Source: Chryseobacterium sp. StRB126
GTDB taxonomy: Bacteria; Bacteroidota; Bacteroidia; Flavobacteriales; Weeksellaceae
Length of the DNA: 64,000 bases
Direction of reading: 5' to 3'
Assembly: GCF_000829375.1 (NCBI RefSeq)
Contig: NZ_AP014624.1
Coordinates: forward strand, 4,402,001 to 4,466,000
The position numbers and the translations under genes were made by a program. The stretch's first letter is position 1, and each line of letters opens with the position of its first letter. The notes beneath the pieces were generated by a model that worked only from the letters and a program-made list of their open reading frames with translations, searched no databases and was not told the origin of the DNA. Positions 1 through 64,000 of this stretch are shown in pieces.

Positions 1-426
1 GATATAGAAAAACAATTATTCGAAAGAGCCAAAGCGGCCCGCGAAAATGCTTATGCACCCTACTCACAATTTTTTGTAGGATGTGCTGTATTACTGGAAA
101 ACGGAGAAATATACTCCGGAAATAATCAGGAGAATGCAGCTTTCCCTTCAGGGCTTTGTGCAGAAAGAACTACCTTGTTCTGGGTAGCAGCCAACTTTCC
201 TGATGTGAAAGTTAAAAAGATCTTCGTTGTAGGTGGGCCAAAGGAATTTCATGAGAAGAATCCACCGATTCCGCCTTGTGGAGCCTGCCGTCAGAGTTTA
301 ATAGAATATGAAACCAAGCAACACGAAAACATCGACCTTTATTTTTCAAGTATGAATGAAGAGGTGGTAAAAGTACATGCGGTGAAAGATTTGTTACCTT
401 TCTATTTTGATTCATCATTTTTATAA
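1..426 (+). CDS. cdd: Cytidine deaminase, 3' part (5' end outside window)
   Basis: This enzyme hydrolyses cytidine and deoxycytidine to the uridine forms in pyrimidine salvage, in the cytosol. The frame is open from base 1, so the start lies upstream of the window. The zinc and catalytic signature is complete: N-x-ENAAFPSGLCAER holds the zinc Cys and proton-shuttle Glu, and PCGACRQ supplies the other two zinc Cys residues. About 141 residues are visible, close to the full length of a homotetrameric Cdd, so only a short N-terminal piece is missing. A rho-independent terminator follows, then an IS3 element that leaves the gene intact. Confidence 0.93.
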   Translation, partial: DIEKQLFERAKAARENAYAPYSQFFVGCAVLLENGEIYSGNNQENAAFPSGLCAERTTLFWVAANFPDVKVKKIFVVGGPKEFHEKNPPIPPCGACRQSLIEYETKQHENIDLYFSSMNEEVVKVHAVKDLLPFYFDSSFL

Positions 427-530
427 GACGAATTTTTAGAATTGTAGTACATAATTTTAAAATAAATATTCAGCTTTTACTGTGATATTTAAAATAATAC
501 GGTCTTACATTTTACAATAAGATTCATTAA

Positions 531-557
531 ACCAACAGAAGTTCTGTTGGTTTTTTA
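531..557 (+). terminator. Intrinsic terminator of cdd
   Basis: A 9-bp perfect stem (ACCAACAGA / TCTGTTGGT) with a 3-nt loop is followed directly by a T-rich run. It lies 105 bp after the cdd stop, and the IS3 element inserted only about 10 bp downstream of it. Confidence 0.85.
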
Positions 558-615
558 TTTGGGATGTCTCGTCCTGAAAAAAGTTGACTATAAAATCATA
601 AAAACAGTCACTCTT

Positions 616-978
616 ATGGATTCAAAAAAAATAGCATTCCCTGTACAGGAATACAGCGAGGCTTTCAAAAGACAGGTTGTCTCCGAATATGAACGGGGAT
701 TATTTACGAAATCACAATTACAGACACGATACAATATTCGTGGTAATTCATGTATTTCCAGCTGGTTAATAAAATATGGTAACTTTACTTACGAAACAAA
801 ACTAAGTAAAGGTAGACCCATGAAAGATCCACAGCAACAAAAGATTAAAGAACTTGAGGCAGCTTTGTTAAAAAAGGAAGAAGAGCTTAAGGTATTTAGG
901 AAGTTTATAGAAATAGCAGAGCGTGAGCTAAAGATTGAGATTGTAAAAAAGTCTGGTTCCAATCAATCCAGGAAATAA
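616..978 (+). CDS. IS3-family transposase OrfA (helix-turn-helix protein)
   Basis: This 120-residue protein binds the element ends and supplies the N-terminal part of the OrfAB transposase. An N-terminal helix-turn-helix (roughly residues 12-55) is followed by a Lys/Glu-rich coiled coil (about 75-110) typical of OrfA multimerisation. The start is the ATG at 616: an upstream in-frame start at 547 lies outside the left terminal repeat and cannot belong to the element. Codons GTA AAA AAG at 943-951 contain the A_AAA_AAG -1 slip site, so a fraction of ribosomes should continue into orfB to make a 417-residue fusion. Confidence 0.92.
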   Translation: MDSKKIAFPVQEYSEAFKRQVVSEYERGLFTKSQLQTRYNIRGNSCISSWLIKYGNFTYETKLSKGRPMKDPQQQKIKELEAALLKKEEELKVFRKFIEIAERELKIEIVKKSGSNQSRK

Positions 979-1868
979 GGCCGTATACGCATCTTTCACT
1001 GGAAGATATCTGCCGATTGTTTGGACACAGTAAACAAGCTTATTACAAAAGAAGAAAACAATCTGATTCTACAAATAATCAAGAAAGGATTATAGAATTG
1101 GTGTTATCAATTCGTAAAAAGATGCCTAAAATAGGGACTCGAAAACTTTACTTCTTACTTAAGGATGATTTTGAAAAAGAGAAACTTCATATAGGAAGAG
1201 ATCGCTTGTTTAAGATTTTAAGATCAAATTATCTTTTAATCCCCAGAAGACACAGCTACTTTAAAACAACGAATTCCAGACATTGGATGAGGAAGTACCC
1301 CAATATTATCAAAGAAAAAGAGTTGGAATGTTCAGAGAAAGTCTGGGTTGCAGACATTACCTATCTGAAAACCAAAGAGAGGAAATATTATCTTCATTTG
1401 ATTACCGATGCCTATTCAAAGAAAATTGTAGGACATGAATTGAGTGATAATTTACAGACAAGCTCTACGTTGAAAGCATTAAAACAGGCTATAAAGAATC
1501 GAGTCTACAAACATCCCCTAATTCATCATTCAGACAGAGGCCTGCAGTATTGTAGTAAAGAATACACTGAAATGCTGAAGAATAATGACATTCTCATCAG
1601 TATGACAGAGAACTCAGACCCTTATGAAAATGCTGTAGCCGAAAGAGTCAATGGTATTCTGAAATATGAATTTGGATTGATCGATACCTTTGAAGACTTT
1701 AAAAATCTCTCACAACAGCTTGATCAATCAATCTATTATTACAATAATTTAAGACCTCATTTTTCTTTGAATTATAATATTCCAAGCCAAGTGCACATGA
1801 AAAATAATGTGAAATTAAAAACCTATAAAAAACAAAATCAGAATAGGAAAATTCCTACTCTGATTTAA
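951..1868 (+). CDS. IS3-family transposase OrfB (DDE integrase core), made by -1 frameshift from OrfA
   Basis: This is the catalytic rve-type integrase domain of the insertion sequence. The DDE triad is readable: D in VADITYL, D in HHSDRGLQY and E in AVAERVNG, with exactly 35 residues between the second D and the E. The frame is open from 939 without a stop, so it joins orfA through the slip site at 945-951. The first possible stand-alone start is a TTG at 1017, which would remove the linker, so the fusion OrfAB (616 to 1868) is the likely transposase. The stop lies 20 bp before the right terminal repeat, as expected for an intact element. Confidence 0.93.
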   Translation, partial: VWFQSIQEIRPYTHLSLEDICRLFGHSKQAYYKRRKQSDSTNNQERIIELVLSIRKKMPKIGTRKLYFLLKDDFEKEKLHIGRDRLFKILRSNYLLIPRRHSYFKTTNSRHWMRKYPNIIKEKELECSEKVWVADITYLKTKERKYYLHLITDAYSKKIVGHELSDNLQTSSTLKALKQAIKNRVYKHPLIHHSDRGLQYCSKEYTEMLKNNDILISMTENSDPYENAVAERVNGILKYEFGLIDTFEDFKNLSQQLDQSIYYYNNLRPHFSLNYNIPSQVHMKNNVKLKTYKKQNQNRKIPTLI

Positions 1869-2040
1869 GTATATTTGAAATATTAAACTAGTCAACCTTT
1901 TTCAGGACTAGTCAGGATATTCAGGTTGGAAAACGCGAAGGCGCAATTTTTTTTCCATTTAACGCTTTATAAAGGCGCAAGGATTTTATCTTCGATAAAA
2001 TTGTATACCGCTGAATATTGCCACGAATTATTTTAGATTA

Positions 2041-2107
2041 GACAATTTTCACCAAACTGTCATTCCAACGAAGGAGGAATCTGATTCATTACTAAGATTC
2101 TTCATTT
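2041..2107 (+). repeat. Truncated, diverged copy of the 163-bp MITE-like repeat
   Basis: This segment aligns by eye with the left 65 bp or so of the elements at 59941 and 62353. Shared blocks in the same order are ACAATTTT-x-ACC, TGTCATTC, ACGAAGGA-x-GAATCT, and AGATTCTTCATTT. It lacks a recognisable right half and terminal repeat, so it looks like a decayed remnant. Confidence 0.6.
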
Positions 2108-2248
2108 TGTATCATTGCATTTTCCAACAATCAGTATCAGATAAAAATCGGCGAAATCTCTTAAATCTGAGAGAAAGCATTCCGTATATAATTTTAAACG
2201 CTCGCAAATTATGCTGATGAAGCAGATCTTTGAAAGGTATAAATAAAA

Positions 2249-2276
2249 AAGGCTGCTTTATTTCTAAAACAACCTT
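2249..2276 (-). terminator. Intrinsic terminator after barstar
   Basis: Read on the minus strand, a 12-bp arm beginning AAGGTTGTTTTA pairs (with G-U wobbles) across a GAAA loop to TAAAGCAGCCTT, followed by TTTT. It begins about 20 bp past the barstar stop and would end the archaemetzincin-barstar transcript. Confidence 0.7.
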
Positions 2277-2296
2277 CTTATTTTTCACATTACCAA

Positions 2297-2605
2297 TTAG
2301 TCTTCTGTTTCCTCTTCGTCTTCATCATCTTCATATTGCTCCAGATAATAGCTGAAAGTAAAATCTTCCACTTCTTCCTCTGCATCTTCCAATGTGGTTA
2401 AAAGGTCTTCAAAGATTTCAAGCTGATCTACCGTCATGTTCACGAATTCAATGTGAAGCGGCATTTCAAGGTCACCGGTAATGGTATCGAAAAGCGCATC
2501 GAGGTTATCTCCGAAATGTTCAGGAAGCTGAACTTTTTCTTTTAATTGGGCATAGAAATCCTCATAATCGCCTATGTCTGTAAAATCTATATATACTGTC
2601 TTCAT
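2297..2605 (-). CDS. Barstar-family ribonuclease inhibitor
   Basis: Barstar proteins bind and block barnase-type RNases in the cytoplasm, protecting the producer. The 102-residue protein starts with the beta strand MKTVYIDF and carries the family signature HFGDNLDALFD. Asp36 and Asp40 match the two acidic residues that contact the RNase active site in Bacillus barstar. The last 20 residues are an unusually acidic Glu/Asp tail. Its start overlaps the stop of the archaemetzincin gene by 4 bp (ATGA), so the two are translationally coupled. The likely target is the barnase-like RNase encoded 1.1 kb upstream on the same strand. Confidence 0.88.
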   Translation of the reverse strand: MKTVYIDFTDIGDYEDFYAQLKEKVQLPEHFGDNLDALFDTITGDLEMPLHIEFVNMTVDQLEIFEDLLTTLEDAEEEVEDFTFSYYLEQYEDDEDEEETED

Positions 2606-3222
2606 ATTGAACTAAATTTCCAATTTTTACTGATTAAAAAAGTTTTGCATTTTTTGCAGAAATCCGTTTCCTCATTGGTAGGATTTTTACCTTCTGCATT
2701 TCTCATGAAGCACATTTTTTCCGGGCAATGTGGCAGCCCCTGCGTATGGCCAAGCTCATGAATAGCAATTTTATAAAACTGCTCATCCGAATTTTCTCTG
2801 CTCAGCCTAAAGCTTGAAGCTACACAAGCTTTACCTGGCCTATATCCTAAGCCCATGATTCCAAAATCCTTTATCTTCCCTTTGGTCGCACTGATATCCT
2901 TTGACGTAAGTCCAATGGTAACAAAACCTTCTTGTGTCCTATTGTTTAAAAACTTAATCGTCGAATCGGCTCTGTAGCGGTTTCTTTCCTTATAATAAGC
3001 ATTTTCCGGAAAGTCCATCGCTTCAAGCACCTTAACATTAGGATATACTTTTTTAATTCCCGCAGCTACCATTTCCACTTTTTCAGGTTTTATGTCACTG
3101 AATGGCTGGATCAGGATGGTTACTGCACTTTTTTGTTCCGGCTCTTTCACTGTCATTTTCTTTTCTGAGCATGAGAGTATCAGAAATAAACCTGGTAAGT
3201 AAACAAAACTTTTATTTTTCAA
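2602..3222 (-). CDS. Archaemetzincin-family zinc protease, lipoprotein
   Basis: This 206-residue protein is a predicted metallopeptidase. The metzincin-type motif HELGHTQGLPHC (about 155-166) supplies three zinc His and the catalytic Glu, followed by C-x-M and a C-x2-C pair (189, 192). That Cys-rich tail is the hallmark of archaemetzincins. The N-terminus has a short hydrophobic stretch ending in the lipobox LILSC, so it is probably anchored to a membrane after processing, unlike the cytosolic archaeal members. It is coupled to the downstream barstar gene. The substrate is unknown; a role in processing or limiting the neighbouring RNase is only a guess. Confidence 0.85.
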   Translation of the reverse strand: MKNKSFVYLPGLFLILSCSEKKMTVKEPEQKSAVTILIQPFSDIKPEKVEMVAAGIKKVYPNVKVLEAMDFPENAYYKERNRYRADSTIKFLNNRTQEGFVTIGLTSKDISATKGKIKDFGIMGLGYRPGKACVASSFRLSRENSDEQFYKIAIHELGHTQGLPHCPEKMCFMRNAEGKNPTNEETDFCKKCKTFLISKNWKFSSI

Positions 3223-3285
3223 AATTACTACTTATCCTTATTTAAATGCAAATTATACTCTTCTACTTTTTATACTTCGGGTTTT

Positions 3286-3686
3286 GTCATTGCGAGGAAC
3301 GAAGTGACGAAGCAATCTCAAAAAACATCCATAATACCCTGAATAGTGTTTGGTAGGTCGTCCCATTCAGGATTTATACTATTAATTAAGTTAAGCTTCT
3401 TCTGTCTTGATCCTGCTTTTATTTGTTTTTCTCTGGCAATGGCATCTCCTATTTCCAGAAAACCTTCCCAATACACAAGTATATACAATTTATATCTTGA
3501 TGTAAAACTTTGAGAATAATAGGCTTCTTTATGTTGTTGAACACGTTTAGGCAGATTTGAGGTAACTCCGGTATAAAGAGTTGTATGATTTTTATTGGTC
3601 ATTATGTAAATAAAACCTGCTTTCATCAATCTATAGGGGTTATTGTACTGAAGAGATTGCTTCGTCACCATGCTCCTCGCAATGAC
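3286..3686 (-). mobile_element. GIY-YIG gene bounded by 34-bp inverted repeats (putative mobile unit)
   Basis: The arms at 3286-3319 and 3653-3686 are inverted copies matching at 30 of 34 positions. Each runs from GTCATTGCGAGGA to TGACGAAGCAATCTC, and the 4 differences sit in the centre. They enclose only the GIY-YIG gene and its short leader. The gene's stop codon uses two bases of the left arm. The right arm lies 2 bp from the stop codon of the barnase-like gene. I know similar GTCATTGCGAGG repeats as dispersed elements in many bacteria; treating arms plus gene as one mobile unit is inference from structure. No target duplication is obvious. Confidence 0.72.
3318..3626 (-). CDS. GIY-YIG nuclease-domain protein (COG2827 type)
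   Basis: This 102-residue protein is a single GIY-YIG endonuclease domain, related to small UvrC/YhbQ-like proteins. The start MKAGFIYIM provides the GIY-equivalent strand. LYTGVTSNL is the YIG strand, RVQQH carries the catalytic Arg, and AREKQIKAGSR carries the metal-binding Glu. It ends with NPEWDDL, usual for the family. An upstream in-frame start would run into the right inverted repeat and is rejected. Its stop TGA overlaps the left repeat arm. The name excinuclease subunit C, often attached to such genes, would be misleading. A role in moving the flanking repeats is plausible but unproven. Confidence 0.9.
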   Translation of the reverse strand: MKAGFIYIMTNKNHTTLYTGVTSNLPKRVQQHKEAYYSQSFTSRYKLYILVYWEGFLEIGDAIAREKQIKAGSRQKKLNLINSINPEWDDLPNTIQGIMDVF

Positions 3687-3688
3687 AG

Positions 3689-4204
3689 TCATTGCTTTTC
3701 AAAACTCTTATAATGGTTTTTGGTAAGATAAACATCTCCATTTTTAGTATAAATGATCCGGTCTGCATTTCTTCCACCGCATTGGTAATTGACATCTGCT
3801 TCAAAATATTGATTTCCATCCGGAAGTCTTCCTTCCCTGTTTCCAAATTTGTCACCACCAATAGCTTTTCCAGGAAGTATATCGCAAAGATTTCCCTTGG
3901 AAGGATTCCACCCTTGGCTTCTTGCTTCTTTTTTGGTGATGTAGTAATATGGAAGCTTATGGTTTTGTTTTACATAGCTGATCACTGTTTTTTCTTCAGT
4001 CAGTTTTTCAATAGAAACCTGTGTTGATGAATTTCCGATATTATGCTGATCTTCTATGGAAGCACTTCCATAACTTACATTCTCGGTTTCAGCTGAGGAT
4101 GAATGGTCTTTATCTTTAATGAAATTATTATAGATGTACATCACAGACATTCCGAAAAGAAGGCCAAGACACATAAAAAACACAGCTCTTATTTTACTGT
4201 TCAT
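3689..4204 (-). CDS. Barnase-like extracytoplasmic ribonuclease
   Basis: This 171-residue guanyl-preferring RNase of the barnase (N1/T1) superfamily has an N-terminal signal anchor (about residues 7-27), a low-complexity linker, and a catalytic domain from about residue 65. The barnase active-site set is complete: Lys83 in NHKLP, Arg123 in NREGRLP, Glu135 in FEADVNY, Arg149 in RNADRI, and His164 in KNHYKSF. Two Cys (107, 142) may form a disulfide. The gene ends GAA AAG CAA TGA, two bases before the inverted repeat of the GIY-YIG unit, so that insertion may have set the present C-terminus. The cognate inhibitor is probably the barstar at 2297-2605. Confidence 0.92.
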   Translation of the reverse strand: MNSKIRAVFFMCLGLLFGMSVMYIYNNFIKDKDHSSSAETENVSYGSASIEDQHNIGNSSTQVSIEKLTEEKTVISYVKQNHKLPYYYITKKEARSQGWNPSKGNLCDILPGKAIGGDKFGNREGRLPDGNQYFEADVNYQCGGRNADRIIYTKNGDVYLTKNHYKSFEKQ

Positions 4205-4299
4205 AGTAATGATTATTTAATGTAGCCATATATCAGTCTAGCAATATAACAATGATGAATAACCTGCTATACTGCTAAATGAACACATTATTATACTTA

Positions 4300-5091
4300 T
4301 TATTCTCTCCAGTCTTCAGGAATGTCGCAAACAGGGATAGGATTTATCTTATGTTTTGCTGCCTTATGCATTCTGTCAAAGATCTGGAATACTTCCTTAT
4401 CTCTTCCTTCATAGTCATCAACTGCTTTAGTTCCGTATTCTTTCTGGATTTTTTCCAGTTCCGGATAGGTTGCACCAATCTGCTGTTCATCGGTACGGTC
4501 CACATCCCAAAGTCCGTCTGTAGGAATTGCTTCCTGGATGCTTTTGATAAGATTTAGTCCTTTGGCAAGCTCATATACTTCAGTTTTATAGAGGTCTGCA
4601 ATGGGTGAAACATCTACCCCTCCATCTCCATATTTTGTATAGAACCCGATTCCAAAATCTTCTACTTTATTTCCGGTTCCACAAACCAAAAGCCCGTTCA
4701 GTTGCCCATAATAATAAAGTGTAAGCATTCTAAGACGTGCTCTAGTGTTGGCAAAGGTTAAATTCTCATTAGGATATACCTCACCTTTTACATGAAAGGT
4801 TCTATAGATCTCTTCAAATGCCGGCGTCAGATCTACAGATATTATTTCTACATTTGGAAATCTGGATTTAAGATCATTCATATGGTCCTTCGCACGGTCT
4901 ATCTGGTCAGCTTTCTGGCGAATCGGCATTCCTATCAATAATGTTTTCAAACCGGTCATAGCTGCCAGTGTTGAAACCACTCCGGAATCCACTCCTCCTG
5001 AAACTCCAATTACATATCCGTTTACTCCTGCATTTACTGCATAATCCTTTAACCACTTTACGATATGATCTATCACTTTTTGTGTCTGCAT
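4300..5091 (-). CDS. nadE: NAD(+) synthase, ammonia-dependent
   Basis: This enzyme amidates deamido-NAD to NAD using ATP and ammonia, the last step of NAD synthesis. The 263-residue protein has the PP-loop SGGVDSG at about residues 30-36. Further conserved blocks are NTRARLRM, GTGNKVEDFGIGFYTKYGDGG and DGLWDVDRTDEQQIG. There is no N-terminal glutaminase domain, so it should use free ammonia. The gene precedes an acetyltransferase run on the same strand. In many flavobacteria nadE lies near gldB/gldC, and here they are about 2.3 kb apart and on opposite strands. Confidence 0.93.
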   Translation of the reverse strand: MQTQKVIDHIVKWLKDYAVNAGVNGYVIGVSGGVDSGVVSTLAAMTGLKTLLIGMPIRQKADQIDRAKDHMNDLKSRFPNVEIISVDLTPAFEEIYRTFHVKGEVYPNENLTFANTRARLRMLTLYYYGQLNGLLVCGTGNKVEDFGIGFYTKYGDGGVDVSPIADLYKTEVYELAKGLNLIKSIQEAIPTDGLWDVDRTDEQQIGATYPELEKIQKEYGTKAVDDYEGRDKEVFQIFDRMHKAAKHKINPIPVCDIPEDWRE

Positions 5092-5105
5092 CTTTTATAT
5101 TTTTT

Positions 5106-5639
5106 TTAGTCTATTCCAAATTCTCTGGGATATTTCACCATCCCTTTTCTATTTTTTAATCCGTCTTTTACCAGCTCAACGGCCATGCCGTTTACTTCCG
5201 GAATCTCAAACGGAAATAAGATCCCAAAATTACTTGTTTTTTCGTAACCAAACCTAGGATAATAATCTTCATGTCCAATTAGGATCACCGAATGGTATCC
5301 TAATTTTTGAGCAATACGATGACCTTCGCGAATTAATTGGCCTCCAATTCCCTGATTTTGAAACTCAGGTTTTACTGAAACAGGAGCCAGTGCCAGGGAT
5401 TCGAATGTTTCTGAACCATTTTCAATGGTCAGTTTTGTAAACAAAATATGTCCGGTAATAATACTATTTTCATCTTCTGCAACTAATGAAAGTTCAGGAA
5501 TAAATGCCTCAGATTTTCTTAATTTTTCAACAAGGAAATGTTCCTGGTGGTCACTATATTCCATATCCCTGAAGGCTTCTTCTATAAGTATAAAAACCTT
5601 CTCATAATCTTTTTCCTCTTCCTCTCTTATGGTGATCAT
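5106..5639 (-). CDS. GNAT N-acetyltransferase (YhbS-like)
   Basis: The protein (177 residues) is a single GNAT domain. The acetyl-CoA binding motif A reads FQNQGIGGQLIREGHRIA, with the Q/R-x2-G-x-G/A pattern near residues 95-105. It continues with a strand VILIGHEDYYPRFGYE that resembles YhbS-type acetyltransferases. The substrate cannot be read from sequence. Its start overlaps the stop of the upstream acetyltransferase (TAATG), pointing to coupled translation in one operon with the two following genes upstream. Confidence 0.85.
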   Translation of the reverse strand: MITIREEEEKDYEKVFILIEEAFRDMEYSDHQEHFLVEKLRKSEAFIPELSLVAEDENSIITGHILFTKLTIENGSETFESLALAPVSVKPEFQNQGIGGQLIREGHRIAQKLGYHSVILIGHEDYYPRFGYEKTSNFGILFPFEIPEVNGMAVELVKDGLKNRKGMVKYPREFGID

Positions 5640-6160
5640 TAAATATATTTTTCACGTTTTAGTTCATACCAAGAACACTTAACGCCTGAATCTTCAAATT
5701 GTCCTGTATTTTCAAAGCCCAATTTGGCTAAGATATAATTGGAACCTGCATTTGCTGAATCAGCATAAGCGTATATAATATTTGCTTTCAATTCTTTAAA
5801 ACCATAATCCAGAGTAGCATTTGCTGCTTCCCACGCATATCCTTTCCCCCAAAATGCAGGGATAAAACGATAACCTAAATCCAGAGTTTCTACATACCCA
5901 TTGATAGGTTCTTTTAATCGTTTTAATCCGCACCATCCTATTAACAATCCGCTTTCTTTTTCAATAACGGCCAGTCTTCCTACTCCATTTTCTTCATATT
6001 GTTTCTGAATCATTCTGATCACTTTCTTTGATTCTTCTTTGTTTTTTACAGGAGGCTCAAGGTATTTCATCACTTCAGGATCGGAATCCATAAGAAACAT
6101 GCGTTCATCATCTCTCTCTTCAAGTTTTCTTAAAATCAGTCTTTCAGTTTCAAGTATCAT
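5639..6160 (-). CDS. GNAT N-acetyltransferase, RimJ/RimL type, tandem copy 1
   Basis: This 173-residue protein belongs to the RimJ/RimL branch: ETERLILRKLEERD at the N-terminus, RFIPAFWGKGYAWEA as CoA-binding motif, and NAGSNYILAKLGFENTG near the C-terminus. It is a clear paralogue of the gene at 6167-6688. Both encode 173 residues, are separated by 6 bp, and share long identical blocks such as IQKQYEENGVGRLAV. This is a tandem duplication with later divergence. RimJ/RimL relatives acetylate protein N-termini or small molecules; the target here is unknown. Confidence 0.88.
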   Translation of the reverse strand: MILETERLILRKLEERDDERMFLMDSDPEVMKYLEPPVKNKEESKKVIRMIQKQYEENGVGRLAVIEKESGLLIGWCGLKRLKEPINGYVETLDLGYRFIPAFWGKGYAWEAANATLDYGFKELKANIIYAYADSANAGSNYILAKLGFENTGQFEDSGVKCSWYELKREKYI

Positions 6161-6166
6161 ATCCGC

Positions 6167-6688
6167 TTATTTTTTCTCTCTTTTCAATTCATACCAAAAG
6201 CAAATGCCATCCGGTTCTTCAAACTCACCTGTTTTCTCAAATCCAAGCTTTTTTAAAATGTGATTGGAAACTTCATGTTCAGAATGGGCATAGGCATATA
6301 TGACCTCTGCATTCAGTTCATTAAATCCATAATCCAGAGAAGCTATTCCTGCTTCCACAGCATATCCTTTTCCCCAAGATTCTGGTAAAAAACGATAGCC
6401 TAGTTCCAGGACATTCTGATGACCATTTGTCTCTTTGGTCAATAATTTCAATCCGCTCCAACCAATAACCTTTCCACTTTCTTTTTCAACAACGGCAAGC
6501 CTTCCAACCCCGTTTTCTTCATATTGCTTCTGGATTATTTTGATAACATGTTTAGATTCATTGATATCCGTAGATACCGGTATACCAATATATTTCATCA
6601 CCTCAGGATCAGAATCCATAAGGAAAATACGTTCTGCATCTTCTTCTTCAAGCTTTCTTAAAATCAGTCTTTGGGTTTCTATTTTCAT
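6167..6688 (-). CDS. GNAT N-acetyltransferase, RimJ/RimL type, tandem copy 2
   Basis: This is the upstream member of the tandem pair, 173 residues, with IETQRLILRKLEEED, the motif RFLPESWGKGYAVEA, and VSNHILKKLGFEKTGEF. I chose the ATG at 6688 because it gives the same length and N-terminus as its twin and lies 4 bp after the stop of the LRR gene. An earlier in-frame ATG would overlap that gene. The two copies differ most in the middle, at the stretch around GIPVSTDINES, which could mean different substrates. Confidence 0.87.
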   Translation of the reverse strand: MKIETQRLILRKLEEEDAERIFLMDSDPEVMKYIGIPVSTDINESKHVIKIIQKQYEENGVGRLAVVEKESGKVIGWSGLKLLTKETNGHQNVLELGYRFLPESWGKGYAVEAGIASLDYGFNELNAEVIYAYAHSEHEVSNHILKKLGFEKTGEFEEPDGICFWYELKREKK

Positions 6689-6692
6689 ATTA

Positions 6693-7337
6693 TTAGTTTT
6701 GTTCATCGGTTCCAAAAATGATAACATCTGTCTTTAATCCTTTCTTGACATCTGCTTCTTTCATTTTATTTCCGCCTACATTTAAAGTCTGCAAAGCTGG
6801 ATTTCCGGAAATATCAATGTGTTGGATTTTATTGTGTTCCACATTCAGTCTCCTTAGATTTTTAAGCTGAGACAGATCAATTGTTTTTAGCTGATTTAAA
6901 GATAATGTTAATTGGTCAATTTTTGGTATTCCTTCCATGGAAATAGTCTCCAAAAGATTATTATCCATGTATAAAGAAGTGAGGTTTTTCAGATTTTCAG
7001 CTTTAAATAATACTACTTTACATCCTGTACATGAAAAAAGGTTTAGTTTGTCCATATCTTTCATAACAATGGAAGGTATCGCATTATCATCCAACATAAT
7101 CATTTTTGCATTTTTAAAGAAATGGAGATCCTCTGCTGAACTAATTCCTTTTTGAACCAAAAACAGGTTATTAACTGCTTCTGCTTCTGCCTGACTGATT
7201 ATTCCGTCTTTATTTACATCAAAGTTTTCAACAACTGCCTTTTCAAGATTTTTATCTTTAAACTCAAGCTTCTGTTCCTGTAAAAGAGCTAAGCCGAAAA
7301 TCCCCATGAGAACGGTAAATATTTTAAATTTCATCAT
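6693..7337 (-). CDS. Exported leucine-rich-repeat protein with EF-hand-like loop
   Basis: The protein (214 residues) has an N-terminal hydrophobic signal, then a calcium-loop motif DVNKDGIISQAEAE (about 39-52). After that come about six LRR units of roughly 20-24 residues with the pattern L-x2-L-x-L-x2-N, for example LTSLYMDNNLLETI and LRRLNVEHNKIQHI. Such proteins usually bind other proteins outside the cytoplasm. Two adjacent Met codons could serve as start. The gene ends 4 bp before the acetyltransferase operon and starts back-to-back with gldB, so its first codons overlap the gldB promoter region. Confidence 0.78.
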   Translation of the reverse strand: MMKFKIFTVLMGIFGLALLQEQKLEFKDKNLEKAVVENFDVNKDGIISQAEAEAVNNLFLVQKGISSAEDLHFFKNAKMIMLDDNAIPSIVMKDMDKLNLFSCTGCKVVLFKAENLKNLTSLYMDNNLLETISMEGIPKIDQLTLSLNQLKTIDLSQLKNLRRLNVEHNKIQHIDISGNPALQTLNVGGNKMKEADVKKGLKTDVIIFGTDEQN

Positions 7338-7356
7338 GAAATATCCATTTAATCCT

Positions 7357-7364
7357 TACTTTTG
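7357..7364 (+). promoter_or_regulatory. Bacteroidota-type -7 element before gldB
   Basis: TACTTTTG fits the TAnnTTTG consensus of the flavobacterial housekeeping sigma factor and lies 20 bp before the gldB ATG, between the divergent LRR and gldB genes. No clear TTG at -33 was found. Confidence 0.5.
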
Positions 7365-7383
7365 TAAACTTAATGTAAAAATA

Positions 7384-8370
7384 ATGAAGATTTTCAGATA
7401 TATTGCCGTTTCTTCTATTTTAGTTGCGGGGTTGAACTCCTGTAAAAAAGAACCTGAAAACCAATGGAAAATAGAAGTGAAAGATGCCTCCGAAAAAATC
7501 GAAATGACAGATATTTCTAAAGAGTTTTACAATCCTAATGTTCCATTGGATCAATTTAAAGCTCAGTTTCCGTGGTTTCAGGGAACCGTTTCTGATGCTG
7601 ATTTCTCTAAGAGAAGAGCTGATGCAGAAGAAATTAAGATCTATAAGGAAGCTATTGGAAAAATAGATCAGACTAAATTGCAGAAAGATCTTCAGAGTTT
7701 ATTTTCACATATCAAGCATTATTTCCCACAGTTTAAAAGTCCAAAAGTATATCTGTTTTCATCAGCATTACAAATGGTTCAAGATCCAATTTTTTACGAT
7801 GAAAAAGGAAATCTTTTATTCATAGATATTACCGGTTTTATGGGTGATGGCAATGCTCATTACAAAGGACTGGAACTCTATTTTCAGAAATCAATGAATC
7901 CACAGAACATTGTTCCAAAAGTTTCTCAACTTTTTGCCGAAAATATTGTAACGGAATCTCCGGATCATCAAAAATTCATAGATCAGGTAATTCTTAACGG
8001 AAAAGTAATGATTCTGCAGGATGCATTCCTTCCTGATACCCCAGACTACCTGAAAATGAATTATACCAAAAAACAATATGAATGGGCTACTTACAATGAA
8101 GCCAATATCTGGAATTATTTCGTGGAAAGTAATCTGTTATTTGGTGATGACCCAAGATTGGGAGAGCGTTTTATTGCTCCGGGACCCTTTTCAAAGTTCT
8201 ATACAGAAATAGACAATGAGTCTTCCCCACAAATCGGAATTTTTACCGGATGGCAAATCTGTAAAGCTTACCTTAAAGAAAAGCCTGACACGACGCTGAC
8301 AAGCTTTCTAAAAATGGATGCCACACAAATTTTTAACGAATCCGGTTATAAGCCTAGTGTAACAAAGTAA
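7384..8370 (+). CDS. gldB: Gliding motility lipoprotein GldB
   Basis: GldB is a cell-envelope lipoprotein required for gliding and linked to the type IX secretion machinery in Flavobacterium. This 328-residue copy has a signal peptide with lipobox GLNSC. The body contains VYLFSS, a central FIDITGFMGDG and a C-terminal SPQIGIFTGWQICKAYL block of the kind I associate with GldB. The ATG at 7384 is chosen because it gives a normal lipoprotein signal; the in-frame start at 7306 would add 26 residues ahead of it and overlap the promoter. It is followed by a terminator and then gldC. Confidence 0.87.
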   Translation: MKIFRYIAVSSILVAGLNSCKKEPENQWKIEVKDASEKIEMTDISKEFYNPNVPLDQFKAQFPWFQGTVSDADFSKRRADAEEIKIYKEAIGKIDQTKLQKDLQSLFSHIKHYFPQFKSPKVYLFSSALQMVQDPIFYDEKGNLLFIDITGFMGDGNAHYKGLELYFQKSMNPQNIVPKVSQLFAENIVTESPDHQKFIDQVILNGKVMILQDAFLPDTPDYLKMNYTKKQYEWATYNEANIWNYFVESNLLFGDDPRLGERFIAPGPFSKFYTEIDNESSPQIGIFTGWQICKAYLKEKPDTTLTSFLKMDATQIFNESGYKPSVTK

Positions 8371-8390
8371 CCGTTATTTCATACCTGTCT

Positions 8391-8422
8391 AAGACTTTTT
8401 GTAACTACAGAAAGTCTTTTTT
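8391..8422 (+). terminator. Intrinsic terminator after gldB
   Basis: AAGACTTT pairs with AAAGTCTT across a 12-nt loop and is followed by TTTT, 20 bp after the gldB stop. It separates gldB from gldC, which has its own promoter. Confidence 0.8.
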
Positions 8423-8604
8423 ATGGATATTATTCAAACAATATGGATGGAAAACCTGATTAACATACGGAATCTATATTTAGGAATTCATTCAGAATAA
8501 ACTTATCCTTAAAAAGGTAAACATTTCCGATTTTATCAATCCAGCAGACAAAGTTTTCATCCCCAAATAATCCATTTTATGATGAAGATAATTTCGTAGA
8601 AATT

Positions 8605-8633
8605 TTGGATAAGCTGAAGAAGTATTAACTTTG
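8605..8633 (+). promoter_or_regulatory. Flavobacterial promoter of gldC
   Basis: TTG at 8605-8607 and TAACTTTG at 8626-8633 are separated by 18 bp, fitting the TTG / TAnnTTTG pattern of Bacteroidota. The gldC start follows 20 bp later. Confidence 0.65.
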
Positions 8634-8653
8634 CCAAAAAATTTTAGATTGAT

Positions 8654-8977
8654 ATGAGAAAAACTCAGATTACGATAGATGTAGAGCTTGATGAAAACCA
8701 CGTTCCGGAAAACATTACATGGAATGCTCAGGATGGAGGTGTTGAAAAGGAGGAAACAAAAGCTACCATGATTTCTGTATGGGATGATAAAACAATGGAG
8801 GCTTTAAGAATCGATCTTTGGACAAAAGAAATGCCTGTAGACCAGATGAAGATGTTTATCCACCAGATTTTAGTTTCTCTAGGAAATACTTACCAAAGAG
8901 CAACCGGAGAAGAAGATGTGGCACAATGGCTGGAAGAAGTTGCGGAAGAGTTTGCTGTAAAATCAGCTATAAAATAA
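8654..8977 (+). CDS. gldC: Gliding motility protein GldC
   Basis: GldC is a small soluble protein needed for full gliding in flavobacteria. This one has 107 residues, no signal peptide, and family blocks MRKTQITIDVELDENHVPE, ISVWDDKTMEALRIDLWTK, and a C-terminal region DVAQWLEEVAEEF. Its position directly after gldB supports the call. It has its own promoter, and a gldB terminator lies between them, so the two are not strictly one transcript. Confidence 0.92.
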   Translation: MRKTQITIDVELDENHVPENITWNAQDGGVEKEETKATMISVWDDKTMEALRIDLWTKEMPVDQMKMFIHQILVSLGNTYQRATGEEDVAQWLEEVAEEFAVKSAIK

Positions 8978-9093
8978 AAACAATTTGAGAATGAGGTAAT
9001 TTGAGAATTTGAAAATAAAAGGACTAATATTTGTACCACAATAAAAATTAATTTTCAAATTACCCTATTTTAAAATTATCAAATTATATAAAT

Positions 9094-10233
9094 ATGAATT
9101 TTAATACCAAAGTAATTCACGGAGGGCAGCATCATGAGTCTGCAACGGGATCTGTAAACGTTCCTGTATTTTTAACCTCTACGTTTGCACAGAAAAGCCC
9201 TGGAGTACACTCCGGATATGAATATTCAAGAGCCGCTAACCCTACAAGACAGGCGTTAGAAGATTCTTTAGCCAGTATTGAAAACGGAGCCAGAGGTTTA
9301 GCTTTCGGTTCTGGTCTTGCAGCTATTGATTGCGTTTTGAAATTATTAAACCCTGGTGATGAGGTGATTGCTGTAGATGATCTTTACGGGGGTACTTACA
9401 GAATGTTCACCAGACTTTTTGAAAAATATCAGCTGAAGTTCACGTTTGTGAATTTTGATGATGTTTCTAAAATTGCAGATGTAATCACAGATAAAACCAA
9501 GCTAATCTGGGTAGAAACTCCAACTAACCCATTGATGAAATTGGTAGATATCAAAGCTGTAGTAGACATTGCTAAAGGAAAAGATATCTTAGTTGCTGTA
9601 GACAATACTTTTGCAACCCCTTATATCCAAAGACCAATTGATCTAGGAGCTGATATTGTAATGCATTCAGCTACTAAATATTTAGGAGGACATTCTGACG
9701 TTATTGCAGGTGCTCTTATTGCGAAAGATGCTGAATTAGGTGAAAAGCTTCACTTCATTCAGTTTGCAAGTGGTGGTATCTTAGGACCTCACGATTCTTA
9801 CCTCGTATTAAGAGGGATTAAAACATTAGCATTAAGAATGCAGAGACACTCTGATAACGGACTTGCTGTAGCCAAATATCTTGAAACTCATCCTGCAGTA
9901 GATAAAGTAATTTATCCTGGATTAGAGTCTCACCCTCAATATGAGTTGGCAAAATCTCAGATGAAGGAATCGGGAGGAATGGTTTCGTTCACTTTCAAAT
10001 CAGGAAAGAAAGAAGATGCCATTAAGTTCCTTGAAAAAGTAAGAGTATTCACTTTAGCCGAATCTTTAGGTGGTGTAGAATCTTTAGCGAACCACCCTGC
10101 TTTAATGACCCATGCTTCTATTCCGGCTGAAAAACGTGCTGAATTGGGAATTACTGATGACCTAGTACGCCTAAGCGTTGGAATTGAAGATGCAGATGAT
10201 CTTATTGCAGATCTGGAAAAAGCATTTTCTTAA
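9094..10233 (+). CDS. Cystathionine gamma-synthase/lyase family PLP enzyme
   Basis: This is a cytosolic trans-sulfuration enzyme of the Cys/Met-metabolism PLP family, 379 residues. The PLP lysine is Lys195 in HSATKYLGGHSD. SGYEYSRAANPTR holds phosphate contacts and VETPTNPLMKLVDI is conserved. Sequence alone does not separate cystathionine gamma-synthase from the lyase or homocysteine-forming relatives, although flavobacterial annotations often use synthase (metB). The 115 bp before it hold an inverted repeat of the form AATTTGAAAAT / ATTTTCAAATT, whose role is unclear. I see no SAM riboswitch. Confidence 0.88.
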   Translation: MNFNTKVIHGGQHHESATGSVNVPVFLTSTFAQKSPGVHSGYEYSRAANPTRQALEDSLASIENGARGLAFGSGLAAIDCVLKLLNPGDEVIAVDDLYGGTYRMFTRLFEKYQLKFTFVNFDDVSKIADVITDKTKLIWVETPTNPLMKLVDIKAVVDIAKGKDILVAVDNTFATPYIQRPIDLGADIVMHSATKYLGGHSDVIAGALIAKDAELGEKLHFIQFASGGILGPHDSYLVLRGIKTLALRMQRHSDNGLAVAKYLETHPAVDKVIYPGLESHPQYELAKSQMKESGGMVSFTFKSGKKEDAIKFLEKVRVFTLAESLGGVESLANHPALMTHASIPAEKRAELGITDDLVRLSVGIEDADDLIADLEKAFS

Positions 10234-10252
10234 CATAAAAAAATAAAACATA

Positions 10253-10729
10253 ATGAGAAAGATTCATATTTTATTGTTATTAGTTTTTAGCCAATTTACA
10301 TATTCTCAGGTACAAGAAACCGATGAATTATATAAAACAGCAAAAAAACTGGACAGCCTGATATTTGATGTAGGATTTAATAAATGTGATCATTCTCATT
10401 ATGATTCTATCATAAGTAACGATCTTGAATTTTATCATGACATTGGAGGTGTTACTTTAGGTAAGAAAGCATTTATTACATCTGCTAAAAATAATATTTG
10501 CGCTTCTAAGAATAAGTTGAAACGGGAGTTGGTTGGGAACAGCATGAAAGTGTATCCTTTACATAAAGATAAAACGCTTTATGGATTGATACAGGAAGGA
10601 AATCACGATTTCTTTTTTATGGAAGAAGGAGTATGGAAAAAAGCAGGACAGGCAAAGTTTACCCATTTATGGATTTTGGAAAATAACCAATGGAAACTTA
10701 AGCGTGTTCTAAGTTATAATCATCACTAA
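10253..10729 (+). CDS. Exported NTF2/SnoaL-like (DUF4440-type) protein
   Basis: The 158-residue protein starts with a signal peptide (RKIHILLLLVFSQFTYSQ). It continues as one small alpha+beta barrel with the DUF4440 pattern: ISNDLEFYHDIGGVTLGKKAF in the first half and a final strand pair THLWILENNQWKLKRVLSY. Such domains are often ligand-binding or enzymatic. A function cannot be assigned. It lies 19 bp after the PLP enzyme and may be cotranscribed. Confidence 0.75.
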   Translation: MRKIHILLLLVFSQFTYSQVQETDELYKTAKKLDSLIFDVGFNKCDHSHYDSIISNDLEFYHDIGGVTLGKKAFITSAKNNICASKNKLKRELVGNSMKVYPLHKDKTLYGLIQEGNHDFFFMEEGVWKKAGQAKFTHLWILENNQWKLKRVLSYNHH

Positions 10730-10736
10730 TACCCCT

Positions 10737-11183
10737 ATGAAAAACACCAGAAAAGCAGTCCTTGCAGATTTACCCCAACTGGCCGAACTATTCGATCAGT
10801 ACAGAATATACTATCACAAATCATCCGATATCCCTGCCGCTTCAGATTTTCTTCAGGAAAGAATTGAAAATAAAGACTCTGAAGTTTTTGTTTCAGAAGA
10901 AAATGGAATCTTAACTGGTTTTGTACAATTATACCCGATCTTTTCATCCACCAGAATGCAACGTTATTGGCTATTGAATGATCTGTATGTTAATGCCAAC
11001 CATAGAGGAAAAGGCCACTCCAAAGAACTTATTGAAAAAGCAAAAGAACTGTGCAGAGCTTCAAATGCCTGTGGAATCCTGCTTGAAACAGGAAAAAACA
11101 ATGATGTAGGTAACCAACTCTACCCTTCCTGCGGATTTGAACTCTATGACTCCGTGAATTTCTATGAATGGAGCAATTCATAA
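10737..11183 (+). CDS. GNAT N-acetyltransferase
   Basis: This 148-residue single GNAT domain has the acetyl-CoA motif LYVNANHRGKGHSKELI (about residues 82-98) and a C-terminal ETGKNNDVGNQLYPSCGFE typical of small-molecule acetyltransferases. The gene starts 7 bp after the previous stop, so it likely shares that transcript. The substrate is unknown. Confidence 0.87.
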   Translation: MKNTRKAVLADLPQLAELFDQYRIYYHKSSDIPAASDFLQERIENKDSEVFVSEENGILTGFVQLYPIFSSTRMQRYWLLNDLYVNANHRGKGHSKELIEKAKELCRASNACGILLETGKNNDVGNQLYPSCGFELYDSVNFYEWSNS

Positions 11184-11295
11184 GTAATGAATAATAAAAT
11201 ACTGTAACTAATATTTTCATACCTAAAAAATAGAACCTCATCAAACTGCATCTCGAACCCGGTACCTGCATTTTAACTTATAACCCCAAAACAAC

Positions 11296-11808
11296 ATGAC
11301 AGATTTTCAAAAATACATTCAAAGATATTTAGACCAGATTCCATCAGGAGATTGGTTAACTGAATTAAAAATATCGGAAGAAAAAACAGTAGGAATTTAT
11401 TCTAATCTTACTGAAGAGCAATCAAAATTCGCTTACGCTGAAGGAAAATGGACATTGAAAGGATTACTTCTTCATTTATCTGATACAGAAAGAGTTTTCC
11501 AATACAGAATATTAGCGTTTGCCAGAGGTGATAAAAATAACCTTCCCGGATTTGATGAAAATGAATATGCGGATCAGTCTTTTGCCAGTGAGAGATCAGT
11601 GGAATCTTTACTGGAAGAATACAAACTGGTAAGAAAATCTTCTCAGATTCTAATCGAAACCATGAACCCTAAAGCTTTACAAAATATTGGTACAGCTAAT
11701 GGACATGAAATTTCAGTGGAAACCATAGCAAAATTGATTATTGGACACAATTACCATCACCTGAATATTATTGAGGAAAGGTATTTATCTAAACTGGGCT
11801 GGATGTAA
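11296..11808 (+). CDS. DinB-family four-helix protein
   Basis: The protein (170 residues) is a DinB/YfiT-like four-helix bundle. The motif KWTLKGLLLHLSDTERVF places a metal-ligand His in helix 2. The later GHNYHHLNIIEERYL supplies the closing His pair that, with the first, forms the metal site of the family. Members include thiol-dependent transferases; the reaction here is unknown. A REP module with hairpins begins only 6 bp after the stop. Confidence 0.85.
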   Translation: MTDFQKYIQRYLDQIPSGDWLTELKISEEKTVGIYSNLTEEQSKFAYAEGKWTLKGLLLHLSDTERVFQYRILAFARGDKNNLPGFDENEYADQSFASERSVESLLEEYKLVRKSSQILIETMNPKALQNIGTANGHEISVETIAKLIIGHNYHHLNIIEERYLSKLGWM

Positions 11809-11814
11809 TGAAAT

Positions 11815-12054
11815 AATAAGTTTTGGCTAAAGCCAAGAGAATTTTTTCTTTATTGTTGAATGGGCTAAAGCCCATTCCTATTGAATTTGATAAAATGCAG
11901 TGAAATGGTGTAGGTAATATAATCAAACACTTATTTTTAATTCATAAGCAATAAATATATTCATAATTTACACATACAAAACATCAATAGAGACGGGCTA
12001 AAGCCCGTCGTTTAAATTGTATATCCAATCCATTGGCTTTAGCCAAAACTTATT
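11815..12054 (+). repeat. REP module 1 (240 bp, 22-bp perfect terminal inverted repeats, four hairpins)
   Basis: The ends 11815-11836 and 12033-12054 are exact reverse complements over 22 bp. Inside are palindromes built on GGCTAAAGCC: TTGGCTAAAGCCAA (11823), ATGGGCTAAAGCCCAT (11860), GACGGGCTAAAGCCCGTC (11992), and TTGGCTTTAGCCAA (12033). A second copy in the same orientation lies at 12514-12745, and the transposase gene sits between them. This is the architecture of REP elements with their REP-associated tyrosine transposase. Confidence 0.88.
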
Positions 12055-12088
12055 AAAAAAAACATTATTTTTGATAAAAACAACACAA

Positions 12089-12544
12089 ATGTCCTTTATC
12101 AAAATTTACGTTCACATAGTTTTCTCCACAAGAAATAGAATTCCCTATCTCAATACATTTGATCTGAGAATAAAGATATGGAAACACATCAAAGACTACG
12201 CCTCAGAAAAAGGAATATTCTTAGACATGATTAATGGATATTCAGACCATTGTCATTGTCTTATTTCCCTAGGATCCAATCAAAATATAGAAAAAGTTGT
12301 ACAATTATTGAAGGGAGAATCTTCTTATTGGATCAATAAACATCAACTCACTAAAGATAAATTTGCATGGCAGGATGAATACTTTGCAGTTTCTGTTTCA
12401 GAAACCAAATTAGATGCAGTGAGGAATTATATTAAAAATCAGGAAAAACAGCATCAGAAAAAAGCTTTACAGAGGAATATCAGGAATTTATTGAAAAATA
12501 TAATTTTAAAATGTAGGTTTTGGCTAAAGCCAGATGGAGTTTAA
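12089..12544 (+). CDS. REP-associated tyrosine transposase (Y1/IS200-like), frameshifted C-terminus
   Basis: This HUH single-strand transposase family protein is thought to move or maintain the flanking REP repeats. The HUH motif is HCH (54-56) in SDHCHCLIS, and the catalytic Tyr is Tyr114 in VRNYIKNQEKQH. The ATG at 12089 gives the family N-terminus SFIKIYVHIVFSTRNR. The C-terminus is abnormal. After an A6 run at 12458-12463, the other frame encodes the expected SFTEEYQEFIEKYNFKM and stops at TAG 12514-12516, the first bases of REP module 2. One A appears to be lost, by mutation or sequencing error, so the frame now runs on to 12544 through the REP. Confidence 0.88.
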   Translation: MSFIKIYVHIVFSTRNRIPYLNTFDLRIKIWKHIKDYASEKGIFLDMINGYSDHCHCLISLGSNQNIEKVVQLLKGESSYWINKHQLTKDKFAWQDEYFAVSVSETKLDAVRNYIKNQEKQHQKKALQRNIRNLLKNIILKCRFWLKPDGV

Positions 12545-12745
12545 TTTATTGTTGAATGGGCTAAAGCCCATTCCTATTGAATTTGATAAATAGCGTAAAA
12601 TTATTTAAAACGACATTGTAATTTTACACAACATCATATTTTTTCATCATAGACAACAGTAACATAAATAAAAACATCATTAGGGACGGGCTTTAGCCCG
12701 TCTTTTAAATTGTATATCCAATCCATTGGCTTTGGCCAAAACCTA
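12514..12745 (+). repeat. REP module 2 (232 bp), same orientation as module 1
   Basis: The terminal arms at 12514-12532 and 12727-12745 match 18 of 19. Internal palindromes repeat those of module 1 in order: ATGGGCTAAAGCCCAT (12556) and GACGGGCTTTAGCCCGTC (12685). The parts nearest the hairpins are almost identical to module 1 (for example TTCCTATTGAATTTGATAAA), while the middle has diverged. Its first three bases, TAG, are the stop codon of the restored transposase frame. Confidence 0.87.
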
Positions 12746-12842
12746 AAAAAACACCAATACGAAAACCTTTTTATCTCCAATTTTTTGTTCAAAATTCACA
12801 GATTCTCTACCTTTATCCACTATTTTGAATGTACATAAAAAT

Positions 12843-13391
12843 ATGGAACCTATTATTGAAATATTAAAATCCGGCGGAACTATTCTTTACCCTACAGATA
12901 CCATTTGGGGAATTGGTTGTGATGCGACTAATACAGAAGCTGTCAACAAAATTTTTGACATCAAAAAGCGCGAGAAAAACAAGTCTATGATTATTCTGGT
13001 AGAGTCTGAAAAAAGACTTCAGGATTTGGTAGATGTTCCTGAAATGGCCTGGGAAATTATCGATTTAAGCGAAAAACCGGTAACCATTGTTTATGAAAAT
13101 CCAAGAGGGCTACCTAAAGAATTGCTAGCGGAAGATGGCAGCATTGGAATCAGATTAGTAAAAAACGATTTTTGTAAAAAACTAATTACCAAGCTGAACA
13201 AGCCTTTGGTATCAACTTCTGCCAATTTCAGTGGTGATAAAAGTCCGTTAAAATTTTCAGATATTTCTCAAGAAATCATCAACCTCGTAGATTATGCCGT
13301 AGAAGAAGACAGAGATAAGGTTTCGAAATACTCTGGATCTTCCGTTATCAAAATATGGAACGATAATAGAATAAAAATTCTTAGAGAATAA
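12843..13391 (+). CDS. L-threonylcarbamoyladenylate synthase (Sua5/YciO/YrdC family)
   Basis: This enzyme makes threonylcarbamoyl-AMP for the t6A37 tRNA modification. The 182-residue protein has ILYPTDTIWGIGCDATN, the binding stretch KKREKNKSMIILV (the family K-R-x3-K-P-like site, with Ser in place of Pro), IGIRLVKN, and PLVSTSANFSG. It is a lone YrdC domain without the Sua5 C-terminal extension. The ATG at 12843 is preferred over an in-frame TTG six codons earlier. YciO-like paralogues with unclear function exist, so the exact role is not certain. Confidence 0.82.
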   Translation: MEPIIEILKSGGTILYPTDTIWGIGCDATNTEAVNKIFDIKKREKNKSMIILVESEKRLQDLVDVPEMAWEIIDLSEKPVTIVYENPRGLPKELLAEDGSIGIRLVKNDFCKKLITKLNKPLVSTSANFSGDKSPLKFSDISQEIINLVDYAVEEDRDKVSKYSGSSVIKIWNDNRIKILRE

Positions 13392-13464
13392 AAATCCAGT
13401 ATTAATCTGTTTATTTTTTAGAGTCTTGTCTGTATATATCGGCAGGATTTCTTTTTTTTAATTC

Positions 13465-13472
13465 TATCTTTG
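13465..13472 (+). promoter_or_regulatory. Bacteroidota-type -7 element
   Basis: TATCTTTG fits TAnnTTTG and lies 29 bp before the start of the small SnoaL-like gene. The TTG at the right distance for -33 is not evident. Confidence 0.5.
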
Positions 13473-13500
13473 CAAAATCCAACTTGTAAAATTATATGCT

Positions 13501-13845
13501 ATGAATCATCAAGAATTTGCTCAAATGTGGGTAAATACCTGGAACTCTCATGATTTAGAAGATATCCTCACCCACTATTCTGATGATATTGAGATAACCA
13601 CTCCTATGATTGTTATGGCTACCGGAGGAAAAGAAAGTTCTTTAAAAGGAAAAGAGGCCGTTCGTGAATACTGGAGAAAGGCACTGGATAAATTTCCGGA
13701 TCTGCACTTTAATCTGATTCATTCCACAGCAGGAGTAGGTTCTGTAGCATTATTTTATAAGTCTATCATGGATAAACACGCTGTAGAAGTGATGTTTTTT
13801 AATGAAGAAGGAAAAATAAGTAGAATGTACGCTCATTATGATTAA
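13501..13845 (+). CDS. SnoaL/NTF2-like domain protein
   Basis: This 114-residue protein without a signal peptide forms one SnoaL-like cone: FAQMWVNTWNSHDLEDILTHY at the N-terminus, then LKGKEAVREYWRKALDKFPDL, and a final strand EGKISRMYAHYD. These match the polyketide-cyclase-like fold used by many small isomerases and binding proteins. No catalytic set can be assigned. The CCA-adding enzyme gene follows after 37 bp on the same strand. Confidence 0.8.
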   Translation: MNHQEFAQMWVNTWNSHDLEDILTHYSDDIEITTPMIVMATGGKESSLKGKEAVREYWRKALDKFPDLHFNLIHSTAGVGSVALFYKSIMDKHAVEVMFFNEEGKISRMYAHYD

Positions 13846-13882
13846 TGATCCACATTGGTAGAAATTGACGCTATTATAAACG

Positions 13883-15304
13883 ATGAAAATTAATCTTACT
13901 CAAAATAAGAATTTAAAACTTTTTAAAATAATTTCTGAAGCTGCAGAAAGAAATAACCAGTCTGTATACATTGTTGGTGGATATGTTCGTGATCTTCTGA
14001 TGAAGAGAAATGCTTCCACAGATATCGACTTTGTAACAGAACAGAGCGGTATTGAACTGGCTCAGAATGTAGCTCAGGATATTGATCCTAAATTAAAAGT
14101 TTCCGTATTCAAAACCTATGGAACCGCCATGATAAAGTATAAAGATCTTGAGCTGGAATTTGTAGGAGCCAGAAAGGAAAGCTATACGGAAAACAGCCGA
14201 AAGCCTGAAGTAGAAGGCGGAACTTTAGAAGACGATCAGAAAAGAAGAGATTTTACGATCAATGCAATGGCCATTTCTCTGAACAAAGACAATTTTGGAG
14301 AGCTTATTGATCCGTTTAACGGAATTGAAGACTTGGAAAAAGAAATTTTAAGAACTCCGTTAGAGCCTGCTCAAACCTATTCTGATGATCCATTGAGAAT
14401 GATGAGAGCAGTACGATTTGCTTCTACTCTAAATTTTACTATTGAAGAAAATTCTTTAGAAGCTATTAAACAAGAGGCAGAAAGAATTAAGATTGTTTCT
14501 ATGGAAAGAATCATGGTGGAATTCAATAAGATCATGTTATCTGAAAAACCTTCTGTAGGCTTGAAATTAATGGAACAAACAGGACTTTTAAAGCTTATTA
14601 TTCCAGAATTGATCGAACTGAAAGGAGTTGAAGAAGTTGAAGGCCAAACTCACAAAGATAACTTCTACCACACTCTTGAAGTAGTAGATAATATTTCCAT
14701 CAATACGGATAATCTTTGGCTGCGTTGGTCTGCATTACTTCATGATATAGGAAAAGCACCTACGAAGAAATTTGTGGAAGGCACTGGATGGACATTCCAT
14801 GGGCATGAATTCTTAGGCTCTAAAATGGTAAAAACTCTTTTTCAAAGATTGAAATTACCATTGGGAAACGATATGAAATATGTTCAGAAAATGGTAAAGC
14901 TTTCTTCCAGGCCTATTGCTCTGATTACAGATGACGCTTCAGATTCTGCTTTAAGAAGACTTTTATTTGATGCCGGAGAAAACCTTGAAGATCTGTTTAC
15001 ACTTTGTAAGGCAGATATCACCACTAAAAACTCTAAAAAGCAGGAAAAATTCAAGAAAAACTTTGAATATGTGGCGGTGAAGATTAAAGAGGTAGAGGAA
15101 AAAGATCAGGTAAGAAACTTCCAGCCTCCTATTACAGGAGAAGAGATTATGGAGATGTTTAATCTTCAGCCGAGCCGTGAAATCGGTATTTTAAAGGAAA
15201 AGGTAAAAGAAGCCATCCTTGAAGGCGAAATTGCTAATGAAAAGGAAGAGGCAACAAAATTTGTAATTGCTGAAGCTGAAAAGCTGGGATTAAAAGTGAA
15301 CTAA
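13883..15304 (+). CDS. cca: CCA tRNA nucleotidyltransferase with HD domain
   Basis: This enzyme builds or repairs the 3'-CCA end of tRNAs. The class II nucleotidyltransferase head shows VGGYVRDLLM with the metal pair D-x-D at Asp47 and Asp49 (STDIDFV). RRDFTINAMA and DDPLRMMRAVRFA follow as nucleotide-selecting motifs. The C-terminal half has an HD-type phosphohydrolase motif, LLHDIGKAP (about 287-295), as in many HD-fused forms. The 473-residue length fits. A strong terminator lies 22 bp after the stop. Confidence 0.93.
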   Translation: MKINLTQNKNLKLFKIISEAAERNNQSVYIVGGYVRDLLMKRNASTDIDFVTEQSGIELAQNVAQDIDPKLKVSVFKTYGTAMIKYKDLELEFVGARKESYTENSRKPEVEGGTLEDDQKRRDFTINAMAISLNKDNFGELIDPFNGIEDLEKEILRTPLEPAQTYSDDPLRMMRAVRFASTLNFTIEENSLEAIKQEAERIKIVSMERIMVEFNKIMLSEKPSVGLKLMEQTGLLKLIIPELIELKGVEEVEGQTHKDNFYHTLEVVDNISINTDNLWLRWSALLHDIGKAPTKKFVEGTGWTFHGHEFLGSKMVKTLFQRLKLPLGNDMKYVQKMVKLSSRPIALITDDASDSALRRLLFDAGENLEDLFTLCKADITTKNSKKQEKFKKNFEYVAVKIKEVEEKDQVRNFQPPITGEEIMEMFNLQPSREIGILKEKVKEAILEGEIANEKEEATKFVIAEAEKLGLKVN

Positions 15305-15326
15305 TTTTCACTCAATAAAAATATTT

Positions 15327-15354
15327 AAAGCTGGATAAAATATCCAGCTTTTTT
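15327..15354 (+). terminator. Intrinsic terminator of the CCA enzyme gene
   Basis: An 11-bp perfect stem (AAAGCTGGATA / TATCCAGCTTT) with a 3-nt loop is followed by TTT. Confidence 0.9.
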
Positions 15355-15380
15355 ATGCTTCAATGAGGTATATACCAAAG

Positions 15381-15407
15381 CCGGGCGGGTTCTAAGAACC
15401 CGCCCGG
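15381..15407. repeat. GC-rich perfect hairpin between convergent genes
   Basis: CCGGGCGGGTTC pairs with GAACCCGCCCGG around TAA, a 12-bp perfect stem very GC-rich for this genome. The plus strand has seven A after it rather than T, so it is not a textbook terminator in either direction, though it sits where convergent transcripts meet. It belongs with the GC-rich hairpins at 31165, 32895 and 62554. Confidence 0.6.
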
Positions 15408-15469
15408 AAAAAAACACAAATGATGAAAAAATAAAAAATTATATTATATACGCCGAAGCGCAATATATT

Positions 15470-16513
15470 TTAGTTCCAATATATTGAATTGGAAGCTATA
15501 CCTGCGGAGAAAGTTTTAATAATAGCTCCAGATGTATTATAAACAACAATCTTACTATCTTGCTTAAATCCATTGGCATCAGAAGTAAAAATGAGATCTT
15601 TTACTACACTGAATCCATAAAGATCAGAATATGGATCAGAACTACTTGCTACAGTAAATAACGGTGAAGTAGGTACCGTTCCTAGTTTCATATCCATGGT
15701 ATAGACACTTTTACCTGAGCTGAAATAGAATTTACTGTTGGAGATCTCCAGATTCTTGGCATCGGCAATTCCTGTTAAAGTAGTAGTTTTTATAATATCA
15801 CCCGTACTTGAGATCTGATAGATATAAGAATCTGTAGTTCCAGCTGCTATAGCATAAACATTCTGATTATTTGAAATGATTTTATTAATATTTCCGTTTA
15901 CAGAAAAAGTCTTCTGAATCTCATTGGTAGTTGTATTAATAAGGGTGATATTATTTCCATATCCAAACGAAGCATTCTGTACAAAAATATTATTACCTGC
16001 TTCTACAATTCTCTCAACAGTATCTGAAAAAGGAATTTTTTTAACAAGAGAATTATCTGAAACTTTATAAACACTTACATATTTATCTCCCTGATATTTA
16101 TCATTAGTTACATAAATATTATTGTTTGCAAAAGCCATATAACGAGGCTGATTAAGTCCGGATGTAATTTCACCAGTCGCTTTAAAGTTATAACGGTTTA
16201 CAATCTGAATCTTATTTGAATTGTTTAATAATAAATAAGCATTATTACCATTGAAAGCAATCATCTGTAGAACATCTCCTAATTTGCCTCCATTGTTAAA
16301 CGAGAAAATATTATCCTGCTTAAGGCTTAAGTCTGAAGTAACAAAGGTTACCTCAGCATTTGGTGTTCCGTATTTTCCCTCATTGGCAATCAGAAACCCA
16401 GCACTATAATCAATTCTAGGTTGAAGTTCATCGGTGTTATCTGTACTACAAGATACGACACCTAAAAGAAGCGTAAAAGCAAAAAGAAGATGTAAAAGTT
16501 TGTTCAGTTTCAT
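15470..16513 (-). CDS. Surface beta-propeller lipoprotein (DUF5074/YncE-like), probably cobalamin-binding
   Basis: The protein (347 residues) has a lipoprotein signal ending GVVSCS. Repeated beta-propeller blades follow, such as GLNQPRYMAFANNNIYVTND and a pattern of alternating hydrophobic strands with NNIYV/NNIFV, ending in SNSIYWN. Propeller lipoproteins of this type (BtuG) capture vitamin B12 on the surface of Bacteroides beside BtuB. Here the gene follows a BtuB-like receptor by 5 bp, downstream of a cobalamin riboswitch, so the same role is likely. That assignment rests on context; the blades alone could belong to other YncE-like proteins. Confidence 0.75.
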   Translation of the reverse strand: MKLNKLLHLLFAFTLLLGVVSCSTDNTDELQPRIDYSAGFLIANEGKYGTPNAEVTFVTSDLSLKQDNIFSFNNGGKLGDVLQMIAFNGNNAYLLLNNSNKIQIVNRYNFKATGEITSGLNQPRYMAFANNNIYVTNDKYQGDKYVSVYKVSDNSLVKKIPFSDTVERIVEAGNNIFVQNASFGYGNNITLINTTTNEIQKTFSVNGNINKIISNNQNVYAIAAGTTDSYIYQISSTGDIIKTTTLTGIADAKNLEISNSKFYFSSGKSVYTMDMKLGTVPTSPLFTVASSSDPYSDLYGFSVVKDLIFTSDANGFKQDSKIVVYNTSGAIIKTFSAGIASNSIYWN

Positions 16514-16518
16514 ATTAT

Positions 16519-18354
16519 TTAAAAATTAATTGTTGCATAAATACTATAATTTCTTTTTGGCATCGGATAATCGTATACTGTCTGATAAATAGTATCTGTA
16601 AGATTATTCACTTTAAATCCCAGAGTATATTTTTTCAAAATATCTGCGGAAATACCAGTATTTAAAATAAAATAAGGATCCAAAGCCACAGATCTTTTCT
16701 CATCTGCTGTGGTATAAGTCAGTCCATTAAACAGTCCTTGTGCATAGATTTTAAGGAAATCAAACTTATAATCTATAGAACCATTTACTTTATGTAAAGG
16801 AACATACATCATCTGTTTTTGGGTTTCTTTATTTATAGATTTAGAATAGGTATATCCGGCATTAATCTTCAGGCGATGTCTGCCGAAACTTTTATTCCAG
16901 CTAACCTGTGATTCTAACCCGTAGAATTCAGATTTGTATGTATTAAAAGGGGCCCAATATCCGTATGAAGTAGGAAGCCAGCTGATAAAATCCTTAATAT
17001 CCATATAATATGGGTTAAGAATAATCTTAAAACCACCAAAATTAAACTCATGGTCCATATCGATATTTAAGGAGGTCTCAGGCTGTAAATTCAGATTCCC
17101 GCCCGGCTTCCAATAAAGATCATTAAAAGTAGGATATCTGAAGTTTCTTGAAAAGCTTGCTCCTATATGATACCATTTCAAAGCATTCCATTTTCCCGAA
17201 AAGGAATACAGAACCGGAGATGAGATATCTTCTACAAAATCTTTCTTTATACCTGCTTCAAAGCGTAGGTCCTTAGAAACAAAATATTTTATCATTCCGG
17301 CTAAAGATCCTATGTTCCGGCTTACACTTCCTATCTCATAACCTTCAGCCTTATTCACCTGGAACTCTCCGATTGCATTGATATTGATTTTGGGAGTTAT
17401 AAAATAATTAAAATCGTTTTTAAGGATATAATTCTTTCCTTCTGCTCCATTAGATTTAAGCGAATGTATATCTGAAAAATACCTGTAATTATCTTCCGTA
17501 TAAGCAAATTTAAAGCTGTTGGAGAGATTCACTTTATTGATATCCCAGGAGATCATGCTTCTCAAAGTATTTGCCTTATACTTTGTTCTGTTACCATTTT
17601 CCTCGTAAATCACATAATGTTGCGAAGCATCAAATATCTGGCTTTGCCATGAAATAGTCTGAGAATCCGTAATTTTATAAGCAGTTCCTATATTAAAGGT
17701 TGTATTGTAATATCTTCCATTGATATTCTTAAATGAAGTCCTGCCTACTACATATTCAGGTACCTCATAATCATTTGTACTTACAGCATAGTTTGCAGAA
17801 GCTTTAAAGCTGAATTTATCATTACTGTACGAGCCTTTGAGAAAATTATTATAAGTACCAAAAGATGCTATTTCTGAAAACAGAGAACCATGAAAACCTT
17901 TATTAAAATCAAGGTTATTGTTCAAGTGAATACTTCCACCAATAGCCCCAGAACCATAAGTAACACTTCCTCCACCTGCTTTTATTCCAATCTGGTCATA
18001 TCCAAACAAGGCAATATTGTTGATATCTCCCTGACCTAAAAAATTAGAGTTAATATTAATCCCATTCCAAACAAAAGCTGTCTGTTGAGCTGAAGTTCCC
18101 CTGAAAGAAGGTGAAGAAACAGCACCACGGCCGTTTTCTTTGATATAAATGGAAGATTGAAACCTTAATAGCTCAGAAAGATTACTAGAGTTCTTTTCTA
18201 CATCTTCAATATTAATTGTTTTCACAGGGTGAAACTGCTTCACCTTGTTCATCTGGCTGTCGAAAATATAAATAGTATCAACAACCTTCTCCTGCCCGAA
18301 AAGAAAGCCGCCATAAGATGACAAAAACAGTACTAGAGATCTTTTTATATCCAT
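16519..18354 (-). CDS. TonB-dependent receptor, BtuB-like vitamin B12 transporter
   Basis: This outer-membrane receptor has 611 residues. A signal peptide is followed by a plug domain (about 40-150) with SELLRFQSSIYIKENGRGAV, PSFRGTSAQQTAFVWNGI and GSGAIGGSIHLNN. The beta barrel has many aromatic strand ends and a final strand NYSIYATINF ending in Phe, as needed for BAM assembly. The length is that of BtuB rather than the ~1000-residue SusC type, and no carboxypeptidase-like N-terminal domain is seen. It is the first gene after a cobalamin riboswitch, which makes cobalamin the best substrate guess. Confidence 0.88.
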   Translation of the reverse strand: MDIKRSLVLFLSSYGGFLFGQEKVVDTIYIFDSQMNKVKQFHPVKTINIEDVEKNSSNLSELLRFQSSIYIKENGRGAVSSPSFRGTSAQQTAFVWNGININSNFLGQGDINNIALFGYDQIGIKAGGGSVTYGSGAIGGSIHLNNNLDFNKGFHGSLFSEIASFGTYNNFLKGSYSNDKFSFKASANYAVSTNDYEVPEYVVGRTSFKNINGRYYNTTFNIGTAYKITDSQTISWQSQIFDASQHYVIYEENGNRTKYKANTLRSMISWDINKVNLSNSFKFAYTEDNYRYFSDIHSLKSNGAEGKNYILKNDFNYFITPKININAIGEFQVNKAEGYEIGSVSRNIGSLAGMIKYFVSKDLRFEAGIKKDFVEDISSPVLYSFSGKWNALKWYHIGASFSRNFRYPTFNDLYWKPGGNLNLQPETSLNIDMDHEFNFGGFKIILNPYYMDIKDFISWLPTSYGYWAPFNTYKSEFYGLESQVSWNKSFGRHRLKINAGYTYSKSINKETQKQMMYVPLHKVNGSIDYKFDFLKIYAQGLFNGLTYTTADEKRSVALDPYFILNTGISADILKKYTLGFKVNNLTDTIYQTVYDYPMPKRNYSIYATINF

Positions 18355-18404
18355 ATCCTTCTACTTTTCCTCCGAAAGCAATATGTTTTATTTGATTACT
18401 ATTC

Positions 18405-18552
18405 TGGCAGGTCTCCTGACTTTCGCTTTCTGTGCCTTCCCGTTTTATACAGTGGCTGTCTACAGAAATTTCTATTGCGATTTACAGTTGCGGGGACAGT
18501 TTGGGAGTTCCACCCAATTCCCTTTTCATTCCAATATACTGGAAACCAAAAT
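18405..18552 (-). promoter_or_regulatory. Cobalamin riboswitch
   Basis: Read on the minus strand from about 18552 to 18405, the sequence holds the adenosylcobalamin aptamer blocks in order: GGGAATTGGGTG, AACTCCC, CTGTCCCCGCAACTGTAA, GCCACTG, GGGAAGGCA, and the final AGTCAGGAGACCTGCC. It lies in the leader of the BtuB-like receptor gene. With B12 bound, such elements turn expression off, so the receptor and the propeller lipoprotein should be induced when B12 is scarce. Confidence 0.95.
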
Positions 18553-18675
18553 TTTTGCAAAGATAGTTTTTTAAATGTATTAGGCAAAAAATGAATTTTA
18601 TAACAGGTATAAGGAAACCTGAAGATGAAAATAGTGAAGTATAAACTTACAAACCCACTCTTTCATCTCAGTGCT

Positions 18676-18712
18676 TAAAAAATGGTTGTTCTCAATATTG
18701 AAAACAACCATT
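18676..18712 (-). terminator. Intrinsic terminator of the HAF-repeat gene
   Basis: On the minus strand AATGGTTGTT pairs with AACAACCATT around a 12-nt loop and is followed by a run of T. It lies about 34 bp after the stop of the upstream minus-strand gene. The remaining ~120 bp up to the riboswitch show nothing else. Confidence 0.82.
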
Positions 18713-18745
18713 CATGGTATAACTATTATTAAAATTTGCTAATTT

Positions 18746-20059
18746 TTACTTCTTGATGAATTTATAACTCTGCTGCTTCCCTCCTTTCTCGGAAAACTGT
18801 ACTATATAATTTCCTTTTGGTAAAAAGGAAACATCAATCTGATGTTCCATAGCTGTGAACGATTTTACTTTTTGCCCTACCATATTATAAACTTCTGCCT
18901 TTTCTATATTTCCGGTCCCTTTAATATATAAAATATCAACTACCGGATTAGGGTAAATTCCTAGTGTATTTTGATCTTTTACAACATCGTTTACTGATAA
19001 ATATCCCGTAAGATCGAGATAAAACGCTACCATTTGATTGGACGCATTCACTCCCATACCAGCTATCTTTTTTCCGTCCTGAGATATAGCCAAAGGAAGT
19101 CCCATAATTACCCCATTGGTATTAATGCCTAAGCTTGTTGCATAGTCATTGAGATTAAGACGTCCATCCGTTTCCGTCCAGATGAAACCTTCTCCAGACA
19201 TTGGCGGAGCTCCAAATGCCCTGTAAAATCCAATAACCTTTGTTCCATCCCCCGAAACTCCGGTTGCTCCTCCTTTAAAAGAGAATGAAGCATTGGGGTG
19301 TGTTATATATGTTAGTCCAGTTCCGGCCTTCCATACATAAGGATTTGGATTTGCCGAACCAATTATTGTATTGCCATCTGTAGAAACAGCTCCTGCTTCT
19401 CCTACGTTGTTTCCGTTGTTATCTGTAATGAAACTTTCCACACCATCTACCCATTTTGCACCACTTCTTGTTCCTGTAGACTCATCCTGCCATCCTACCA
19501 CAACAGTTCCATCTGCACTTATTGCGTTGGCTCTCGAGCTTCGTCCGCTCACCATACTCCCTAGATCTACCACTCCGTTTGTTGCATCCCATTTTACAGC
19601 ATGGGCATTTGCTGCGGTAAGCCACCCCAGTCCTACAATTGCACTGCCATCAGGAGACATTCCCCATGTAGAACTTACACTGCCATCCCAACCAGTGGGC
19701 ACAAGTCCACCTCTATTAGTCCATGTAGCAGAGCTCACATCATACGTTGAAATCTCATTAAAGTTTGTCACAGTATTTGTGACTGAGGATGCGATCTTCA
19801 TTCCGTCATTAGAAACAACCGTTTTTCCAGCTGCCGGATATCCGTTTGATATCGTCCCTATTTGTACAATTCCTGTATTTGCTGTCCACATAAATATTCC
19901 ACCACCAGTAGTCTGCATGCTTACCACTCCTTTATCAGAAACCGAACCGACATTATAATTCCCAAGTCCCATTACCGAAAGCTGAGCCTCAACTATATTA
20001 AAATTAAAAAAGAAACAAACAGCAAGTAATTTAATTGACATTTTGTAAAAATTTCTCAT
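18746..20059 (-). CDS. HAF-repeat secreted protein with type IX secretion signal
   Basis: The protein (437 residues) has an N-terminal signal peptide. A series of about 45-residue repeats of the HAF type follows, each with a core like SADGTVVVGWQD, SPDGSAIVGLGW, STDGNTIIGSA or SQDGKKIAGMG, suggesting a beta propeller. The last ~70 residues are a T9SS type A sorting domain (LGIYPNPVVDILYIKG ... MVGQKVKSF ... SYKFIKK), so it should pass the outer membrane through the Por system and be released or surface-bound. It is a probable extracellular protein of unknown ligand. Confidence 0.88.
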   Translation of the reverse strand: MRNFYKMSIKLLAVCFFFNFNIVEAQLSVMGLGNYNVGSVSDKGVVSMQTTGGGIFMWTANTGIVQIGTISNGYPAAGKTVVSNDGMKIASSVTNTVTNFNEISTYDVSSATWTNRGGLVPTGWDGSVSSTWGMSPDGSAIVGLGWLTAANAHAVKWDATNGVVDLGSMVSGRSSRANAISADGTVVVGWQDESTGTRSGAKWVDGVESFITDNNGNNVGEAGAVSTDGNTIIGSANPNPYVWKAGTGLTYITHPNASFSFKGGATGVSGDGTKVIGFYRAFGAPPMSGEGFIWTETDGRLNLNDYATSLGINTNGVIMGLPLAISQDGKKIAGMGVNASNQMVAFYLDLTGYLSVNDVVKDQNTLGIYPNPVVDILYIKGTGNIEKAEVYNMVGQKVKSFTAMEHQIDVSFLPKGNYIVQFSEKGGKQQSYKFIKK

Positions 20060-20244
20060 ATATTATTATATTTAATTTTAAAAACCAACAGAAACAATAT
20101 TAACATTATATTTGACTAGGCAAAAGAAATAGGCTTTCACAATTCGTGAATTTTAAAAGAATAAAAAATATAAAACCCTAATAACCAAACATTTGAACAA
20201 AATCAATTTTGAAGACGATTTCCGGGTAGGTCGTTAAGAAATAC

Positions 20245-21852
20245 ATGAAAAATAAATTATTATTCAGAAAGATGATTGAAAACAGAGGAAGAATTTTCCT
20301 GCTGATCCTCACGTTATGCTTCTCTATTATCAGCGGGCAATCTGGTCCTGACTTTACTATTATTGCTGATAAGGCAATTCAGAAATTATATCAAAATCCT
20401 GACGACTGTATCAGCTACACCCAAGGGCTTCTGGTAAGTGATCAGGATGTAGAGGATAGAATCGTACTTCAAAACATTATTTCACAAGCTTTTGCCATGA
20501 AGGGAGACTATATGCAGTCTGTCAATAGCTTTTCCCAGAAAGAAAATCCGGATCAAAACCAAGATATTTCTTATTTTATGCGGGTTTTTGAGGATTATAA
20601 TCTCGCAGACCAATATCAGAACTTGGGATTATATAATCAGTCTAAACAGATTATTACTCATCTTTTATCAGATCAAACGCTTCTGAAAAGCAATGATCCC
20701 AAATTAAGGATTACCACTGCAAAACTTTATCAGCTTCAGGCTTTGAATCTGGGAATCAGTAGAGATTATTCCAATGCCTTAGAAAACCTTAACAAAAGCG
20801 ATCAGTATATTGATAATGATAATGAGGAAAATAAAATTATTAAAACAGAAAATAAGATTTTCCGTTCTTCCTATTTAATGAAACAAAATAAACTGGAAGA
20901 ATATAAAAAAATTATAGAAAATGTAATTTCTGAACTTGAAAAACAGAAAAATCAGCCATTTTTACTCAGTTTAGCTTATGAAAACCTATCTCGTTTTTAT
21001 TTCTTACAACAGGATTATAAAACGTCAGTTCAAAAACTGGAACTGGGACTGTCATTGATTCAAGATCTTCCTTTTAATAATATAAAGATCAAAATTTACG
21101 AATCTTTATCCCGGACTTATTTTGCGCTCCATGATGATATCAAATACCATCAATACAATAAATATTATAATGATCTAAGATCAAAAACAGATTCAAGCAC
21201 AAAAGAAGGAATACGGTATATTGTAAAACTGGTTGAAACCAATCAAAATAAGACCCTTGAATTTGAAAAGCAGAATTATTTAAAATCGTTCTGGACTTCC
21301 ACTTTCATTTTCTCTGTGATTGTCATTGGACTATTGATCTATTTTCTGGTTATTAAAAACAAAAATAAAGATTTAAAAAAGCAATTTGATTTCTTTGAAA
21401 GACAGAACAGCCAACAAAAACAAATGGTCCATCCAATTACTGACTTAGCAAAAAGTACTGAGACAGAAAGGAATTCCAATAAAATTTCCAAAGAAAAAGA
21501 AGAAGAAATCCTTCAAAAACTAGAAGAATTTGAACAATCTGACCGATATCTGAACAAAAATATGTCATTATCTATGCTTTCTGCTCAAATGGAGGTTAAT
21601 ACCAAATATCTTTCAGAAGTCATCAATAATAACAAGGAAAAAAATTTCAATGGATATATTAATAAGCTAAGGATCAACCACATCGTTCAACTATTAAAAA
21701 CAGATCCTACTTTTCTTAATTATAAGGTAAGTTATCTTGCAGAATACTCAGGCTTTTCTTCACATAGTGCCTTTACCACTGTTTTTAAATCAGTTACCGG
21801 AATATCTCCTAATGCTTACATTCAGGAAATCAGTAAAAGTAAAGTATCATGA
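20245..21852 (+). CDS. TPR-domain membrane regulator with AraC-type DNA-binding domain
   Basis: The 535-residue protein has an N-terminal signal or anchor (about 13-33), TPR-like helical repeats to about residue 340, a transmembrane helix (about 351-370), a charged coiled coil, and a C-terminal AraC HTH. In the HTH, YLNKNMSLSMLSAQMEVNTKYLS is the first helix pair and VSYLAEYSGFSSHSAFTTVFK the second. The layout suggests a periplasmic sensor coupled directly to DNA binding, common in flavobacteria. A companion gene without the HTH overlaps its stop by 4 bp. Target genes are unknown. Confidence 0.85.
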   Translation: MKNKLLFRKMIENRGRIFLLILTLCFSIISGQSGPDFTIIADKAIQKLYQNPDDCISYTQGLLVSDQDVEDRIVLQNIISQAFAMKGDYMQSVNSFSQKENPDQNQDISYFMRVFEDYNLADQYQNLGLYNQSKQIITHLLSDQTLLKSNDPKLRITTAKLYQLQALNLGISRDYSNALENLNKSDQYIDNDNEENKIIKTENKIFRSSYLMKQNKLEEYKKIIENVISELEKQKNQPFLLSLAYENLSRFYFLQQDYKTSVQKLELGLSLIQDLPFNNIKIKIYESLSRTYFALHDDIKYHQYNKYYNDLRSKTDSSTKEGIRYIVKLVETNQNKTLEFEKQNYLKSFWTSTFIFSVIVIGLLIYFLVIKNKNKDLKKQFDFFERQNSQQKQMVHPITDLAKSTETERNSNKISKEKEEEILQKLEEFEQSDRYLNKNMSLSMLSAQMEVNTKYLSEVINNNKEKNFNGYINKLRINHIVQLLKTDPTFLNYKVSYLAEYSGFSSHSAFTTVFKSVTGISPNAYIQEISKSKVS

Positions 21853-22979
21853 AACTAAGATTGAACATTTTCTCATTAATCTTTTTGGCCTTTATTTTTA
21901 TAAAAGGTCAGGACACTTCGTATACTTCCCTGTTAAAAAAAGCCAAACTTGAAATTTATGACAATCCTGATAAAGCCATTCACATTGGAAAGCAACTACT
22001 GAAAAAAGATAATGATCTCAAAACATCTGTTGAGATCTATATGCTTCTTTCAACAGCCAATGTTGCCAAAAGGAATTTCGAAGAATCTTTAATGTACATT
22101 TTAAAGGCCAAAGAACTTTCACAGAAAACCAATGATATCAAAAGCCAGGTGAGTGTGCTTGTCTCTGTTGCTATACAATATCAGCAAATGGAGCTTTTCA
22201 GCAAGAGTCTTGAAACACTGAATGAAGCAGATCAATACCTGGTAAAACTACCTGAGGGAGCCACTGAAAAATATGCCGAAACTGCTAGAATCTATGCCAT
22301 AAAAGGAATGATTTATAAAAGTCAGTCCAACTCTGAAATTGCCCTGGAAAAGTTTCTGATCTCCATAGAAAATTTTGAAAAAGTACCTGTAAAGAAAACC
22401 TCCTATTCCAATATGAGTGTGGTTTATTATAATATTGGCTATTGCTATCTTAACCTTAATCTCATTGATAAGGCCCAACAGGCATTTTTACAGTCCATAG
22501 ACTGTGCTCAGCAAAATAATGCCAAAAGTCTGGAAGCATTCGCTTTAAAAGGAATGTCTGAGGTCTATAAACAAAAGCATGATAATAAAACCGCTATCCA
22601 TCTTTTGATAAAAGCTGAAAACCTAAGTAAAAATACAGGAGACATTATCTTGAATGAAGGAATTTATAACGAAATGGCAAACAATTATCTCGCCATGGAG
22701 CAGCAGGATTTATATCAACTATACAATAAGAAATATTTTGAAATGCGGTTTAAGAGAAAGCAAAACGAGTTATCTTCTATTAACCAGGTCATAAATAATC
22801 ATAATAAAGAAACCTCCGCAAAAAAACAAAAACTGAAATCTCAGTACCATTATATGAATATTCTGTCTTTTGCTATTGCTGGAATTTTGGTTTCTCTTTT
22901 ACTGTATTTTATTTTAAAAATAAGAAAGCAGAATAAAAAGCTTCAAAAGGAGATTCAACAAATTATAAGAGCTTCATAA
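21849..22979 (+). CDS. TPR membrane protein, HTH-less companion of the AraC-type regulator
   Basis: The 376-residue protein repeats the plan of its upstream neighbour (signal peptide, TPR helices such as SVVYYNIGYCYLNLNLIDKAQQAF, one transmembrane helix near 335-355, then a short basic tail) but stops where the DNA-binding domain would begin. A terminator follows at once, so no HTH remnant is hidden downstream. Its ATG overlaps the upstream TGA, so the two are made together. It may modulate the regulator by forming heteromers, or it may be a truncated paralogue. Confidence 0.8.
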   Translation: MKLRLNIFSLIFLAFIFIKGQDTSYTSLLKKAKLEIYDNPDKAIHIGKQLLKKDNDLKTSVEIYMLLSTANVAKRNFEESLMYILKAKELSQKTNDIKSQVSVLVSVAIQYQQMELFSKSLETLNEADQYLVKLPEGATEKYAETARIYAIKGMIYKSQSNSEIALEKFLISIENFEKVPVKKTSYSNMSVVYYNIGYCYLNLNLIDKAQQAFLQSIDCAQQNNAKSLEAFALKGMSEVYKQKHDNKTAIHLLIKAENLSKNTGDIILNEGIYNEMANNYLAMEQQDLYQLYNKKYFEMRFKRKQNELSSINQVINNHNKETSAKKQKLKSQYHYMNILSFAIAGILVSLLLYFILKIRKQNKKLQKEIQQIIRAS

Positions 22980-22991
22980 TTTGTATAAAAC

Positions 22992-23023
22992 AAAAAAACA
23001 TTCCAAAGTTGGAATGTTTTTTT
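22992..23023. terminator. Bidirectional terminator between TPR gene and pafA
   Basis: CATTCCAA pairs with TTGGAATG, extended by A7 on the left and T7 on the right. This suits both the plus-strand TPR gene and the convergent minus-strand phosphatase gene. Confidence 0.9.
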
Positions 23024-23039
23024 GTGTATGTTATTCTGT

Positions 23040-24686
23040 TTATTTACCCATAACTTCAGTGATTGGATTTCCAACACTTCCACTTGGGAACTGGATTTTC
23101 AATAATGAAGAAACAGTAGGTGCAATATCAGTCATATGATAAGCCTTGTTGCTTTCTCCGTGCTGAACTCCCCAGCCCATAAAGATCAATGGAATGTGTG
23201 AATCATAAGAGTTCCATACACTGTGAGTAGTTCCTGTTTTAGAATATGGCGGAAGCATAGAATCGTGAGAGATTAATTGGATATCACCACTTCTCTGTCT
23301 GTTGATTCCGTTGATAATTCTTTGTTTGATTGGCTCCGGAATGCTTGATTCCTGAACTCTATCTACAGAAACTGCATATAAAACAGTAGGATCTTTTTCC
23401 AGTTCTTTAACGGCAAAGTTTCTTACATCATCCAATTCAAGTTTGCTGTCTTCCAATACTTTTCTATCGAAATAGATTTGGTAATTATCGATAGCGTTAA
23501 TCAATTTATCAGCCCCGAATTTATCTTTTAATTTTTGGTTAAGATTCTTTTCTGCACCTTCTCCAAAGAAACCTGTCGGGATTTTATGTTCTTTCAAGAA
23601 TCCTACAGAATGCGCTCCACCGTGATCAGCAGAAAGGAAAACTGTATACTCTCCTTTTCCAACTTTTGAATCCAGATAATTGAAGAATTGTGCTAAATCC
23701 TGATCTAATCTGATATAAACATCCTCTACTTCAATGGAGTTCGGACCGAATTTATGTCCTGCATAATCCGTAGAAGCCAAATTGATGGCTAAAAAGTCTG
23801 TAATATTATCACCACCCAGCTTTTCACCTTCTACAGAAGCTTCAGCCAACTTTAGTGTCAGCGTATTTCCGAAAGGTGTATAACGGATGTTGTCTTTTTT
23901 GGTCTGATAATCTTTTGCAAGATCACTGTAAGGGAATGTAGGTGTTTTTGCACTTCCTAATAATCCTTCCCAAGGAGAATTGTCCGGTGCACTTTCTGTA
24001 TACTGATTGATCGGAAGCAAAGTATTCCAACCGTTAGCAACCAATTTTTCCGGTAAATTCTGAGAGTTAAATGACTTTACCCACTGAGGAAGATCATTCA
24101 TATACCATGTACTTGTGATAAAGTTTCCTGTACTGTCATCAAACCAGAAAGCTCCGTTGGGTGTGTGACCCGCAGGAAGAATGGAAGCTCTGTCTTTTAA
24201 AGAAACTCCAATTACTTTTCCCTGGAAATTGGTTGCTAGTCTCAATTCATCAGTTACTGTTGTAGACCAAAGATTTTTCGGAGAGTGGCTTCCTGTTTTT
24301 GTATTGGTTGTTCCTACCGGCTGAACGCTGTCATCCGCCGTACAATATACTCCTTTACCTGTTTCCTTATCTGTCCAGTCGTTTCCGGCAATCCCGTGAA
24401 TGGCAGGTACTGATCCTGTATAGATACAAGTATGTCCCAAAGCCGTAATGGTAGGAACATAAGGAATGTGTACGTTATTTAAAGAATATCCTGTATTCAA
24501 AAGTCTTTTGAAACCGTCATTTCCATATTTATTGTAAAAACGGTATAAATAATCCCAACGCATCTGGTCTACTACCAGACCCACTACCAATTTGGGTCTT
24601 TCCAGTTGAGAATTTCTATTCTTCTGTGCATTGATTGTAACTACGGACAAAAAAGTAGCTGCCGCAATTGAAATGTTCCTAAGCAT
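23040..24686 (-). CDS. pafA: PafA-type alkaline phosphatase
   Basis: This periplasmic phosphomonoesterase releases phosphate from many organic esters, as in the phosphate-irrepressible enzyme of Elizabethkingia. It has 548 residues with a signal peptide. The zinc and nucleophile set is visible: Asp40 in VVDQMRWDY, nucleophile Thr79 in VPTITALGHT, a metal site DYAGHKFGPNS, SADHGGAHSVG, and a late His in KTGTTHSVWNSYDSHIP. The Thr at the nucleophile position separates it from Ser-using PhoA enzymes. It converges on the TPR gene and starts back-to-back with an uncharacterised gene. Confidence 0.92.
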   Translation of the reverse strand: MLRNISIAAATFLSVVTINAQKNRNSQLERPKLVVGLVVDQMRWDYLYRFYNKYGNDGFKRLLNTGYSLNNVHIPYVPTITALGHTCIYTGSVPAIHGIAGNDWTDKETGKGVYCTADDSVQPVGTTNTKTGSHSPKNLWSTTVTDELRLATNFQGKVIGVSLKDRASILPAGHTPNGAFWFDDSTGNFITSTWYMNDLPQWVKSFNSQNLPEKLVANGWNTLLPINQYTESAPDNSPWEGLLGSAKTPTFPYSDLAKDYQTKKDNIRYTPFGNTLTLKLAEASVEGEKLGGDNITDFLAINLASTDYAGHKFGPNSIEVEDVYIRLDQDLAQFFNYLDSKVGKGEYTVFLSADHGGAHSVGFLKEHKIPTGFFGEGAEKNLNQKLKDKFGADKLINAIDNYQIYFDRKVLEDSKLELDDVRNFAVKELEKDPTVLYAVSVDRVQESSIPEPIKQRIINGINRQRSGDIQLISHDSMLPPYSKTGTTHSVWNSYDSHIPLIFMGWGVQHGESNKAYHMTDIAPTVSSLLKIQFPSGSVGNPITEVMGK

Positions 24687-24751
24687 CCAAGTAAAATTTT
24701 ATTGTTCACAAATTTAGGGGTTTTGAATGTTTTAGAACGTGAATTTTTATT

Positions 24752-24759
24752 TAAATTTG
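24752..24759 (+). promoter_or_regulatory. Bacteroidota-type -7 element
   Basis: TAAATTTG fits TAnnTTTG and lies 30 bp before the ATG at 24790. It argues for that start over the in-frame start at 24739, which is upstream of the promoter. Confidence 0.5.
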
Positions 24760-24789
24760 ATCTTTATTCAATTCTCAACACAATTCATC

Positions 24790-25575
24790 ATGATTTTAGG
24801 AGCCTACTGGTATTTTAAATTTCCTGAAAGTTTATATCATTTCAGATTTTTTAAGTTTTTCGAAGGATATGGAGGTCATGCAGATAATGCTGCTGAATTG
24901 GCTGCAAGAGTTCAGGTTGAGAATGCAGATGATTTTATTGTAAAATTGGAAAAACTGAAAACCCAGTTTAAGAAAGCTTTTTTACATCTTAATATCAACG
25001 AGAATCAACTCATCATCAGCATTGGAGGATATGTTCTTTTTGATTTTTATTTCCAGTTGGCTCTTGAAATAGAAGAATTATTGATTCGTGAACATGCTAT
25101 TATATTAGATTTCAGTATCCCATTTAAATCACTCTCTACCAAAGCCTATCATACTGAAGGAGAAAATATGGGAAATAATGAACACCGTTTTCTACAGATT
25201 ATAGGTTCAGATCTCAAAAAAAATAATGCTGAAAATCTTTCCATAAGAATTGATTGTAACCTGCCTTTATCTGATAAAGAATTCTTCATTAATGACCTGG
25301 GTTCTATCTGTCGTGAAGAAAACCTCAATGTATTCTATTATAACGATTATGATTTCTACAATCACTGTAACCTGATGCTTTTCTTTACCAATGGTCGTCA
25401 GAAAAAAGATTCAATTCAAACAGTCAATCTTAATTCGTTTGGAGATAAAGTAAGACAGCTTACTCAAAAATATCCGCTTCATTTTGGTCATCTTGAAGGA
25501 TTAAAATATTATCCTCAAAATGGTCCTAATATTGAGTTGATGGTGGATGAAGAATATATTTTAAGTAAAAAATAA
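24790..25575 (+). CDS. Uncharacterised protein, 261 residues
   Basis: I do not recognise the family. The protein has no signal peptide from the chosen start (MILGAYWYFKFPESLYHF). The N-terminal part contains YFKFPESLYHFRFFKFFEGYGGHADN. The middle is rich in Ile/Leu strands (ENQLIISIGGYVLFDFYFQLALEIEELL), and a Tyr/Asn-rich stretch DYDFYNHCNLMLFF lies near residue 205. It looks like a soluble alpha/beta protein. The start is chosen because a promoter element lies just upstream. It is divergent from pafA and followed after 40 bp by a VOC-family gene. Confidence 0.65.
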   Translation: MILGAYWYFKFPESLYHFRFFKFFEGYGGHADNAAELAARVQVENADDFIVKLEKLKTQFKKAFLHLNINENQLIISIGGYVLFDFYFQLALEIEELLIREHAIILDFSIPFKSLSTKAYHTEGENMGNNEHRFLQIIGSDLKKNNAENLSIRIDCNLPLSDKEFFINDLGSICREENLNVFYYNDYDFYNHCNLMLFFTNGRQKKDSIQTVNLNSFGDKVRQLTQKYPLHFGHLEGLKYYPQNGPNIELMVDEEYILSKK

Positions 25576-25615
25576 AACAAGTTTAATTCAAAAAACGCCT
25601 CTAAATATAATAGTT

Positions 25616-26008
25616 ATGATTAAGTTTAAATATGTTATTCTGTATGTAGAAGATGTAGAATCATCAATGAATTTCTACCAAAACACTTTCAATGCTGAGA
25701 TCAAATTCATCACTCCGGAAAAAGACTATGGTGAACTGGTTACAGGAGAAACTACGCTGTCTTTTGCCTCTGTTGAATTAGCCGGCTCCAATATTAAAAA
25801 AGGATTTATGCTTTCAAAAACGGAAGAAAAACCTTTTGGAATTGAGCTGGGATTTGTCACAGATGATGTAGAAACCTTAGTAGAAAAAGCAATAAAAAAC
25901 GGAGCTGTTCTGTACGAAGATATTGCTGTAAAACCTTGGGGACAAAAGACAGCATACATCAAAGATCCTAATAATTACCTCGTGGAAATTTGTACTGAAA
26001 TTCAATAA
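25616..26008 (+). CDS. VOC-family (glyoxalase/bleomycin-resistance fold) protein
   Basis: The 130-residue protein has two beta-alpha-beta-beta-beta modules of the vicinal-oxygen-chelate fold: FKYVILYVEDVESSMNFYQNTF starts the first and FVTDDVETLVEKAIKNGAVL the second. It closes with AYIKDPNNYLVEICTE, whose Glu is a usual metal ligand. Members are glyoxalases, dioxygenases or antibiotic-binding proteins; the substrate cannot be told. The GTG-started acetyltransferase gene begins 11 bp after its stop. Confidence 0.87.
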   Translation: MIKFKYVILYVEDVESSMNFYQNTFNAEIKFITPEKDYGELVTGETTLSFASVELAGSNIKKGFMLSKTEEKPFGIELGFVTDDVETLVEKAIKNGAVLYEDIAVKPWGQKTAYIKDPNNYLVEICTEIQ

Positions 26009-26019
26009 AATATTCTTCC

Positions 26020-26556
26020 GTGGAAATAAAAAAACTACAACAGCTAACTTCCAACCCTAGTTTAAGCTGGGGTCATAACGGATATTCAACAGATATCATC
26101 TACTCTATTTCTTCAATCGAGTTCAACGATTCTTTTGAGTTTAGTATGAGAGAAAAAAGATTATCCTACACTAAAGTTTGGGAAACCTGTTCTGACGACA
26201 TTGATGAGCTCAATACCATTATCGAAAAAGACTCTTCTTTCGGAGTTTTTGCAGATGGTGAACTTCAAGGCTGGATCATTGGTGAACACAGAATATGGAA
26301 CAATAGTTTCTATATCGAAAACCTTCTGGTTAATGAAAAATACAGAAGAAAGGGGTTAGGGATCATGCTGATTAAAAATACCATCAAGGAAGCCAGGAAA
26401 CTGAACTGCAGGGTTATTGAACTTGAAACTCAGAATACGAACTATCCTGCGATACAGTTTTACAGAAGAATGGGCTTCAATATCACCGGAGTGAATACGA
26501 GATTATACGATAACTCCGAAGAAATTGCTCTTTTTATGACACTGGATATAGAATAA
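26020..26556 (+). CDS. GNAT N-acetyltransferase
   Basis: This 178-residue acetyltransferase has the acetyl-CoA motif NEKYRRKGLGIMLIKNTI (about 107-124) followed by a strand RVIELETQNTNYPAIQFYRR, then MGFNITG. The pattern resembles streptothricin acetyltransferase and other small-molecule GNATs, but no resistance function is implied without a closer match. The start is a GTG at 26020; no ATG fits the expected N-terminus. It shares a transcript direction with the VOC gene. Confidence 0.83.
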   Translation: MEIKKLQQLTSNPSLSWGHNGYSTDIIYSISSIEFNDSFEFSMREKRLSYTKVWETCSDDIDELNTIIEKDSSFGVFADGELQGWIIGEHRIWNNSFYIENLLVNEKYRRKGLGIMLIKNTIKEARKLNCRVIELETQNTNYPAIQFYRRMGFNITGVNTRLYDNSEEIALFMTLDIE

Positions 26557-26564
26557 ATGATAAA

Positions 26565-26617
26565 AGCGGGCATTCTTCTACAACGCTCAGGATAATAGCC
26601 CGCTCCTATTGATGTTT
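26565..26617. repeat. Solitary REP-like hairpin remnant
   Basis: AGCGGGC (26565) pairs with GCCCGCT (26598), and the right arm continues as TCCTATTGATG. That matches the REP modules at 11815 and 12514, which read AGCCCATTCCTATTGAATTTG. It sits between convergent genes, where REP hairpins often lie, and may also end transcription. Confidence 0.5.
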
Positions 26618-26626
26618 AAATTTCTT

Positions 26627-27967
26627 TTATTTGATTTTAGGTAAAACGATCAGACTTTCATTCCCGGAAGCATTTACGGCTTGTACAGCAAAGAAATAAT
26701 TATCTTTAGAATAGGGCAACTTGATTGTATTTTCTTTGGTAAAAATCTTTTTCTGCCACACAGAAGTGTCTGTTTCACGCATTAGAATATAATAACCTGT
26801 TATTTCCCCTGATTTGGGTTTTTCCCAGGAAAGATCTGTAAAATTGGTAAGCTTGGTGACTTCTATTTTTACATTTTCCGGTTTTGAAGGCGATTTTGCC
26901 AGGTTAGCAAGAACCGCAATATTCACGCCTACATTCTTTTTAAAATAGTCAAAATCCATAAATCCCGGTAAATCTCCATACTGCACTCCATTCTCTTTCC
27001 TGATATCCTGATGTTGATGATTGAAGTTTTCATTGAATTCCGTCAGTCGTACAGCAGAAAATCCCTTTTCAACAAATGGAGTATGATCTCCGCCTCTCAA
27101 AAACCGGTCATTTCTATAGATTAATTTAACCTGTAGATGATCAACATACCGTTCTCCTATTTCTTTAATATATCTTGCCAGCTGTCTTGGTTCGCCATCA
27201 TTTTCTAATCCGAATTTTCTGATATCCTGAGCTTTTTGATCCAGTTCATACTGAGGAAGGCCTTCGGAAAAGACTCTTAATTGATGAGTATTGGTTAAAT
27301 GAGTATCACTGCTGAGATTATTGGAGATCATATCATTATTCAGCAAAGCTTCCAGTTGCCAGCCTTCATTAGTTGCTTTCTCAGCCAACATTTTTGATCC
27401 CAACAATCCTTGTTCTTCTCCGGAAAAAGCCACTAATACAATACTTGCAGGAAATTTAGATTTGCTTAATATTCTTGCACTTTCAATAAGTGCCGCCACT
27501 CCGCTTCCGTCATCATTGGCTCCTGGAGCATTATCTTTACTATTCATCACATCACTTACCCTTGAATCCAGATGTCCACTCATCATAAAAAGCCTTTTAT
27601 CATTGGGATCTGTTCCATGGATAATCGCAATGGCATTTCCTAAATCGGTAGGACGGTCAATTCTTTTTCCATCCGGCTGGATCGTTTGATTCTGCAGAAA
27701 AACCTCCATTCTTCCACCAGCATTTTTAGCATAATCATTGAACTTTTTCAGCACCCATTTTCTGGCAGCTCCTATTCCTCTCTTAGGATCTGTAGTTGAG
27801 CTCATGGTATGTCTCGTTCCAAAACTCACCAGGGAATTGATATGGCTTTTCAGAGAATCTGTACTTACCTGTGAAACATAATTGATGATTTCAGGATCCT
27901 GATGAGCCGTTTGCTGGGCATGAAAAACAACAGGAATAAAGAACAAAGTGAAGAGTATTTTTATCAT
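26627..27967 (-). CDS. Secreted M28-family metallopeptidase with fibronectin-III-like tail
   Basis: This exported zinc exopeptidase has 446 residues and a signal peptide. The co-catalytic zinc site is readable: His and Asp in MMSGHLDSR, Asp in PGANDDGSG, the Glu pair in FSGEEQGLLG, and a later His in GGDHTPFVEKG. After the catalytic domain (to about residue 360) comes a roughly 80-residue beta module (KLTNFTDLSWEKPKSGEITG) that looks like fibronectin type III. M28 enzymes are usually aminopeptidases or carboxypeptidases; the exact specificity is unknown. Confidence 0.9.
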   Translation of the reverse strand: MIKILFTLFFIPVVFHAQQTAHQDPEIINYVSQVSTDSLKSHINSLVSFGTRHTMSSTTDPKRGIGAARKWVLKKFNDYAKNAGGRMEVFLQNQTIQPDGKRIDRPTDLGNAIAIIHGTDPNDKRLFMMSGHLDSRVSDVMNSKDNAPGANDDGSGVAALIESARILSKSKFPASIVLVAFSGEEQGLLGSKMLAEKATNEGWQLEALLNNDMISNNLSSDTHLTNTHQLRVFSEGLPQYELDQKAQDIRKFGLENDGEPRQLARYIKEIGERYVDHLQVKLIYRNDRFLRGGDHTPFVEKGFSAVRLTEFNENFNHQHQDIRKENGVQYGDLPGFMDFDYFKKNVGVNIAVLANLAKSPSKPENVKIEVTKLTNFTDLSWEKPKSGEITGYYILMRETDTSVWQKKIFTKENTIKLPYSKDNYFFAVQAVNASGNESLIVLPKIK

Positions 27968-28122
27968 AATGAATCAATCAATTAATCTTTTACCATTTAT
28001 TTTGATTGGATGAAATTACGAAAAAGAATGCAACCCTATTGATAATAGCTCCCAGCAGATATGATATTTGGTAAAAAATATGCATCTTTGAAATACCTTA
28101 CTACTTCTCCAAAATATGCACT

Positions 28123-28695
28123 ATGGAAAACCTCCTGAAATACATCCATTCTCTTACTCCATTTTCAGATGAAAGCTGGAATTTACTTCAACCTGCTCTC
28201 ACTGAAAAACGATACAAAAAGAATGAATGGATACTGAAGGAAGGTGAAGTATGTAAATCTTTATTTTACATTGATAAAGGATATTGTAAATCTTATTATG
28301 AAATAGACGGCGTAATAAAAAACACCAATTTTTTCTTTGAAAATGAAATTGCTACCCATATCGGCAGTTTTGGGAGCGGGAAACCTTCGGAATTCAATAT
28401 GGCTGCCTGTGAAGAATTGCATGTTGTGATTTTTGATAAAGAAAAACTGTTTACCATTGCAGAGCAGCACATCGAAATAGAATCACTGGGGCGACACTGC
28501 ATTCGTCAGTTTGCTTCTAAACAGGAAGAGTTTTCTAATCTTTTCAAACTGTATTCAGCTCAGGAGAGACTGGAATATCTTGAAAAAAGATATCCTGAAA
28601 TGCTGCAACGCGTTCCTCTTACCCAACTGGCATCATTCCTGGGAGTGGCAAGAGAAACTTTAAGCAGGATCAGGAAACGGAGAATTTTCCAGTAA
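28123..28695 (+). CDS. Crp/Fnr-family transcriptional regulator
   Basis: The 190-residue protein has a cyclic-nucleotide-binding-like beta roll (about 15-120, with the motif KKNEWILKEGEVCKSLFYIDKGYCKSYY cut into strands). A C-terminal HTH follows: RVPLTQLASFLGVARETLSRIRKRR. The Arg/Ser phosphate-cassette residues that hold cAMP in CRP are not evident, so the ligand is unknown; many flavobacterial relatives lack them. The three hypothetical-type genes that follow on the same strand are candidate targets, but no operator was identified. Confidence 0.88.
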   Translation: MENLLKYIHSLTPFSDESWNLLQPALTEKRYKKNEWILKEGEVCKSLFYIDKGYCKSYYEIDGVIKNTNFFFENEIATHIGSFGSGKPSEFNMAACEELHVVIFDKEKLFTIAEQHIEIESLGRHCIRQFASKQEEFSNLFKLYSAQERLEYLEKRYPEMLQRVPLTQLASFLGVARETLSRIRKRRIFQ

Positions 28696-28751
28696 CCGGA
28701 ATTTCTTAGCCTAAGACCCTAAAAATACAACCACAATAAACCAAAAACAGA

Positions 28752-29303
28752 ATGAAAACATTGATCTGGCAAGGAATTGCTTTTCAATCACTGGAATATT
28801 TCAACCTTAAAAAAAACGGAAAAGCTTCAGTTGTAACATCCAAAATTATTGGCTGTTATGAAAATAACATGTATACTGTAGAATATCGGTTAATCATTGA
28901 TCCTGATTGGAATATTCAGGAATTTACGATTGAATCTGAAATCAATACGGTTAAAAATATACTCACAGGAAAAAAATATCAGGATGAATGGAAAATCAAC
29001 AATATAATTAACCCTGATTTTAAAGACTTTAGCTTTATTGATATTTCTTTAACTCCTTTCACCAATACTTTACCTATTAACAATCTAAAGCTGGCTGAAA
29101 ATGATACTCAGAAAATTAAGGTGATTTATATTGATGTTTTAAGTAATATTGTAAAACCAGTTACTCAGCAATACACCAGAATTGCTCCTTACACTTACCA
29201 TTATGACAATCTGCAGACCGATTTTAAATCGGATATTGTAGTGGACGAGAATGGTTTGGTTGTTAATTATCCTAAGCTATTTGATAAAATTGCTGAAATT
29301 TAA
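28752..29303 (+). CDS. Putative glycolipid-binding family protein
   Basis: The 183-residue soluble protein begins KTLIWQGIAFQSLEYF and has SFIDISLTPFTNTLPIN near residue 95-112. I associate this T-P-x-T-N-T-L-P-I pattern with the putative glycolipid-binding family (PF06475). The rest is beta-rich, with IKVIYIDVLSNIVKPVTQQYT. The assignment is by recalled motif only, and the family name itself rests on structural inference. It follows the Crp/Fnr gene by 56 bp. Confidence 0.6.
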   Translation: MKTLIWQGIAFQSLEYFNLKKNGKASVVTSKIIGCYENNMYTVEYRLIIDPDWNIQEFTIESEINTVKNILTGKKYQDEWKINNIINPDFKDFSFIDISLTPFTNTLPINNLKLAENDTQKIKVIYIDVLSNIVKPVTQQYTRIAPYTYHYDNLQTDFKSDIVVDENGLVVNYPKLFDKIAEI

Positions 29304-29349
29304 AATGTAACCTGTTCAACATTAATTTCTTTATCCTTCTTCAATTTTT

Positions 29350-29357
29350 TATCTTTG
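29350..29357 (+). promoter_or_regulatory. Bacteroidota-type -7 element
   Basis: TATCTTTG fits TAnnTTTG, 21 bp before the ATG of the 86-residue protein. Confidence 0.5.
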
Positions 29358-29377
29358 ACTCAACATCAACAATCACC

Positions 29378-29638
29378 ATGACTATTGCCGAAATAAAAGA
29401 AGCAGCGCTTACTTGTGGAGTTCTAAACCAACAGCAGCTGAGTAAGAAGATAAGAGAATTAAAGGACAGTGGAATTTCCTATCTCGGATGTTTTGCATTT
29501 ACCCAGCATAATCAACAAATTTCAACTCTAGAAGCCAGAAATCTCACATTGGAACTTGATGCTTTTACAAATGAAGAAAAAGCGGAATACAATGGATATC
29601 ATAATTTGATGATGGAAGATTTTAAAGAAGAAGACTAA
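29378..29638 (+). CDS. Small uncharacterised protein, 86 residues
   Basis: I do not recognise this family. It is a soluble, mostly helical protein without signal peptide: a first helix IAEIKEAALTCGVLNQQQLSKK, a central GISYLGCFAFTQH, and an acidic end MMEDFKEED. A promoter element precedes it, and the DUF1963-like gene follows after 15 bp, so the two are likely cotranscribed. Confidence 0.6.
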   Translation: MTIAEIKEAALTCGVLNQQQLSKKIRELKDSGISYLGCFAFTQHNQQISTLEARNLTLELDAFTNEEKAEYNGYHNLMMEDFKEED

Positions 29639-29653
29639 TACCTTATCACAAAA

Positions 29654-30376
29654 ATGGATAACAGAATTAGGGAAATAAAAGATCAGATAGAAAGACCAGC
29701 TACAGAGTTTTTTACCGGCGGATTCAGGCCTCTGAATGTTTTGGAAGAATCATGGATCGGACGCGTATTTACTTATGCTGAAAACGAAGAGATTCCTTTG
29801 GATAGAAATGGGGATCCGATGATGCCACTCATCCAGCTTTATCTCCCTAACCAACCCTTTGTACCAGACCTGATAAAGGATAAAAAACTGATTACTGTAT
29901 TTATTTCTCAGGATTTCCCGGAAACTTTTGAAAAAATGGGCGACAACTGGCTTATCAGAGAATATGATAATCTGGAAGATATCATCATCAAAGATTTACA
30001 AAGCCCTGTTTCCTATTTAAAACCATTCCCTTTACGCTCTCAGCTATACACTAAAGACGCGCCTTTATGGGATGGCGGCGGAATTGAAGATATTGATTAT
30101 AACTTAATTTCTGAAATCCTTACCCTTGAAAGAGAAGGACTTTTCGACAGCTATTTTCAAATTATTAATCACTGTTACAGCACTAAACTGGGTGGTTATC
30201 CATCATTCTGCCAACCCGGTATTGGATTTAAAGACGGCTTTGGAGAAGGTTTTGAGTTTGTTTTTCAGATTTCTTCAGATGGTAAGGCTAACTTGAATGT
30301 GATTGACAGTGGCAGTCTCATGTTTGCAAAGAATAAGGAGACTGCGGAGTGGAGTTTATATTATGACTTTTATTGA
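29654..30376 (+). CDS. YwqG/DUF1963-like protein
   Basis: The 240-residue protein shows the DUF1963 plan: FTGGFRPLNVLEESWIGRVF near the start, GDPMMPLIQLYLPNQP, and in the second half KLGGYPSFCQ followed by FEFVFQISSDGKANLNVIDSGSLMF. In other members the G-Y-P motif and the closing beta strands are conserved. The family is widespread and often lies near toxin or immunity genes, but its biochemical role is not established. It is coupled to the small 86-residue protein upstream. Confidence 0.72.
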   Translation: MDNRIREIKDQIERPATEFFTGGFRPLNVLEESWIGRVFTYAENEEIPLDRNGDPMMPLIQLYLPNQPFVPDLIKDKKLITVFISQDFPETFEKMGDNWLIREYDNLEDIIIKDLQSPVSYLKPFPLRSQLYTKDAPLWDGGGIEDIDYNLISEILTLEREGLFDSYFQIINHCYSTKLGGYPSFCQPGIGFKDGFGEGFEFVFQISSDGKANLNVIDSGSLMFAKNKETAEWSLYYDFY

Positions 30377-30429
30377 GGTCATCTCCTATTTTAAAATTCA
30401 CCTATCTATAATCAATCAGTAAGGATTGA

Positions 30430-31125
<696 letters not shown>

Positions 31126-31164
31126 TAAGAAATATTAAACTAAAATATATTGAATATTATTAAT

Positions 31165-31205
31165 AAGTAGTTTCGGCGCGGCCAAAGGCCGCGCCGAAAC
31201 TACTT
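31165..31205. repeat. GC-rich perfect hairpin, 19-bp stem, 3-nt loop
   Basis: The arms 31165-31183 and 31187-31205 are exact reverse complements with a GGCGCGGCC core. It lies about 40 bp after the methyltransferase stop and about 80 bp before the TIGR04141 gene. It may end the methyltransferase transcript, though no long T run follows. Confidence 0.75.
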
Positions 31206-31252
31206 TGAAAGTTCGCTATGGATTCCCGTATTTTTTTATAATCTAATTTAAT

Positions 31253-31260
31253 TATATTTG
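31253..31260 (+). promoter_or_regulatory. Bacteroidota-type -7 element before the TIGR04141 gene
   Basis: TATATTTG fits TAnnTTTG and lies 26 bp before the ATG at 31286, suggesting the gene has its own promoter inside its hairpin-bounded segment. Confidence 0.5.
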
Positions 31261-31285
31261 AAAATAACCATTTAAATCATTGAAT

Positions 31286-32890
31286 ATGAGAAAAGATATA
31301 ACTAAGAAACTAGCTATATTCTTAATAAAGGATAAATTCAAAAATTATAATAATCTTATAAAATCTAATGATGTTATAAGATATAAATTAAAAAACAGCC
31401 TTGAAGAAGATGGAATTATAATTATTGGAAAAGAAAAGTCAACTGAACCTGAATGGAAAGCGTTATTAGAGTCAGTATGTGAAGACGATATTCCCAGACT
31501 TAATAATACATCGAACAAAGCCGTATTATTTTTTAAAAAAAATAATAGAATATTTGCCATTTGTTTTGGTTATGGTAAATCATTGTTGAAAGATGAATGC
31601 ATTGAAAGAGAATTTGGGTTGAAAACAGCATTAAATATAATTGATGCTGATAAATTAATAAGTGTTGATAAAGCTAATATTGGTGACTTAAATCTTCTTA
31701 CAAAAACTCAAGCTTCAAAAAAGGGAAGCCCATCTCATTTTGAAATTGATATATTACGAGACCTAATTAAGGGTGTTACTGGTGAGCCAAAAATTGTTAA
31801 AGAAAATTTATATGGAAATATTATCACAGGAAATGATGGTATACATATTTCTCCTAGAATTAGAATGTCCAAAGTTCCCAATATTTTAAAAAGCCTATAT
31901 AGTTCCTATGTATCAAATGAATATAAAGAGAGGTTTGATTGGATTGATAATATTAAACCTGAAAAAGATCCGATTATCATTGAAAAGTTAAGAGATAATT
32001 TAATAAGTTCTTTAAATATTAAAGATGATACCATACACTTAGCTCCTCCGTACCTTATAGATTGGGAAAAATTTGAATACTTATCATATACTCCTAAAGG
32101 AGAAAAGTTTACAGAGTTTGATATAGCCAATTTTTATACTTATAAATTTAAAGATCATTTTGAATTTGAGAACTGGGAAAAACTAGTTAATCAAAACATT
32201 TACATTAAATTTACAACCGAAGATATATTTCATAATAAACTTTGGCACTTTATAAATTATGAAACTGAATTCAATGGATTTAAATATATTTTCACTTCTT
32301 CAAATTGGTATAGAATAAGTAAAAATTATTATGAAGATATTTATAATTATTGTTCACAAATTGAAGAATCAGAATCCCATTTTATAGATTGTTTAAAAAG
32401 TTTAAGGGCAAAAACTAAAAGCCAATATGATGAAGGAATTTATAATGAAGAATTAGCTATGTCCAATAAAAATTATATCCTTTTTGATAAAAAATTAATA
32501 AAATCTGATATAAGTAGATCTCAAATTGAAGTATGTGATGTTTTTAATAAATCAAATAAAGAACTTATTCATATTAAAATCAGAGAAAGCTCCTCTACTT
32601 TAAGTCATTTATTTTCTCAAGGCAAAGTCTCTTCTAATTCATTGCAAAAAGATAAAATATTTAGAAAAAATATAAGGAAGTTTTTGAAAGAAAATAGAGA
32701 ATTGATTCCTCTTGAAGACAAAGATTTTAAAACGGATAACTACACAATAACTTATGCTATAATAGTCAGTAAAAATAAAAATTTTGTTGACTCATTACCT
32801 TTTTTTAGCTTGGTTAATTTTAGATTAACTTTAGAGGAATTAATAAATAGGGGGTTTCATGTAAGAGTTAAAACAATTTTGAAAAAATAA
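31286..32890 (+). CDS. TIGR04141/DUF6119 sporadically distributed protein
   Basis: The 534-residue protein matches what I know of the TIGR04141 (DUF6119) family. The N-terminus KLAIFLIKDKFKNYNNLI comes first. FAICFGYGKSLLKDECIEREFGLKTALN gives the F-G-Y-G and E-R-x-F-G-L-K blocks. Next are the K-x-Q-A-S motif in LLTKTQASKKGSPSHFEIDI and LIKGVTGEP. The family has a patchy distribution and no proven function known to me; its erratic occurrence suggests an accessory, possibly defensive role. The gene is visibly more AT-rich than its neighbours, uses many ATA/AAT/TTA codons, and sits alone between two GC-rich hairpins, as expected for recent transfer. The ATG at 31286 is preferred over a TTG two codons earlier. 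Confidence 0.8.
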   Translation: MRKDITKKLAIFLIKDKFKNYNNLIKSNDVIRYKLKNSLEEDGIIIIGKEKSTEPEWKALLESVCEDDIPRLNNTSNKAVLFFKKNNRIFAICFGYGKSLLKDECIEREFGLKTALNIIDADKLISVDKANIGDLNLLTKTQASKKGSPSHFEIDILRDLIKGVTGEPKIVKENLYGNIITGNDGIHISPRIRMSKVPNILKSLYSSYVSNEYKERFDWIDNIKPEKDPIIIEKLRDNLISSLNIKDDTIHLAPPYLIDWEKFEYLSYTPKGEKFTEFDIANFYTYKFKDHFEFENWEKLVNQNIYIKFTTEDIFHNKLWHFINYETEFNGFKYIFTSSNWYRISKNYYEDIYNYCSQIEESESHFIDCLKSLRAKTKSQYDEGIYNEELAMSNKNYILFDKKLIKSDISRSQIEVCDVFNKSNKELIHIKIRESSSTLSHLFSQGKVSSNSLQKDKIFRKNIRKFLKENRELIPLEDKDFKTDNYTITYAIIVSKNKNFVDSLPFFSLVNFRLTLEELINRGFHVRVKTILKK

Positions 32891-32894
32891 AGCA

Positions 32895-32913
32895 CCGCGC
32901 CCTCCGGGCGCGG
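32895..32913. repeat. GC-rich hairpin after the TIGR04141 gene
   Basis: CCGCGCCC pairs with GGGCGCGG around TCC, 4 bp after the stop codon and 24 bp before the convergent mdh stop. It probably ends transcription from both sides and forms the right boundary of the AT-rich insertion. Confidence 0.7.
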
Positions 32914-32937
32914 CGTTTCCTATATAAAATTCAGTAA

Positions 32938-33864
32938 TTAGAATTTAAGATCTCCATTCACTTCTCTTACTGCATTAGCAGCTTCAGCGAATTTCAATTG
33001 CTCTTCAGCAGTTAATGTTACATTTACAATTGATTCTACTCCGTTTGCTCCGATGATAGCAGGAACACCTAAGCAGATATCATTTTGACCGTATTCTCCT
33101 TCAAGCATTAATGAACAAGGGATCATTTTCTTTTGGTCGCAAGCAATTGCCTGAACCATTACAGAAACAGCTGCACCTGGCGCATACCAAGCAGAAGTTC
33201 CTAATAATTTAGTAAGAGTAGCACCTCCTACTTTAGTTTCTTCAATAACATATTTTTGTTGATCTTCACTTAAGAACTCAGTCACTGGAACTCCATTTCT
33301 TGTAGCTTTGCTCAATAATGGAAGCATTCCTGTATCACTGTGAGCAGCGATTACCATACCGTCAACATCAGAAATTGGTGCTTCTAATGCTTCAGCCAAT
33401 CTGTATTTAAATCTTGCAGAGTCTAATGCACCACCCATTCCGATGATTTTGTGCTTAGGAAGACCTGAAGTTTTGTGTACCAAATAAGCCATAGTATCCA
33501 TTGGGTTAGAAACTACGATAATAATTACTTCTGGAGAATGTTTTACTAAGTTTTCAGTAACTTCTTTCACGATACCAGCATTGATACCAATCAATTCTTC
33601 TCTTGTCATTCCAGGTTTTCTAGGAATCCCTGAAGTAATTACTGCTACATGCGAACCTGCAGTTTTACTGTAATCTCCTGTTGTTCCGGTAATTTTTGTA
33701 TCGAATCCGTTAAGCGACGCTGTTTGCATCAAATCCATTGCCTTACCTTCAGCAAACCCTTCTTTAATATCTACCAAAACTACTTCTGAACAGAAGTTCT
33801 TCATCGCGATGTATTCTGCACAGCTTGCTCCTACAGCGCCTGCACCTACTACAGTTACTTTCAT
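32938..33864 (-). CDS. mdh: Malate dehydrogenase
   Basis: This NAD-dependent enzyme interconverts malate and oxaloacetate in the TCA cycle. It has 308 residues, with the Rossmann motif GAGAVGASCAEYIA at the N-terminus, VVSNPMDTMAYL, and the active-site His in AAHSDTGMLPL. The length and the LDH-like form fit the tetrameric MDH common in Bacteroidota. It stands alone, facing the TIGR04141 gene. The succinate dehydrogenase-type operon lies about 7 kb away, which is consistent with but does not prove joint function. Confidence 0.93.
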   Translation of the reverse strand: MKVTVVGAGAVGASCAEYIAMKNFCSEVVLVDIKEGFAEGKAMDLMQTASLNGFDTKITGTTGDYSKTAGSHVAVITSGIPRKPGMTREELIGINAGIVKEVTENLVKHSPEVIIIVVSNPMDTMAYLVHKTSGLPKHKIIGMGGALDSARFKYRLAEALEAPISDVDGMVIAAHSDTGMLPLLSKATRNGVPVTEFLSEDQQKYVIEETKVGGATLTKLLGTSAWYAPGAAVSVMVQAIACDQKKMIPCSLMLEGEYGQNDICLGVPAIIGANGVESIVNVTLTAEEQLKFAEAANAVREVNGDLKF

Positions 33865-33983
33865 ATTGTTACTTTTTTAATTATTTATTTGTTGAGTTAC
33901 TATTTAAATTTGAAACTTCCCAAATTTAATAAATCCTGAAAAAATGAGCAATTTTTCAGAAATTTTATTAGAATTAAAAGGAA

Positions 33984-34535
33984 TTAGTTGACATTCAGTA
34001 AAAAACTATACAGCTTTTTCGCTCCAGACAGCACTTCATCATACTTTTCCTCTGCCACTTCAGTATCCAGAACCTCCTTAAAATTCTTCCACATCGGTCC
34101 TGTATTCTCCTGATAACATCCGAAAAAGTTAAAAGTCACTGCATCAAAACCTTCTGTTTTAGAAAGCTGTTTAGTAATCACATTTCCGCCCAGCGTAGAA
34201 CCTTCAATCACATACATTGCTCCTAAAGCTTCATGTTCATTTTCAAATTCAAGGGAGTGGGATGCTGATTGATTTTCCAGAGAAAGGCTTGCAAGATCCT
34301 TTTCGATAAGAGGAAGTTTCTTTCTTTCCGCAAGCTGAAGTTTATCAGCATACTTATCAAAAAGACTGTTGAATATTTTATCTTCACTGTGAAGAAGCAT
34401 CAGATAGTTGGTATGGATGATCTTTTTATAATCTTCTAAAGTGAAGGTTTTATTAAAAATCTTTTCAGAATTAAAAAGTTTTTCCGCTGCATCGTGATAG
34501 TCTGCTGTGTTTTGTTTAAGATATTCTGATACCAT
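33984..34535 (-). CDS. Biliverdin-forming heme oxygenase (BphO type)
   Basis: This enzyme opens heme to biliverdin, CO and iron in the cytosol. It has 183 residues; the proximal heme ligand is probably His14 in NTADYHDAAEKLF, and ALGAMYVIEGSTLGGNVI (about 106-123) is the distal helix with its Gly-rich kink. It lies 20 bp after a bacteriophytochrome gene on the same strand. Biliverdin is the chromophore of that photoreceptor, so the two form the classic bphP-bphO pair. Confidence 0.9.
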   Translation of the reverse strand: MVSEYLKQNTADYHDAAEKLFNSEKIFNKTFTLEDYKKIIHTNYLMLLHSEDKIFNSLFDKYADKLQLAERKKLPLIEKDLASLSLENQSASHSLEFENEHEALGAMYVIEGSTLGGNVITKQLSKTEGFDAVTFNFFGCYQENTGPMWKNFKEVLDTEVAEEKYDEVLSGAKKLYSFLLNVN

Positions 34536-34555
34536 AATAACATTTTAAAAGTTTC

Positions 34556-36778
34556 TCAAATGTAAGGTTTTTTGAACGTTAAAATAAATGATGTACCATC
34601 TTTATTGCTCTTATAATCTATATTTCCGCCTATCCTTTTCATAATACGATGTACAATGGAAAGTCCTACTCCGTTTCCTTTGAATTTCTTTGCGTTATCC
34701 ATTCTGTTGAAGATTTTAAACATCTTATGTTTTTCCTCCTCAGGAATACCAATTCCGTTGTCAGAAATCCTGTATACAATGGTTTGCCCATCTTCCGTTC
34801 CTTCAATTTCTACCTTAGGCTGCTCTTTATGAGAAGAATATTTTACTGCATTATTGATGATATTCAGAAACACCTGATGAAGCATTGTTTTATCTGCCAA
34901 AACATCCGGACACTCCTTAATGGTAATTTCACTTTCCGGACTTCCGTAAGTGATTTTTGCATTATCAGAGATCTTTTGAATGATGTGACCCGTTTTCAGG
35001 GTTTCAAGCTGTATTTCGCTATGCTTTGCCCGGCTAAGCTGCAGGACATCCTTCATCATTTCAGCCATGCTGTCAATTTCCTCAATAATGGTATTGATTT
35101 TTGTCTTACTCTTTTCAGAACCATCCGTAAGATTTCCCAAAAGCATTTGTGCATTCAATTTCATCACTGTTAAAGGAGTTCCAAGATCGTGAGAAATGGT
35201 GTAGGAAAAGCTGTCGAGTTCTTCATTCACCTTTTTCAGTTCATCATTAAGCCTTTTGATGGCATTATAATTCTTATGAGACGTTTCTAAAATAAGGTCC
35301 CTTACCGCCTGTACAGCGCTCACATTTCTGGAATTCCATCGTTTGGAATGCCCTTTAATATTTTCTGTAAAAATACGGAACGAAGTTCTTGGAGAAATCA
35401 TTTGTCTGTCTTCTCCATTTTGAGAAAATACACCTATTTTCTTTTCCGGATTTCCCGCCCAGTCAATATGTTCATCAAATTCTTTACGGAACCAGATCAA
35501 CATCTCATTTTTATCCCTTTCAATGAAATAAATGATAATTCCTGCAGCATTTTCAGACAACTCCAGTTCTTTCCCGTGGTTTTTAAGAAAACTTCGATTG
35601 ACATAAATTCTGTCAAGTGTATTTTCCAAAGCCCAGTTTACAATTCTGCTGATGCAATCCAGTTCTGGAGTTGCTCCTTCAGTGATTATATTTTCATCGG
35701 ATACAATGGCAAGGCCATCTGCTTCCGGCAAATTCATTATTTCAGTTTTGCTCTCCCGTAAAGAATCAAACAGATTATTATGCTTTAAAAATCCCGTTTT
35801 AAGATGAGAAATTCTTTCATTCAGTTCCAGACGGTAATTCAGTTCATTTTTTGATTTAAAAGAAGAATAGGCATTGGCAGCCAATGCTGTGAAAATTCCG
35901 GCCTGCACCCTATCTTCGAGGTCTATATGCTTAGGTTCCACATTCTGACAGGTTACTAACCCCCAAAGATGATTATCAATAATAATGGACACACTAAAAC
36001 TGGAAGAAACTCCGGAATTTTTAAGATACTGCCCATGAACAGGAGACATAGCCCGCGACGCGGAAAGACTCAGATCAATATCCTTAAGAGTTTTACTTAT
36101 GATAGGAACCGGATTTGCATAGACATTACTGAAGATTCTTTTCCTTTTTTTAAGATAAAGTTCCTGTGCCTGTTTCGGAATATCAGATTCAGGATAATGA
36201 AGTCCGAGAAAACTTTCCATCTCTTCATTTTTCTTTTCAGCAATTACCTTTCCGGAGCCGTCCATCATAAATTTATAGACCATGGTGCGGTCATAATTTA
36301 CCACTTTAGAAAGCGTTTCCAGAAGATGATTCCAAAGCTCCTGTTCATCATCAATCACATAAAAATTATCATATTTATTGGAGATCCGTTTATCAGGATT
36401 AATCAGGACCTCTTCAAATTCAAGGAAAATATACCCACCACTTCTGAAAACAGAGAAGTGATATTCTTTTTCATCAATAAAGATTTTATCAAAATACGTC
36501 TCATTTTCACGCCTAGTAAAGCGATCCAGCGAGGTATAAATATCCGAATCAATAATATTCTGAAAACTTTCAGGAAAGTCCGTAAGCTTTCTGTCGAATA
36601 ACCCATCCTGGTTTCCAATTTTAAAAATATCCGATATATTCCTGCTGAAAAAAGTAATGGAACGGGATTCCGCATCAATGCCAATCAGATAACCAAAACT
36701 TTGTATAGAGCCTGGAATATGGATAGGTTCTTCGTGACATTCTACAAGATTCATATAATTCATCAGTCTATCAATCAA
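34556..36778 (-). CDS. Bacteriophytochrome sensor histidine kinase
   Basis: This red/far-red photoreceptor kinase has 740 residues, with PAS, GAF and PHY domains (about 1-500), then HisKA and HATPase (about 515-740). Cys14 in LVECHEEPIHIPGSIQ is the biliverdin-attachment residue of BphPs. ESDIPKQAQELY is the GAF P-x-S-D-I-P motif, SPVHGQYLKN holds the chromophore His, and ISPRTSFRIF is the PHY tongue PRxSF. The phosphoacceptor His is in SYTISHDLGTPL, and FLNIINNAVKYS is the N box. No response regulator gene is adjacent, so its partner lies elsewhere or it signals differently. Confidence 0.94.
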   Translation of the reverse strand: MIDRLMNYMNLVECHEEPIHIPGSIQSFGYLIGIDAESRSITFFSRNISDIFKIGNQDGLFDRKLTDFPESFQNIIDSDIYTSLDRFTRRENETYFDKIFIDEKEYHFSVFRSGGYIFLEFEEVLINPDKRISNKYDNFYVIDDEQELWNHLLETLSKVVNYDRTMVYKFMMDGSGKVIAEKKNEEMESFLGLHYPESDIPKQAQELYLKKRKRIFSNVYANPVPIISKTLKDIDLSLSASRAMSPVHGQYLKNSGVSSSFSVSIIIDNHLWGLVTCQNVEPKHIDLEDRVQAGIFTALAANAYSSFKSKNELNYRLELNERISHLKTGFLKHNNLFDSLRESKTEIMNLPEADGLAIVSDENIITEGATPELDCISRIVNWALENTLDRIYVNRSFLKNHGKELELSENAAGIIIYFIERDKNEMLIWFRKEFDEHIDWAGNPEKKIGVFSQNGEDRQMISPRTSFRIFTENIKGHSKRWNSRNVSAVQAVRDLILETSHKNYNAIKRLNDELKKVNEELDSFSYTISHDLGTPLTVMKLNAQMLLGNLTDGSEKSKTKINTIIEEIDSMAEMMKDVLQLSRAKHSEIQLETLKTGHIIQKISDNAKITYGSPESEITIKECPDVLADKTMLHQVFLNIINNAVKYSSHKEQPKVEIEGTEDGQTIVYRISDNGIGIPEEEKHKMFKIFNRMDNAKKFKGNGVGLSIVHRIMKRIGGNIDYKSNKDGTSFILTFKKPYI

Positions 36779-37125
36779 ATATAGCGCTTTTTTTTAACTG
36801 CTTTCTCTTGTTTGCTATTTAATTTTCAACCTTTTAATAGAGAATTACAACGCAAAAAAACAGCATATATTTTCATTGAAAAATTATTCATTTTCAATCG
36901 ATTTTTATATGACATATCTAAAATATACGAAAAATTTTTCAATAAAAGTGTTTTTAACCATTAAACTATGATTCATAACATGAAATGCTGTTTATCAGCT
37001 AAAATAATTATGTTATTTAAACAAATTTAACTAAATTTATATCACCAAATAAGGAATATGATGTGAAAACAATTGAATTATTCACAATGAATTCAATATA
37101 AATTTTAAATACAAATAATACTACT
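36779..37125. other. Divergent intergenic region, no gene
   Basis: About 350 bp of very AT-rich sequence separate the phytochrome gene (minus) and the Ntn-hydrolase gene (plus). It must hold both promoters. I found no exact TAnnTTTG element and no clear operator or reading frame. Confidence 0.5.
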
Positions 37126-38175
37126 ATGAAAAAGTTCCCATTAATTTTATGTTCTCTTACCCTTTCAATAGGATTATGGAATCCGTCTGAAGCGTGTACC
37201 CGCGTTGTGTACAAAGGTCTGCAAAATACTATTCTTACAGCCCGTTCTATGGACTGGCGTGATGAGATTCCTGCTAATATCTGGGTTTTCCCTAAAGGAA
37301 TAGACCGCAATGGCCAAACCGGTCCTAAATCTGTAAAATGGACCTCCAAATACGGAAGCGTTATCAGTTCTACATGGGATATTGCTTCTGCAGATGGAAT
37401 GAATGAAAAAGGTTTAGTAGCGAATATGCTATGGTTAGGAGAATCTCAATATCCGAAATTTGATCCCAAAGGAGGAAAAAAGGGACTTGCTATCTCTTTA
37501 TGGGCACAATATTATCTTGACAACTTCTCAACCGTAAAAGAAGCTGTAGAATTTTCAAGAAAAGAACCATTCGTAGTAGTTAGTGATAATATTCCGGGAA
37601 CAGAAAGATTTACGACCATTCATCTTTCTCTTTCCGATGCTTCAGGAGACAATGCGGTTTTAGAATACATCAATGGGAAACTGGTTATTCATCATGATCC
37701 GTCTTACACGGTAATGACCAACTCTCCTATTTTTGATGAGCAGCTTGCTCTTAACAACTACTGGAAAGGGATTCCGGGTACTGTAATGCTGCCGGGAACC
37801 AACCGTGCTGCAGACCGCTTTGTAAGAGCTTCTTATTACATTGATGCTATTCCAAAAACTGCTGATACCCGCACTGCTGTAGCCAGCGTATTCAGTGTCA
37901 TCAGAAACTGCTCCGTACCGTACGGAATTTCTTCACCTACCGAGCCTAATATTTCTTCTACAAGATGGCGTTCTGTTTCGGATCAGAAAAATCTGGTGTA
38001 TTATTTTGAAACCGTTTTTACGCCAAACACATTCTGGGTAGATCTTAAAGATTTTGATCTGAGTACAAAGGGAAAAGTAATGAAGCTGGATCTGAGCAAC
38101 TATCAGACGTATCACGGTAAATCAAATACTGATTTCAAAGAAACTCCATCTTTCAAATTCTTAGGCTTAGAATAA
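37126..38175 (+). CDS. Linear amide C-N hydrolase (choloylglycine hydrolase family)
   Basis: This exported Ntn-hydrolase has 349 residues. A signal peptide ends before Cys24 in SEACTRVVYKG, which becomes the N-terminal nucleophile. Supporting family residues follow: TARSMDWRDEIPANIWVFP, DGMNEKGLVANMLWL, and VMTNSPIFDEQLA. The family includes bile-salt hydrolases, penicillin V acylases and acyl-homoserine-lactone acylases. The substrate here cannot be told, and bile salts are unlikely for an environmental flavobacterium. It lies 218 bp before the dicarboxylate operon on the same strand. Confidence 0.88.
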   Translation: MKKFPLILCSLTLSIGLWNPSEACTRVVYKGLQNTILTARSMDWRDEIPANIWVFPKGIDRNGQTGPKSVKWTSKYGSVISSTWDIASADGMNEKGLVANMLWLGESQYPKFDPKGGKKGLAISLWAQYYLDNFSTVKEAVEFSRKEPFVVVSDNIPGTERFTTIHLSLSDASGDNAVLEYINGKLVIHHDPSYTVMTNSPIFDEQLALNNYWKGIPGTVMLPGTNRAADRFVRASYYIDAIPKTADTRTAVASVFSVIRNCSVPYGISSPTEPNISSTRWRSVSDQKNLVYYFETVFTPNTFWVDLKDFDLSTKGKVMKLDLSNYQTYHGKSNTDFKETPSFKFLGLE

Positions 38176-38393
38176 AAGATTAAATCATGAATGATAATAT
38201 TCAGGATGAGATATAAGATCATTTCCATCCTCTGGAGAAGCATACATTGCAGATGTAACGGAAGGATTTAAGCAGCAAAAGTTTTTATCATTTTATGGGC
38301 ACGTTCAGTGCATTACCTCAACTTTTCAAGGATAGAGATAGGAACTTTTATGCTTAGTTAAAATTTCAAAAAACAAAAATTAAATACATAGAT

Positions 38394-39560
38394 ATGGCCT
38401 TTTTTTCACTAAAAAAGAGAAGCCTGATCCTGTGCATCCTGATGGGATGGTTTTCAGCAAATGCACAGATACAGGATTCTTTACAGCCCACACCCAAACC
38501 ACAGGAAGAAGATCATGTGAAATATCCACAGATTCAAATCAAAGGGCTTTTTCAGGCGCGCTATCTGGTAGGAATGAGCAAGGATGTTGATGTAAACGGC
38601 CTTCATCATACTGACGGATCAGGAACCAGTAACAATTTTATGCTGAAATACATGAGGGTTCAGGTAAAAGCACAGATTAGTAAACGTACGGAAGTTGTTG
38701 CGTTGGCCAACCTAGCAGATTTTAAAAATGATCCTAAAAGCAAAGTTCTTGAAAATGCCTATCTGAAATACACCTTCAGTCCCAAGTTGGCATTTACTGT
38801 AGGACAATTCAGACCATGGTTCGGCATTGAAGAGACTTATCCTATCGATATTATCAAATCTCTGGACTGGTCTAATCAGTATTCTGAGTTCGGGAAACTA
38901 GGCTGGACAAGCTTCCAGATCGGGCTTTCTGCCACAGGACAGGTAAAGCTGGGAGAAATTCCGCTTCAATATGCAGTGTCTGTTGTGAACGGAAACGGAA
39001 AAAACCAGGTTAATGATAACGACAACGGAAAACAGTATTCTACCCGCTTACTTTTCGGATTATCCAAGAAATACAATTTCAATGTGGGTCTGAATGGAGG
39101 TATCGGTGAAGTTTTCAGCAAAAAAGTATATGCTGTAGGGATTGACCTTAGCTCAATGGTTCAGTTTGATCCAAGATGGAGTCTTGATATGCAATTGGAA
39201 GCTAAACAGGCTACCAACCATGTTCTTTACAACTCCATCGCTCCTGAAGTGAGACCTGATAATCCGGATCAATATCTGACTCGCGGGGTTTACTTCCTTC
39301 CGAATCTGAGATATGAGATCAACCACAAAAACCTGAGTGCTTTCGAATTGTCTTGCCGATATGAATATCTGGATACTAACTTTAGAATGGCATCCAACCC
39401 AAGACAGACCATCACTCCAATGGTAGGACTTGAATTCCTGAAAAATTACGGGGCAAGAATTCAGCTTGGCGTGCAATTCGACCGCTACAAATATCAGGTA
39501 GAAAATACCAATCAATACAATAACAACCTGTTCATTGTGCAGGTACAGAGCAGATTTTAA
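38394..39560 (+). CDS. Outer-membrane porin (phosphate-selective porin O/P-like)
   Basis: The 388-residue protein has a signal peptide ending FSANAQ. A 16-strand-type barrel of alternating hydrophobic/polar strands follows, such as IQIKGLFQARYLVGMSKDVD and TPMVGLEFLKNYGARIQLGVQFDRYKY in parts. It ends in Phe (VQVQSRF), the signal for outer-membrane assembly. The pattern matches OprO/OprP-like porins of Bacteroidota. Immediately after it comes an inner-membrane dicarboxylate transporter, so it may admit C4-dicarboxylates through the outer membrane. Confidence 0.82.
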   Translation: MAFFSLKKRSLILCILMGWFSANAQIQDSLQPTPKPQEEDHVKYPQIQIKGLFQARYLVGMSKDVDVNGLHHTDGSGTSNNFMLKYMRVQVKAQISKRTEVVALANLADFKNDPKSKVLENAYLKYTFSPKLAFTVGQFRPWFGIEETYPIDIIKSLDWSNQYSEFGKLGWTSFQIGLSATGQVKLGEIPLQYAVSVVNGNGKNQVNDNDNGKQYSTRLLFGLSKKYNFNVGLNGGIGEVFSKKVYAVGIDLSSMVQFDPRWSLDMQLEAKQATNHVLYNSIAPEVRPDNPDQYLTRGVYFLPNLRYEINHKNLSAFELSCRYEYLDTNFRMASNPRQTITPMVGLEFLKNYGARIQLGVQFDRYKYQVENTNQYNNNLFIVQVQSRF

Positions 39561-39577
39561 GGATTAAATAGAATATC

Positions 39578-41008
39578 ATGAAAGAAATTAATATTAAAAA
39601 CGTCGCGATCACATTTGTCGTTGCGTTAATCATCTGGTTCATTCCAGCGCCTGAAGGGGTTGCTCAGAATGCATGGCATCTGTTTGCCATCTTTGCAGCA
39701 ACCATTTTAGGAATTATTCTGAAAGCTGCACCTATGGGAACGATGTGTATGATGGCCATCGGATTTACAGCACTTACACAGGTTGTTGCTCCCGGTGATG
39801 CCGGAAAATCTATTACCAAAGCGCTTTCCGGATTTGGAGATAAAGTGATCTGGCTGATCGGGATTTCATTCTTTATTGCCAGAGGATTTATCAAAACAGG
39901 TCTTGGAAACCGTATTGCCTTTTTATTCATCAGAGTTTTCGGTAAAAGCTCATTAGGATTGGCTTATGGATTAGGACTTGCAGATGTCTGTCTGGCTCCG
40001 GCTATTCCAAGTAATACAGCAAGAGGTGGAGGAATTATCTACCCAATTATGAAATCTATGGCCATAAGCTTTGATTCCGTTCCAGAAAAACCGGAAACCC
40101 ATAGAAAACTGGGCTCATTTTTAACATTGAACAGTTACTATATGAATCTCATCGCTTCTTCTATGTTCTTAACCGGAACGGCAAGTAACCCGATGTGTCA
40201 GAAATTTGCGGCTAATCTTGGTATTGATATCACATGGATGTCTTGGGCTGCAGCAGGTTTTGTACCCGGTTTGGTAGCGTTCTTTGTAGTTCCTTTGGTT
40301 TTATACAAATTATACCCGCCTGAATTGAAAAAAACAGGTGATGCCCCGAAAATGGCAGCTCAGAAATTAAAAGAAATGGGACCTATTTCCAAAAATGAAT
40401 GGTTGATGCTATTGGCATTCTTTATCCTTTTATTCCTTTGGATTTTTGGGGGAGCGCTTTCTATTGATGCCACCACTACGGCATTCATCGGATTAACATT
40501 ATTGCTATTAACCTCAGTATTAACCTGGGAAGATGTAAAAAGTGAAAAAGGAGCATGGGATACCATCGTTTGGTTCGCTGTTCTGGTGATGATGGCAAGT
40601 TCTTTGAATGAACTAGGCTTCATTGGCTGGTTCAGTAACCTTATCAAAATTCAGATTGGTGGATTGAGCTGGCAGGTAGCCTTCCCGGTTATTATTGTCG
40701 TTTATTTCTTTAGTCACTATATTTTTGCCAGTGCTACCGCTCACGTAGCGGCGATGTATGCAGCTCTTTTAGGAGTTGGTGTTTCTTTAGGAATTCCACC
40801 TATGCTTTTAGCAATGATGCTAGGTTTTATGGGCTCAATTTATGGAGTGCTTACTCATTACGGACACGGTCCAGCACCGGTATTCTTTGGAAGCGGATAT
40901 GTAGATTTGAAAATCTGGTGGCTTCGAGGTCTTGAAACAGGAATCGTACTCTTAATTATCTACATGGTTGTAGGAGGTTTATGGATGAAAGTTTTAGGAT
41001 ATTATTAA
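39578..41008 (+). CDS. DASS-family anion permease (C4-dicarboxylate/citrate type, SLC13-like)
   Basis: This inner-membrane transporter has 476 residues and about 12 hydrophobic segments. Two SNT-like substrate and sodium loops are visible: PAIPSNTARGGGIIYPIM (about 147-164) and FLTGTASNPMCQKFA (about 203-217). These match the CitT/TtdT branch, which exchanges dicarboxylates such as succinate, fumarate, malate or tartrate. Its place between a porin and the succinate dehydrogenase/fumarate reductase genes supports a C4-dicarboxylate substrate. Spacings of 17 bp on each side indicate an operon. Confidence 0.88.
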   Translation: MKEINIKNVAITFVVALIIWFIPAPEGVAQNAWHLFAIFAATILGIILKAAPMGTMCMMAIGFTALTQVVAPGDAGKSITKALSGFGDKVIWLIGISFFIARGFIKTGLGNRIAFLFIRVFGKSSLGLAYGLGLADVCLAPAIPSNTARGGGIIYPIMKSMAISFDSVPEKPETHRKLGSFLTLNSYYMNLIASSMFLTGTASNPMCQKFAANLGIDITWMSWAAAGFVPGLVAFFVVPLVLYKLYPPELKKTGDAPKMAAQKLKEMGPISKNEWLMLLAFFILLFLWIFGGALSIDATTTAFIGLTLLLLTSVLTWEDVKSEKGAWDTIVWFAVLVMMASSLNELGFIGWFSNLIKIQIGGLSWQVAFPVIIVVYFFSHYIFASATAHVAAMYAALLGVGVSLGIPPMLLAMMLGFMGSIYGVLTHYGHGPAPVFFGSGYVDLKIWWLRGLETGIVLLIIYMVVGGLWMKVLGYY

Positions 41009-41024
41009 TTATTAAATCAACTCT

Positions 41025-41681
41025 ATGTTATCAACATTGTCAAGAAAAATGCTAATGTGCCTTACAGGACTCTTTTTGGGATTCTTCCTGTTGATTCATT
41101 TCCTCGGAAATCTTCAACTTTTTCTCCCTCAGGAGCAGGCTCATCTGCAATTCAATGCCTATTCGCATTTCTTATCAGGAAATATCATTATCAAAATAGT
41201 TTCTTATGTTTTGTATGCCAGTATCATTCTTCATGCTGTAGATGGATTGGTGATTACCCTGAAAAATAAAAAATCCGGTGGCAGTTATCAGAACGACAGA
41301 CGTGGAAGGGCCAGTAAATGGGCTTCCAGAAATATGGGTATCCTCGGAACCTTAATCCTGATCTTTCTGGTGATTCATTTCCAGAACTTCTGGTATGTCT
41401 ATAAATTCGGAAATCCGCCATTGGATGAGAATGGAAACAAGGACTTATATATTTTAGTAGTAACTGTATTTAAAGAATGGTGGTACGTAGTTATTTATGT
41501 GCTTTCTATGATTGCTTTATGCTATCACCTGATTCACGGGTTGTACAGCTCCGTAAGAACACTTGGATTATATCATCCTAAGTTCGTGAAATGGGTTAAA
41601 ATCGCTGGAACAGCCTACTCTATCATTATCAGTTTAGGTTTTGCCCTGATGCCTGTTTATGTATTCTTTACTTATCATTAA
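41025..41681 (+). CDS. Succinate dehydrogenase/fumarate reductase cytochrome b subunit
   Basis: This is the membrane anchor of complex II, 218 residues with five hydrophobic helices, and is the single-polypeptide b558 type that binds two hemes. Candidate heme His are in FFLLIHFLGNLQLF, ASIILHAVDGLVI, FLVIHFQNFWYV and LCYHLIHGLYSS. It is followed by the flavoprotein (12 bp) and iron-sulfur (13 bp) genes in the order C-A-B, usual for Bacillus/Wolinella-like complexes. Sequence does not show whether it works mainly as dehydrogenase or reductase. Confidence 0.92.
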   Translation: MLSTLSRKMLMCLTGLFLGFFLLIHFLGNLQLFLPQEQAHLQFNAYSHFLSGNIIIKIVSYVLYASIILHAVDGLVITLKNKKSGGSYQNDRRGRASKWASRNMGILGTLILIFLVIHFQNFWYVYKFGNPPLDENGNKDLYILVVTVFKEWWYVVIYVLSMIALCYHLIHGLYSSVRTLGLYHPKFVKWVKIAGTAYSIIISLGFALMPVYVFFTYH

Positions 41682-41693
41682 AAAGACCTCATC

Positions 41694-43610
41694 ATGATTT
41701 TAGATTCAAAAATACCACAAGGCCCATTGGAACAGAAATGGGCATATTATAAAAAGAAAGCCAAGCTTGTAAACCCGGCCAACCGTAAAAAGCTTGATGT
41801 GATTGTTGTAGGAACAGGTCTAGCAGGAAGTTCTATTGCTGCCTCTTTAGGAGAAATGGGCTATAATGTGAAAGCATTCTGTTTTCAGGACAGCCCGAGA
41901 CGTGCACACTCTGTAGCCGCACAAGGTGGAGTGAATGCTGCTAAAAATTATAAAAACGATGGCGACAGTGTTTACAGAATGTTCGTAGATACCTTAAAAG
42001 GAGGAGATTTCAGAGCCCGTGAAGCGAATGTATACCGAATGGCAGAATGTTCTTTAAACCTCATCGATCAGGCTGTAGCACAAGGCGTTCCTTTTGGTCG
42101 TGAATATGGTGGTTACCTTAATAATCGATCTTTTGGTGGAGTGCAGGTAAGCCGTACTTTTTACGCCAGAGGACAAACCGGACAGCAATTGCTTTTAGGA
42201 GCCTATCAAGCTTTAATGAGACAGGTTGGAAAAGGTTCTGTGCAATTATTTTCAAGGCATGAAATGCTTGATTTAGTCACTATTGATGGCAAAGCAAGAG
42301 GAATTATCGTAAGAAATTTAGATACCGGAGACATTGAAAGACATGCGGCTCATACTGTCATATTAGCAACCGGAGGCTATGGAAAAATTTATTATCTGTC
42401 TACATTGGCTATGGGATGTAATGGTTCCGCCATCTGGAGAGCCCATAAAAAAGGTGCTTTAATGGCTTCGCCAAGCTGGATTCAGGTACACCCTACTTCT
42501 CTTCCGCAATCCGGAGATTATCAGTCTAAACTAACATTGATGTCTGAATCATTGCGTAATGACGGCAGAATCTGGGTACCAGCAAAACAGGATGAAAACA
42601 GAGCACCGAACGACATTCCGGAAAATGAAAGAGATTATTATCTGGAAAGAAGATATCCGGCATTCGGGAACTTAGCGCCAAGAGATATTTCATCCCGTGC
42701 AGCTAAAGAAAGAATTGATGCAGGATTTGGAATCGGGCCTTTGAAAAATGCCGTGTATCTTGATTTTTCCAAAGCAATTAAAGAACAGGGAAAAGATAAG
42801 ATCAAAGAGAAATATGGAAACTTATTCGAGATGTATCTTAAAATCACCGGATATGATGCTTACAAAGAACCAATGATGATTTCCCCTTCTGCCCATTTCT
42901 CTATGGGAGGTCTATGGGTTGATTATGAACTGATGACTACCGTTCCGGGATTATTTGCATTGGGAGAAGCTAATTTTGCAGATCATGGAGCCAACAGACT
43001 GGGAGCCAATTCATTATTACAAGCTTCTGTTGATGGTTATTTTATTGCTCCGTATACCATTGCCAATTATTTAGCAGACGAAATTCACACCGGAAAAATC
43101 TCACCGGATGCTCCTGAATTTGAACAGGCTGAAAATGCTGTTAAAAACCAGATTCAGGATTTAATGAATATCAAAGGAACTAAAACCGTTGACTATTTTC
43201 ATAAAACACTGGGAAAGCTATTGTATGACTATTGCGGACTGGCCAGAAATGAAGACGGACTGAAATATGCCATTCAGGAGATCAGAAAATTAAAGCAGGA
43301 GTTCTATAAAGACGTAAGAGTTTCCGGACAGGGTAATACAATGAATGCTGAACTGGAAAAAGCAGGCCGTGTTGCCGATTATTTTGAAATTGGAGAACTG
43401 ATGTGCTATGACGCATTAACCCGTAATGAATCCTGTGGGGCTCACTTCCGTGAAGAATACCAGACTCCGGATGGTGAGGCGATGAGAAACGATGCAGAAT
43501 ATCAGTTTATCTCTGCATGGGCATGGACAGGTGAAAATGGCGAACCTGAACTGGTTAAGGAGCCTTTAACCTTTGAAGAAATACAGCCAACGGTAAGAAG
43601 TTACAAATAA
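41694..43610 (+). CDS. Succinate dehydrogenase/fumarate reductase flavoprotein subunit
   Basis: This catalytic subunit of complex II has 638 residues. The FAD-binding motif [20 protein letters not shown] comes first, and the FAD-linking His is in [16 protein letters not shown]. It also has [29 protein letters not shown] with a substrate Arg, and [18 protein letters not shown] near the active site. The length and the N-terminal extension match the non-E. coli group of SdhA/FrdA found in Bacteroidota. It interconverts succinate and fumarate with quinone through the B and C subunits. Confidence 0.94.
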
Positions 43611-43623
43611 AAAAACAAAAATT

Positions 43624-44379
43624 ATGGATTTACACCTTAAGATATGGAGACAGAAAGACAAACAAAGTGAGGGAAAACTGGTTAATTACGACCTGAAAGG
43701 ATTAAATTCTCACATGTCTTTCCTTGAAATGCTGGATACTTTAAATGAAAAGCTGATCGTTGAAGGAGATGAGCCTGTAGAATTCGATCACGACTGTCGT
43801 GAAGGAATCTGCGGACAATGTGGAATGATGATTAACGGGATCGCTCACGGTCCTTTAAAAAATACTACCACCTGCCAGCTTCACCTGCGTTCTTTTAAAG
43901 ACGGGGAAACCATCTTGATAGAGCCTTTCCGAGCGGAAGCTTTTCCGGTGAAGAAAGATTTAAAGGTAGATCGCTCTGCATTTGACAGGATTATTTCTTC
44001 CGGAGGTTTTGTATCAGTGAATACAGGTCAGGCTCCTGATGCCACGGCTATTCCGGTTACCCATCAGACTGCAGAGGAAGCTTTTGATTCTGCTGCTTGC
44101 ATCGGATGTGGTGCCTGTGTGGCCACCTGTAAAAACGGAAGTGCTGCTTTGTTTACTTCTGCCAAAATTTCTCATATGGCATTGCTGCCTCAGGGTAAAG
44201 AAGAAAGAAACAAGCGTGTTCTGGATATGGTTTCCCAAATGGATACTGAATTATTCGGGCACTGTTCCAATACGGAAGCCTGTGAAGTGGAATGTCCTCA
44301 GGGAATCTCCGTTCTGAATATTGCCAGAATGAATTTTGAATACAACAGAGCCTTATTTTTCAATAAAAAAGGTGGATAA
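43624..44379 (+). CDS. Succinate dehydrogenase/fumarate reductase iron-sulfur subunit
   Basis: This 251-residue electron-transfer subunit carries three clusters. The [2Fe-2S] ligands are in DHDCREGICGQCGMM with a later Cys in TTTCQLHLRSF. The [4Fe-4S] and [3Fe-4S] ligands are in CIGCGACVATCKNGSA and CSNTEACEVECPQGI. All expected Cys are present. It ends the C-A-B operon, and a terminator follows 30 bp after the stop. Confidence 0.94.
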   Translation: MDLHLKIWRQKDKQSEGKLVNYDLKGLNSHMSFLEMLDTLNEKLIVEGDEPVEFDHDCREGICGQCGMMINGIAHGPLKNTTTCQLHLRSFKDGETILIEPFRAEAFPVKKDLKVDRSAFDRIISSGGFVSVNTGQAPDATAIPVTHQTAEEAFDSAACIGCGACVATCKNGSAALFTSAKISHMALLPQGKEERNKRVLDMVSQMDTELFGHCSNTEACEVECPQGISVLNIARMNFEYNRALFFNKKGG

Positions 44380-44408
44380 ACGAAGAACGCTAAAAATGAT
44401 ACTATGTG

Positions 44409-44449
44409 AAAGAGCGAATTTGCAAATGCAAGTTTGCTCTTTCTTTTTT
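44409..44449 (+). terminator. Terminator of the dicarboxylate/complex II operon
   Basis: AAAGAGC pairs with GCTCTTT around an inner helix formed by the A/T-rich middle, followed by CTTTTTTC. Confidence 0.85.
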
Positions 44450-44622
44450 CGGCTTTAGTGTCTATTCATCATCGCGGATTATCAGTAATGATAACTGACC
44501 GTCAACCACCTAATTAAAATTTCACCTAAAAGAAGATAAAAACAAGAAGATAAAAACAAATAAATAGCAGTTCTTATGTCCTTCATAACTTCCAGCTGCC
44601 TACTTTCTAAAGCTCTTCTCAA

Positions 44623-45636
44623 TTATACCTCTTTATCAAAATAAAGTCTGTAATATTTCCCTTTGTCATCCTCTCCCATTTCAAGTTTTTGACGGTCTCC
44701 GTGGATGTAAATATGGAAATTCTTATCTAGTTTGATAATACTTTTAAAATGTCTTTGAGTTTTTTTTACTGCAGCCTCACTGATTGGGAATTCTTCAGCA
44801 ATATTCACCTGCATGTCCTGTTCGTAATCCGTTTTAAAGTTCACAAAACTTTCAATTACATGCTCATCACCTAATACTTCATTGGCAAATTCATCCAGTT
44901 TGAACTCTTCTTTTTCTTTAAAGAAATTGATGGATTTATTCAAGAAATCTGCCTGGTCAGCTTTTGAAACCTCAAATTCCTGTGGAAGTTGTTTCGTGAT
45001 ATAATCTTTGTAAACCATCAATGCTTCCTGCGTGTGGAAATACTCATCATCACGCTGTTTTACTTTTAAGAAATCTTCAAACCAGTAGTACATATCTCCG
45101 TTTTTATTGTTGTCAACCACGGAAAGTACATATCCTGTATCCTTATTATTGTTATAGATTAAAGCGGCTTTATCAATTTTGGATAAACCGATTCCCTGAT
45201 CTTTTTCAATATCAAATGTTTCTTCTGCAGGATTAATTTTCAGGAATGATTCTCTTTTCTCCGTTTTAAAGATCCCGATTTTATCTACTCTGTCCGGACG
45301 GTCACTTTCGTCTTCAAAAAGTACAATAAACAATTCTCCACTCTGAACTCTAGGGTTTTCAGCGGCTTCGAAAAGGTGTTTGGCAATATTCTCAGATTCC
45401 CAGATAAATTTAGACTTATCTTCAAAAATTTCAGATACAGCACTGTAAACCGGGTTATTCACCAAATAGGTATCACTGTAAAAATGAAAAGTTTCTTCTG
45501 ACTTGAATGATCCTAAAAAGTAATCCTCAAGCATTTCTGCCATTCCTTCCTCCAACTTCAATTCCTCCTGGGAAAGCGTTAGAGAATCTCCGTTGATCTT
45601 ATTTCCGACTCTGTGTACTATGATTTTTGAAAACAT
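44623..45636 (-). CDS. NdpA-type nucleoid-associated protein
   Basis: The 337-residue protein belongs to the NdpA/YejK family (PF04245) by its overall pattern: KIIVHRVGNK at the start, SEETFHFYSDTY, SIFEDKSKFIWESENIAKHLFE-like helices near 70-90, FIVLFEDE and KIGIFKTEKRESFLKI. The second half has INFFKEKEEFKLDEFANEVL, usual before the C-terminal domain, and ends with a Lys-rich strand. NdpA binds nucleoid DNA in E. coli, with no clear enzymatic role. It stands alone on the minus strand; no phage or defence partner is adjacent. Confidence 0.85.
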   Translation of the reverse strand: MFSKIIVHRVGNKINGDSLTLSQEELKLEEGMAEMLEDYFLGSFKSEETFHFYSDTYLVNNPVYSAVSEIFEDKSKFIWESENIAKHLFEAAENPRVQSGELFIVLFEDESDRPDRVDKIGIFKTEKRESFLKINPAEETFDIEKDQGIGLSKIDKAALIYNNNKDTGYVLSVVDNNKNGDMYYWFEDFLKVKQRDDEYFHTQEALMVYKDYITKQLPQEFEVSKADQADFLNKSINFFKEKEEFKLDEFANEVLGDEHVIESFVNFKTDYEQDMQVNIAEEFPISEAAVKKTQRHFKSIIKLDKNFHIYIHGDRQKLEMGEDDKGKYYRLYFDKEV

Positions 45637-46254
45637 CTTCTGAATATTTGGACTGCAAAGATATTCATTCTATCCTTTCTATGAAACTGAAAATTAGGAT
45701 TGGTTCTGTTTTGAAGTACTTTGAGTTTTTGAACCACAAATCGAAGATTATCTCCTTTCAGTCGATGAATGTTATTTCGACAAAGTCAAAAGACACAAAA
45801 GTTTTATTTTAAAACACTTTAGTTCATTTTAGAATGTTAAAATTAGACTGCAAAAAAGTTCACGAAAGATGAAAATCTTAGATTTTCAAAACTTAGGTGT
45901 ACTTCTTATACATAAACCTTGTCACTTAAAATAACTTAAGTGTTATTATCCTTTTGCCACTTTTGTGGTTTATAAAATCCTTTGTGTATAATAAACTTAC
46001 AAGCTCAAGATTTTGATATATTTTCAACTATTCGTGGCTATAGTGAAGCCTCTCTTACTATTCTTGAAATCTTGATACATCTTAATGGTTCCTATCCATC
46101 TTTTCCAATTTGATAAAATCCTTATCATTTTGAAATGTTTTTTCATCTTTCAAACTTCAAACAAAAACACACAAATAACTGTTTACCAATTAATTATACG
46201 AAATAAAATTTCAAAGGTACACCATTGGCATCATTACTTTCAAAACATAAAAAA
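45637..46254. other. 618-bp AT-rich region without recognisable gene
   Basis: This is the longest gene-free stretch in the window. Both strands carry only short frames that look like chance. I see no repeat shared with other places here, no strong hairpin, no tRNA and no riboswitch. It precedes the duplicated membrane-protein cassette and must hold that cassette's promoter and the ndpA promoter. A small RNA cannot be excluded. Confidence 0.45.
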
Positions 46255-46419
46255 ATGGACTTGAAAACATTGAACAGAATAGACAAATTAAGAAGATTAA
46301 AAAGCAGAGGACCACAAACGCCTAAATGGCTGAAGCCTTATCACCTTCTTTTTATTGCTTTTTTAATCATTTTCATGTTTGGAGCCTTCATTAAACTATT
46401 GGAGCAAAACCACATTTAA
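46255..46419 (+). CDS. Small single-helix membrane protein, cassette 1
   Basis: The 54-residue protein has a very basic N-terminal half (DLKTLNRIDKLRRLKSRG, then PQTPKWLKPY) followed by one hydrophobic helix (HLLFIAFLIIFMFGAFIKLL). The topology suggests the basic part stays in the cytoplasm. The ATG at 46255 is preferred to an in-frame TTG ten codons upstream. I do not recognise the family. A soluble ~118-residue protein follows after 13 bp, and the same two-part order recurs at 46872 and 47055. Confidence 0.62.
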   Translation: MDLKTLNRIDKLRRLKSRGPQTPKWLKPYHLLFIAFLIIFMFGAFIKLLEQNHI

Positions 46420-46432
46420 CACAATATATACT

Positions 46433-46789
46433 ATGAACTATTTACAGGCTGTACAGGAAATCACGGAACTATTTCCTGACTTTGAAACGGAATTGAATGA
46501 AACCAAAAGTCCAAATTCCTACAGTGTGATCCGGACTTTCACGGAACGTATTAAAAATATGATTCGCCAGAATGACAGTAATCTGCTATTCAAAAGTTTA
46601 CAAAAGATAGACAAAATGTACAATCATGGTGACACGCTGTTAAAAAACGCCATTGAGAACACTTTTATTTACTCTCTGGACAATTTTACCGCGTTTTGCA
46701 GCAAAGAATACCGTCAAATGATCTTCAGTCACATTTCTTCTGACCTGAAAAAGAGCTATTCGAGACAAATTTACAGTCATGGTTTATAA
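46433..46789 (+). CDS. Soluble helical protein, cassette 1 (DUF7674-like)
   Basis: The 118-residue helical protein starts NYLQAVQEITELFPDFETEL and contains KSLQKIDKMYNHGDTLLKNAIENTFIYSL in its centre. The same central pattern (L/I-x3-D-x-x-Y-x-x-G-x-x-x-x-x-x-x-I-E-N-x-F) recurs in the protein at 47055, so they are paralogues. It resembles the small DUF7674 proteins I recall from flavobacteria, but that name is from memory. No catalytic motif is visible. The start is the ATG at 46433, since an earlier in-frame start would overlap the membrane-protein gene. Confidence 0.72.
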   Translation: MNYLQAVQEITELFPDFETELNETKSPNSYSVIRTFTERIKNMIRQNDSNLLFKSLQKIDKMYNHGDTLLKNAIENTFIYSLDNFTAFCSKEYRQMIFSHISSDLKKSYSRQIYSHGL

Positions 46790-46871
46790 AGTGTTTATTA
46801 CATTTTTAAACGATTTCATTACAAAGTGTTTAAATTAAACAAAATTAAAAATAACTCACAATCAATAGATT

Positions 46872-47003
46872 ATGAAAAATAAAATCAGAAGAATTTCCGA
46901 CTGGAAAACATTGAAAAACACGACCAACAGACACAATACAGAGATATTACTCACCCACATCGCTGTGATTGTTGGTGTTTTTATTTTTGCAGCATGTCTT
47001 TAA
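46872..47003 (+). CDS. Small single-helix membrane protein, cassette 2
   Basis: This very short frame (43 residues) reads KNKIRRISDWKTLKNTTN, a basic N-terminus, then LLTHIAVIVGVFIFAACL, one hydrophobic helix at the C-terminus. Its layout copies the cassette-1 membrane protein: the same basic-then-helix order, an ATG in a similar context, and a soluble helical partner gene downstream. There is little direct sequence identity, so relationship is inferred from position and topology. Function unknown. Confidence 0.5.
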   Translation: MKNKIRRISDWKTLKNTTNRHNTEILLTHIAVIVGVFIFAACL

Positions 47004-47054
47004 ATTTTGGTATACATTTCGCTGCAATATAAAGTGTTTGAAAAATTCTTAATT

Positions 47055-47450
47055 ATGATGAAAGTACAAATGCAAACTATTAATCAAAAAATAGCTGTTG
47101 AATACTTAAAATTTTTCTATCCGCGACTTCGCAAAGAGATCATACAGTTATCTGTTCAGGATAATTTTGCAGGAATTATGCAGGCGACCGTTAACTATCT
47201 GAAAGGTCTGCTGCAGGAATCGAAGATCAACATTATTGCCCATCACATCAAACTGATGGACGGACTTTACAGAAATGGAAACTCCTATGTAAGAACAATG
47301 ATCGAAAATATCTTTGTAAGATCTTTTGAAAGCTTTAAAAAACATGCTAAAATTGCCCATTGGAAGCTTCTTTACCAGTATATGCCGGTAAGTTTCCAGA
47401 TCATTTATAATGAACAGCAGAAGCAGGATCAGATTTACTTTGGAAAATAA
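47055..47450 (+). CDS. Soluble helical protein, cassette 2 (DUF7674-like paralogue)
   Basis: The 131-residue protein is a paralogue of the one at 46433. It shows AVEYLKFFYPRLRKEIIQL at the start, HHIKLMDGLYRNGNSYVRTM followed by IENIFVRSFESFKKHAKI, and LLYQYMPVSFQIIY near the end. Two adjacent ATG codons (47055, 47058) are possible starts. It lacks signal peptide and known motifs. A strong bidirectional terminator follows, closing the four-gene cluster. The duplicated membrane/soluble arrangement suggests a functional pair. Confidence 0.72.
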   Translation: MMKVQMQTINQKIAVEYLKFFYPRLRKEIIQLSVQDNFAGIMQATVNYLKGLLQESKINIIAHHIKLMDGLYRNGNSYVRTMIENIFVRSFESFKKHAKIAHWKLLYQYMPVSFQIIYNEQQKQDQIYFGK

Positions 47451-47462
47451 AATTCAATAGAT

Positions 47463-47502
47463 AAAAAATCGCCTCAAATAAAAGTATTTGAGGCGATTTT
47501 TT
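47463..47502. terminator. Bidirectional terminator, 18-bp stem
   Basis: The arms 47463-47480 and 47485-47502 are exact reverse complements with A6 and T6 ends and a GCCTCAAATA core. They serve the convergent cassette cluster and thioredoxin gene. Confidence 0.93.
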
Positions 47503-47521
47503 GGTTCACATATCAAAACTT

Positions 47522-48035
47522 TTACTTCTTGGTAAATACCTTTTCAATGCTTGAAATCTCTTCTTTACTCAATTTTGAACTTTTCTTAAGCTTGGCGATA
47601 AAAGTGGCTACTTCTTCAGGAGTTGAAGGTGATCCCAAATTTTCTCCTTTGGCATTAAATGAGTCTGCCATCACCTCTCCTTTTGGATTTAAGATCAGCC
47701 AAAATGGAAGTCCTGCATTTTCTCCTTTGTATTTATTCATCAATTCCTGTCCACCAGGATTTTCAAGCGACTTCTTCTCTCCTCTTTCCTGAACATCTAC
47801 ATAAGCCGTAACAAATCTATCCCCGAAAATAGGTTGTGTTTCCGGAAGATTCATATTTTTTTCCATGATCTTACACCATTTGCACCATGAAGCATGAAAT
47901 ACTAATAAAACATTTTTCTTGCTTTCTTTAGCCTCAATAGATGCTTTCTTTAATACAACATCAGCTTTTTTCCTGTGCTACACCCAGCTGAAACAATAAT
48001 AGTGCAACGACCACAATAATTTTTGAATATTTCAT
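47522..48035 (-). pseudogene. Thioredoxin-family exported protein gene, broken by a +1 frameshift
   Basis: Conceptually a ~170-residue periplasmic thiol-disulfide protein: signal peptide KYSKIIVVVALLLFQLGVAQ, thioredoxin fold with active site WCKWC in VFHASWCKWCKIME, and the cis-Pro loop AGLPFWLI. The reading frame is broken at an A6 run (T6 on the plus strand, 47966-47971). The signal frame stops at TGA just after it, while the thioredoxin part continues in another frame. Removing one A restores GAA AAA GCT GAT and one continuous protein. So the gene is either a fresh pseudogene or carries a homopolymer sequencing error. Confidence 0.82.
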
Positions 48036-48185
48036 TGAATTTTATTTTATGCAGTACGAATGTAGGAATTTTTCTCTTTTATATTCACTGAAATTCACCG
48101 TATAAAATCTATATTTAACATGATCATTTTTTGTAATTTCGTTTTAATAAATTAATATTATTTCCATTTTTAATCAATACAAAAA

Positions 48186-48974
48186 ATGATTGAAGTAAAA
48201 AAATATTCTAACCAGTCAGGACATCCCGAACCAAGAAGGGTTATAAAATATACTTTGTTCTGGTGTAGTAAAGGAACTGCTGAAGTTCTGATTGACGAAA
48301 ATGTTTTCATCCTGAAAAGCAGCCAAACCATTACCATTACTTCCGGGCAGTTTCATCAGCTGGTCTCGGTGGAAGGTGAACTTACTGCTCTTGAATTCAC
48401 CTTAGATTTTTTCTGTAAAAGTGACAGTGATATTGAACTGATTTTTCACAACGGATTATTCTGCCACTTTGGAATGAATGAAATGATTACTGTTCAGCAC
48501 CCCTCATTTTTTACAGAAACACTCAATCTAATTGAAAAGGAAATTCAGGAAAAACCTTATCAATACCTAATTTCCACCCATTCTTTGGTAGAATTATTAT
48601 TGGTGGAGATTAACCGCAGTAAAATTGCCAATGGTGATGAAATATGGAAACCGGATGCTCTGTTCTTAAAATTTTTGGAAAGTGTCCGAAATAATTTTTC
48701 AAATAATCATCCTGTATCCTATCATGCTGATGCTTTGGCAACCACTGAAGCTAAATTAAATGAAGTTTCTAAGCTTCATACCCATAAAACGGCACAAAAC
48801 GTCATCTACAGCCTTACGGTTTCCGAAGCCAAAAGATTATTGCTTTATGAAAAACTGAGCGTTAAAGAAATTGCCTACCAGCTTGGATTTAATGATCCTT
48901 TTTATTTCTCAAACTTCTTTAAAAAACATACCTCCCTTTCTCCAAAAGACTATCAAAAGTCAGTGAAGAATTAG
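48186..48974 (+). CDS. AraC-family transcriptional regulator
   Basis: The 262-residue regulator has an N-terminal cupin-like sensing domain (about 1-110, with SGQFHQLVSVEGELTALEFTL) and a C-terminal double HTH: ALATTEAKLNEVSKLHTHK in the first and LSVKEIAYQLGFNDPFYFSNFFKKHT in the second, ending SPKDYQKS. The second half is the classic AraC signature. The ligand is unknown. The DoxX and cupin genes 0.5 kb downstream are possible targets by neighbourhood only. Confidence 0.92.
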   Translation: MIEVKKYSNQSGHPEPRRVIKYTLFWCSKGTAEVLIDENVFILKSSQTITITSGQFHQLVSVEGELTALEFTLDFFCKSDSDIELIFHNGLFCHFGMNEMITVQHPSFFTETLNLIEKEIQEKPYQYLISTHSLVELLLVEINRSKIANGDEIWKPDALFLKFLESVRNNFSNNHPVSYHADALATTEAKLNEVSKLHTHKTAQNVIYSLTVSEAKRLLLYEKLSVKEIAYQLGFNDPFYFSNFFKKHTSLSPKDYQKSVKN

Positions 48975-49459
48975 AAATAAAGTCAGGAAGCCGGAAGTTT
49001 CTGAAGTCCATATTGCAATAATGAATCAGTGCTAAAAAACTTAATGAATGTAAAGAACCAAAATAATTAATCTTTTACCCTCAAAGTTTTTGCTGTTTTT
49101 TCACTCAAAGTTTTTATTTAAAATACGCATTATTTTTAAGCGGGCTAAGAAGGAATTGATTAATCAATTCTGATGAAGCCAATATTATCCAGCTGCTTCA
49201 TCAAATCAACTCCGTTGGTTCCACTTTTGCCTCCTTAAAAATAAAACATAAGTTTCTTAAGACTTTGCGTATCAATTAAAAGCAGATTCAATATAAACAA
49301 TACTATATTCCTCAACTTTTTGAAACTGGTCTAATATAATGTATTAACCCAAATCCTAAGCTTCATCAAATATTACATCCTTTTCCGGAAATTGTCTATT
49401 CTTTAGATGATCCCTTTCTCTGAACTTTGTACCTGTCATTAAGACCTAAAATTACTCTT
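48975..49459. other. Gene-free region between AraC-type and DoxX genes
   Basis: About 485 bp without a credible frame. It has a short GGAAG-type repeat (near 48989) that also appears around 56866 and, inverted, near 44590, and two copies of CTCAAAGTTTTT about 24 bp apart near 49080-49115. GAACTTTGTACC at about 49421 resembles a -7 element for the DoxX gene but lacks the leading TA. Confidence 0.45.
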
Positions 49460-49876
49460 ATGAAAACAAGACAGGACATCGCCGTTTTTATGCTAAGAAT
49501 AGCATTGGCAATCGGATTTTTATCAGCAGTAGCAAGCCGGCTGAATCTTTGGGGAGCACAATCTTCAGGATGGAAAAATTTCGTTCATTATACTGCTGAA
49601 GTGAATTCATTTTTACCTATTTCATGGGCTCCAACCCTTGCTGTCTTATCTACCATTACGGAATTAACGATTGGCATTCTACTCTTGGTAGGATTTCAGA
49701 TCCGCAGAACAGCGCTTTCTGCATCTGTTTTAACCTTACTCTTTGCCATAGCTATGAGCATTTCTTTTGGCTGTAAGGAACCTTTGGATTATTCTGTCTT
49801 TGTGTTCAGTGCCGGAGCATTTTTACTGAGTACTTTTCCTCGTTATCTATGGTCTTTAGAACAATTTTCACATTAA
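49460..49876 (+). CDS. DoxX-family membrane protein
   Basis: The 138-residue protein has four hydrophobic helices: IAVFMLRIALAIGFLSAVAS, ISWAPTLAVLSTITELTIGILLLVG in parts, ALSASVLTLLFAIAMSISFG, and SVFVFSAGAFLLSTF. The start of the first helix and the A-x-E/T-L-x-I-G-I motif fit DoxX/DoxD-like inner-membrane proteins, some of which act in thiosulfate-quinone or oxidative-stress complexes. The start is the ATG at 49460. A cupin gene follows after 22 bp. Confidence 0.82.
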   Translation: MKTRQDIAVFMLRIALAIGFLSAVASRLNLWGAQSSGWKNFVHYTAEVNSFLPISWAPTLAVLSTITELTIGILLLVGFQIRRTALSASVLTLLFAIAMSISFGCKEPLDYSVFVFSAGAFLLSTFPRYLWSLEQFSH

Positions 49877-49898
49877 TCATCATTTAAAATTTAATATC

Positions 49899-50252
49899 AT
49901 GAGCACAAGTATCAACGATTACATCGTAAAAACAGAACAAAAAGAATGGCATCCTTTAATTGAGAAAGGAATTCACTACGAAGGTATTTTTGTAAAATCT
50001 TTAAAATTTGATCCTGAGCAAAACCGGTCTACCACAATCCTTTTAAAGTTTGAACCTGGAGCAAGCTATCCTTATCACAACCATCCTGCCGGCGAGGAAC
50101 TTTTCATCCTGGAAGGTGATGCGGTTATTGCAGGTGGAAATCTGGAAAAAGGAGATTATTTGTATACTCCGCCTAGCTTCAAACATTCTGTTACTTCAGA
50201 AAATGGCTGTATTATTCTGTTCATCGTTCCGGAAGAGGTGGAAATCCTTTAA
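49899..50252 (+). CDS. Single-domain cupin protein
   Basis: The 117-residue cytosolic protein is one cupin barrel. The first metal motif reads PGASYPYHNHPAGEELFILEG (two His, one Glu) and the second is LYTPPSFKHSVTSENG with a His. This resembles ChrR-like anti-sigma or quercetinase-type cupins. Enzymatic role unknown. It follows the DoxX gene by 22 bp and probably shares its transcript. Confidence 0.88.
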   Translation: MSTSINDYIVKTEQKEWHPLIEKGIHYEGIFVKSLKFDPEQNRSTTILLKFEPGASYPYHNHPAGEELFILEGDAVIAGGNLEKGDYLYTPPSFKHSVTSENGCIILFIVPEEVEIL

Positions 50253-50344
50253 TCTGGTCATTCATTTTATGATAAAACCTGTGGTGAAAGCATTCTTCAT
50301 CATAGGTTTACCCCTTTTTGCTCTCTTATTCATCCTAAAAAATG

Positions 50345-50352
50345 TATCTTTG
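50345..50352 (+). promoter_or_regulatory. Bacteroidota-type -7 element
   Basis: TATCTTTG fits TAnnTTTG, 17 bp before the ATG at 50369. It gives the SMI1-like gene its own start point separate from the cupin gene. Confidence 0.5.
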
Positions 50353-50368
50353 ACTATCAAATTACATC

Positions 50369-51046
50369 ATGAATAAAGATCTTGAAGCTTTTAAAGAACA
50401 TTTATCGTGGCTGATTCATCCTTCCCAAATTGATACCGTTTCAGAAGCAGAAATCAGTTTATCTCCAAAATTCACAGATACATTTCCTATTCTCACAGAT
50501 TTAATATCTCAGGCAAGAGTTCTGAATCTGGACATTGACCATCAGCCTCACCGTCTTTTTTCCTGGACGAATAAAAACCATGAAATTTTCGGCTGGTTAA
50601 ACAAAACAGAACCTGATTTTACCTCACCCCTTCCATTTATTGAAGAGCACAGGTTACTACTGGACGAAATTGGCGGAATCCGGGAGTCTTTTAATCAACC
50701 TCATCCAAGCTTATCAAATAATCAGGAGTTTATGTTCCTTGGATCAGAATGTTCGCTGGGAATTAATGATTGGGACGATCATTATGAAGATTTATGTAAC
50801 AATGAAAACCAGCTTCCAATAGATTTTAAAAACTTTATCACCTTTGTTATTGAGGCTAATGGAAATGCTACGGTTTATGACCCCAAAACAAAAGAAGTTT
50901 TCCTTTTTGCCCACGATCATGCTTTTGACAATGTAGATTTTTTGGAAAATCAACCGGAATACACCTTTCATACATTCCACAACATCACCTATTTTGCAGA
51001 CTATGTGGAAGCATTGGCTCAGGAATGGAAAAATGAACTCCTATAA
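50369..51046 (+). CDS. SMI1/KNR4 (SUKH)-like protein
   Basis: The 225-residue soluble protein has the helix LDEIGGIRESFNQPHPSLSNN near the middle. Its second half reads LPIDFKNFITFVIEANGNATVYDPKTKEVFLFAHDHAF in pieces, ending FHNITYFADYVEALAQEW. The closing F-x-D-Y-x-E helix and the preceding acidic loop resemble SUKH superfamily proteins, many of which are immunity proteins against contact-dependent toxins. No toxin gene is adjacent. The match is by pattern only. Confidence 0.55.
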   Translation: MNKDLEAFKEHLSWLIHPSQIDTVSEAEISLSPKFTDTFPILTDLISQARVLNLDIDHQPHRLFSWTNKNHEIFGWLNKTEPDFTSPLPFIEEHRLLLDEIGGIRESFNQPHPSLSNNQEFMFLGSECSLGINDWDDHYEDLCNNENQLPIDFKNFITFVIEANGNATVYDPKTKEVFLFAHDHAFDNVDFLENQPEYTFHTFHNITYFADYVEALAQEWKNELL

Positions 51047-51111
51047 ACCTCCTGTTTCACTGTAATCCTTGAATTAGTTACTTTTTACACCTTATTAAAA
51101 TTATATTTAGA

Positions 51112-51834
51112 ATGAAAAAATTCGGAATATCCGTTCTTATATGCCTTTCCTCATTATTAAGTGCCCAAACCAAGCAGCAGATTGATGCTTTCTATAACGC
51201 CATCCGCGAAAATAATTTTCCACTGGTAAAAAAAATGGTTGACCAAGGATACCCTATTAAAGTCATGCTTCCGGGGCAAACAGCACCGGTATTGGCAGCG
51301 ATCTGGAAAAAAAATTTCCCTATGGTTGAATATATGGTTGAAAAAGGAGCCAACATTTCTGCTGAGAAAAAATTAGTAGATGGTGCTATTGAATATGGAA
51401 GTCCGGAAATTACTTTCTACCTTATCAAAAAAGGGGCTTATGCTAAAAATGCATTATACACTGCCATCTTCTATGAAAATTTTGGTATTGCCAAAGAGCT
51501 CTATCTGAACCACCAGCCTCAGATTATTAATTATGAAGATCTTGGAAATCTTTTATTACTGTCTGTAAAAAATAAGGACTTAGAATTCATCAAAAAAATT
51601 CCTCTAAAAGGAAAAGATTCACCAATGGATTTTTATAATTATGATGGATATAATGCTTTATTACTTGCCGTAGAAAAGAATGATACTGAAATTGCAAAAT
51701 ATCTTCTGTCTCAGGGTGCTGATAAAAAATCAAGAATTAGCTTTGAAATTGATAGTGGTACTGTGAACGGAAAGACTGCCTTACAAATGGCTAAAGCCAA
51801 TAAAAATATAGAACTTCTGAAACTTTTGAAATAG
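51112..51834 (+). CDS. Exported ankyrin-repeat protein
   Basis: The 240-residue protein has a signal peptide (KKFGISVLICLSSLLSAQ). About six ankyrin repeats follow, such as KKNFPMVEYMVEKGANI, YGSPEITFYLIKKGAYAKN, and the near-consensus DGYNALLLAVEKNDTEIAKYLLSQGADKK in pieces. The last repeat ends GKTALQMAKANKNIELLKLL. Ankyrin arrays bind proteins; in a periplasmic setting they may act as inhibitors or scaffolds. It lies between the SMI1-like gene and a small membrane protein gene. Confidence 0.88.
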   Translation: MKKFGISVLICLSSLLSAQTKQQIDAFYNAIRENNFPLVKKMVDQGYPIKVMLPGQTAPVLAAIWKKNFPMVEYMVEKGANISAEKKLVDGAIEYGSPEITFYLIKKGAYAKNALYTAIFYENFGIAKELYLNHQPQIINYEDLGNLLLLSVKNKDLEFIKKIPLKGKDSPMDFYNYDGYNALLLAVEKNDTEIAKYLLSQGADKKSRISFEIDSGTVNGKTALQMAKANKNIELLKLLK

Positions 51835-51892
51835 AACAGATACCCGATTTCTTATGTTGAATAAGGCATTTATCTAAGGAAAAATATACCAT

Positions 51893-52384
51893 ATGGCTGA
51901 AATTAAATTCAGAAAAAGCAATATAATCATCAGCATCATTCTTTGCTTGCTGGGATTCTTCTTTTTTGTTTATTTGTTGCTAACTCAGTATTTTGTAGTA
52001 AAAATAATCTCCATTTTATGGGTTTTTATTGTACTCTATATTATTTTCATCAAATACAGACAGTTGGTTAAAGTTAATAAGGGAATTCCTGGATTGGAAA
52101 TCAGTAATAAAGGAATCACCAACCATACTTCATTACAATCTGTATTTATAGACTGGAATGATATTGAAAGTTTTCAAGCCGGTTTTTACAGAACAACAAA
52201 TATTTTTATTCATTCTAAGGATCCCGCAAAATACAAAGACCAATGGATGAATAATCCTCTACAACTCATTGGCAGTTTTTTTTCTTCCAAACCTGAATCA
52301 CTGTGGATAGATACAGAAACTCTAGACATTGAAAAAAAAGAATTATTGGTATTGCTGAATCATAAGCTTCGTGAAAACACGTAA
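51893..52384 (+). CDS. Two-helix membrane protein (STM3941-like)
   Basis: The 163-residue protein has two adjacent N-terminal transmembrane helices (IIISIILCLLGFFFFVYLLL and VVKIISILWVFIVLYIIFI). They are followed by a cytoplasmic beta domain with LEISNKGITNHT and FIDWNDIESFQ, the PH-like pattern of the STM3941 family I recall. The end carries KKELLVLLNHKLRE. Function unknown. Confidence 0.62.
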   Translation: MAEIKFRKSNIIISIILCLLGFFFFVYLLLTQYFVVKIISILWVFIVLYIIFIKYRQLVKVNKGIPGLEISNKGITNHTSLQSVFIDWNDIESFQAGFYRTTNIFIHSKDPAKYKDQWMNNPLQLIGSFFSSKPESLWIDTETLDIEKKELLVLLNHKLRENT

Positions 52385-52578
52385 TCCCCTGATTTTGTAA
52401 AGAGTCTGTTATTCAATAAAAGATTTAGACAACATTTTATTTTCAATATTCTTTATTTTATTGTATTTTGCTTCCCCTCAAAAATATTGGAATCAGGATA
52501 AAGTCTGGGCATTATTTTCTAATCTTTTTGATTACAATCTCATGCTTAATCTGATATAAAAAACTAAAAACCAATACG

Positions 52579-53610
52579 ATGAAAATAAATATTAAAAAGA
52601 AAACTGTCATACTCTGGAGCATTGCGATCATTGCAGTGATTATCCTACCGGATTCTGAAATGTATTATCAACAATATAAACTGAGATCTGAAAAACTCCC
52701 GGAACAATATAAACCATATACTACACTGGATAGCCTGAAAGATAATGACTATGAAGTCATTAAACTATCCCGTGGTATCCATGAACCTGTTATTCAGGAA
52801 AACGACAGTACAATTGTCATCATTACCAAAAGAGATCATGATTCTGAAAAAGAAAGTGCCAATAATATCTATACATGGTATAAAATAAATCTGAAAGGGC
52901 AGATAACAGATAGCCTTCAATATCAATACAATACTGAAAACGGCATTCATAATTATCAGACTTTCAATGATTATATTGTGGATGTAGATCAGAACACCTA
53001 CAGTAATTGGCTGAAAGATGGTGATACAACTCATTATCCTTATAAAAATATAGATGACACCAAAATATTCTCAGTAGCAGAAACTGAAAACATCATTGCA
53101 GACAGGGATTATATGTATGATGATATTATTCACTCTGAATCCTCTGGAAATGAGTATAAGTATAAATTGACAGTATTTAAAGACAATGTCTGGAATTATT
53201 TTTATGCTGAAAAAGACTGGCACGGTTATCCTAAAAATATACCCAACAAAAAAGCTGTTGATTTCAGCAATGCCGGCTATGAGGTAGACAAATCTACAGG
53301 GCTTATTCAAAGAGATCATGTTCAAAAAGAAGAATGGAATGCCCGTACTTTCTGGAGTTTAAAAAATCTAAGCTGGGGAACCGGAAATGGTTCGGGCCGC
53401 AATGGATGGACAGGAACATCTTATTTTTCCATCAAAATGCCCAAAAAGACACTGCATTACAAACAGGATGCTTTCATAGAGCACCCCGACAACTATGTAA
53501 GAGATCCTTTTACTTTTTTTGTATACCAGCCTAAAAATGGAGATTATATGCTGCTCATTGATGAAGAACGCCAGCTTTACTATCTTATAAGGCCTAAAAA
53601 GATCGGTTAA
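52579..53610 (+). CDS. Uncharacterised membrane-anchored protein, 343 residues
   Basis: I do not recognise the family. An N-terminal hydrophobic segment (TVILWSIAIIAVIILPDSE) anchors a large extracytoplasmic domain rich in Asp, Tyr and Asn. Strand-like stretches such as TIVIITKRDHDSEKE recur, and there is a Gly/Trp-rich part (LSWGTGNGSGRNGWTGTSYF) near residue 275. It ends RQLYYLIRPKKIG. Two small membrane proteins follow on the same strand. Confidence 0.6.
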   Translation: MKINIKKKTVILWSIAIIAVIILPDSEMYYQQYKLRSEKLPEQYKPYTTLDSLKDNDYEVIKLSRGIHEPVIQENDSTIVIITKRDHDSEKESANNIYTWYKINLKGQITDSLQYQYNTENGIHNYQTFNDYIVDVDQNTYSNWLKDGDTTHYPYKNIDDTKIFSVAETENIIADRDYMYDDIIHSESSGNEYKYKLTVFKDNVWNYFYAEKDWHGYPKNIPNKKAVDFSNAGYEVDKSTGLIQRDHVQKEEWNARTFWSLKNLSWGTGNGSGRNGWTGTSYFSIKMPKKTLHYKQDAFIEHPDNYVRDPFTFFVYQPKNGDYMLLIDEERQLYYLIRPKKIG

Positions 53611-53640
53611 TTTTAAAGTACGTCTCAATATAATATTCAT

Positions 53641-53985
53641 ATGAAAATTCTTACACTTTTTTTGAAACGCCTACTCATCACTGCTATTCCCTTGGTTTGT
53701 TTATTTATTTTTGCTGAAGTAGCTTTTCAGAATAACCGGAAAAAGGAGCATCCTACAGATGTTGGTTTAGGAATAATGCTTTTACTGGCGTTTATTCTAA
53801 TCATCCTGTTTATAGGCTTTATGGCAGATTTCATCATCAGACTGAGAAAGAAAGAGTATCAAACAGCTCTTACTGATCTTCCTTTTCTATTATGCTTTTT
53901 TATTCCTGCTCTTTATATCTCGTGCTTATGGACAGGTGGTGATGGCTTTTGCAGCTGGGTGCTTGATAGTGTACGTAATTTATGA
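53641..53985 (+). CDS. Small multi-pass membrane protein, 114 residues
   Basis: Three to four hydrophobic helices are visible (LLITAIPLVCLFIFAEVAF, GIMLLLAFILIILFIGFMADF, DLPFLLCFFIPALYISCLW). No family recognised. Its stop overlaps the start of the next gene by 4 bp (ATGA), so they are coupled. Confidence 0.62.
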   Translation: MKILTLFLKRLLITAIPLVCLFIFAEVAFQNNRKKEHPTDVGLGIMLLLAFILIILFIGFMADFIIRLRKKEYQTALTDLPFLLCFFIPALYISCLWTGGDGFCSWVLDSVRNL

Positions 53986-54347
53986 TCCTGATCGTTTTAC
54001 TTTTTTGTTTTTTACTTGTAGGTGTTCTTTTATTTAAGCGCACATTAAAAATCCTGTTTATTGTATTGGCGATATTATTTGGAATAGGTGTCTATTTTCT
54101 TCACGGAATTGGTATTGAAGACTATTATGGCCGTAATAATCATATTTATTTTGAGGGTAAAGAAGGTGATACGGTTGTTATGGTAAACAATCAAACGCAA
54201 CAGCCTATTGCTACCGGGCAAATTCAGAGAAAAACATGGAACAGAGTATTCATAGTGTCAGAAAAAGATACATTGGATCTGATGGACTGGATTGAAAAGG
54301 AAGCCGGATATATGGCCGAAGTAGATTGTAAACTGAAGCAGAAGTGA
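53982..54347 (+). CDS. Small membrane protein, 121 residues
   Basis: Two N-terminal hydrophobic helices (ILIVLLFCFLLVGVLLF and ILFIVLAILFGIGVYFLHG) precede a beta-rich domain with YFEGKEGDTVVMVNNQTQQP. The family is not recognised. It is coupled to the preceding membrane protein and ends 4 bp from a convergent lipoprotein gene. Confidence 0.6.
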   Translation: MILIVLLFCFLLVGVLLFKRTLKILFIVLAILFGIGVYFLHGIGIEDYYGRNNHIYFEGKEGDTVVMVNNQTQQPIATGQIQRKTWNRVFIVSEKDTLDLMDWIEKEAGYMAEVDCKLKQK

Positions 54348-54351
54348 AAAA

Positions 54352-54945
54352 TTAAGCTCCTGCTTTTATGGTATAATAGGTATTAAAACCTTTATAAATA
54401 TGGGTTTCTTTTAATTTCCCTTTTTTATATATTTCAATTGTATTGGTATCTGATGTTTTTTTATGGAAGTATTTTATTTTGGTTAATTGTTGATCACTAT
54501 TAAAAAATTCCGTCTTCAGATTTCTGCCGTCTTCCTGATAATGGATGGTCTCCAGATTACCGTTTTTCTTATATAAATACGTTTTTGAATTATAAAAACC
54601 TCCCTGGTCATAAGTAATTCCTTCATACTTGTACTGAGCCGTGTATTTTCCTTCTTTTACTAACTGTTTCTTGTCATTATAAATAAAATAGTAAGCTCCA
54701 TCCTTCGGATTGAGCAATTCATAATGTATTGTTAGCTTCGGCTTAGTTTCAGGATGTTTTACAATCAATTCTTCTTTTCTGAAAACCGCAGGATCATTTT
54801 GATAAACCCGTAATGTATCTGTATCTTGAGAACCTCCCTTGAAATAGGCTTTGGAAATAAGTGTATTAACAGAATAATCCTTCGCTTTAATACAACTGCA
54901 CCCAATAATTATGGCAAAAAATAAAAGAACTGATCGTATTTTCAT
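54352..54945 (-). CDS. MORN/YwqK-like exported protein, probable lipoprotein
   Basis: The 197-residue protein has a hydrophobic leader ending IIGCSC, a likely lipobox. Its body is a series of short strand-turn repeats of the type Y-x-N-D-K-K-Q-L-V-K-E-G-x-Y and LYKKNGNLETIHYQEDGRNLKTE in parts, as in MORN-variant (YwqK) proteins. Many YwqK relatives are antitoxins or envelope-associated. It is the last of three minus-strand genes for exported proteins. Confidence 0.66.
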   Translation of the reverse strand: MKIRSVLLFFAIIIGCSCIKAKDYSVNTLISKAYFKGGSQDTDTLRVYQNDPAVFRKEELIVKHPETKPKLTIHYELLNPKDGAYYFIYNDKKQLVKEGKYTAQYKYEGITYDQGGFYNSKTYLYKKNGNLETIHYQEDGRNLKTEFFNSDQQLTKIKYFHKKTSDTNTIEIYKKGKLKETHIYKGFNTYYTIKAGA

Positions 54946-54962
54946 TATAAGTTTTTTGATAT

Positions 54963-55442
54963 TTAAGGGACCGTTTCCACACCTGAAAGCTTAAAGTTTC
55001 CTTTTTCATCCTTTAGCCAAAAGACAAATTGAGCTCCTTCATGACCGTCTCCAAACTCATTTGGACGATAAGTAGTATACAGTACGATATAATCTCTGTC
55101 TTTGAATCCGGGATCAGAGCCGTCAAAAGAAAATTTTATTTCATTACGCCCTAATCTTTCCAGTAATTCTTTGTTGAAAATAGTGCGGATATGTTTCTTG
55201 TAAAAAGCATCTTTTCCTACAAAATAACTTTTTCCCGGTGTTTCATCAACACACAGAGAACAATATACTTTTGAGGTTGTTAACTGATTCAAGGCAGTAT
55301 AATCTTTCTCAGTAATCAGATGAATTACTTTTTGAGTAAACTGTTCAGCTTTAGACTGTAGTTCTTCGTTATCTTTTTTCTGTCCGTAGCTTATCAGGTG
55401 AAAGCCTATAAAAAGTAATGACAGGTATTGTTTTAATTTCAT
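54963..55442 (-). CDS. Exported protein of unknown family, paralogue of 56988-57494
   Basis: The 159-residue protein has a signal peptide (KLKQYLSLLFIGFHLISYGQ). It shares the order QKVIHLITEKDYTALNQL, a C-S-L-C pair, DAFYKKHIRTIFNKELLERL, and a closing KGNFKLSGVETVP with the protein at 56988. The C-x2-C pair could hold metal or a disulfide. The start at 55442 puts the signal peptide first; an upstream in-frame start adds 16 residues and is less likely. Confidence 0.66.
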   Translation of the reverse strand: MKLKQYLSLLFIGFHLISYGQKKDNEELQSKAEQFTQKVIHLITEKDYTALNQLTTSKVYCSLCVDETPGKSYFVGKDAFYKKHIRTIFNKELLERLGRNEIKFSFDGSDPGFKDRDYIVLYTTYRPNEFGDGHEGAQFVFWLKDEKGNFKLSGVETVP

Positions 55443-55499
55443 TTTACTATTTGTTTTGGTTCTTATTTTACAATCACAGACTAATGACATTTTATATTT

Positions 55500-56144
55500 T
55501 TAACAAGGAAACCACCACCGGATTGAATGTATTAAGTTATTTTTAAAATATATATTAATGTGTCCGTCGGAAATTCCCTCTTTATCCTCTCTTAACCTGA
55601 TAACCGGAAGCTCTCCTTCACCGGAAATCTCCAAATGATCAATATTTCGTACAGAGTTAGGAAATATTTTTCTAATATCCTCCAGCCTAGTTTTAGAATC
55701 TATTCTTTTCCCTTTATACAGAATGAAATTTCCATTGAGAAACCTAAATTCATTAACGCCTACCTTTTCTTTACTATTTTCAAAACAAGATCCGTTTTTA
55801 TACAGGTATTTATCTTCCGGAGTCCCTTCATCAAAGATGTAAGCACAAGGATCCTCATCAGCCATAAGCCTGATACTGTCCGGTTTTCCAAAAACCTTTT
55901 CAAAATCTTTAAGATCAAAAATTCTTTCGGCCTTACCATTGAACCGTATGTCTTCTGCCAGCATGACATCATCCTGCCCGTCTTTTACTTCCTCTGAAAT
56001 CTCTTTTGAATTATCTCCCGTTGAATCGACTTTCCCCTTACTTTCTTTCAGCTCAGTTTTAGATGACACGGTGAGTTTTTCCTCTTTTTTCTTATTGCAG
56101 GCCTGCAATAGAATGATAACAAGTACAATAGAAAAATACCTCAT
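55500..56144 (-). CDS. Lipoprotein of unknown function, 214 residues
   Basis: A lipobox at LLQACN follows a short signal. The next ~60 residues are a Lys/Ser/Glu-rich linker. The folded part contains DLKDFEKVFGKPDSIRLMADEDPCAYIF, GVNEFRFLNGNFILYKGKRIDS and INIYFKNNLIHSIRWWFPC, with Cys that may pair. No family recognised. It leads the three-gene run of exported proteins. Confidence 0.62.
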   Translation of the reverse strand: MRYFSIVLVIILLQACNKKKEEKLTVSSKTELKESKGKVDSTGDNSKEISEEVKDGQDDVMLAEDIRFNGKAERIFDLKDFEKVFGKPDSIRLMADEDPCAYIFDEGTPEDKYLYKNGSCFENSKEKVGVNEFRFLNGNFILYKGKRIDSKTRLEDIRKIFPNSVRNIDHLEISGEGELPVIRLREDKEGISDGHINIYFKNNLIHSIRWWFPC

Positions 56145-56365
56145 ACATTAGTTTTGCTTACATGGTGTGAAACGCTTCGATTCAAAAGCAAAGGTTATTT
56201 TGTCCTCAACCAAAATCGTTTTATTTATCCGTGCTAAAGTACAAAAAACAGTGTATTAGAATACTATTCTCTCTGATTTTCATTTTCTTTCATCTTATGA
56301 TTTATTTTTATTTTGTATTTTTAGTATTCAATTAAAAACCAAACCATTATAACTCATCATTGAAC

Positions 56366-56860
56366 ATGCTGAATATTTATCATTCTTTACTCATTGGAGC
56401 ATCAAGGGAAAAAGTCTATCACGCTATCAGCAGCCAGTCCGGATTATCTGCATGGTGGACACCGCAGGCCAAAACCAGTGCTGAAATTGGCAGTATTGCC
56501 CGGTTCTCTTTTGGCCCGGATTATTTTAAGGAAATGAAACTCGTAAAGCTTAGCCCTTTTGAAGAAATTCAGTGGCATTGTGTTTCAGGCGCTCATGAGT
56601 GGATAGGAACTGATATTTCTTTTCATCTTTTATCCGGCGATAAGGAAACATTGCGTAAAATGCATCCGGAAATGGAAGGCCAAATTGAGCAATTGGTATA
56701 TGACAGCGGTACCTTATTAATTTTTCACCACAAGGGCTGGGATACCTATTCACCTATGTTTGCTGAATGCAATTATACCTGGGGACAATTTCTGAGAAGT
56801 TTAAAATTGCTTTGTGAAACCGGCAAAGGCAAGCCCTGGCCTCACCAGCACCGTCTGTGA
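56366..56860 (+). CDS. SRPBCC/AHSA1-like domain protein
   Basis: The 164-residue cytosolic protein has the START-like pattern ASREKVYHAISSQSGLSAWWTPQ, ARFSFGPDYFKEMKLVKLSP, IQWHCVSGAHEWIGTDISFHL, and a C-terminal helix FAECNYTWGQFLRSLKLLCE. These are usual for the AHSA1/polyketide-cyclase-like family, which binds hydrophobic ligands or assists chaperones. The start is the ATG at 56366, two codons after an in-frame TTG. It is isolated among minus-strand genes. Confidence 0.83.
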   Translation: MLNIYHSLLIGASREKVYHAISSQSGLSAWWTPQAKTSAEIGSIARFSFGPDYFKEMKLVKLSPFEEIQWHCVSGAHEWIGTDISFHLLSGDKETLRKMHPEMEGQIEQLVYDSGTLLIFHHKGWDTYSPMFAECNYTWGQFLRSLKLLCETGKGKPWPHQHRL

Positions 56861-56987
56861 GAAGGCTGGAAACCGGAAGAAGGACGCTGGAAGTTACTTT
56901 TAGTCTTATCATGAATGATTATCATAAAATCAACTTATAGCAATTCTTTAGGAGTGTGGTAATTCTCAGTTTCCAGCTTAGATGCAA

Positions 56988-57494
56988 TTATGGAATAACA
57001 TCAATTCCTGTTATTTTAAATTTCCCCTCAGTTTTCCTCAAAGTAATCATTCCTTGAGTACCTTCCCAATGTTCCGAAGGCGGAACCAGGGTATATAAAA
57101 AGGAAATTCCGTGTTGCTTCATTTCTTCATTAAAATAAGGATGGAAAAACTGTATAGTAAACTTCTGATGTTTTCTAACTTCAGCTTTTAACTCTTTCTC
57201 AAAAAAGATTTTATAATGTTCTTTATAAAATAATTCCTTGGCTACCTTCACTGTGACAAGGTTACTGTTTTTAGACTTAAGATAATCAAGGCACGGTCTG
57301 CAATAGAAGGGAAATTCACAAAGTGTTTCTAATTTGGCTTTATCATTTCTGATAACAGCATCCGCAAAATCTTTCCAGAATTCTTGCAAAAGAATCTTAT
57401 CCTGAGTGGAGATTCCATGAGCAGAGTTACCTGCCTGCCCATGGATTGACACTGAAAATAAAAGACCGCACAATAAAGCCGGAATACTTTTCAT
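56988..57494 (-). CDS. Exported protein of unknown family, paralogue of 54963-55442
   Basis: The 168-residue protein has a signal peptide (SIPALLCGLLFSVSIHGQ). FADAVIRNDKAKLETLCEFPFYCRPCLDYL holds a C-x2-C pair, KELFYKEHYKIFFEKELKAEV follows, and it closes with EGKFKITGIDVIP. The shared blocks make it a diverged copy of the gene at 54963. It lies 14 bp after a lipoprotein gene, and the two form a small operon. Confidence 0.66.
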   Translation of the reverse strand: MKSIPALLCGLLFSVSIHGQAGNSAHGISTQDKILLQEFWKDFADAVIRNDKAKLETLCEFPFYCRPCLDYLKSKNSNLVTVKVAKELFYKEHYKIFFEKELKAEVRKHQKFTIQFFHPYFNEEMKQHGISFLYTLVPPSEHWEGTQGMITLRKTEGKFKITGIDVIP

Positions 57495-57508
57495 AGCAGA
57501 TTATTTTT

Positions 57509-58204
57509 CTACTTCAGATTATTATTTTCCTTATAAAATTTATCGTCTGTTTCTTTAATAAAATCAAGATAACTGAAATTAGCAGCCTTGTTTCTGCGAT
57601 ATTGCAGATAATCATTATAATATTGGAATACTCCGCCTAATCTGGATGTTAACAAAGGTGTTTCCTTGGCACTGATAGCTTCTACATATCCCACTTTCTT
57701 TCCTTTTTCATTCACCATAGACAATACCAGATAGGTGATATTATTCTGTTTGCCACTAAAAACTCTGGCTCTTTCTACATCATCTTTCCCGTTATCAAAA
57801 ACCAGTTTGAACTTATCTTTCTTATTCAACAGATGGTCCAATACTTTTTGAAAATTGTCCGGATTTTCAAGAGTCAATTTAAATCCTTCTAACTGAGCTC
57901 CTTTATCTTTTCCATAAAAAGAAAGCATACCTGGAGTATAGAACTCTGAATCCGGAGCGTCTTCAATATTAATTCCGCCAAAATTGATAGGAAACTTACC
58001 GTCATTAACTATATCCGCTTTGTATACGGAATATTGAACAGCTGGTGTTCCCACTCCGATTCCATACGATTTCAAACCCAATGTTTTTAAATCTGCCTGC
58101 TTAACGGGAAGCATCATTTTTTCTAAATCAAAACCCTGGCTTTGACATGATTGAAATAAAAATGAAAAGCTTAGTATTACAAAGAGAAATTTCAGTTGAT
58201 GCAT
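57509..58204 (-). CDS. Lipoprotein of unknown function, 231 residues
   Basis: A signal peptide with lipobox FQSCQSQ is followed by a body of alternating strands and helices (FKLTLENPDNFQKVLDHLL, ITYLVLSMVNEKGKKVGYVE). It ends in a helix NFSYLDFIKETDDKFYKEN. I do not recognise the family. It is cotranscribed with the paralogue gene after it. Confidence 0.62.
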   Translation of the reverse strand: MHQLKFLFVILSFSFLFQSCQSQGFDLEKMMLPVKQADLKTLGLKSYGIGVGTPAVQYSVYKADIVNDGKFPINFGGINIEDAPDSEFYTPGMLSFYGKDKGAQLEGFKLTLENPDNFQKVLDHLLNKKDKFKLVFDNGKDDVERARVFSGKQNNITYLVLSMVNEKGKKVGYVEAISAKETPLLTSRLGGVFQYYNDYLQYRRNKAANFSYLDFIKETDDKFYKENNNLK

Positions 58205-58257
58205 CGTATTAAAATTTTAGATTGGTAATAAACGGACAAGATACAAAATTTAGAATC

Positions 58258-58719
58258 TTAGTATTTATTATTTAATCCCGGTTTCTGAAATGCAGTTTGA
58301 AAACTGAAAGCATATTCGGATGGCCCGTTCTTCTGAAGATATTCTAATCTTTCCAGCGCTTCTTCTACACTGGGATATTGACCGTCTTTAATCCACCACA
58401 GCACATAATACGCTTTCCCATATTTTTGAAACCATTCTTTTCTTCTTCGTAAAAAATCCACATGAAAGGTTTTATAAGTAAAGTACTCCAATGATTCTTT
58501 GTCTTTCCATACGGAGAGATTGATGATAATCTGTTCATCATTAAATGGATTAAAACCTGTAGCATTATTATCTTCATCTTTTAATCTCCAGACAAAGCCA
58601 TTGCTCTCTTCTGCCAGTTGATTCACTGAATCAAAATGCTCTACAAATTCTTTCATTACCGGATCTTCAATATTCACGCCTATCATCTTGGCTACGTTAA
58701 TCTGTGCTAATTGATACAT
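58258..58719 (-). CDS. DUF3291-family protein
   Basis: The 153-residue soluble protein has the DUF3291 (monooxygenase-like) plan: YQLAQINVAKMIGVNIEDP, ESNGFVWRLKDEDNNATGF, IIINLSVWKDKESLEYFTY, HVDFLRRRKEWF, and YVLWWIKDGQYPSVEEALE. It has a dimeric ferredoxin-like fold and may bind a small aromatic molecule. The start at 58719 removes an implausible 18-residue extension. It is divergent from an HxlR regulator 94 bp away, its likely controller. Confidence 0.82.
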   Translation of the reverse strand: MYQLAQINVAKMIGVNIEDPVMKEFVEHFDSVNQLAEESNGFVWRLKDEDNNATGFNPFNDEQIIINLSVWKDKESLEYFTYKTFHVDFLRRRKEWFQKYGKAYYVLWWIKDGQYPSVEEALERLEYLQKNGPSEYAFSFQTAFQKPGLNNKY

Positions 58720-58812
58720 TTTATTATTTGCTGTTTTATGTCTATTATTGTGTAAAAATAAACTCTGCAGCATAAGTATAAAATAACTATCAATTTAGAT
58801 ACTATAAAAAAG

Positions 58813-59175
58813 ATGGAAAAAGAATGTGAGACGTCCTATATCAATATCGGTGAAAAATCCTATCCCTGTGCCGTAAGTTTTGTGATGGATCTTATTGGCG
58901 GAAGATGGAAAGGAGTAATTGTATGTCATTTAAAAAATGGTGATAAACGGTTTGGAGAACTCAAAAAAGAACTTGCCTTTATCACGGAGACAACACTCAG
59001 TCTTCAGTTGAGGCAACTGGAAAGAGACGGACTGATTACCAGAACTGTTTTCGGAACAAAACCTCCTGTGAAAGTAGTTTACAGTTTATCGGAATTGGGC
59101 ACTTCGTTCATTCCGTTGCTGGATAATATCAATGATTGGGGTAAAAACATTCTGGAAAATAAAATAACATCTTAA
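58813..59175 (+). CDS. HxlR-family transcriptional regulator
   Basis: The 120-residue winged-helix protein reads YPCAVSFVMDLIGGRWKGVIVCHL with the family G-G-K/R-W motif. The recognition part is KRFGELKKELAFITETTLSLQL, followed by RQLERDGLITRTVFGTKPPVKVVYSLSELG in pieces. The N-terminal Cys (C5 region) could sense electrophiles or disulfide stress, as in HypR/YodB relatives. It is divergent from the DUF3291 gene, and autoregulation with that gene is plausible. Confidence 0.92.
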   Translation: MEKECETSYINIGEKSYPCAVSFVMDLIGGRWKGVIVCHLKNGDKRFGELKKELAFITETTLSLQLRQLERDGLITRTVFGTKPPVKVVYSLSELGTSFIPLLDNINDWGKNILENKITS

Positions 59176-59218
59176 AAACCTGACTTATTCTTTCAGATTC
59201 TTAAGATGTTAGCTCTGT

Positions 59219-59764
59219 TTAATATACTTTGCTTCCTTTGATAGTGAGGGTATGTTTGGTTTTTATTGAGGGGCAGCATCTTCCATCCTCTTCTGTATAT
59301 TCCAGTTTTTCGACAATGATTTTTCCATTTTTGATGGTATCAAAAGCAAAAAGATAATCCGGTTCATAACCGGCAATCACTTTAACGGCATGCCCATCAT
59401 TCTTGTACAATGATAATCCCTGCCCTATGAGTGCGTTTCCGCCTTCTGGGGCAATATTCCAATAAATGGCTACATCTTCTATCCCATCACCGGTAAAGTC
59501 ACCAACATGAGGATCCTGAAGATCAATCACTCCATCATCATAGGTTTTAAGAATCTTAGGTAAATAGGCTTCAAATTGTTTCACGGCTAACTTTACGGCT
59601 TCTTCTTTAGAAATTCTGTCTTTAGACGATTCTTTAGATTTTTCTTCTTCTTTGGATAAAGATTTTTCTTCTTTTAGCTCCCCTTTTTGATGTTCTTTAC
59701 GCTCAGAATTGTTACAGCTTATTAATACTGCCAGCAGACCTATTACACCGATGATTTTTTTCAT
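59219..59764 (-). CDS. Lipoprotein, 181 residues, FG-GAP-like
   Basis: A lipobox (VLISCN) is followed by a Lys/Glu/Ser-rich linker and a domain with DPHVGDFTGDGIEDVAIYWN. That D-x-T-G-D-G-x-x-D motif is like FG-GAP or related calcium loops found in exported proteins. C-terminal strands include IIVEKLEYTEEDGRCCPSI with an adjacent Cys pair. Function unknown. Confidence 0.66.
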   Translation of the reverse strand: MKKIIGVIGLLAVLISCNNSERKEHQKGELKEEKSLSKEEEKSKESSKDRISKEEAVKLAVKQFEAYLPKILKTYDDGVIDLQDPHVGDFTGDGIEDVAIYWNIAPEGGNALIGQGLSLYKNDGHAVKVIAGYEPDYLFAFDTIKNGKIIVEKLEYTEEDGRCCPSIKTKHTLTIKGSKVY

Positions 59765-59940
59765 ATATTTTGTATTTCAGAGGATAAAATTAAGAGGATA
59801 AATATACAGCAATATGATAAGATCAGGACTATTGCATCTTTATTTTACCTCCTCACGTATAAAATCCTCATCAATTACTCCTTACCTAAAAAATAATAAT
59901 GATAACCAAAATATCAATCGCTGAAATAAAAAGTGGAGTC

Positions 59941-60103
59941 TATATACAATTTTACACCCTTGTCATTCTGACGAAGGAAGAATCTCATATTTGGCTTAGA
60001 TTCTTCATTTCACTTCTGAACTACGTTCGCAGGTCTTCAGCCTGTATTCAGAATGACAGGGTCAAAATAGTAAAATATTAGGGTCAGTGTAAAATTGTAT
60101 ATA
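59941..60103. mobile_element. MITE-like 163-bp element, copy A
   Basis: The ends 59941-59957 and 60087-60103 are exact 17-bp inverted repeats (TATATACAATTTTACAC). The element has no coding capacity. A copy with about 4 differences in 163 bp lies at 62353-62515 in the same orientation, and a decayed piece lies at 2041. The interior repeats the GTCATTCTGAC / GTCATTCTGAAT motif as an inner inverted pair. The outer TA could be a duplicated TA target, as with mariner/IS630 transposases, but this is not proven. The rest of the 59765-60116 spacer shows nothing else. Confidence 0.85.
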
Positions 60104-60116
60104 ATTACCTAAAAAG

Positions 60117-60578
60117 TTATACTCCGAATTGTCTCAGATGATGATCCATGTGCTTGTATGCCGCTATTCCCCATTCGTGAGTTGAAATATTTCCAAAAGC
60201 AGGATGAGAAAGGGTTAAAGGATGAGTATTGACAGGGAATTCATTAATTAAATGGATAAATTCATTTTTATATTCCTCAAAATCAAGCTCATTGGCTTTT
60301 CCTTTGGTATGATGCTCCAGTTCACTCTGAATATTCTTTTTAAAATTGGGGGCAATATAAAGGGCAAGGATTCTCAATAAATATTGCTTTATTTGAGTCT
60401 TATTATATCCTCTGCTTTCTTCTAAGATTTGCCGGTTACAGGAATTACAATGAAGAAGCATTTCACTAGCCGTCATGGTTCCCCATTGAGGCTGATGGGT
60501 TACCGATAAGTTCTTAACCCTTACAATAATGAAATCAGCAGCCTCCTTTTTTAAAAGATTCTTTTTCATAGTAATCAT
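60117..60578 (-). CDS. DUF1569/DinB-like protein
   Basis: The 153-residue protein shows the DUF1569 layout: HQPQWGTMTASEMLLHCNSC with a metal-type His near residue 43, HPAFGNISTHEWGIAAYKHMDHHLRQFGV at the end. The C-terminal H-x2-H-H cluster and the first His suggest a DinB-like four-helix bundle with a metal site. Its stop lies 13 bp from MITE copy A. It is 29 bp after the TPR/LuxR-type regulator on the same strand. Confidence 0.86.
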   Translation of the reverse strand: MITMKKNLLKKEAADFIIVRVKNLSVTHQPQWGTMTASEMLLHCNSCNRQILEESRGYNKTQIKQYLLRILALYIAPNFKKNIQSELEHHTKGKANELDFEEYKNEFIHLINEFPVNTHPLTLSHPAFGNISTHEWGIAAYKHMDHHLRQFGV

Positions 60579-60607
60579 GATTTTATAATTTTAAAAATCA
60601 ACCTGTC

Positions 60608-62197
60608 TTATTTAACTAAGTTCTTCATCCAGGCGTTACAATCTATATCTGAAGGAATATTATATTTTTTCCGGAATCTGGTTTTCCGTATTTCTACAGC
60701 ATGAACAGTTACCGAGGTATATGTTGCTATTTGTTTGGTGGAAAATCCAAGATATAAAAAAGCAGAAAATGTAAGTTCCGAAACTTTGATTTTGGGATTA
60801 ATCTCCAGCATTTTTTCATACACTTCCGGATATACTTCCTGAAAACGGGCAAAGAATTGTGGGGAATTCTCCTTAGCCATGTGTATCAGTTCAGCAAATG
60901 ATTCATTAACCTGCAACTGGAGCTTTTCAATAGTGTCCTCTCTTTCTGTAATCATCATATTCTGATGCTGAAGTTGATTTTCTTTTTCTTTAATAATTTC
61001 CTTTTTTCTCTTCCGGATATTAAGATTTCGGATAAGTGCCCCTATCAGTATAGTAATGGTTGCAATAGCTATAGCAATCACCAGAATCAGAATCGTCTTA
61101 TTTTCTTGTTCTTTTTCAGTTATTTTCTGCTCCTGCTCTTTTTGCATATTTTTTAGTCCTTCCTGAATATGCATCTTATCTTCTGAAGCATTTTTTTTAA
61201 ATTGATCAGTAGATTTTTTTAAATAAGCTTTTTCTTTATCATGATCACCCAACATTCTGTACGCCGAAGCTATTTTAGATTCAACATATTCTGCAGAATG
61301 CCCCATCTGGGATTTATTATCTATGGTCCTTAAATAATAATCAATGGCTTTATGATAATTACCCATCTGAAAATAATAATCGCCATAAACTTCCAGAAAA
61401 GGAGACTGGTAAGCAAGATCTTCAATCAACGATTGATCGTAAGCTTTCTTAATAAACGGATAGGCTTCCTGAGGCTTATTCTGTTGTAAGTAGATCCAGG
61501 CTTTATAAAAATAGATATAAGCTTTACGCCAATATATTCGTTTAACCTTCAGGTATTCTTTCTCAGGAATCTTTTCAATAAAAGCTATAGATTTATCAGC
61601 ATATGCATGAGCTGACGGGTAATCCTCCATATCTATATAAGCATCCCCAATAGTCATATAAGTATTCGCTTCCAGAATTTTAGAATAGATATCTTTTCCT
61701 TGAGGGATCAGCTTTAGGACTTTAAATTCTTCTTCCAGCTGTTTATTCGGCATAGATATAAGACCATAATAGTTTGCTGTAACCTCAGTAAATAACGCTT
61801 TATAAAGTGGATTGGCTGTAATTGCCTCTTCTTTCATACCTTTCTCTATATAAGAATACCCCTCTTTCAACTCACGTAAAAAAAATAAATTCCGGATGAT
61901 ATAATAGTACGACAATACCTTTTTTTCAGAGTCTCCTTTTTTTTCGGCAAGCAAACTTGCTTTCTTAGCATAGCTTAAGGATTTTTTATAATCCCTGAAC
62001 ATAAACCTATCAGCCAGATTCAGTAGATCATTAATATCGGTTCCCTCTTTTGAAGAATCATCAGATGAAATTAAGGATGAAGACAGATTGGTTTTAAAGT
62101 TTTCCGAGACAGATAATAAAGATGACATTTCTTTTGTCTCAGTTCCTGTTACAATCAGACTTATAAAACATAAATAGAAACAAAAAATATACTTCAT
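60608..62197 (-). CDS. TPR-domain membrane regulator with LuxR/FixJ-like C-terminal HTH
   Basis: The 529-residue protein begins with a signal peptide (KYIFCFYLCFISLIVTGTE). TPR-like helices follow to about residue 365, then a transmembrane helix near 370-390 (ILILVIAIAIATITILIGAL). A coiled coil with KKEIIKEKENQLQHQNMM comes next. The C-terminal domain KVSELTFSAFLYLGFSTKQIATYTSVTVHAVEIRKTRFRKKY, in pieces, is LuxR/GerE-like: helices for DNA contact are present, but it lacks the usual receiver domain. It is a one-component envelope sensor with unknown targets. Confidence 0.84.
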   Translation of the reverse strand: MKYIFCFYLCFISLIVTGTETKEMSSLLSVSENFKTNLSSSLISSDDSSKEGTDINDLLNLADRFMFRDYKKSLSYAKKASLLAEKKGDSEKKVLSYYYIIRNLFFLRELKEGYSYIEKGMKEEAITANPLYKALFTEVTANYYGLISMPNKQLEEEFKVLKLIPQGKDIYSKILEANTYMTIGDAYIDMEDYPSAHAYADKSIAFIEKIPEKEYLKVKRIYWRKAYIYFYKAWIYLQQNKPQEAYPFIKKAYDQSLIEDLAYQSPFLEVYGDYYFQMGNYHKAIDYYLRTIDNKSQMGHSAEYVESKIASAYRMLGDHDKEKAYLKKSTDQFKKNASEDKMHIQEGLKNMQKEQEQKITEKEQENKTILILVIAIAIATITILIGALIRNLNIRKRKKEIIKEKENQLQHQNMMITEREDTIEKLQLQVNESFAELIHMAKENSPQFFARFQEVYPEVYEKMLEINPKIKVSELTFSAFLYLGFSTKQIATYTSVTVHAVEIRKTRFRKKYNIPSDIDCNAWMKNLVK

Positions 62198-62352
62198 ATT
62201 ATTTTGCTAACAAACACATCATGAAAAATAAATGCGATAAATATAAACAAATAATTAATTTTTAATATTAACAGAAGTTCAAAATAAAATACCTGTTGAT
62301 AAACCTCTTAAAAAGTTATTACTAATCAAATAGTAATGGTTATTTTGGAGTC

Positions 62353-62515
62353 TATATACAATTTTACACCATTGTCATTCTGACGAGGGAAGAATCTCAT
62401 ATTTGGCTTAGATTCTTCATTTCACTTCTGAACTACGTTCGCAGGCCTTCAGTCTGTATTCAGAATGACAGGGTCAAAATAGTAAAATATTAGGGTCAGT
62501 GTAAAATTGTATATA
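62353..62515. mobile_element. MITE-like 163-bp element, copy B
   Basis: It has the same length and 17-bp perfect terminal repeats (62353-62369, 62499-62515) as copy A, with about 4 substitutions. Both copies are preceded by GGAGTC and followed by ATTA, so the mobile unit or the target may extend a few bases beyond the repeats. It lies in the leader region of the TPR/LuxR regulator; the 486-bp spacer (62198-62683) otherwise holds only a hairpin. Confidence 0.85.
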
Positions 62516-62553
62516 ATTAACGTTATTTTTTTGACATTGAACTCTTTTGACCC

Positions 62554-62596
62554 AAAACAACCCGGCGGTAAACAGAGTTTACCGCCGGGTTGTTTT
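62554..62596. terminator. Perfect 20-bp hairpin, GC-rich core, between MITE and esterase gene
   Basis: The arms 62554-62573 and 62577-62596 are exact reverse complements (core AACCCGGCGGTAAAC) flanked by AAAA and TTTT, so it works as an intrinsic terminator in either direction. It ends the esterase transcript coming from the right. Confidence 0.88.
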
Positions 62597-62683
62597 ATAC
62601 ATTAAATGTTAGTTACGTTTATCATTTCAATTATTCTACTATAATAAAGATAATCAATTCGTTATACTTTCATATTACATTCT

Positions 62684-63919
62684 TTATTTTGAGTTACCAA
62701 CTAATAATTTTGAATTTGTTGACTTATTTATGAATATCAAATAATCAAAAGAGTGAGCCACATTGGTTTTTGTAAATTCATTTTTATCCGTACCTGATCC
62801 TGTTTTTCGAAATAGAATATCTTCCAAGATCCAATTGCCAAGTTTGTTCCCATCTTTTTTGATTGCTTTTAGATCTAAAATAAAAATTGGAATGTTAAGT
62901 GAGTTAAGCTTATATTCTAATGTTTTGGGACCTGCTTTTTCTGAATTATAAGTACCGAGCCTCCCATCCATACTTGCAGAATAAGTACCTTCATAAAAGG
63001 CAAATCCAAAATTTACAAAATCGTTATCATACCTTTCATTGAGCCAATACCCCATTCTATCTGATTTTAATTTTGCAATATGATAATTATGAGCCGAGAC
63101 TATTACTTTAGAATTCAAATAGTTTTCTTTTATCCATTTAATATTCTCCGCCATAAATTGGTCTCTCCTAATAAAATTGAGTTCGCTATATTGTCTTATA
63201 ATATCTATATTTTGCAGGAAACGCAATTTTTCTTCTGGATTTTTTATGGAGATAGATTTTTGCTTTATTAAAAATAGGTACTCAGCTATAATTTTTTGAC
63301 TTTTTTTAGCGTAAGTTCTGAAGCCTCTGTTGTTTTCCTTTAAAGCTATTTCCAGGTCATTAATCTCTTGTTCGGACAAGTGATTTTCTTGATATGTTTT
63401 TCTTATTTGATCTATTGCTCCTTTGGCAAACTGCATATCGAAACCATCAAAAAAAACTTTTGGATTATGATTTTCATTGTATTTTTTTAACCATTCCACA
63501 AAAGCTAAAGTTTCTTGGGTTTGCCACAGCCAAAAGTACATTCCCTTTAGAATATCTTTAGGATCTCCTTTTTCTTCCTGAATATATTGATTCATTAAAA
63601 AGCTTTCAGGCATATTGGCTTCTAGCGAAAAGACGTTGAAATTTTTATTAGCTATCAAATATTCACTTATTCTATATTTCATTTGATACACTTCACTTGA
63701 ACCGTGAGTAGATTCTCCTAATCCTACTATTGTAGAATTTCCAATGAGTTTGTTTAAGATTAGCAAATCACTAGTATCCCTTTCGTCCGGATTAAAAGTT
63801 TTGATTGGATATATAAACTTTGAAATATATTCTTTTTCTTCAGAATTTAAATCATTTTTTGATTGTGCCTTGATTGTTATAAAAAATACAATCAAAATAC
63901 AAGATAATTTTAATTTCAT
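62684..63919 (-). CDS. Erythromycin-esterase-family protein, exported
   Basis: The 411-residue protein starts with a signal peptide (KLKLSCILIVFFITIKAQS). It has the family active-site features: IVGLGESTHGSSEVYQMKYR with the catalytic His and Glu, FDGFDMQFAKG, and VIVSAHNYHIAKLKSD with the second His pair. Macrolide esterases Ere belong to this family, but many members have no resistance role and their natural substrates are unknown. The upstream 80 bp before the window end show no gene. Confidence 0.87.
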   Translation of the reverse strand: MKLKLSCILIVFFITIKAQSKNDLNSEEKEYISKFIYPIKTFNPDERDTSDLLILNKLIGNSTIVGLGESTHGSSEVYQMKYRISEYLIANKNFNVFSLEANMPESFLMNQYIQEEKGDPKDILKGMYFWLWQTQETLAFVEWLKKYNENHNPKVFFDGFDMQFAKGAIDQIRKTYQENHLSEQEINDLEIALKENNRGFRTYAKKSQKIIAEYLFLIKQKSISIKNPEEKLRFLQNIDIIRQYSELNFIRRDQFMAENIKWIKENYLNSKVIVSAHNYHIAKLKSDRMGYWLNERYDNDFVNFGFAFYEGTYSASMDGRLGTYNSEKAGPKTLEYKLNSLNIPIFILDLKAIKKDGNKLGNWILEDILFRKTGSGTDKNEFTKTNVAHSFDYLIFINKSTNSKLLVGNSK

Positions 63920-64000
63920 TTACTACTTATAATAGATTAAACAATTATACAAAAATATCACTTAAACTTCTGGAGAAATTTAAATCATATCAGATACCAG

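Follow-up and report, generated by a model that had tools for sequence, protein, structure and literature searches.

The 403-nt cassette described here, from Chryseobacterium sp. StRB126, probably consists of a small GIY-YIG nuclease gene and, one on each side of it, two outward-pointing, tagged and hairpin-forming repeats for which the nuclease is specific. It lies in the window, a stretch of 64,000 nucleotides of contig NZ_AP014624.1 that was analysed as a whole. The association between gene and repeats is real and general, and stronger than the initial annotation of this DNA had it. Its parts are as follows.

3285..3319, plus strand: repeat arm 1, tag at the outer end (TGTCATTGCGAGG...GACGAAGCAATCTC), at the 3' end of the nuclease gene
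3653..3687, minus strand: repeat arm 2, inverted, with an outward tag, 1 nt away from the stop codon of barnase
3318..3626, minus strand: stand-alone GIY-YIG nuclease gene, 102 aa from the likely start, PF01541, catalytic-type residues kept
3285..3687, no strand: cassette of arm, nuclease gene and arm, 403 nt; the outer tags bound the unit shared by two sites; in relatives the site is empty or the unit decayed
3689..4204, minus strand: barnase-family ribonuclease gene, PF00545, outside the cassette

The initial annotation had described a GIY-YIG gene between inverted repeats at 3286–3686, with a stop codon built partly from one arm and with the other arm abutting the stop codon of the barnase gene, and all of this stands. 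The two arms are 35 nt long, 89% complementary and separated by a spacer of 333 nt. Between them, the open reading frame at 3318–3692 on the minus strand matches PF01541 (3.2e-14); translation likely starts at the ATG at 3624–3626, which gives 102 residues, and the TGA stop (3318–3320) has 2 nt in common with the arm at 3285–3319. The arm at 3653–3687 ends 1 nt from the TGA stop (3689–3691) of the barnase gene, a neighbour that served to locate empty sites in other genomes. Where it falls in open frames (window 3627–3692; locus L313, 555–785), the arm translates as an IARS..TKQS-type peptide, so that automatic annotation may place the nuclease start too early. Searched as a gapped pattern, the arm occurs twice in the window, where shuffles predict 0.00 matches, and 3 times in the whole 5.50-Mb genome, which has 0 matches to the reversed pattern; two of the three flank the window nuclease gene and one is solitary (L005). 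The tag word GTCATTGCGAGG alone, with 2 mismatches allowed, shows no excess over chance. Terminator-like sites number 3 against 1.3 in shuffles, and promoter-like sites 5 against 7.3, which is no excess. A known RNA family at the cassette was rejected, as an Rfam search of window positions 2000–5000 at the gathering score returned no match.

Four PF01541 matches occur in this genome: a UvrC-type gene (L004), which has no such arms, and three stand-alone genes, all three of which lie between inverted repeats. The arm forms at these loci are TGTCATTGCGAGG...GAAGCAATCTC in the window, TGTCATTCT...GAAGAATCTC at L002, where the nuclease gene is intact, and TGTCAGGCTGAGC...CGAAGCCTTTTT at L001, whose gene has an internal stop codon. 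Common to the three families is a design of an outer GTCA tag and complementary stem words, with letters that differ by family. Each of the window arms is tagged with TGTC on the outside (the full tag is TGTC(A)) and has a 5-bp outer stem, ATTGC/GCAAT, a longer imperfect middle and a CTC tail. Since circularity had to be avoided, the arms for a covariation test were chosen by outside anchors and the stem was ignored. All four stem positions are complementary in 146 of 189 distinct arms, compared with a mean of 29 and a highest value of 43 in 1000 shuffles; the stems found include TTCT/AGAA, TTGC/GCAA, TCCT/AGGA, TTCC/GGAA, TGCT/AGCA, CCCT/AGGG and TACT/AGTA. For the window-type arm, 33 of 44 distinct sequences also have complementary inner two pairs, a count that averages 22 in shuffles and reaches 30 at most. 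DNA energy folding, run on six stretches of which that from L101 lay off the arm, is weak for single arms (z of -0.7 and -1.1 for the window arms) and favours a different pairing; the hairpin, if used, is thus probably held by protein or transient.

A relative of the window protein is present in 89 of 118 genomes of the genus, the other 29 having no match at all. Among 92 loci (L001 and L002 from the same genome, the 30 best search matches and 60 picked from the matches listed), the inverted-repeat score between the two flanks exceeds the highest of 92 far-flank controls in 80. A tblastn search of a plasmid collection gave 32 records, 16 of which were analysed, those left out being mostly near-duplicates. 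Inverted repeats score above the locus's own far-flank control in 14 of the 16 and do not do so at the Rhizobium tumorigenes and Photobacterium loci; at two Sinorhizobium loci the arm on one side lies more than 300 nt away, and the Aeromonas copy of the gene is interrupted by a stop codon within the matched stretch. The arms take the form GTCATTCCCGC..GCGGGAAT in Neisseria, CGTCATCCCCGCGAAGGCGGGGATCCA in Azospirillum, CGTCATCCTCGGGCTTGACCCGAGGATCCA in Shinella and Neorhizobium, and CGTCATTCCCGCGCAGGCGGGAATCCA in Aeromonas. Among named genomes, the best 80 of 576 relatives from one scan fall, by record title, into about 20 phylum-level groups, including Cyanobacteria, Chloroflexi, Planctomycetota, Nitrospinae, Clostridia and candidate Buchananbacterium, and 56 of the 77 with enough flank exceed the highest of 64 far-flank controls.

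Orientation was scored with a hairpin detector that looks for GTC plus a 5-nt word whose complement recurs 3–40 nt further on, no more than 250 nt from the gene. Outward tagged hairpins stand on both sides at 58 of the 92 loci from the genus (1 of 92 in far flanks), in 11 of 16 loci from the plasmid collection (1 of 16) and in 46 of 78 named-genome loci from the best 80 of 576 (1 of 63), and on at least one side in 83 of 92, 15 of 16 and 70 of 78, respectively. Hairpins in the wrong orientation are found on both sides in 13 of 92, 4 of 16 and 23 of 78 loci of the same three samples, counts that lie above zero because many neighbourhoods carry repeat dimers. In Azospirillum lipoferum, the nuclease gene with its flanking repeats (L101, 2489–2782) has sufB on one side and sufC on the other.

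Arms and enzymes are matched within single genomes. For 45 loci from genomes with at least two sampled loci, opposite flanks were compared; the arms are closer to those of the nearest enzyme in another genome than to those of another nuclease locus of the same genome in 43 cases, with 2 to the contrary. The Mantel value is 0.57, and the highest of 500 permutations reaches 0.08. The 43 of 45 show co-inheritance of arms and enzyme and are by themselves no proof of recognition. Grouped by flanking genes, the 92 genus loci fall into 14 sites (one-sided links) or 26 (two-sided links), most of them of one arm type; the second largest mixes two types and includes one locus with neither. Window-type arms occur at three sites.

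Arm number likewise goes with the gene. The lineage-A gene (at least 62% identity, broken copies included) is present in 40 of 118 genomes, and all 40 have at least one exact-pattern arm, compared with 39 of the 78 genomes that lack the gene. The median is 5 arms with the gene and 0.5 without it, or 3 versus 0.5 once the gene's own two arms are subtracted (p of 5e-5, with kinship ignored). Five genomes without a lineage-A gene have 9–24 arms each, and window-type copies reach 27 in congeners. The arms are often found at gene ends and between convergent genes, and inverted pairs also occur without a gene, 71–180 nt apart (L304–L308). Some arms are arranged in other ways. Genome G022 holds a same-orientation tandem array of 5 window-type arms spaced 343–366 bp (L311, 860–2330) and G067 one of 3 arms about 380 bp apart (L312, 642–1433), in both cases with one arm per unit and no nuclease ORF in the unit. 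In G061, arms with matching rare middles (CC..GG) lie around a three-gene block (L310, 760 and 3015), and G022 has arms at the same places around the same genes (L313, 5081–7890).

The barnase gene allows the history of one site to be followed, as a relative is present in all 118 genus genomes. With 8 genomes left out for lower-ranked or split matches, script limits sorted 110 loci into classes: an intact nuclease stands at 22 and a broken one or a relic at 7, 8 hold a fused hairpin that is tagged at either end, 8 hold one arm only and 65 show no motif. Barnase loci without the element, which the initial annotation proposed to look for, do exist. At tight empty loci the M54-peptidase gene begins 13 nt before the barnase stop. 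In G052 and G082 the fused hairpins match what would be left if two arms were joined at GCAAT or ATTGC, words repeated in the arm stems, and slippage fits this outcome as well as enzymatic excision does. The cassette at this locus looks old, mostly inherited and repeatedly decayed to footprints, and the window copy is therefore no fresh insertion. Arms, too, can be old, since a solitary arm after a glyoxalase-type gene is in the same place in 23 of 30 loci.

Another site with lineage-A copies, site 2, is flanked by DinB_2 and Sua5/YciO/YrdC genes (Pfam). Between barnase-site and site-2 copies, homology runs from outer tag to outer tag: with arms located in 38 of 40 loci, the left end of homology has a median of -1 nt and the right of +1 nt, and both lie within 6 nt of the tags in 244 of 300 two-site pairs, which are non-independent and may trace to one event. 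In 200 same-site control pairs, homology continues on the left (median -1380 nt), but on the right it, too, often breaks off close to the arm (median +12 nt); mainly the left boundary is therefore informative. Genome G093 has copies at both sites with ends at -1 and 0, and in G075 the barnase copy is intact and a remnant of 265 nt lies at site 2. For the TTCT family the left end is often at the tag; the remaining families are too diverged to show ends, which TTCT does in part. No target duplication was seen by eye in four two-site copies or in site-2 copies; no matched empty allele of a recent insertion turned up, nor, at site 2, any empty allele showing a target duplication. The idea in the initial annotation of a minimal mobile unit thus holds in part: the tag-to-tag unit shared by two sites speaks for it, but the barnase copy is old, inherited and decayed, and the genome has only 3 arms. 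Its likening of the unit to REP/RAYT with another enzyme fold gains from the pairing of lineage and repeat, from a repeat number that goes with the gene and from the two-site, tag-to-tag cassettes.

In the enzyme itself, catalytic-type residues Y7, Y18, H32, E66 and N85 are invariant in 29 sequences, and R28 is nearly so. A structure model of the nuclease (mean pLDDT 94.8) has a single Foldseek match with E below 0.001, to the UPF0213 protein BH0048 (1zg2, E 1.9e-4), at a remote 23% identity; Slx1 and the UvrC N-domain come next, with E above 0.01, and a sequence search of solved structures returned two UPF0213 chains. These proteins share the GIY-YIG fold with the window enzyme, but only remotely, and the UvrC gene of the same genome stands without arms. 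A relative in N. gonorrhoeae is 43% identical over 86 aa, and its gene sits among GTCATTCCCGC repeats. A specific NCBIfam name was rejected, the only match being TIGR01453, a group I intron endonuclease model, weakly in 4 of 15 relatives. Viral elements as the usual carrier were likewise rejected, with 5 relatives in one close-relative scan of viral contigs.

We take the window nuclease to resemble Ssn, reportedly a GIY-YIG family of site-specific single-stranded nucleases described by Chenal, Veyrier and others in Nature Communications in 2025. The enzyme is said to cut single-stranded DNA at a repeat with hundreds of copies in Neisseria, its homologues are reportedly each specific for their own sequence, and in Neisseria it has reportedly been proposed to tune DNA uptake or recombination. 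Ssn is a small stand-alone GIY-YIG protein with catalytic residues, and the window protein has the same features. The enzyme class is probably known already, and the Ssn study may already contain part of the present findings. The initial annotation knew of no system of such a type; that none has been described is probably wrong in part, given this family and a published repeat class, in or beside which the window repeats lie. What we take as new is the tie to orphan CGTC/TGTC repeats, the pairing of one enzyme with one repeat inside single genomes, the tag-to-tag unit common to two sites and the double-tag footprints.

Two superfamilies of REPs, GTAG and CGTC, have been distinguished (Di Nocera et al. 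2013, PMC3733652). The CGTC repeats (also TGTC and CCTC) occur in Proteobacteria, Chlorobi, Bacteroidetes, Spirochaetes and Thermotogae, and the dRS3 repeat of Neisseria is equated with them; according to that paper they have no associated transposase gene, their enzyme having perhaps disappeared, and 'GIY' is absent from its main text. The superfamily is marked by a CGTC or TGTC tag at one end, a stem that starts and ends with AT and head-to-head pairs, as here. Its terminal tag (CGTC, TGTC or CCTC) is present in both window arms, and the arms from Azospirillum, Aeromonas, Shinella and Neisseria show its form. The class has an 8–9-bp stem with AT in first and second position, a loop of 4–5 nt and a tail that is mostly CCA; the Azospirillum and Aeromonas arms agree with this in form, whereas the window arms depart with their 5-bp stem ATTGC/GCAAT, long middle and CTC tail. 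The class also has many dispersed copies, whereas the window arm has only 3 in its own genome and up to 27 in congeners. The window arm is thus a relative of the CGTC superfamily and not a member of CGTC-1 to -4, and the best reading places the repeat and nuclease pair in or beside the CGTC/TGTC-tagged class (PMC3733652). The nuclease is therefore a candidate for the enzyme that this known repeat class was said to be without, and a good one, because similar genes are boxed by matching repeats in many bacterial groups. Among the papers listed by a literature search with incomplete journal coverage, none tied GIY-YIG genes to REP-type repeats and none dealt with GIY-YIG together with dRS3, and those listed for the repeat letters of the arms had unrelated titles.

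A parallel in organization is the REPtron, in which TnpA-REP/RAYT goes with GTAG REPs (PMC8266576). There, as here, a single gene stands among inverted, tagged palindromes with specific pairing and is mostly stationary, and it is bracketed by inverted copies of its own repeat, the abundances of the two being tied. The REPtron enzyme is an HUH tyrosine enzyme and its tag is GTAG, whereas here Pfam and a fold search find only GIY-YIG and the tag is TGTC(A). That paper says that there is no evidence of tnpA-REP moving, whereas in the present case a tag-to-tag unit is common to copies at two sites. An insertion sequence would be expected to bring a known transposase family, whereas the cassette has only GIY-YIG by Pfam.

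In the mechanism that we infer, the enzyme would recognize the TGTC-tagged repeat as single-stranded DNA, exposed during replication or DNA uptake, and would nick beside the tag. If both arms were nicked and then repaired or joined to each other, this would account for rare movement of the cassette, for the spread of solitary and paired arms and for fused double-tag hairpins where the gene is gone; the nuclease gene mostly stays put, as RAYT genes do. A wider proposal, which we hold tentatively and rate below even odds, is that cassettes of about 400 bp with a GIY-YIG single-stranded DNA nuclease and no transposase form a second, independent kind of REPtron in many phyla, moving themselves and their hairpins by nicking at the tag, with enzyme-less CGTC/TGTC repeats as non-autonomous offspring and fused double-tag hairpins as excision scars.

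Several other readings must be weighed against that of a nuclease specific for its bracketing repeats. The cassette might serve the host, a resident nuclease cutting single-stranded DNA at dispersed repeats and so tuning uptake or recombination, with repeats kept by the host and nothing selfish about the cassette. The largely vertical residence at the barnase locus, the stable solitary arm, broken copies that remain in place and the few viral relatives (5 in the one close-relative scan) would all suit such a role. Yet it calls neither for bracketing by the gene's own repeat nor for tag-ended cassettes at different sites, and many genomes lack the gene or have it in broken form (29 of 118 have no match); we consider it rather unlikely, if still credible. 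Alternatively, the nuclease could be irrelevant to the repeats, with the arms acting as transcription ends and the gene carried along or lost by slippage between the direct repeats ATTGC and GCAAT. Such slippage would leave exactly the fused double-tag hairpins found, and the arms are indeed often placed at the ends of genes and between convergent ones; nevertheless, at 43 of 45 loci the type of repeat goes with the lineage of the enzyme and not with the genome, and arm number tracks the gene, which makes this explanation improbable.

A GIY-YIG homing endonuclease, whose gene spreads when the enzyme cuts an empty site and repair copies the gene into it, with the arms as remains of its target, would agree with the stand-alone fold and with the weak matches of 4 of 15 relatives to the group I intron endonuclease model. 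It is nonetheless very improbable, as empty barnase loci mostly lack an intact arm (65 of 110 have no motif) and inverted arms with dispersed counterparts are not expected from homing. That a small gene merely happened to fall between two common intergenic repeats has next to no probability: some genomes are repeat-rich, with up to 27 window-type copies, but this one has only 3, and outward placement on both sides is seen in 58 of 92 loci against 1 of 92 far flanks. Chance was accordingly rejected on window shuffles, the reversed pattern and far-flank controls in the genus and in named genomes (best 80 of 576). The reading that we prefer remains the specific pairing of nuclease and bracketing repeat. 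Since a single lineage of nucleases has matching repeats around its genes in about 20 phylum-level groups (best 80 of 576), the question of the missing CGTC enzyme becomes testable, and this with proteins of 100 residues and oligonucleotides of 35 nt. The natural enzyme–repeat pairs, three of them in this genome, offer a ready table for sequence-specific recognition of single-stranded DNA.

The neighbourhood of the cassette has features of its own. A gene for barstar, the barnase inhibitor (2297–2605, PF01337, 1.4e-19), lies on the far side, so that the cassette stands between barstar and barnase (3689–4204), as does an M54-peptidase gene (2602–3222); in several congeners barnase and barstar are directly adjacent. 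At 547–1868, 1.4 kb from the cassette, are two adjoining ORFs, of which the second encodes an integrase core domain (PF00665); we take the pair to resemble an IS3-type element.
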